Source of the DNA: Monosiga brevicollis MX1
Taxonomy: Eukaryota > Opisthokonta > Choanoflagellata > Craspedida > Salpingoecidae
NCBI RefSeq assembly: GCF_000002865.3
Contig: NW_001865040.1
Coordinates: forward strand, 2,268,135 to 2,297,484
Length of the DNA: 29,350 nucleotides
Reading direction: 5' to 3'
Position 1 is the stretch's first letter, and each line of letters opens with the position of its first letter. The notes under the pieces were generated by a model. It saw only the letters and a list, made by a program, of their open reading frames with translations. It had not been told where the DNA came from and did no database searches. Positions 1-29,350 of the stretch are shown one piece after another. Made by a program: the position numbers and the translations under genes.

Positions 1-31
1 TCGTTGGCTTCACTCTCATCTGTACTCCTCG

Positions 32-802
32 TCTTCATCATTGCATTCAGGTGACAAGTCCACCGTGCACCACGCCGTCTACGGCGGCATCAGAGACATC
101 ACATGCAAGTACCGAGGCGCGAACACGAGAAGCCTCAAGCGCCGCTGTGGACCGTAGCTCTTCCCCATCAATCGTCCAAACTCGGTCTCCACGTCGAACA
201 CACCTTGCACGAGTGGCGCAGTGGCAACCACATCCCAAGAAGAGAAAATCGTCTAAGTCCACCCAATGAGGAAACAGCTTGCTTACTAAGTGTTTAGAAA
301 AAAAAATCGTCCCGGGCGTTTGTCAATCGAAATAAACCTTGAATGACCATTGATCAATCGGAACTTGTCTTGTCCATCTGCTTCTACCCACCAAGTTGTC
401 TCATTGCTTCGCTGACTCGTCTTATGGCGCTGCCATTTGACATACCAATCAGAGCCATGTAGCCCTAGAGAGTCAAAGCCAAATAAGTTTCGTATGGAAA
501 AGAAATGGGATTTATTTCAAAATAAATGATTTTCTGGTCTTTGGGCTGCTATGGCATCCACAGGAAGCGTATGAACACAAGAGCACCCTCGTTTGATCCG
601 CAAAAATTTAGCGCTTCTGCTGTGCTTGATTTGAAACGCACAGCAGACAGAATCGCCGAGCACGACCCGAAATACTGACTGCCAATTAATCGCACCTGCC
701 TCAATCCCAAGAGCAATATGTTGTTACAAAAAGGGAATACATATGTTACTTTCAAGGAGGTGACCGAACTATCCCGCTGAACAACATATTAAGGTACATT
801 CT
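32..802. repeat. Left arm of a long terminal inverted repeat
   Basis: This segment is the reverse complement of 28580-29350; paired positions sum to 29382. Everywhere compared, including a 9-base A run near 298-306 and all ORF translations, the arms agree. The inner boundary is sharp: after 802 (left) and before 28580 (right) the sequences diverge. The outer boundary is unknown because the right arm runs to the window end. The arm holds a short ORF with an upstream pyrimidine-rich acceptor, AATAAA at 331-336 and 521-526 on plus, and TTTATT at 511-516, which is AATAAA on minus. It may be a dispersed repeat, a mobile-element end, a duplicated gene end or an assembly effect; no transposase or reverse transcriptase was seen. 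Confidence 0.9.
51..269 (+). CDS. Candidate 3'-terminal exon with basic NLS-like motif (partial gene)
   Basis: A pyrimidine-rich stretch ending in TTGCATTCAG precedes position 51, which looks like a splice acceptor. From there a frame stays open to TGA at 267-269, and an AATAAA lies 62 bases later at 331. The encoded tail is rich in Ser, Thr and Arg and ends with a PKKRK cluster (codons 234-248) followed by SSKSTQ, which resembles a classical monopartite nuclear localisation signal. No domain is recognised and upstream exons would lie outside the window. The frame is also open upstream to the window edge, so the exon start is not fixed. An identical copy lies on the minus strand at 29113-29331. 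It could be a chance ORF in a repeat. Confidence 0.3.
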   Translation: MTSPPCTTPSTAASETSHASTEARTREASSAAVDRSSSPSIVQTRSPRRTHLARVAQWQPHPKKRKSSKSTQ

Positions 803-1098
803 AAAGAGATGTCGTTGTGTGTGTGTGTGTGTGTTGTCTGACATCTTTCGTGTGAACTGTCATGTGGTAGTTGTGAGCGAATCGTCTGACAACAGGGAGG
901 TGTCTGACAACCACTGCGCTCCCGCTGCTGAGGGCATCGGGGGGTGGAGGATGGCGGTCGGGGTGACGATGCGTCAGGCAAGGCAAGACAACAGGGTAGA
1001 ACATCGATTGGGCAACGTCTTCTGGTAGCAACTCAAAGGACCCATGCTCAGCATGAAAGGCAAGAGGTGCAAGAGGGGGGAGGGGGGGAGAACGGCGC
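803..1098. other. Intergenic spacer with short (TG)n tract
   Basis: The spacer between the left repeat arm and the first minus-strand ORF holds a (TG)n tract at about 815-834 and a G-rich stretch at 1076-1088. I see no supported gene here. It would contain the 3' UTR of the 1099-1647 ORF. Confidence 0.6.
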
Positions 1099-1647
1099 TC
1101 AGCGCATGTACATGGTTACGGACACTTCGGTTGATCCCAGCATGACGGCCTCCTCGCTTACGGACGTCAATCCACCGAGTTGGGCAACATCAGCGCCCGC
1201 ATCTCGCTGGGGTGGGGAATAGCTCACCACCATCAAACATCCATGCCGCTGTATGCGTTTTAAGAGTCCCTCCAACTGAGAACTTTGCACCGCTCCGCCC
1301 ATGGAGTCAGGGTTGTGGGTATCGCATGAGTAGCACAGCACGACCGCAGCCAAGGGCGCCAGCTGGGTCACGGCCTCTGTGTCCTGGAGCGACACGCGGT
1401 GAAGTGCCTCCTCGTCCTCCTCGTCCTGGGTCACCGCTGCTCCTTCCGCCTCGACCTCTGCTGCCATCATGGCCCAGTAGAGCGGACGACCTAGCGTGTG
1501 TTGGACGCGACGGTCCCGCGCCAGTTCCACCGCGTTGACAAACGCCACCCCGCGCTTTCCCATGGGCAGCATGGGTTGAAGCTCTGCCACCCAGGTGCGT
1601 AGCTGTGCTCGAAGCGCCAGTGGACTCGGACCGTCCCCTGCCGCCAT
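1099..1647 (-). CDS. Unrecognised single-exon protein, 182 aa
   Basis: An uninterrupted minus-strand frame starts at ATG 1647 and ends with TGA at 1099. It has G/C-rich third positions like the confident genes here. The N-terminal third is helical in character and contains MGKRGVAFVNAVELARDRRV. The centre has an acidic stretch (QDEEDEEAL) and then a hydrophobic segment, LAPLAAVVLCYS. The C-terminal part, around KRIQRHGCLMVVSYSPPQ, looks like alternating strand and loop. There is no signal peptide, and I do not recognise a family. Opposite-strand ORFs in the same place have less protein-like composition. It could be a whole small gene or one exon of a larger one. Confidence 0.5.
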   Translation of the reverse strand: MAAGDGPSPLALRAQLRTWVAELQPMLPMGKRGVAFVNAVELARDRRVQHTLGRPLYWAMMAAEVEAEGAAVTQDEEDEEALHRVSLQDTEAVTQLAPLAAVVLCYSCDTHNPDSMGGAVQSSQLEGLLKRIQRHGCLMVVSYSPPQRDAGADVAQLGGLTSVSEEAVMLGSTEVSVTMYMR

Positions 1648-2063
1648 GCTGCCACAAGCGGGTCACTGTAAAACCTACGCCTTGAGGCAAGGCACAGCCA
1701 CCCAGCCTGTATTACAGCCTCAGCCTCACCAATCAACCCTCAGCTGCGGGGTTTTGTTGAGCCTCCAGGCCTTGATGGGACAACCACCACGAGCCAGCCA
1801 GCCAACACCCAACAACATCAAGGTCAAAAAAAATCATCCAACGTCAATCGATCAGATCTACTTTTGTGATAAAGATGAAAAAAAATCAACCACAACGATT
1901 TTTTTTTTTTTGGGATGGGAATAATCGATTCTTTGAATCAGGTGGATCTCTCATGCACACTGTCACAGAAGTTAAACATCCAATCGAGAACATGGCCACG
2001 CTGGTGCTTGCACAAAGAGATGGCATACTTGCACACTTCCATGGCGGCTTTTGGACTCGCTCA
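1648..2063. other. Spacer between two minus-strand genes
   Basis: This spacer holds the upstream region of the 1099-1647 ORF and the 3' side of the 2064-4488 unit. Homopolymer runs (A at 1826-1832 and 1879-1885, T at 1901-1912) break all frames. No gene is supported and no clear polyadenylation signal was seen for the gene ending at 2064. Confidence 0.5.
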
Positions 2064-4488
2064 TTAGTCTTGCTTTTGGTCGTGCAAGTCATTCAATCCC
2101 AGGACAAGCCATTGCTGTAGGTACTGTTGCCTAAAGGCATTTGCCCCAAAATCCCGCGACCACGGTCTTGGTGAGATCACATTGTTGTGGCGTGGGCAGG
2201 CAGGGCAAGGGTCACATTCGAGGCATGTCCAGCCGATACCCACTTGAACAGGGCAAGATTGGACGCGAGGCGACCCTTGTGTGTGCGGCCCGAATGCTTC
2301 TCTGCTCAAACCCAGAAACACGAGCAAGCCATATCCGTGAAGATAACGAAATGACAACAGGTGGAGGATGGGCGGCTTGCTTGCATGATGGGCGGCTTGC
2401 TTGCATGATGGGCGGCTTGCTTGCATGATGGTCGGTTTACTGCACCTTGGTGAAAGTCGCTGGCAAAAGCTAGAATCTGCCAGCCCATAAAATCAAGTTG
2501 CCTTTCCAGCGGATAGCGCTTCAAAACCTCTTGCAGGCTATGTCGGTGCAGCGTTTGACCTTCACGCGGCAAAAAGCGCACGATTTGCCCATCCGGACCC
2601 AGCATGGTCTCCCACACCGTGCGTGGTGCTGCCGGCCAACTCCCCACTAGTCCTCGCCATTCGTCCAATTCGTTTGCCCTGTAGCCGCACGAGGTCATTT
2701 CCGTGTTTCAGCACACCCAACGTCAGGCACCTCGCCTGCGACGCGACTTGTCTTCCACAGCCAAGCAAAAGTAGAAGATACGAACATACCATCGGTCATT
2801 TCTGTGATCCCTTTTCAGCAGGGATAGGTACCGCTCGGCGTTGCGATGGCCTGGAAGCAAGACAGAGTAAGCACGCCCCGGGTTCATCAAGATGCCTGAG
2901 GGCATGTCTTTTCCTTGATGCTTCGCAGCTTGAACCCTTCTCGTTGTGATGAGCGCCAATAGGACAGGCCTTTTCTCCAGATGAAGACGCACGGGAGACG
3001 AAACAGATAAAAATCAAGCCAGCAACGTTGTTGAGTCATCAAATACTTTGCGTGGACTGCTCACCTGCCACTGAAAAACAAAAAGCATCGTATGGGTCTC
3101 GTCCCTGCCAGGTCCAGGCCATCGATCGGTAGCATCAGCACAGTTTCTTGATATAAGATCTCAGCCAACGGGAGGACAGACAGCGGCACAGTTTGTATTC
3201 TAGTAGAGCTGTACACTCAGGATATAACAAGTACGCACCAGACGGGCCGTGTGCGCAATGACCTCCATGTCCTTGAACATGCGTCGGAGGCCCAGCTGGG
3301 TCCAATATTGCAACTGTTCCTCACTCGCCCTGGCACACATGAACGACTGAGAGACCATGTCTTGGTGGGACTACAGTCCAGCCTCAGGCATGGCAACGCG
3401 CTGGATCATAGCTCTCTTCATGACTGCCTACCGTAGAGGGCTTCGCAGTCCATCGAGCGAGCAGCCCACCAAGAGCCACAGTTCCACCATACACTCGAGC
3501 CTATGGGGGACATGATGCGCTTTGTCAAAGCACGACTGCCTCGCATGCCCAGGAGCAGCGATATGGGGTCAGACGTACGTCAAAGCAGCCGGACCCAGGT
3601 CGCAGTGCTGGGTACAGGCTGAGCCGATGCAAAACAAGCCGTGGTAGCTGTACAACTGGAAGCGCTGGATTGACTTGGCGACAGTCATATAGGTGGGACG
3701 AAGGCAAGTGCGCAGCACGGGTTGAAGACGCTTTTGTGCAGCGGACACGGAGCGCCGAGGGGTAGCAGACAGCTGAACTTGATCGCGACACTCGGGTACC
3801 ACACCCACCAATGAACGCACATCCGCACTATCGGTCAGTCCACACAATGATCGATCATAGCCAACGTGGAGTGATAAATCGAGCATGAGATGAACTGGGT
3901 TGCCAGGGTCACTGAAGGGCCAAGGTACACGAGTCAAGTACCCGATAGTGACGTCCATGGCGACCGGAACAAAGTCCGGACTGGGTTGCTGCACCCAGCG
4001 CGAGGGCGCTAGCATCAACCGGCGGTCCTTGCTGTAAGAACATGCCCCAGCCAAGGACAGATCAAATGAGCTCGATGAGGCAGGGTCGTGGAAACGCTTG
4101 CCCGCCAGGCAGGATCCCCCCTTTAAGAGCAGCGCACATACGCATCAAACGCCCCGACGAGCAGAAAAGACCCAAAGCGGTCGTCATGATGGAAGGAGAA
4201 CTGGGCTGAAACCCCAAAAACGAAAGACGACATGTCGGAGCCTGAAGCATCAAAAGGGCCTTTTTGGTTTCTATCAAAATGATCATGTAGAACAAGGTAC
4301 TTGAGTGTTTCAGCGAGCATACGGAGCTCTATATTGCCATCGCTGATTGGACAAGTGGCCATGCTTTTTTATTGTGCATCCTCGCGGCGCAGTACCCTGC
4401 ATTTACCTGGACAACCACGAGAGTGGGAGATTTTGCACTGTCAAGATGGACAAGGTGGCGGCTTGTCGGCCTTGACACCAGTAGTAGC
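2064..4488 (-). CDS. Multi-exon protein of unknown function (possible C-terminal part of the MRH gene)
   Basis: Nine minus-strand exons join in frame with GT-AG borders: 4488-4407, 4342-4142, 4031-3579, 3500-3470, 3370-3239, 3159-3065, 2969-2790, 2678-2446 and 2275-2064 (TAA). The 3500-3470 donor is the weakest choice; an alternative at 3432 would put the next exon in a poorer frame. The product is about 540 residues. Features seen are a pattern near GAFDAKDRRLMLAPSRW, a later LPIDGLDL segment, a Trp-rich stretch (NELDEWRGLVGSWP) and a short Cys cluster (CLECDPCPAC) near the C-terminus. I do not recognise a family. An ATG at 4362 could start it as a separate gene, but exon 4488-4407 also fits in phase with a donor at 4592 in the upstream MRH gene, so the two may be one gene. 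Confidence 0.5.
2371..2430. repeat. Three perfect copies of a 20-bp tandem repeat
   Basis: The unit GGCGGCTTGCTTGCATGATG occurs three times in a row at 2371-2390, 2391-2410 and 2411-2430, flanked by degenerate partial copies. In the proposed model it lies inside the last intron (2276-2445) of the minus-strand unit. The reading frame through it gives a repetitive peptide that I treat as non-coding. Confidence 0.9.
4368..4373 (-). terminator. Candidate polyadenylation signal AATAAA
   Basis: The plus strand reads TTTATT, so the minus strand reads AATAAA. It lies 125 bases after the first in-frame stop (4498) of the MRH lectin gene. If used, it would end that gene here and make the 2064-4362 region a separate transcript starting at ATG 4362, only a few bases on. 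If the two are one gene, this hexamer sits in an intron. Confidence 0.35.
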
Positions 4489-4497
4489 CTGCGGTGT

Positions 4498-6399
4498 TCA
4501 AGGGCTCATGAGCACGGCGCGTGACGATATTTGACATGGACGGCATGCGCAAGAAGCAATCTCTGCGGCAGGGTGCAACGGGGCAAGTCGACCTTGCCAA
4601 CGCGCGCGGCGCAATAGCTTGGCAATGGCAAGCGGCTCGTTAATGGGGGCTAAGCATCCCGCATCAAAAGTTTGGTGAGTTGGCACAAGATCGATTTGCG
4701 ATAAGGGCCATTTGTTTTGATTGGGGGAAAAACAAAAAAAAGAGAGAGGCATACCAGGCGTAGGGGCGGGTCGCTCACAGCTGATGAGCTGAGGGGGCTG
4801 TCGATCAACGTCTCGACAGAGCACGCTCATTCCCACGAATATGGTGTATCTGCACGACACCAGCAACGATCATTGAGTTGCAAATGGTAAGAGAAATGCC
4901 CTGTTCCGGCTGGAGCACGCAGAAGAGAAGTAGCGTGAAAAAAAAACAGCAAAGAAAGGATAAGTGCGTACCGGCAGGTCTGATCCTCGGTTGCATTCAG
5001 AATCGTGACTGTCTTGTCATCAATAATAGACGCCTGGGACGCATAGAGCATGGCACAGTCTGTGAGTACATGTAATACAGGCGCTGCCAGCAATGAGGGT
5101 GTCAGGGGTCTTGGGAGGGGCAAGGGTTGGGTGGCAAGCATGGGCCATAACGCACATCGGCCTGGCCGCGAGGCAGGGCACAGACAAATCGTACAGATGT
5201 GGCTCGGGGGCCACCTAGACGTTGGAGCGCATCAAGGTCAACATGATGATGTCAGTCAGAGCACTGCGTGAAGCTACCCAACTACGCTTGGAAAAGCATG
5301 GGTTGGGCGTTCCGTTGATCACGTACTGGTGGCAGGACAATGCGTGCCGCGGGCATAGTTCTCCACAAAGGAAGCACTTTGCCAAAGCGTGCCGTTGGTG
5401 TTGGTGCGATTCGTCCACAAGCCCAGTACCAACACTGCTGGCAGGTCGTCATTCTTTGCCATACAAGAATGGGGTTAAACATGCGGGCACTTTAAAAGCA
5501 AGCTTACTAGGTCTTTGAAGGGTCGAGTCGAGTCAGTGTCTCACCGGGTCGTCCAGGGGCTGGCCATGGGTATCGGCATGGAATTGGGTCACATTCTGGC
5601 CCAAGCAAACACGGTAGGTCCACCAACCAAACGCCTGCGGGACGAGCATGCGCAAGCACGCAAGGGAATGCGTTAGGCGCGCCGCGATGCTTGAGCATGT
5701 TTCGGTTGCAGCATGTTTGGCCTTCTCACGTGTTGAATGCAGGGCAGTTTTTGCGCCAGTTGCTCTCGCCAGTAGCTGGGCTCATTGCTGCGTTGCACCT
5801 GCATAGCGGTCACGTGGTGAGGCATGTTGACATGCATGAAGCAGGAAGCGGGTCAGCTAAACTGCTGTTAGAGGCCGAGTAAGCTTGTGCTAACCCGTTG
5901 GCGATCGGGACCATGGTGCTGGCAAGTGAAAGTTTTGAGACCCTGCCTGACTTGATAAGTGTTCAAGAGTACGCTGCTGGCCTGCCTACCCAGCCGGGGC
6001 ATCAAGGAGCCAGATCAGGACGCCGAGGCGCCAAAACCATCGGGTGGGAGGCAAAGACGAACGGTTGTGGCGCTTCCGAGGCCAGGCGAGGAAAGAGACT
6101 CAGCGTGATTGGGGCAGCAAAGTCATTGAGGTCAAACTGAGCAGCCCCAGCGAAAGCGAGCAGCGAAGCAAGGGTGAGGCGATCTGAAACGATTGGGTGT
6201 GGGTGTAGGATGCACCGTCTAATAAATCCGGCTCTGCCCCATTGTAGCCTGACGCGAAGCCAAGACGTTGGGTGGAGTGGAGTGGACAGGCAAGTGCCAA
6301 TCGTACCTTTGTGTCAACGACTCCGGGGCTGGCATGGGTGAGCGCAAGCAGGAACAGGGCTGTCGTCATGCAAGTAACATGGGTCAGTGTCCAGCCCAT
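4498..6399 (-). CDS. OS-9/erlectin-type MRH-domain lectin (ER quality control)
   Basis: ATG 6399 opens a 31-codon exon (6399-6307) with a hydrophobic signal core, TTALFLLALTHAS. Following exons are 6136 to about 6005 (3' border unsure), one near 5942-5895 (borders unsure), 5798-5730, 5634-5545, 5453-5327, 5214-5156, 5033-4972, 4849-4755 and 4649-4498 (TGA). From 5798 on, phases agree at every junction. The MRH fold shows in order: a PC motif; a double Trp in GWWTYRVC followed by NVTQFH; NYARGTHC; SVRFVC; and EDQTCRYTIFVGMSVLC. The WW pair is the mannose-binding signature of OS-9, Yos9 and erlectin, ER lectins that present misfolded glycoproteins for ERAD. That role is inferred from the family. 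The chain may continue into the 2064-4488 unit instead of stopping at 4498. Confidence 0.72.
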
Positions 6400-6789
6400 G
6401 GCCCTGATCTTGCCTGCCGTGCAGCGAGGCACCCGTCATGTGCAGCCTGCTCACTCGCGCGACCACATCCGTCAATGTCCTGCCGTTGTGGTCACACCAG
6501 CAACCCAGTGCCGTTCTGCTGATGCCCTTTTGAGCATTCAACTCGAGTTGTCACTGCCGTCGCTCTGAAATGATTTGTCAGCCAATTTCACAGAGAGAGA
6601 GAGAGAGTTTGAGAGAGAGTTTGAGAGAGTTTGAGAGTTTGAGAGAGTTTGAGAGGGAGGTTTGAGAGAGAGTTTGAGAGAGTTTGAGAGGGAGGTTTGA
6701 GAGAGAGTTTGAGAGAGAATTTGAGAGAGAGTTTGAGAGAGAATTTGAGAGTTTGAGAGAGTTTGAGGGGGAGAGAGAGAGAGAGAGAG

Positions 6790-6839
<50 letters not shown>

Positions 6840-6842
6840 AGG

Positions 6843-6880
<38 letters not shown>

Positions 6881-6972
6881 AGAGAGAGAGAGAGAGAGAG
6901 AGAGCAGACGAGCGTGTGCGTAACGTCGTCTGGTGTTTTTTTTTTCGATTTTGATTGATAAGAAGACTGAGG
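6400..6972. promoter_or_regulatory. Divergent intergenic region with GA microsatellite
   Basis: This 573-bp region separates the 5' ends of the minus-strand MRH gene (6399) and the plus-strand small gene (6973), so it should hold both promoters. Its centre is the GA/TTTGAGAG repeat. No TATA box or other core element is convincing. Confidence 0.45.
6592..6904. repeat. GA-rich microsatellite with TTTGAGAGAG higher-order unit
   Basis: About 313 bp of GAGAGA is interrupted at irregular intervals by TTT, giving units such as GTTTGAGAGA and longer pure GA runs towards 6800-6904. Long minus-strand frames through it encode Leu/Ser repeats and are treated as spurious. Confidence 0.95.
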
Positions 6973-7563
6973 ATGGCGGCGATGGTGCCAGCGGGGGCCG
7001 TGCCCAGTGGGCCAGGAGTAGAGGGCGAAGCGGCATTGCTGGAGCCGGCGAAGCATCATCTGCAGCGACGGCTTTCGGCCCATGTCCAAGACTTTTGTGC
7101 GCTCTTGCTGCAGGTTCATCAGAGTTCAAGTACGGCTCTCGTGGTCGGGCAAGGCGGCGTGTAAACACGCGACCAAGTCTCATCATCAATGACGCGTTTG
7201 CACGACATGTCGCGATCTGCGGTTTAATCCCTGTTAGAGAGCCAGGAGCGGATGGCGCGGGTAGTCAAGGACATGACGAACATGGAAAAGTCCCTGGCCA
7301 GCACCGAGGCCATGGTTGGCCACTGCGCATCCATCGTGGCTGGTGATCTCGTGACGGTATGCGCAGCGCACCCCAAACCGCACGCGCTGGTTTGCCCATC
7401 CGTCTGCATGTAATGGAGTTGACCCATTCTGTCTTACTTGCCCTTGGCGTGGGTTGGAGTGTCGCATCAGGCCCAGCACTTACAGCAGCTGTATCAGCCG
7501 CCAGTGGCCAGTCCAGGCACCGCAGATGCCCCAAACACAGACAACAAGACCTCGACTTCTTGA
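6973..7563 (+). CDS. Small helical protein, 116 aa, three exons
   Basis: Exons 6973-7113, 7240-7356 and 7471-7563 (TGA) join with phase-0 GT-AG introns. ATG 6973 is in frame with a preceding TTG codon, so the true start is the ATG. The N-terminus is small-residue rich, then comes a helix-prone stretch (HHLQRRLSAHVQDFCALLLQ). Exon 2 continues with heptad-like SQERMARVVKDMTNMEKSLA, and the tail is Pro/Thr/Ser rich. There is no signal peptide or membrane segment. The size and coiled-coil look recall small subunits of complexes such as BORC or BLOC, but I cannot assign it to any. It is divergently arranged with the MRH gene across the GA repeat. Confidence 0.6.
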
Positions 7564-8090
7564 CCAAGCACGCTCTTTGGCAATGCAAGGGTTGTGGTCC
7601 GCAAACACGAACGGAACAGCACCGAGAGAGAGAGTGTGTGTGAGACTTGATACAGCAGCAGGCCAAGGGCATGGGCGACTGACCAGGAGGTTGCGCTTTG
7701 CGTTTTCATTTTGGTGTGCTCCGGCTGCTGGACGTCTTTGGGCTCTGTGAGTCGTACGAACCGTCGCCATGACGGGGTGCCAATTGATCTTGTCACCTGA
7801 TAGCCGAGTCATGAATCAAGGAGTCAAGCCTTTGGCCTCTCATCCGTTGACCTCAACACCTCTTACCAACCATCCCCTGTCCCTCCCTATCAGCAGCCCA
7901 CTCCCCACAAATACCAAACCGCCTTTCCAATCCATGAACATTGCACTCGTGTCCCCACCCACCAACTCATCGCCTTCCCCGTGATCACCGACCGACTCTG
8001 ATTGAACCGAACCGAACCCCCCAGCAGCTGCGTCAGGGGCGATGTGGCACAGATTGTCATCATTTTTTAGACACAGTTGGTGTTGCAAGA

Positions 8091-8158
<68 letters not shown>

Positions 8159-8518
8159 GTGCGTGCTGGGCACTTGAGGGGGTGGGAGGGGGTGTGCCAG
8201 GTGGGTGAAGGAGCTGCCGGGGAGCGGGTGCGGTAGATGAAATTTTGTGGGTGGATCTGCTGGACAAGGGGTGCGTTTTGCACCATTGCGGCTTTTGCTC
8301 CTATGCGTGGGGAGGGTTTGAAGGAGCGAGGATGACACCTTGGGAGTACTAGCCTGGCTGGGTTCGAGTCATCAGCTTTTGGTTCCTTCTGTGAGCTGGC
8401 ATTGTGCATTTTTTTTTCCAGCAACCTCGTCTCATCAACGCGTGGTCACGATTGCTTGCTATTTCCAGCGGCTCGGCTTCCTTGTGTTTCCCTGCCTAGT
8501 CAACCGGCAAGCGACAGG
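7564..8518. other. Intergenic region with GT microsatellite
   Basis: This 955-bp spacer lies between the small helical gene and the NmrA-like gene. It holds a Pro/Thr/Ser-coding low-complexity frame at 7769-7984 that I do not accept as a gene, and the (GT)n tract. The last 100 bases (8402-8518) are open in frame with the next gene but look like 5' UTR. No gene is supported. Confidence 0.55.
8093..8154. repeat. (GT)31 microsatellite
   Basis: This is an uninterrupted GT dinucleotide run of about 62 bp. On the other strand it reads as His-Thr repeats in two frames, which explains the odd ORFs there. Confidence 0.97.
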
Positions 8519-9412
8519 ATGGCGCCTTTGGTGACGATCGTGACGGGCAACTCCAACTCTGGAGCCCAGGCAGTGCACTCGCTGATGGGCAAGTATCGCG
8601 GGCAATGCCGAGTGCGAGCCTGCTTTCGCAGCGCCGCAAAGGCCGAGCCTTTTGTATCGGCATATGGCCAAGCAACTGATCTCTTCGAGTCTGTCGTGGG
8701 CATTGATGCCGCCGACCCCAAGTCACTTGTCCCTGCCTTTGAAGGGGCACGTTTTGCCGTTATTGTCACGCCGCATGACCACGCTCGCGGCATGGCCCAG
8801 GATGCGGAGCTGAGCAACAACATGATCGATGCCGCAGTTGCGGCTGGTGTGGAGCACATCATCTATGTCGGCAGCTGGACTGTGATTGACAAGTCGATGG
8901 GTGCCATCCCCGCTCGTTTCTTGGCTACCGAGGAGCATCTGCGTGAGCTGGGTGAAGCAGGTCGCGTGCGGTGGACCTCACTGCGCAGTGGTTTTTTCAA
9001 CCAGAATCTCATTCTGATGCTGAAGCCTCAAATCCAAGCCAGTGGTCAAGTGTTCTTCCCCAACATCAAGGGAGCCCCTGTGGACCCTGGGGACATGGGT
9101 CGAGTGGCGGCCGCCATTGCCACCAGTGCCGACGCGCAAGTGCACCATGGTCAGTACTATCAAATCTCCGGCCCCGTGGTTATGACCACGGCCGAGATGA
9201 CGACCAAGTTAGCAGCCGCCATGGGCACCACGGCCTCTTTCACGCCCGTGCCAGCCAGTAGCATGGAGCAAATTCCACCACCCGTGCGCGATCTGCTGGT
9301 CTGGATGGAGACGCACGACATTCCCTTTTCCGATGTCACTGCCCGCCTGACGGGTGGTGAGCACACCACGCTCGATGCTTGGCTGGAAGCCAATGCCGAC
9401 CTGCTGCAGTGA
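8519..9412 (+). CDS. NmrA-like atypical short-chain dehydrogenase, NAD(P)-binding
   Basis: This intronless gene of 297 aa runs from ATG 8519 to TGA 9410-9412, followed directly by in-frame TAA and TAG. The N-terminus has the Rossmann beta-alpha-beta start LVTIVTGNSNSG, a variant of the TGxxGxxG motif. Later come ARFAVIVTPHD, a conserved-type VEHIIYVGSW strand and LRSGFFNQNL, which match the order of elements in NmrA/HSCARG proteins. These bind NAD(P) and often act as redox sensors or reductases; the typical SDR YxxxK pair is not evident. The upstream frame is open to 8402 but without a good start. The lack of introns contrasts with its neighbours and could reflect retroposition or horizontal gain. 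Cytosolic location is inferred from the lack of a signal peptide. Confidence 0.85.
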   Translation: MAPLVTIVTGNSNSGAQAVHSLMGKYRGQCRVRACFRSAAKAEPFVSAYGQATDLFESVVGIDAADPKSLVPAFEGARFAVIVTPHDHARGMAQDAELSNNMIDAAVAAGVEHIIYVGSWTVIDKSMGAIPARFLATEEHLRELGEAGRVRWTSLRSGFFNQNLILMLKPQIQASGQVFFPNIKGAPVDPGDMGRVAAAIATSADAQVHHGQYYQISGPVVMTTAEMTTKLAAAMGTTASFTPVPASSMEQIPPPVRDLLVWMETHDIPFSDVTARLTGGEHTTLDAWLEANADLLQ

Positions 9413-9611
9413 TAATAGGCTGAGATCGTCGCCCTTTCTCTTTTATTAAACGTGTGTACTGCGTGTGTATACGCGTGCGTGTGTGTTACTGATTCGTTGG
9501 TTGGCTCAATGCTTGGCTAAGCCAATGCCGACCTGCTGCAGTGATAATAGGCTGAGATCGTCGCCTTCTTTCCAGACGTGTGTACTGTGTGTATACGCGT
9601 GCGTGTGTGTT
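9371..9611 (+). repeat. Tandem duplication of the NmrA-like gene's 3' end
   Basis: Copy 1 (9371-9487) covers the last 13 codons, the triple stop and 3' UTR. Copy 2 (9505-9611) repeats it with a few substitutions and small indels; the block GCCAATGCCGACCTGCTGCA is exact at 9389 and 9521. Copy 2 is outside the reading frame and untranslated. Confidence 0.93.
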
Positions 9612-10437
9612 CAACAAAGATAATTCAATACAGCCTTGTATTTTTTTCTTCTGTTCAAGGTCTTGATGGCTCAGTGCCGTTCTCCGGCCGAACGTGCCGT
9701 CTTCCCTGCCGTCCTCCTGCCGTCAACTGTCAAATGATCGTGCTGACAATGACCGTAAGGGCGCTTTCAAGCGCAACTTCGAGCCGGAGTTGAACGCGGT
9801 CAGCATTCGTGTACATGAGCTGCAAATTGTTCAAAAGGGGAATCGAGTATCACATCCGCCTTGATATTATCCCAAAGTATAATTAATGTTATACTATTAT
9901 GATAAGCAAGTGTGATAAAGTACAACATAGTGGCTTGTGCCATTTTGTCATCAAGCGAAAAGCAACACACAAACGAAAGAACCAAAGAAAGAACAAAAAG
10001 AAAGAACAAAAGAAAGAACAAAAGAAAGAACAAAAGAAAGAACAAAAGAAAGAACAAAAGAACAACAAGAACAAAAGAAAGAACAACAAGAACAAAAGAA
10101 AGAACAACAAGAACAAAAGAAAGAACAACAAGAACAAAAGAAAGAACAAAAGAAAGAACAAAAGAAAGAACAAAAGAAAGAACAACACCTCCAAAAGCCG
10201 TCAAGCCGGCAAAAGGGTCAGTGATCTTACTCGTTGACCATTACCAAGTGAAGGAAGGGGGGAGGTTATTTTATTTTTAAAGCGTTTAGGGTCGAGTCCG
10301 CGCGGCCTTCTTCAAGGGTACTGGACCTTTGAGTGATTTTGGCAGCCAGGCGCCCGACCTTCTCCTGGGTTGGGGTTTCCGAGAGTCATTGCATCGGTGC
10401 TGCGCTGTTGCTGCGTTGTGTAAGAATTACCGTTGAG
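9612..10437. other. Intergenic region with AAAGAACA minisatellite
   Basis: This 826-bp spacer lies between the NmrA-like and cupin genes. It contains the A-rich minisatellite listed separately. The 9620-9950 part is AT-rich towards its end, and 10200-10437 should include the cupin gene's promoter and 5' UTR. No gene is supported. Confidence 0.5.
9957..10187. repeat. A-rich minisatellite (AAAGAACA / AACAAGAACA units)
   Basis: About 230 bp of near-perfect repeats based on AAAGAACA occur, with a central block where the unit becomes AAAGAACAACAAGAACA. All three plus frames stay open as Lys/Glu/Arg/Thr repeats, and the minus strand reads as Phe/Leu/Val repeats. This is the signature of a repeat without stop codons and not of a gene. 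Confidence 0.93.
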
Positions 10438-11698
10438 ATGACATCGCGGCCCGTTAGGGCCGTGGCCCTGTGGGCGATTGTGGCCGTGGTGCAGTTGAAT
10501 GCAAACACGGCACGCGCCGTGCCTCTGGACGATGCCGTTACAACGACACTGGATGCTTCTCCAAATGAGGCCAATCCCATCCGCATGGTCGACCCCATGC
10601 TTCAGATCGATACCGTGGTTGTTCCCACTTTGCCCGAATATGCCGACTGGCCGCTTTTGCACAGGCAGCTTGATCAGACGATGGATCAGCTCCTTGAGAC
10701 TGGCGTCGTCTCCTTACGCGATAGCACCGGCGAGATCGTCGTCTTGGATTCAATTGATGGAGCCGTCGAGGGCACAACCGTGGACAGTCTTCTCGCAGCT
10801 GGCTACTCGCTTGTGATCAAACCTGAGCATGAGCCCTCCTTGTCCTCGTCCATGCACGCATTTACCGTCAGCAACGTTATTTCTCAGCAGATCCAAGCGC
10901 ATCTGGGTGTGGTCATGTCGGAACACTTTTACATCTCCCCGCCCAGCCAGCGGGCCCTGAGCCCGCATACTGATGGTGGCGATGTCTTTGTGCACCAGTG
11001 GGCTGGCAGCAAGCTTTGGACCCTCTGCGTGCCCAAAGCGCCCGATTGCCAGGATTGCACGTTCGCAGATTTGGCTCTCCGCGCCGAACTGGCCAAGTCG
11101 GCCTTCCAAGGTCTGTCATCGTTTCATTGTCAGCAGGCCCTCTGGATTAAGCGAGCTCGCTCAAGGTGCCTGATTTCCAAAACACTCGAGCAGTATATCT
11201 CTTTGCGCTGGACGGCAAATCACACTTTCACACTTGCTCACCCCTGTACACTTGCTTTGGCTGTCCCCGCCCAAAGGCTGCACCGCCTATACGGACGAAC
11301 AACTTGCCGGAATGGAATGCCGCACCTTGGATCTGCAAGAAAATGAGCTGCTTTACGTTCCGCGCGGTGTCGTCCACTATGCCCGAGCCAACTCGACCGG
11401 CCTGAGCGCCCACGCCACCTACCAAGTGGTGCCGCCCTCTGCCACCTGGATCGACATGGTGGTCGATGAATGTAGCCTCGCAGCAACCACGCGGGCTTGC
11501 AACGAGTTGAAGAATCAGCTTCTCCAAGCCGACCTGGGTTTTCGGTGGCTCAACTTTCGCTTTAAAGACGTCCACGTGGCGCCCGTTCTGCCCAACAAAC
11601 TCAACGCCTCGGAATATACGCTTCCCTCCACTCGCCTCGCCTCGCTCATTACCCGCCCGGCCTCCAATGACGAATCAGTCACGCGCACGGTTTGTTGA
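10438..11698 (+). CDS. Secreted Cupin_4/JmjC-type Fe(II)/2-oxoglutarate oxygenase-like protein
   Basis: Two exons, 10438-11110 and 11277-11698 (TGA), give 364 aa; the donor follows CAA-G and the acceptor ends CCCAAAG. The N-terminus, RAVALWAIVAVVQLNANTARA, reads as a cleavable signal peptide. The double-stranded beta-helix shows the metal triad: HTD (His177, Asp179) followed by VFVHQWAGSKLWTLC, and His258 in LLYVPRGVVHYA across the intron. These match the Cupin_4 group that includes ribosomal oxygenases NO66 and MINA53, but those lack signal peptides. Family members hydroxylate protein side chains; a substrate in the secretory pathway or outside the cell is inference. A donor-like GTTTGT at 11690 could instead splice in phase 0 into the receptor exon at 11778. 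Confidence 0.8.
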
Positions 11699-11777
11699 TA
11701 TGTTCTAGCCTGTGTCCCGATGTTGGTGTTGTGTGCTCGTCACCGCGTCCATAACCTTACATTCCTGAAAATCGCAG

Positions 11778-14700
11778 CGCCGTTCCTCGGATCGAGGCTA
11801 CAGCGGCAGAGGTTGTGGCTCATGCAACCAACGTTGCGACGACAGCTGGTTTGTCATTGCTCACGATTTGACGCTGCCCTTGAGTGAGCGAGTATGCGGG
11901 CGAGTTGCCAGAGTTGTTAATCGGTACGCATTCAACATTCTGCTGTTTATATTTGCAGTGATGGGAGCTGCGATTGGGTTGTGGGCAGCTGCGATGATAG
12001 CTGCGATAGCAGTTGCGGTATGTCATGCCATCAATGTGCAGCGCCTTACACCGACCATTCCCTATCGTGCTTTTTGTGTCTTACCGTACCTTGCATTTCT
12101 GGCTTTGTTGGCAGACTCGGTCGTTTGCAACTCTGGTTGCCGTTGCCCTCAAGGCTGGGGCAGCCTATTCGGTTACTGCAATTGTTCGTGTCTTAAAATG
12201 GATTCCTCGTGTCTCTCTATGTTTGCAACGCTCAGGCGCATTTGCGCAGATAGTTTGCCTCATTTTCTTGTCTGGCGCTTTGTGTCTATGCGTGGGTCGT
12301 GTTTCTGTCTGATTAGCTTGTAACTCTGGGCTGGACACTGTCAACGATGTGTGCAGTACGTTTTGACCCGACATCCGAGCCTTGCTGCCGAGCCTTTCTG
12401 GCTCTGCCATTGGTGCTGGTACGCTCAGCCAGCGTTTGTTTTTGCTCACCATGGCTGATCACGCTGACTTGCAGGTACTTGCGGCAAGGGCACCTACCAC
12501 GATATGGTTCGCTGTTTGAGCTGCGGTGCTGGTATGTGTTTATGTGCCATGCATTCCTTAGTGGTGCTAAGAGACCGTGACCATGCTGCACAACATACAC
12601 TAGCTTTGAACCCCAAATCCACACCAGACCCCGAGCCTCGCCCTCTTCATTCGTGTTCTTCGTTTCCGAATTTAGGTACCTACCAGGACAGTGCCAGCCA
12701 TCTTTCTACCTCATGCAAACCAAAGAGCCGCTGTCCTGCTGGTACTTACGACGCCAACGGTGGCAGGTACGGATGTTTTTGTCTGTATTTTTAGTGTTTG
12801 TCTGTATACCACGCCTTGTCGCCTTTGCTTTAGTATGATGGAGTCCTACTCTAACGTCCATCTTGTCATATCCCATCGCGTTGTCCCTGTCCAACGCAGC
12901 TCGTCTTCAAACACAAACTGCCTTGCTTGCCCGGCGGGCTCCTACCAAGATGCGACCAACCACCTGGAGACTTCTTGCAAGACCAAGACCAACACGTGCC
13001 CTGTTGGCCACTACGCCTCAAACGGTGGCAGCACTACAAGTGATCGCATCTGCGCCGTGTGTCCCGACGGTATGCCAATCCCTCGAACTGTCCCTGTATC
13101 ATTTTGTCTCGGATACATGATTATATGCGCATCCCCCCCGGCCCTTTGTTTTATCAACCCGCTTGATAATCGTTGGTCAATTCCCAGGTACTTGGATGAA
13201 TATCAATGGTAACTCAGCCCAGCAGTGCTATCAGAAATCTGTGCCATGCTCACCTGGCCAAGAGGTTTCAAACAAGGGTGACAAGACGGCCGACAACATT
13301 TGCGCCGCCTGCAGCTCAAGTGCGCACCATTTTTTTGTTTGCGCACTATTTCTTTGCCTGCTTGAAGGTGTTGGACACAACTGCTCATTGTCAACTCATT
13401 CTCCAACACCCGTCTCCAATGGCTTTGTTAGATTCATATCAACCCAGCCAGGGCTTGGCTGTACAGTGTACACGGAAGACTAACACTTGCAAAGCCGGCG
13501 AATATGTGACCAATCCAGATTCCCTGACCTCGGATTACTCCTGTGGTATCTGCGCTGCCGGTACGCCATCCCGTACTTTAGCCCTTCCGCCCCTCCACAT
13601 CGTCCTTTTGGCATGACTGCGCGCTCTGACACGTTTGTACTTGCGCAACATTTCGATTGGATTGCACGGCATGATGGCGGTCTCGATCACCAAGGCACTG
13701 TTCAACCCAGCAGCTCACACACTTCCTCAACATGCCACGGTCAGGGCTTCCGAGTTGCTTGCTCACCCGTTGCCTCCGCCATGACCTTTTCCTCTTTGTC
13801 CTCCTTCGTTTTACGGCTCTACGCCCAGCTCTCCACGTTAACGTGTGTGCCTCACGACTTGTCGATGATTTTGATTCTGCAGCGTGTGCGGCCGGCAATT
13901 ACCAAGCCAGTGCAGGGCAAACCTCTTGTTTGCCCTGCCCAGTTGACTCGTATTCTGATACCTCCGCAGCTACCTCGTGCAAACGTATGTTGATGGAGAC
14001 CACTTCGTTTCCTCCTTTGTCGTAACCTTTTTGGTCTTCAGCACCAAAGGATGCTCTTCTGGGTATTGACTTGGCAACGTGCGCGCCCCTCATGCGTTCC
14101 CGTGGGCGTGTTCATCTTCCTTGTTCAGCTTGCGATCTCAGCCATGGCGCTTATCAGGATCAAACCGGTCAAACTTCATGTGACGGCTGTGGAGTTGGTA
14201 CGTGTATTCATTCTGCTTCTCAAAAGCCTACTCAGATAAGCCATACGCAACGCCCTGATTGTATCGCTGATGCCTTAACTTGCGAAATTCTCAGGTTCGC
14301 GTCTGGATTTGACGACGTCAAGTTGCATCCCCTGTGCTGCTGGCAAATATCAAGGCCAGCCCTACAGTACTGTCTGCATCGATTGTGCAGCGGGCAAGTA
14401 TAGCCTTGCGAGCGCGTCAGTGTGCTCGGCTTGCCCAGCTGGCACCTACTCGGAGCTGGCTCAAGCCTCGGCGTGTACACAGTGTCCCGCGGGCAAGTTC
14501 TCTGCCAGTGAGAATTCAATCTCGTGTGCCCGCTGCTCTGCTGGCACTTACCAAGCACAGGCTGGCCAATCCGACTGCCAGACCTGCCAAGCTGGCTATA
14601 CTGTCAATCCCGATTTTACTCAATGCACTGGTGCGATTGACCCTCTGCTGGCACTGGATCGTTTTGGCATGTAGTTGCCAAATCAGTCGCGTACTGAGTT

Positions 14701-17700
14701 TCTGCCCTCGCCTTGTCTGATGTCTGACTTTTGTGCTCACTAGATGTCACGCCGCCCGAGTTGACGTTGGCCCCCAACGCCATCGTCCGGTTCGAAGCTC
14801 TGACCAATACTTTTGTCTATCCTACGGTGACAGCCACGGATACGAGTGGCGAAAGAATTGTCGTGACGCACACCAACAATGTTCAGCCAGGTGAGCCTCT
14901 ACTTTCTTTCTTCATTCTTTAATCCTGGCTCTATGGCCTCTGGGGTCCTGCGTCGTCTGCATGCTTGCTTTATTTTTTGTGGTGGTCATGCGGTGTCTGA
15001 ACGGCATATGCTTCCACTCATCTCCTCTTTGCCCATTGGCTTCTTCTTCTTTGAATCTTGCTTTGGCTAATCTTCAGACGAAGTCGGCACTTATGATGTG
15101 ACCTATTCTGGCGAGGACAGTGCCAAGAACAAGGGTGTCTTGGTTGTTCAGGTGATCATCTTTGCGGCCCGAAAACCGGTCATCGTGCTTCTTGGCCCGG
15201 TGGTCATGACGCTCGAAGTGCACACTCGTTTCAACGACCCCATGGGCTATGTGATCGATGAGGGCGAACCCAACAACCTCAACAACACCCTAGCTAGTAA
15301 CACAAGCGCTCTGGACATTGACACCCTCGGTACTTACTATGTCGTATATTCCATGCACACGCCCGACTCCCAAGGCCTGACCGCCTCGCCTGTGCGGCGC
15401 ACCGTCCATGTCGTCGACACGACGCCTCCCGTAAGTGCCCCACCAACTTTGCTATGCGCTCATACACGTCAGTGGAGTCGTCTTTGTTGAGCAGCATCTC
15501 ACTGTACGCTTATTGCTCACTTGCAATTGATGAATCACAGGTGATCTCGTTGACGCAGGGTGTCAACGTGACCGTTGAGGCGGGTTCCACCTGGTCCGAG
15601 CCTGGGTTTAGCATTCGGGATAACTACGATACCATGGCCATCGGCGACGTGACGGTGGAGCCTGTCGCGCTTAATCTCAAGGTGCCCAACGGCACGGTCC
15701 TCACCGTCGACTACATGGCTACCGATCGCAGCGGCAACGCCGTTTCCATCACACGCTATGTTCTTGTGCTGGATCGCCTCGCACCCACCATCACCCTGCT
15801 CAACGCCACCCGGCTGACTGCCGAGGCGGGTGACTTGTACTTTGAGTTCGATGCGGTGGCCGAGGATCAGTTGGATGATGATGTTGACCTGAGCATCACC
15901 TACCCAGATGGCGTCACCGTTGGTGGTGAATTGCAGCCTCCGTCTTTGCCCTTTGATTACAGCATTGTTTACACTGCCCGAGATGATGTTGGGAACACGG
16001 CTCATGCCACTCGCACCCTGACCGTGGTGGACACCAAGGCTCCCAGCCTTGAAGCCATCACCTCGGAGGTACACCTCGAGGCCGGTGCCGCCTATGCCAT
16101 CAATGCTTCGTGGTATTCCGTGCGCGACAACTACAAGGCCACGCCCACCATCTCCACCAACGTGTCGGCGCTGCCGCGCACCCACGTGATGACGCCCTAT
16201 CGTGCCAACGTGCAAATCACTGCCACCGATTCGCAAGGCAATCGAAACGCCACCTCGCTGCGAGTGCTCTTGGTGGATACTACCGCCCCCATGTTGACTT
16301 TGATCACCTCCAACGTCACCTCGGGCACTGATTTTAAAATTAGCGACCTCGTGACTGCCTACGACAGCAATGATGGGGTGTTGGACAGCGTTGTGGATAT
16401 GAACACCCACGGTACGAACGTGCTTGATCTACCCTCAACCCCAACCTGCCCCGTCGATCGAATCCGTTCCGCTGCGTCCAACGCCTATCAGCAGGCGCGC
16501 GCGGAGCGCATTCGCAGCACCAACACTCAGGTCGTAGGTGATGCGCCGGCCGGCAGCACCTACACTGTCGACTTTATTGTCACCGATGCGGCTGGCAACT
16601 CTGACTCCCTGCGCGGCGTGGTACTTACACTGCGCGATGATACAGCGCCTGTCATTGCCACCTCGGGCACGCCCACCGACCAGATTGAATACACGCGCGC
16701 AGCCAACCAGCTCGAGCTGCCTCTCACTGCATCTGACAACCTCGATGGCGATATCTCTTCTTGGGTTTGTCTGAGCGTGGCACGTTATGCTCCGCGCACG
16801 GCCGAGAGGACCCCAAATGTCTCGCGAACCGGATTGCTCGAGCCAGTGAGCCACAACTTCAACGACTTTGCTGAGGCGGGTCGCCCTTGGGGTGCCTCGG
16901 GCGGACGCCCCTTGCTTCTTCTTGACGAGCCTGTGGGAACGCTCTATGTTGTCAATGCGAGTGTTATGGACGGAGCGGGCAACACGGCGACACGCACCTT
17001 CCGCTACCTCATCGTGGATACGACTCCCCCTGTCCTCACACTCACATACCCCGGCAGCTACCATGTGCCCTACGACACCACCTTTATTGATCCAGGGTTC
17101 ACCGTGTTTGATGAGTCAGACGACTTGTCAGAGCACGTGCTCGTGTTGAATGCAGACCGTGTGAATCCGCGATTCCCTGGCACATACGTAGTTCAATACC
17201 GCACCAACGATCGGTATGGCAACCCGGCAGAGGCAGCGCGCTCCGTGATTGTGGACAACTTTACACTCCCAGCCGATGATGCCATCGTCACCATCGAGTA
17301 TGCGGCGAGCATCAGCCTAGCACCTTTTGCGCGTGCCTTTGAGGAGCAGCTTCGTGGTGCGCTGGGCTATCCATACATCTTTGTTGTCGGTCGCCATGCC
17401 GGTGCCGACACAACTGAGGATCGATTCAACACGCTTCCCGGCTCGGCGTCTAGCAGCAGCTCCCGCCGTCGCTCCCTGCAGGCTGCCACGAACACTTCGT
17501 TCGAGCTGTGCATGCGCTCCACGACCACCCTTGCTTGGGTGCCAGCTGAGACACTGGCTGGAATTATTCGAGCCTGGAACAACCCCAATGTGACCGTGAC
17601 CTCGATTCCTCTGCCCCCAGACCCCAACAACGCTGCCAGTGCCTCCACGGGCAACAAGAGTGGTGCTGACGCAGGGCTGATTGGCGCCATCGCAGGAGCT

Positions 17701-19532
17701 GCCGTGGGATTGGTTCTGGTGATCGTCTTGGTGCTGGTGGTGCTCCGACGCCGAAACAGCTCTGCTTCCAAGCAGCTCGCCGCGCCGTCATTCCAAGCCA
17801 ACAGCCACAGCATGGCCAATCCTTTGTTTGACCAGGACGTGTCTGGCTCGGTCCAAGCTTCAACCTATAACCATCTTGCGCTTGACGGCGAGTACCAGGA
17901 TGTGAACCCCGATGATCCGGGCTATGACGATTTTGAGGATCGTCCCGGTTTCGGCTCGGGCCCTGACGAGGATGACATCGATGGCGATGGCGGCTACTTT
18001 TACACGGATGTAGAGGGTGCAGCACCGGATGCCGGCACTGAACGCGCGCACGCCACCTTTGTGAATGAGGCGTACATGAGCGTCGACGATGACTTTAATG
18101 ACAGTAACGAGTATCACGAGGCCGTGCCTCGGGCCACGATGCCGGACGACACCTATGGCGTCGAAGGAGATTACGCGTTGGCTGTTCCGTCGGGTGGGGC
18201 GACGGAGACCACGTATGGTCTCAAGCTGGGCAACGGTGCCTATGGGGCGGATAACGCTTATGACCAGCCCACTTTCATGGCCAGTACATCAGCTGAGTAT
18301 GACGTTCCCATGTCTGCCGACGATAGCCAAGCGCTGGCCAAGGGTTATGCAGTCCCTTCAGTGCGAGATGGTCCGGCTTCGACCTCACACTACGATGTGC
18401 CTTTGTCCTCCATTACCGAACCTGCTCAGTATGCCGCGGTGAGCCATGACGAGGCCGAGCAGACACCGATGTATGGCGAAGGCGCAGCGCCCAAGTCCAT
18501 GTCGCTGACGCTGCAGTNNNNNNNNNNNNNNNNNNNNNNNNNNNNNNNNNNNNNNNNNNNNNNNNNNNNNNNNNNNNNNNNNNNNNNNNNNNNNNNNNNN
18601 NNNNNNNNNNNNNNNNNNNNNNNNNNNNNNNNNNNNNNNNNNNNNNNNNNNNNNNNNNNNNNNNNNNNNNNNNNNNNNNNNNNNNNNNNNNNNNNNNNNN
18701 NNNNNNNNNNNNNNNNNNNNNNNNNNNNNNNNNNNNNNNNNNNNNNNNNNNNNNNNNNNNNNNNNNNNNNNNNNNNNNNNNNNNNNNNNNNNNNNNNNNN
18801 NNNNNNNNNNNNNNNNNTACATTTGGTACCGTGAATGAGGTGGCTGACGACGAGGTGGGCCATCTTTTGTTGATTGAGGAGGCTAGCAAACTCCCCTCGT
18901 ACCGCGGCTCCGCCTCGCGTCGGGATGCGCAGACCGAGTTGGAGACCTTGCCTGTGGGCAGCTATATTTTGCGCTACTCGGACAACACCAAGCAGTTGGT
19001 GCTGAGCGTGCGCTCGCGTTCGCGCGTGCAGCATCACGTTCTCAGCATCAACGCCCAAGACGAGGTGCTTTTCAATGAGAAGGTGATGCCGGGCGCGCGC
19101 GATCTTGCGTCGGCCATGCACATTCTGAGCTCTCCAGAGCTTTATCAAGATTTTCTGAGCGTCCCTCTCTGGACAGCTGATGCAGCAGACACGGCCGAGG
19201 GGCCGGCGGCGGGGCTCGACGGCGAGCCCTACTTTCACGGACAGATTGATCGCTCAGAAGCCGAAAAGCGCCTCTTGGCCAATGGGTCGGATAACGCCTT
19301 TCTGGTGCGCGCTCGATCGGCCGGCTCCTACGCCTTATCCATCCTGAGCCTGAAGAGTAAAGATGCCAAGTGCCACCACCATCTTCTTGAAGTCAACGAG
19401 GAGGGTTTGGTGACGCTTAACAACGACCTTCTTTCTCCGCCCTGCACATCGATTGTGGGTGCAGTGGAGCTGCTCCGTCGCGTCCCGCCCGAGAACATCG
19501 ATCAACCGCAGGTGCCAGTCGCCCGCACTTAG
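11778..19532 (+). CDS. Transmembrane receptor: Cys-rich repeats, HYR/DUF5011 repeats, TM, tandem SH2
   Basis: Exons on plus: 11778-11923 (uncertain), 11959-12017, 12115-12171, 12475-12531, 12676-12766, 12900-13069, 13188-13319, 13432-13560, 13695-13739, 13883-13984, 14129-14197, 14295-14630, 14744-14890, 15078-15430, 15541 into the gap, then 18818-19532 (TAG). All junctions agree in phase. Up to 14630 the product is Cys-rich, becoming clear GCC2_GCC3/ephrin-receptor-like repeats (CxxCxAGxY). Next come about eight Ig-like HYR/DUF5011 repeats with boundaries such as DTTPPVLTL and YGNPAEAARSVIVD, then a juxtamembrane region with an RRRSLQ site, a TM helix, a tyrosine-rich acidic tail and two SH2 domains. 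No kinase or phosphatase is visible. The 5' end is unresolved: no signal peptide is certain. It likely senses an external ligand and signals by phosphotyrosine. Confidence 0.82.
11959..14630 (+). other. Cys-rich ectodomain region with GCC2_GCC3-like repeats
   Basis: These exons encode repeated modules of the form C-x2-C-x2-G-x-Y-x(8-12)-C. Regular copies are CPAGSYQDATNHLETSC (exon 12900-13069), CAAGNYQASAGQTSC (13883-13984) and a run of about four between 14295 and 14630, for example CPAGTYSELAQASACTQC. Earlier exons are more degenerate, such as GSCDDSCDSSC. Such repeats occur in ephrin receptors and many choanoflagellate surface proteins. Most modules coincide with one exon bounded by phase-1 introns. 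Confidence 0.85.
14744..17270 (+). other. HYR/DUF5011-like Ig-fold repeats
   Basis: About eight repeats of 80-130 residues each begin with a (T)xPP/AP-x-(I/L)-x-L motif: VTPPELTL, RKPVIVLL, TPPVISLT, LAPTITLL, KAPSLEAI, TAPMLTLI, TAPVIATS and TPPVLTLT. Each ends with a Y-x-V-x-Y/F-x-A-x-D-x-x-GN pattern and V-x-(D/V)-D. This is the layout of hyalin (HYR) and DUF5011 modules in cell-surface adhesion proteins. The last six lie in a single exon starting at 15541. Confidence 0.85.
17674..17745 (+). other. Transmembrane helix of the receptor
   Basis: Codons for GLIGAIAGAAVGLVLVIVLV and four more hydrophobic residues are followed at once by RRR, a positive stop-transfer signal that orients the C-terminus to the cytosol (type I). 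Small-xxx-small spacing (GAIAGAAVG) could support helix packing. Confidence 0.95.
18519..18817. other. Assembly gap (299 N) inside the receptor tail
   Basis: Positions 18519-18817 are N. The frame entering the gap (tail) differs from the frame leaving it (SH2 part), so either the true gap length differs from the estimate or an intron lies within it. Up to about 100 residues between the tail and the first SH2 domain are unseen at the stated size. Confidence 1.
18880..19500 (+). other. Tandem SH2 domains at the receptor C-terminus
   Basis: SH2-1 starts near SYRG at 18897 and has the core GSYILRYSD; the phosphate-binding Arg codon is 18972-18974. A VLSV strand and HH follow. SH2-2 starts at YFHGQIDRSEAEKRLL (19230) with FLVRAR (Arg 19308-19310), YALSI and HHH. 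In both, the FLVR arginine and the beta-D histidine are kept, so both are predicted to bind phosphotyrosine. About 30 residues separate them. The chain ends 14 residues after SH2-2. Confidence 0.93.
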
Positions 19533-20385
19533 GCCTCTCGTGTACATTCTTGTGCATTCCCATTTCCTTGACATCTAGATGCGCTTTCCTTCTTCATCTT
19601 CTTCTACTTTTTTTTTTTTTTTTTTTCCCGTTGTTCGTCATGTCACTGATCATATAAGAACAATCGGTTTCTGCTCGACTTCTTGTTCTGTGCGGTTTCC
19701 CCTTTGTTATTGATCACTCTCATGGATCTGCTTTGGTTCTTTTTCCTTTTTCCTTATTTTTTTTTTTTTTTTTTTTTGGGTTCACCTTATCGCTGGCACA
19801 CGTTGGCTGCGCACATACCCTTTTTGTGTCAGTTTTGCGGTGCGTCTGCATTTATCGCCATCGTCTTCATTTTGTCAAGTGCACTCGTTGTGGTCTCGCT
19901 TCCATTTTTGCCGTGTTGTTTTTTTTTGGACGTTGACGTTTCTCTGAACTCGCTTAGGCGGGGATGTGGGGAGCGTCTTGTGGGGCACCTGCTATGCGAT
20001 GCTCTTTGTGATGTTGCTATAGATAGTTCATGAGATTGGTTACGGCCATCTCATTTTCTTGACACAACCAATTGCCATGAAGGGTCTTGCTCGGCTGGTG
20101 AGTGCATGTTCAGCTGTCAATTCGCATCAAACACAAAACACAAACACAAGCAAGAAAAAAGAACACAAAATTTGTCATTCGACACAAAGCAAGCAAATCA
20201 TCATCAATCAAACATCAACAAAACAAAAGTACAACAACATAAGCAAGTGTACATGGACGTGTAGATCCCATTTGGCTTTGATCACTCTCTCAAAAAGTCA
20301 CTGACACACGCGAACTTGATTGATCTCCGAGGGACTCGAGCAAGCGCGATCATCTTGCTGGTTCTGCTCGACCTGAAAAGGCGGA
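19533..20385. other. Intergenic region with T-runs
   Basis: This 853-bp spacer follows the receptor stop and precedes the GH3 gene. T homopolymers at about 19609-19626 and 19757-19777 create hydrophobic Phe/Leu ORFs that are not credible. A-rich sequence lies at 20130-20235. It should hold the receptor 3' UTR and the GH3 promoter. Confidence 0.5.
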
Positions 20386-23300
20386 ATGATGGCTGAGCGC
20401 CGTGCCTGGCTGGCTTGTGTGGTTGGGATTTTGGTTGGTCTGGTTGTCGTGAGTAGCGGCGAGCCGCAGCCGTGGATGAATGTTGAGGAGGATCCCACCA
20501 CGCGTGCCGAGTAAGCAGAACCACTGACGTTCATTTTGACCGATGGACTTTGGCCAGCTTAAACGGCAGCCTTGTTGGTGGTTTCGTCTTGCCGTCCTGA
20601 TCCTCGTTTGCAGACTCTCATGCCCTTTTGTGCGTCTACTACAGGAAATTGATGCAGGAGATGACTTTGGCCGAGAAGATTGCAATGCTCCACGGTTATA
20701 GCGGTATGCGTGCTCAATCGCAGATCGCAGCATCTGCCGTGGCAGTGACAGCCCACCAGCTGATGCCAGTGGCATCTGCGATGCTCACGAACCCCTAATG
20801 GCCGTGTGTGCGGATGTAGGTACCTCGCAAAATTACAACTATACCGGCTTTGTCGTGCCCAATGATCGCCTCAAGATTCCTGCCCTTCAGTTGAATGATG
20901 GCCCGCAAGGGTTCCGAGCCACCAACAACGGTTACGATCGCACGACGTAGGAGGCCCTGCTCCCTTTCTTTGACCGGCCGCAGGAAAAAAGGAGTGGTCA
21001 ACTAGTGCCTTCCGCCTGCTCAATTGTCTCTCTTCACTACTCTGTGTGTTCCATGCGTTGCCAGAACGGCGTGGCCCTCCGGCTTGACGATGGCAGCCAG
21101 CTGGGACGTGGCCATGCTCTCCAAGTGGGGCGAGGGGATGGGGGCGGAGTTTGCAGCCAAGGTTGGCTTTTGTGTTCATGCTCTCGTAAGCCCGAGATCT
21201 CTTAGTCCTTTTCCTAACCCACCGCATTGAACAGGGTGCCAACGTTCAGCTAGGCCCTGGTTTGTGCGTGGCCCGCGTACCGGTCAACGGCCGCAATTTT
21301 GAGTGTACGTCAACTTTCATCCTCTGGGTACTAGAGTGACATGACGGATCTCAAGTCCCCAGCTTTGATTCTCATCAAGATGTATTTTGTTGGCACGCGC
21401 CCAGATTTGAGCGGGGAGGATCCCTTCCTCGGTTATACCTTGGTTCAGCCGGTCATCCAGGGCATTCAATCGCAGGGTGTCATCGCCAATGCCAAGGTTG
21501 GTTCGTGTGCTCCCAGCCAACATTCTTCAAGAACAGAGCAAGGTGATTTACGTGTCAGCGTTGGCGCCATCAACGCTTTAAGCGCACAGCGCTCACGCCC
21601 GAACATCCCTCTTTCTGAAATCAGCACTATGTCAACAACAATCAGGTATGTTCCTTCCTTGTAACTTGAAATGGACTTGGTCTAGTCGACCATCTGCCGG
21701 CAAATCAGCCGCTTGATCAGGTGCTCAAAGCTCAATTAGAGCCAGGCCACTGATGAATGGCATGCCTGGCTGCTGCATAGGAGACTAAGCGGACGACCGT
21801 CAGCGAAAATGTGGATGAGCGCACACGATTCGAGGTACACTGCGCCGTAATTTTTAATTTTTTTTGGCCGGCTGTCCTCCCCCTTTGCTCCGCGCTCCGT
21901 GCTGCTCTTCCTTACTTGGTTGGGTTGTGCTGTGCTGCTCCAAGATCTACTACCCACCCTTTGAGGGGGCCATCAACGCCGACGTGGGCTCCTTTATGTG
22001 CAGTTATAACAAGATCAATTCAGCTTGGAGCTGCGAGAACAATGAAACTCTGAACACAGACCTCAAGCACCGCCTCAATCCCGACAACAAACGTTTTTGG
22101 GTCATGAGGTACTCGTGCTGCCTACCCCTGTTTCTTCCCCTCACCTGCCTCGCACGGTTTCGTTCATTACTGGCATGCTGTGTCGCAGCGATTGGGGGGC
22201 CACGCATAGTACCTCGATTGACAAGGGCTTGGACCAAGAGATGCCGGGCGACTCCCACATGGGAGATACACTTGCTGTATGTCCATGCCTGCCAACTACT
22301 CGACCCTTTCTCCTACATGCTGGTTGAGCCCCACGAGTCGCGGAAGATAAAAGACTACAACATTGTGCAGTCGTATCGTCCTCGGACGATCTCAGTTCTG
22401 ATTCCATGCGCCCCCACCCCGTCGTGCGGGTTTGGCGTGCTACGGTCGGCAGGACATGGTTTCCAACGGAACCGTCCCCATGGCCTTGATCAACGCCTCC
22501 GTCCTCAACATCCTAACACCCATGTTTAGCGTCGGTCTGTTTGATAAGCCCAACACGGGTGCCTTCTCCAAGTGCGTCGTGCTTTTGCTCTCGTTTTGCT
22601 TGGGTCTCAAGACGTGGATCGTGGTCCACTGACGTTGGTTGGGCCATTCTTGCGTCTAGCAATGTCACATCAGATGCGCACAACCAGTTGGCTCGTGAGC
22701 TGGCGGGCAATTGCCACGTCTTGCTACAAAATGAGAACAAGGTCCTCCCTCTCAATGCAGGAACCGCCAACACCACCTACCTCATTGTTGGGGCACAGGC
22801 ATGGAACCAAACTATTGTTGCTGGCGGGTACGGTCCACGTGCTTCCAGATGATAGAGGGGCATCTGCTTTGCTTGCAGCAAGGCACTGACTACAAACGGG
22901 TTCTTGTAGAGGATCCGGACATGTCGACATTCCATACATGGTCACGCCACTTGATGCGTTCAAGACGGCCCTCGGCTTTGGGCCCACACGCAACAATCAA
23001 GCTGGCCAAAAGGACTGTGTTGTGGAAAACCAGGTTGGCAGTAGCTTCTGTGTAGGCGTGCGGGCCATTCTCCAAGTGTTGGTTGGTACCGAGCTTGGTG
23101 GTTCGTCACCAGCACGTCTCACACAAATGTGACGTGTCCACCACCAGTGCGTGATCTATCTGGACGGCAGCGATACGGATATGGTTGCCAGCACAGCTGC
23201 GGAGGTTGGTTCTTTCAATTGCACAACGCAGTGACCCTCTCTGTCCGCAACAAAAATACTCTCACGTCAAAATGAACATTGACTGGATCGAACCTTGCTG

Positions 23301-24889
23301 CGGTGTTCATGCTCGAACATGCAGGTTGACTATGTTTTGGCTTTTGTGGCCACCACTTCACACGAGGGCGCTGACCGTGCCAACCTCAGCTTGGCCGGTG
23401 GACAGGTGCGGTTTGGCACATTGGTGCCATTGTTGATGAGCCTTTTCGTCCCAATCTTCTCCGCATAAGAGCTCATTGCTGCGCTGCAAACACGCGCAGG
23501 ACGAATTCATCATTGCTGCGGCCTCGCACAGCGACAAGGTGGTGGTCATTGGTGCGTCACTTTGCTTTCGACAAAAACGTTATGCGGCATGTTTGCAAGT
23601 GTTAGCTTTCAGAGGCGAGCGAACGATCGACGTGGTCGCCTTGTCTTGATCAAACCCTTACTCCTCAACTAGTGACAACGCCTGGAGCCATCTTGATGCC
23701 CTGGTCGGCGGACGTGGCCAGTATTGTTGTCAACTTTATGCCTGGTCAAGAAGGCGCCAATGCCGCTGCTGATGGTTTGTGCGACATATTCGCGTGGACT
23801 GCTTGCATCCAACACCATCCCAGCTCATTGGCTGTGGCACGGCAGTCTTGTTTGGCACCGTCAACCCAAGTGGCAAGTTGCCCCTAACCATGCCAAATGT
23901 GGAGAACGAGGTCGGCTTTACGGAGCGTCAATATCCTGGTCTTGACGACGCTGCCGAGGCGTACTATGATGAGCGTCTCCTCATCGGCTATCGGTGCGTC
24001 AGGGATTTGTTGGGTGCTGACATGAACCCTCCTTTTTTTTTTTTGGTCGCTCTTGTGCCTTGTTGTGAGGGCATGAACGTTTGGAGCGAGGAGCATTCAT
24101 GGTTTTTGCGGAACTCGACAGCTGGTATGATGCGCACGGCATCGAACCGCGCTTTCCCTTTGGCCATGGCTTGTCCTATGCTGCGTTCAAATATGACAAC
24201 CTGACCGTCAGCAAGGATGAAGTGGCGTTCAAGCTGACCAACATTGCTGAGGTGGGTGAAATCTGATCGGTGTGCAACGTCGTTCAAGTGGTCGCGCATG
24301 GCATTGCTGTCCATTCAGCACTTTGAATGAGCGGTGCCACGAGTACACATGTGACGCTGAATTGAATACCTATGTCTAGGATTATGGTGGTGAGGTGGTC
24401 CAACTCTACCTTGGCTTCCCTTCCAGCGCGGGCGAGCCCCCTAAGCAACTCAAAGGTGCGTTCCTGAGGGCGTACAGTCGGTATCTTTGAGAACAAACCA
24501 AATGCAAGACCTTGTACGCCACTCTAACGGCATGGCCAATACATCCATGCAATCGTCAATGCATGGCTGTTTGCCTTCTTGTCTCTGCCTCTCTTGATTG
24601 CCCCCAACAGGATTCACCAAAGTGTTTTTGCATGCGTTTGCCGAGGCGGAAGTCAAGCTGCCTTTGCGCAGCCGTGATCGCAGCGTGTGGGATGCTAGTA
24701 CCCATTCATGGTCCGAGGTATCTGGTGAATTTCAGGTATGTCATGCTGAGGCCAAGCATGGAAGGGCATTTGTGCTGGTGCTTTCGTCTTGTGGCGATGC
24801 TCTCATTTCTTTCGGCCGTTGTCTGACACCAGGTCTACGTTGGTTCGAGCTCGCGAGACATTCGGCTCACAGGTAGCTTCACCAACTGA
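20386..24889 (+). CDS. Secreted GH3 glycoside hydrolase (beta-glucosidase/xylosidase type)
   Basis: Twenty-two exons join in phase into 711 aa: 20386-20510, 20645-20703, 20820-20946, 21065-21161, 21235-21304, 21405-21496, 21625-21645, 21781-21834, 21945-22108, 22189-22276, 22453-22571, 22660-22827, 22910-23033, 23148-23204, 23325-23405, 23500-23551, 23673-23774, 23846-23993, 24122-24251, 24380-24455, 24611-24735, 24833-24889 (TGA). A signal peptide (LACVVGILVGLVVVSSG) is followed by MTLAEKIAMLHG, LNDGPQGFR, NGRNFEYLSGEDP, KHYVNNNQ and VMSDWGATH with nucleophile Asp271 (codon 22190-22192). The alpha/beta sandwich and a C-terminal Fn3-like domain (YRWYDAHGIEPRFPFGHGLS onward) are complete. It should release glucose or xylose from beta-linked sugars outside the cell or in the food vacuole. 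GPGLC replaces the usual GPGVN/GPGIN. Confidence 0.93.
21625..21645 (+). other. 21-bp micro-exon of the GH3 gene
   Basis: Seven codons encode HYVNNNQ between AAATCAG and GTATGTTC. With the preceding Lys codon they restore the GH3 substrate-binding KHY motif, which confirms the micro-exon. Confidence 0.88.
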
Positions 24890-25362
24890 CTTGGTCAAGA
24901 CGCGTGCGCTCCCTCGTAATAGCCTGCTGTCATGAGCTGTTCCTAAAGCCTTGGTGTCTTTCTGCTCGCTCTGGTTGAGGAGTATGAAAAACAAATCTGG
25001 TTGATGTCTTTTGAGGCTTAATGGCTGGTACGCGTGGTCACTCATCAGTACAGGCTTGACGTTTTAGCGCCGCAAAAGCTGTGTAGCTCGCTCCTCTCTT
25101 GTCACAATTGACGTCGCTGGGTGAGAGTAAGAGCCCCATCTGCATTGCATAACGCCTTTTAGAGCCCAAGGCGGCGTCGAAGCAGCGACATGCCGTTCAT
25201 GAGACTGACTGACTGACATCTCTCATGTTGTATGGGATTTTTGTGTGTGTTGATCAAAATTTGCTTTCATAACAAAATGTTTGGAGCCTTTTTTTTTCAG
25301 ATACAGAAAGAGGTGCAGCGAAGGGCACCTGGGGGGTTTTTTTTTTGACGGCAGCTAGCAGG
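24890..25362. other. Intergenic region between GH3 and DAO genes
   Basis: This 473-bp spacer has no supported gene. Features seen are an ACTGACTGACTGACA run at about 25204-25218 and poly-T tracts at 25290-25298 and 25337-25346. Confidence 0.5.
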
Positions 25363-27323
25363 ATGCATGTGGTTGTGGTGGGCGGCGGTATCATTGGGGC
25401 TTGCTCGGCGTATCAGCTGGCCTGTCGTGGAGCCAAGGTGACGCTGATTGAGCGCACGGGTGTTGCCTGTGCAGCTTCGGGAAAAGCGGGTGCGTCGTCT
25501 GCGGCTTTTGCAAAAGGTTGCATCTCGGGTGGCTGTGCGTCGCTCATTCCACGGCAAATGCGGGGGGCATGGCAAAACAGGAGGGTTTCTGGCCCGTGAC
25601 TGGTGCAATGGAGGACCACTAGAGTCCTTGGCTCGTCGCAGCTTTGATCTTCACGAGTAGGCTGATTTGGCTTTCATTCCTGTCGTTGCCGTCTGACCAC
25701 CACCCAGGGTGATGCGTGCCTCGTTGTCCTTGCCTTATGAGCTGTGTGTTCATGCCGGGGCTAACAGGCAGCTGGCTGCGGCCCACGGCAATCCCTGGGA
25801 GTATCGCCGACTGCGCACGGTAGGCATTAATGTGCTCAAGTCAGCAGGGCGACCTTCGCCTGCGGTGCCGTGGCTGGATGGCGGTGCTGATGGGAAGACG
25901 GAAAACATGGGATCCACGGAAAACACGGCACAGGTGACGCCGGTAAGTCGCGATGATGCTGACAGCTGGCTGGACTCTTTCTTGAGGTCTGAGATCCAAA
26001 GGCAGACCTGTTAAGAGCACACCCCGTGCCCCATGGCGTGTCGCCAAGAAGATCTCACAGACCAATCGTGCCACTGGGACAGGGGTTGTTTACACGCAAG
26101 ATGGTGGAACTGGCCCAGGAGCATGGTGCGCGAGTGCGAGTGGAAACCGTGATCGGACTGAGCTATCGGGAGGGGCTGGCCGAGGTGTGTGGCGTCCAGT
26201 TGGCCACGGGGGAGGCTGTGCCAGCCGATGCGGTGCTGCTTTGCATGGGACCTTGGAGCGGCCAGTGCCGAGAATGGGTGCGAGCGATCACAGCGCCCAG
26301 AATTGGGGGTGAAAAGGCCCATTCGATCGTGGTGCAGCCTGGACCAAGGGCGGACATTGATGGAACGGCCGTTTTTATCAATTACACTCGTCGGGGCAAG
26401 ATGCAGAACCCGGAAATTTATCCACGTCCAGGTATGGGCGCTCGGCAAGCAAGCATGTCGGCTGCCATGGCTGCCAAACTCACCCGTGCAATGGTGCAAA
26501 ATGACTGCAGACGGCAGCGTGTATATGTGTGGCGGGACACACGCGCACACGCCGCTTCCTGCCAACTCGGCTGACGTGGTGCCTACAGAGGGCATTGGTG
26601 CTGAACTGAAGGAGATCATGGGTGAGTGGGGTGCTTTGGGCGAGGCCGATTGTGACAGGCAGGATAGACATGGCGCAGAGGTGAAGATGACATTCGAGGG
26701 GCTGCTAGATGGGGTGGGCCATCTGGGTGGGATCCGGTCGAAACCTCGATACGCTAATGCTTCTTGCTCGGTTGAATATGGGGGCAGACGCATGCTCCAG
26801 TGCACTGCAAGATGCTGAAGTGACTGTCGTGCAGGTGCGAATCGGCTTTGGTGCGTGGCGGGAGAGGCTTTTGGTCGCATGCTCATGTCACTTTGAGTGT
26901 GTGGGAGATAGGCATGCTATCTACCCATGCCTGACTCGGGCGTTCCATTTATAGGGCCGTTGCAAAAGGTACGTTGCAGCCGCGCCCCGACTGCTTTTCG
27001 CAGCTAGGGCGATGCTGTCCGCACGTCAGCGTCTGAAGGGGCAGGCTCATTCGGTGATTTGCTGTGTCACAGGGTCTGTTTATGGCTGCGGGCCATACTT
27101 GCTGGGGAATCCTCAACGGTCCCGCTACGGGTGAAGCGATGGCCGGTGAGTGCGGTGGGGAAAAGGCGCTTGCCCTGACTTGCCTCGCGGATGCTTCTTG
27201 GGCGCGAGTGTCTGATAGATTGGGCCTCTTCTTTTTGCCATTCTGCCATGACCAGACATTATCTTAGAGGGGACAGCGCGGCACGTGGATCTTTCCCAGG
27301 TGCAGCCATGGTGCGACCAGTAG
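25363..27323 (+). CDS. DAO-family FAD-dependent oxidoreductase
   Basis: Nine exons join in phase into 360 aa: 25363-25489, 25581-25656, 25768-25942, 26083-26431, 26511-26621, 26788-26834, 26912-26968, 27073-27145, 27256-27323 (TAG). The N-terminus HVVVVGGGIIGACSAYQL is the GxGxxG dinucleotide fold with a following acidic end of strand 2 (LIERTG). SGKAGGFLARDWCNGGPLE marks the FAD pyrophosphate loop of the group related to yeast Tda3, and the C-terminal AAGHTCWGILNGPATGEA is the second FAD-contact motif of the DAO fold. DAO enzymes oxidise amines or amino acids; the substrate here is unknown. Exons 7 and 8 join as PLQK-GLF, shorter than expected for the family, so a small exon could be missed. 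Its 3' end converges on the tRNA phosphotransferase gene. Confidence 0.88.
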
Positions 27324-27692
27324 TCAGCAACATGCACGCTAAGAAGAGGAAAAGGAGAAAATGGGCTTCCAAAGTCAAGCAATCGACGGATCGGCGTGTG
27401 CTGTGTCATCAATTCAGAATCAAATGTCTCACAATCAAGTGTCTCACAACCAATGACAAAGCGAGGCGAACATGAGAAGGGTAGAAAGGGTCTGGTGAGG
27501 GTCTGGTGAGGGTCTGAAGCAGTCAAAAGCGGAAAACCTGGCCTAGTGCAGGGCATCAGAAACGAGCTCGAGGGCGCAGCCCTCCTTCATTGAGCAGGTC
27601 CGATGCAGATTGAAGCAGGTGGAAATAGCGGACATTGGCCTTGTACAAAGTATGCAAGGTCATCAGGGGCGGAAATTGGTGGCGGGCGAGGT
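27324..27692. other. Convergent 3' spacer
   Basis: This spacer lies between the ends of the DAO gene (plus) and the tRNA phosphotransferase gene (minus). It contains a short tandem repeat, GGGTCTGGTGA, at about 27488-27520 and a TCTCACAA(T/C)CAA(G) repeat near 27426-27450. A minus-strand frame ending at 27556 overlaps the end of the phosphotransferase in another frame and is not accepted. Confidence 0.5.
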
Positions 27693-28280
27693 TCATGATG
27701 GCTTGCGCACGACCCGCTTGAAGTAGCGGGGGTGCAGGACGCCGTCTTGTCCAGCCGTGAGGAGCACGCGGTTGCGGGAGATGAAGACGGGGATACCATC
27801 GCGGAGCACTTGGTCGAGGTCGAGGTAGATCCAAACGTTGCAGGTGGTGCGCATACCAGAAATCACCTCACGGCTGCCCGGCTCGGCAGTGCTGAAGTGA
27901 ATGTGCTGGCGGCCCATGGTGCGCAAGCCCTCGCGCTGAATTTGGGCCCAGGCGGCATGATAGGTGCCGTGGACAACCACGGGCCAGTCTGCTGCGCTCA
28001 GGACAGGATCAAGAAGGCTGTCCTCTTGCACATTGAGCGAGTGGCCCTGGGTGGCGCGCACGCGCAGGGGGCCCTCGCGCAGTTCGAAACGGCCCTTGGC
28101 ATCAGTGGCGACAATCTCGCGAACCGTGTCATCGTCCAGATGGCGCAGCTTGTCATGGCGACGCAAATCAGCAGTATGAACAAAGCCATCCTTGCTCATG
28201 GGAACGCCTTCCTTCTCAGCGCCGTGTCGCAGAAGGTACGTCATGGTCTTGGATAGCCGTGTGAGTCGTCGGTCCGCCAT
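27693..28280 (-). CDS. TPT1: tRNA 2'-phosphotransferase (Tpt1/KptA family)
   Basis: This intronless minus-strand gene starts at ATG 28280 and stops at 27693, 195 aa. Tpt1 removes the 2'-phosphate left at the splice junction of tRNA by fungal-type ligation, transferring it to NAD+. All family blocks are present in order: LLRHGA with Arg18-His19, SKDGFVHTADLR, VRATQGHS with Arg75, VVVHGTYHAAW, GRQHIHFS, SGMR with Arg144, and a C-terminal FISRNRVLLTAGQDG followed by HPRYFKRVV. The four catalytic residues (Arg-His-Arg-Arg) are therefore kept. The length is normal for a core enzyme without extensions. No targeting signal is seen, so a nuclear or cytosolic site is assumed. Upstream lies an A-rich stretch (28327-28360) and then the right repeat arm. 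Confidence 0.95.
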   Translation of the reverse strand: MADRRLTRLSKTMTYLLRHGAEKEGVPMSKDGFVHTADLRRHDKLRHLDDDTVREIVATDAKGRFELREGPLRVRATQGHSLNVQEDSLLDPVLSAADWPVVVHGTYHAAWAQIQREGLRTMGRQHIHFSTAEPGSREVISGMRTTCNVWIYLDLDQVLRDGIPVFISRNRVLLTAGQDGVLHPRYFKRVVRKPS

Positions 28281-28579
28281 GATCGTCGCTCCTTGCTCTA
28301 CTCTAAACTCAAGTCAGAGGAAGAAAGGGAAAAGGAAAAAAAAATAAAAAATAAAAAACGAATGAAAGCGTTTGGTGTTGCGCGTCGATCGATTGATCGC
28401 TGCGAGGCTGTGGTCTGCCTTGAAGAAGTGCTTGGGCAGATATCCAAGAGAAAAATGCCACCAAAGAGCCAGTCCCACCCACGAGATCAAGTCGGTGCTG
28501 TGAGGTGCGCGCCAGAGGGCGGGAGGAGGTGGAGTCGAGGTGCGCGCAAAAACTTTTTTTTTTGTTATGCAACGGCACC
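28281..28579. promoter_or_regulatory. Upstream region of the tRNA phosphotransferase gene
   Basis: About 300 bp lie between the TPT1 start and the right repeat arm. An A-rich stretch (28327-28360) lies close to the start codon on the other strand as a T-rich tract. No specific promoter element is recognised and no gene is supported. Confidence 0.4.
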
Positions 28580-29350
28580 AGAATGTACCTTAATATGTTG
28601 TTCAGCGGGATAGTTCGGTCACCTCCTTGAAAGTAACATATGTATTCCCTTTTTGTAACAACATATTGCTCTTGGGATTGAGGCAGGTGCGATTAATTGG
28701 CAGTCAGTATTTCGGGTCGTGCTCGGCGATTCTGTCTGCTGTGCGTTTCAAATCAAGCACAGCAGAAGCGCTAAATTTTTGCGGATCAAACGAGGGTGCT
28801 CTTGTGTTCATACGCTTCCTGTGGATGCCATAGCAGCCCAAAGACCAGAAAATCATTTATTTTGAAATAAATCCCATTTCTTTTCCATACGAAACTTATT
28901 TGGCTTTGACTCTCTAGGGCTACATGGCTCTGATTGGTATGTCAAATGGCAGCGCCATAAGACGAGTCAGCGAAGCAATGAGACAACTTGGTGGGTAGAA
29001 GCAGATGGACAAGACAAGTTCCGATTGATCAATGGTCATTCAAGGTTTATTTCGATTGACAAACGCCCGGGACGATTTTTTTTTCTAAACACTTAGTAAG
29101 CAAGCTGTTTCCTCATTGGGTGGACTTAGACGATTTTCTCTTCTTGGGATGTGGTTGCCACTGCGCCACTCGTGCAAGGTGTGTTCGACGTGGAGACCGA
29201 GTTTGGACGATTGATGGGGAAGAGCTACGGTCCACAGCGGCGCTTGAGGCTTCTCGTGTTCGCGCCTCGGTACTTGCATGTGATGTCTCTGATGCCGCCG
29301 TAGACGGCGTGGTGCACGGTGGACTTGTCACCTGAATGCAATGATGAAGA
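28580..29350. repeat. Right arm of the long terminal inverted repeat
   Basis: This is the reverse complement of 32-802 with no difference found in the stretches compared. It runs to the last base of the window, so its true length may be greater. The inner end begins AGAATGTACCTTAATATG. The copy of the terminal-exon-like ORF reads on minus at 29331-29113, with its AATAAA at 29051-29046. Confidence 0.9.
29113..29331 (-). CDS. Second copy of the NLS-tailed terminal-exon-like ORF
   Basis: The translation is identical to that of 51-269, ending in the PKKRK basic cluster and SSKSTQ. It lies in the right repeat arm in opposite orientation, so any 5' part of this gene copy would lie beyond the window on the right. 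The same uncertainty applies: it may be a real last exon or a chance frame within a repeat. Confidence 0.3.
   Translation of the reverse strand: MTSPPCTTPSTAASETSHASTEARTREASSAAVDRSSSPSIVQTRSPRRTHLARVAQWQPHPKKRKSSKSTQ

Follow-up and report, generated by a model that had tools for sequence, protein, structure and literature searches.

The 29,350 nt stretch of Monosiga brevicollis DNA analysed here, called the window in the following, contains a locus that reads as a single type I receptor gene, namely the one without a kinase in a pair of genes. From the N-terminus the deduced protein carries, in a well-supported order, a leader, a JmjC domain, a Cys-rich region, about eight Ig-like repeats, a membrane-proximal domain, a transmembrane (TM) helix, a tyrosine-rich tail and two SH2 domains. 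The inner end of its twin on contig C38 is a tyrosine kinase domain. We consider it probable (roughly 0.6) that the locus is a single type I receptor gene, that the C38 kinase twin would share its ligand and that the SH2 version would cross-link clustered phosphotyrosines. The features of the locus are the following:

10438-10518, + strand: N-terminal hydrophobic leader in the first codons, signal-peptide-like (translation, judged by eye)
10570-17601, + strand: block common to the window and the C38 twin (694795-701812 on C38), 95.6% identical
10894-11410, + strand: JmjC domain, split by intron 1 at 11111-11276 (PF08007, 44.1 bits, spliced protein)
11778-14630, + strand: Cys-rich region, exons 3-14, Ephrin_rec_like/TNFR-like repeats (PF07699, 99.3 bits, hand-made exon model)
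14744-17270, + strand: about eight Ig-like (Bact_surface_Ig-like/HYR) repeats, exons 15-17 (Pfam; count by eye)
17275-17616, + strand: membrane-proximal domain, 114 aa (alignment of 10 family rows; low-confidence model)
17674-17745, + strand: single TM helix, RRR immediately after (Kyte-Doolittle scan)
17746-18517, + strand: Tyr-rich cytoplasmic tail, reaching the gap (translation)
18518-18817, no strand: assembly gap, 300 N, nominal length (sequence)
18891-19175, + strand, ends approximate: SH2 domain 1, the weaker one, betaB5 Arg in YILRYS (Pfam, alignment with relatives)
19224-19500, + strand, ends approximate: SH2 domain 2, betaB5 Arg in FLVRAR (Pfam, alignment, PDB search)

The gene starts at about 10438 and ends on the + strand with a stop codon at 19530-19532. 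Upstream of the gap, a hand-made model of 17 exons and 1964 codons is free of stops and has GT-AG intron ends; as the exon ends were set manually and with regard to the reading frame, the lack of stops follows in part from the way the model was built. The donor of exon 5 (12189) is tentative. In the C38 twin, mapped by alignment, exons 2-16 keep their length (15 of 15) and their AG/GT ends. An earlier note on this DNA had placed the start at 11959. This position is only the fourth exon of our model. The order that the note gave from the Cys repeats to the SH2 pair was right; the leader and the JmjC head upstream of it had been overlooked, as had the kinase-tailed twin.

For the JmjC domain the best PDB matches were MINA53 and NO66. 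In the alignment to MINA53 the Fe(II)-binding HxD...H residues are kept, with HxD at 10966-10983 and the distal His within 11354-11383, and the same residues are present in all five aligned family members in which both JmjC halves are readable. The window domain thus resembles these ribosomal oxygenases in sequence and in its HxD...H residues, but differs from them in being part of a receptor ectodomain, downstream of a hydrophobic leader. Comparable leaders precede the JmjC domain in the relatives on contigs C38, C51, C12 and C47a. Leader and receptor fusion point to a putative location of the JmjC domain outside the cell.

A stop codon lies at the third codon past the exon 2 donor, and it favours a reading as two or three adjacent genes, namely a JmjC protein (10438-11698), a receptor (11.7-18.5 kb) and an SH2 adaptor past the gap. 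The relative on C54 speaks against this division, as it has the JmjC domain and the Cys repeats in a single reading frame, and so does the exon next to the JmjC domain, which is conserved in C38 and C51. An unrelated upstream JmjC gene was rejected on these two grounds. For the SH2 end, the different frames on both sides of the gap agree with separate genes, while eight relatives with TM helix and SH2 in one frame (see below) speak against them. Altogether we judge adjacent genes to be most improbable.

A JmjC head is not universal in the SH2-tailed family: in profile searches no upstream JmjC match was found for C38a, C47b, C41 and C21. Among 36 merged JmjC loci, four, including the window, are followed within 16 kb by an SH2 domain on the same strand, and at least four by a kinase. 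All 50 JmjC rows and all 114 SH2 rows entered these neighbour counts; the kinase, Ephrin_rec_like and Ig-like rows were hand-chosen subsets, such that their counts are lower bounds.

The ectodomain that follows agrees with what had been proposed before. Ephrin-receptor-like Cys repeats were recovered by Pfam as Ephrin_rec_like, also with a single exon as query (63.5 bits). The roughly eight HYR-type repeats of the earlier note correspond to Bact_surface_Ig-like (DUF5011-type) repeats (80.4 bits, three stretches) and a weaker HYR match (25.4 bits), where the number of eight was counted by eye from a D-x-x-x-P motif. A cadherin domain was not found by Pfam in the window protein, in a scan that covered all but the joined exons 15 and 16.

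For the membrane-proximal domain the predicted order of elements is strand-helix-strand-loop-strand-helix-strand. This order would fit a fold of the SEA or Notch heterodimerisation type; the structure model is poor, and no SEA match was obtained by Pfam in the window at E up to 1. Both structure models (mean pLDDT 44.8 and 39.6) served for the strand order only and were dropped as proof of a fold. The loop carries the motif SSRRRSLQ (17458-17481). A strict RRR is found in 7 of 10 family rows, two of which, window and twin, are nearly the same sequence and amount to a single case; C12 and C33a have two-Arg variants and C38a has none.

The match between window and twin extends over 7044 bp and is far from uniform. 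Over the first part of the block (10570-12069) there are 144 differences in 1477 aligned bases, i.e. about 10%, while at 14.1-15.5 kb identity exceeds 99%, introns included. Identity drops again towards the 3' end of the block, with 26 differences in 17070-17569. Ks between the twins is 0.35 in that part of exon 1 which is shared and falls to 0.014 in exons 13-16. The longest identical run measures 448 bp compared to a maximum of 320 bp in 2000 shuffles, a test that presupposes a uniform rate across the block. The uneven Ks and the 448-bp run favour gene conversion, which would homogenise the twin ectodomains. Near-identical kilobases are a known cause of mis-joins, and with a gap nearby, wrong halves could have been joined such that either the twin or the window would not be real. 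We regard such an assembly chimera as hardly likely: the divergence of about 10% within the initial 1.5 kb of the block shows that two copies were separately assembled, and other relatives show the SH2 type and the kinase type with diverged ectodomains. The tyrosine kinase of the twin is related to one on C51: its juxtamembrane region and first kinase part are 65% identical to those of C51 over 189 aa. Window and twin combine near-identical ectodomains with different signalling ends, as expected for paired receptors.

The TM helix with the RRR stop was found as predicted before, and the SH2 pair past the Tyr-rich tail was recovered by Pfam and by alignment with relatives. The tail contains the motifs NPLF (within 17812-17832), YDQP, YDVP (twice) and YAVP. 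With four YxxP motifs compared to 1.2 expected, the excess in the window tail is weak (p = 0.024, uncorrected for the eight tails). At the same uncorrected level of p < 0.05, six of eight tails show an excess (C47a, C12, C38a, C41, C47b and the window), C21 and C54 do not. The YDxPN repeats of relatives are absent from the window tail. Tails of several relatives carry NPTY, NPVY or NPLY; others, the window among them, carry NPLF or NPTF.

If the gap measures exactly 300 bases, the reading frames before and after it do not match; its length must therefore be nominal or an intron must lie inside. As the join from TM helix to SH2 spans this gap in the window, it rests on the relatives. In eight relatives elsewhere in the genome an unbroken frame covers a TM helix together with one or two SH2 domains, such that the assembly gap is not the source of the architecture. 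These eight were found among 15 fetched loci that had been chosen for their matches, so that they give no frequency. From TM helix to SH2-1 the tails measure 420, 384 and 380 aa in C47a, C12 and C38a, and 67-308 aa in C47b, C41, C21 and C54. Taking the nominal gap length, the window tail amounts to about 382 aa; the gap therefore leaves no room for a missing part as large as a kinase. A separate SH2 gene or a kinase within the gap was discarded given the uninterrupted frame in the relatives, for none of which a kinase is listed. A Pfam scan of the cytoplasmic sequence that can be read detected no kinase domain in the window receptor, which in this respect departs from a receptor tyrosine kinase with its cytoplasmic tyrosine kinase domain. 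The tandem-SH2 receptor without a visible kinase, as previously described, is thus upheld by Pfam and by the tail lengths of the relatives.

Pfam recognised SH2 in two stretches at E up to 1 (62.5 bits). In the genome-wide SH2 search SH2-2 scored above the Pfam cut-off (38.2 bits); SH2-1 was absent from that list and aligns with the SH2-1 domains of relatives. An arginine at the position that we take to be betaB5 is present in 14 of 14 aligned receptor SH2 domains, including both of the window (read by eye). The best PDB sequence matches of SH2-2 were SYK and ZAP-70, which share the tandem SH2 arrangement. SYK and ZAP-70 are cytosolic kinases, whereas the window pair is membrane-bound and without a kinase.

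In the mechanism that we favour, the window receptor and its kinase twin would most likely bind the same ligand, which would cluster both versions. The kinase version, or a cytosolic kinase, may then phosphorylate the YxxP-type tail of the SH2 version. Its SH2 domains would grip phosphotyrosines of the same tail, of neighbouring molecules and of the tail of the kinase version, which would hold the cluster together and recruit partners. That the SH2 receptor acts as its own adaptor is plausible.

The near-identical ectodomain and the kinase-less inside would also suit an inhibitory or decoy partner, which binds the same ligand without phosphorylating and whose SH2 domains cap the phosphotyrosines of the kinase version or recruit a phosphatase. 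Mammalian paired receptors do oppose each other, according to excerpts of PMC5701461. We consider this role possible but doubtful, as the tyrosine motifs in the tail of the SH2 version go beyond what a pure decoy needs. Alternatively, the SH2 domains could bind their own tail in cis without ligand, a closed latch that ligand or proteolysis in the membrane-proximal loop would open, with the twin being only a source for recombination. YDxP-type arrays and SH2 domains occur on the same chain in several relatives and the RRR in the loop is frequent, in agreement with a latch. However, the 67-aa stretch from TM helix to SH2-1 of C54 contains no tyrosine, C21 lacks a YxxP excess and the loop cleavage is putative, so that we find this alternative unlikely. 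Shared ligand binding with cross-linking of phosphotyrosines is the reading that we retain.

Transmembrane SH2 proteins of choanoflagellates are already in print, and the window receptor is a further variant of this kind. A TM helix and SH2 on one chain are seen in the eight relatives, in the window only across the gap. Excerpts of PMC3082566 report a Monosiga transmembrane cadherin and SH2 protein (gene model 11339) and an SH2 protein 34447; common to these and the receptors here are a transmembrane chain with SH2 and an NPxY motif, the latter in several tails here. Gene model 11339 differs by its cadherin ectodomain in place of JmjC, Cys-rich and Ig-like domains, and the excerpts mention no kinase twin. 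A Choanoeca perplexa protocadherin-TM-SH2 protein, described in parts of PMC6040629, is similarly a receptor-like chain with intracellular SH2 but has a different ectodomain. Conversely, Monosiga RTKC8 and RTKB2 share a Cys-rich and HYR ectodomain and one TM helix but contain a tyrosine kinase inside, and a JmjC domain is unmentioned in the excerpts of PMC10263333 and PMC3584944. Among the literature matches listed, which include neither the genome paper nor the two surveys of Monosiga phosphotyrosine signalling from 2008, there was no JmjC-headed or HYR-type SH2 receptor.

The closest likeness is to mammalian paired receptors, which, as far as the excerpts go, also have ectodomains homogenised by gene conversion and different signalling ends. 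Those are sialic-acid-binding Ig-like lectins of animal cells with one inhibitory and one activating member, for which similar ligand binding has been shown; for window and twin a shared ligand is a prediction. Only tentatively do we propose the full picture of paired receptors in a unicellular relative of animals: a JmjC-headed sensor in a kinase and an SH2 version, with ectodomains homogenised by gene conversion, cytoplasmic ends swapped, one ligand assembling phosphotyrosine writer and reader, and the JmjC domain acting extracellularly, either as an oxygenase or in sensing 2-oxoglutarate/oxygen.

In animals, paired receptors are a known feature of the immune system. Window and twin suggest a single outside sensor that is wired to two inside outputs. 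If true, phosphotyrosine receptor wiring was tried before or alongside animals by swapping entire ectodomains, and the outside of a receptor would be an unusual site for an oxygenase fold. Whether one ligand joins a phosphotyrosine writer and its reader thereby becomes a testable question.

Pfam searches of the window receptor supported each of the domain types proposed in the earlier note for 11959-19532. The Cys repeats scored as Ephrin_rec_like (63.5 bits, in the one exon given), the HYR/DUF5011 repeats as Bact_surface_Ig-like (80.4 bits) and HYR (25.4 bits), and the single TM is a hydrophobic helix with a value of 3.26 on the Kyte-Doolittle scale. The SH2-SH2 end scored 62.5 bits and, with E allowed up to 1, matched in two stretches. 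Across the whole genome (57 contigs totalling 39.47 Mb; the window is part of C55), SH2-2, at 38.2 bits, was one of 114 SH2 matches, and SH2-1 was absent from these 114. In support of SH2-1, the two domains jointly match relatives (C47a, residues 22-224 of 237, E 3.1e-22), and both SH2 domains of C47a exceed the Pfam cut-off. Read by eye, the betaB5 Arg is kept in all 14 receptor SH2 domains of an alignment that leaves out the two C33 copies.

The proposed start at 11959 had to be abandoned: upstream of it lie a JmjC domain and, before that, a stretch resembling a leader, and our gene model begins at 10438. From there to the assembly gap it has 17 exons with GT-AG ends and 1964 codons without a stop, while the other two frames of the spliced sequence contain 52 and 88 stops. 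As the model was hand-built with the frame in mind (the exon 5 donor is provisional), its open frame is partly by construction. The spliced protein matched JmjC_2 (44.1 bits) and Ephrin_rec_like (99.3 bits). The closest PDB sequences to the JmjC domain were MINA53 (2.2e-9) and NO66; the two His and the Asp that serve as iron ligands in this type of domain align. All five aligned members have retained HTDGGD and the distal His, and in each a hydrophobic N-terminus, as judged by eye, precedes the JmjC domain. A single 1467-aa frame on C54 contains the second half of the JmjC domain together with Cys repeats, and the small exon RRxSDxxYxGxGCGSC that follows the JmjC exon in the window comes directly after it in C38 and C51 too. 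At the sequence level this shows that JmjC and Cys repeats belong to one gene. Elsewhere, two JmjC matches, at C54:2060045 and C56:1849742, are each followed after 2-3 kb by a same-strand tyrosine kinase and are possibly further JmjC receptor kinases. Other features of the window are:

8336-9409, NmrA-like NAD(P)-binding protein gene
~8060-8180 and 9930-10220, intergenic simple repeats yielding long open frames on both strands
27696-28313, minus strand, Tpt1/KptA RNA 2'-phosphotransferase

The gap between tail and SH2 part is exactly 300 N; at this length the sequences 5' and 3' of it are in different frames. We found TM and SH2 in one unbroken frame at 8 of 15 related loci, which were fetched by place and selected for their matches.

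Cytoplasmic ends of the related loci (contig names; a and b, separate loci)
C47a, C12, C38a, C47b, C54: TM and two SH2 domains, one frame
C41, C21: TM and one SH2, one frame
C33b: TM and one SH2, one frame; SH2 cut at the end of the fetched stretch
C33a: SH2 in a neighbouring frame
C38 (693-706 kb), C51: tyrosine kinase in place of SH2
C37: TM and tyrosine-rich tail, no SH2 match

No TM-SH2 frame was found at two C35 loci, one with 3664 bases of N, or at C34. The two C33 loci (L052 and L053) are highly alike SH2-tailed copies, in one of which the frames of TM and SH2 part differ. At C37:246000-255500 (L054) the same kind of ectodomain is followed by TM and tyrosine-rich tail, in whose frame neither SH2 nor kinase was detected. 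C54:137500-153500 (L047 and L048) holds a giant relative with JmjC, many Ephrin/TNFR repeats, TM and two SH2 domains, its repeat part spanning two very long open frames.

The distance from TM to SH2-1 is 420 aa in C47a, 384 aa in C12 and 380 aa in C38a; four further relatives measured have shorter stretches of 67-308 aa. Taking the gap as 300, the window value is ~382 aa, which leaves nothing kinase-sized missing and is in line with a receptor without a kinase.

The twin of this gene on C38 does have a kinase inside the membrane. A 7044-bp alignment at 95.6% identity joins window 10570-17601 to C38:694795-701812, the only match between window 9800-20200 and C38:693500-706499. The shared block begins shortly after the leader and stops before the TM; the cytoplasmic ends, SH2-SH2 and kinase, are unrelated. 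Mapped by alignment, exons 2-16 of the twin keep their lengths and AG/GT ends (15/15). Divergence varies along the block.

Ks between window and twin
Exon 1, shared part: 0.35
Exons 2-5: 0.20
Exons 6-12: 0.038
Exons 13-16: 0.014
Exon 17, shared part: 0.067

Since introns 13-16 are also 98.9-100% identical, selection on the protein is not a likely cause of the similarity. The longest identical run was 448 bp. When the 279 differences were shuffled 2000 times along the 7007 aligned bases, the longest run obtained was 320.

The juxtamembrane and kinase part of C51 is 65% identical to that of the twin over 189 aa. Upstream of the receptor gene, C38:694145-694286 (142 bp) is 96.5% identical to a stretch upstream of the kinase-tailed C51 gene, perhaps a shared promoter or repeat; window 9800-20200 contains nothing that matches it. 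The C51 JmjC exons are about equidistant from window and C38 (exon 2, 345/413 to each). Taken together, these similarities suggest that the twin belongs to the C51 line of kinase receptors and has an ectodomain in common with the window SH2 receptor.

The ~114 aa before the TM (window 17275-17616) align across ten family rows. The fit is good among window, twin and the nearer relatives, and loose for C41, C21 and C37. A single-sequence AlphaFold2 model of this domain was poor (mean pLDDT 44.8); its order of strand-helix-strand, loop, strand-helix-strand is that of SEA-type domains. Pfam gave no SEA family match in the window receptor at E up to 1. As a lead from the model, the domain may be SEA- or Notch-like in strand order. 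Seven of the ten rows carry RRR in the loop, possibly a cleavage site common to SH2- and kinase-tailed receptors.

The tails of several relatives contain repeated YDxPN sites; that of the window has none, and four YxxP sites. Compared to shuffles of each of eight tails (uncorrected p values; the window tail ends at the gap), YxxP was in excess in C47a, C12 and C38a (p 0.0002 each), C41 (0.0004), C47b (0.014) and the window (0.024), with no excess in C21 and C54. NPx[YF] occurs at most 60 residues after the TM in 6/8 tails, and as NPLY in C33a and C33b. This motif is of interest because, according to PMC3082566, HMTK1, a cytosolic kinase of Monosiga, binds phosphorylated NPVY peptide through its PTB domain; as candidates, the authors of that paper put forward two Monosiga proteins with SH2, of which one is transmembrane. 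The window motif is NPLF, without tyrosine, such that the phosphorylated binding mode cannot apply to it. By eye, the C38 twin has tyrosines in acidic settings C-terminal to its kinase, which from their context are possible SH2 sites.

Transmembrane SH2 proteins of choanoflagellates have been published (PMC3082566 and PMC6040629), as have Cys/HYR receptor kinases (PMC3584944 and PMC10263333). Among the publications listed by a literature search that did not extend to the key 2008 surveys, none described a receptor headed by JmjC, or an SH2 and a kinase version sharing an ectodomain. The closest logic is that of paired receptors, e.g. Siglec-11/16, which are kept alike by gene conversion according to PMC5701461.

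What the sequence shows is the receptor architecture and the shared ectodomain block. For their function, an SH2 version acting as inhibitory or decoy receptor is a live explanation, as is a closed latch formed in cis within the SH2 receptor. We favour co-clustering of the kinase and SH2 versions. With their common ectodomain, both would bind a common ligand, which would bring them into one cluster; the kinase version would write phosphotyrosine, and the SH2 version would read it and cross-link the cluster.
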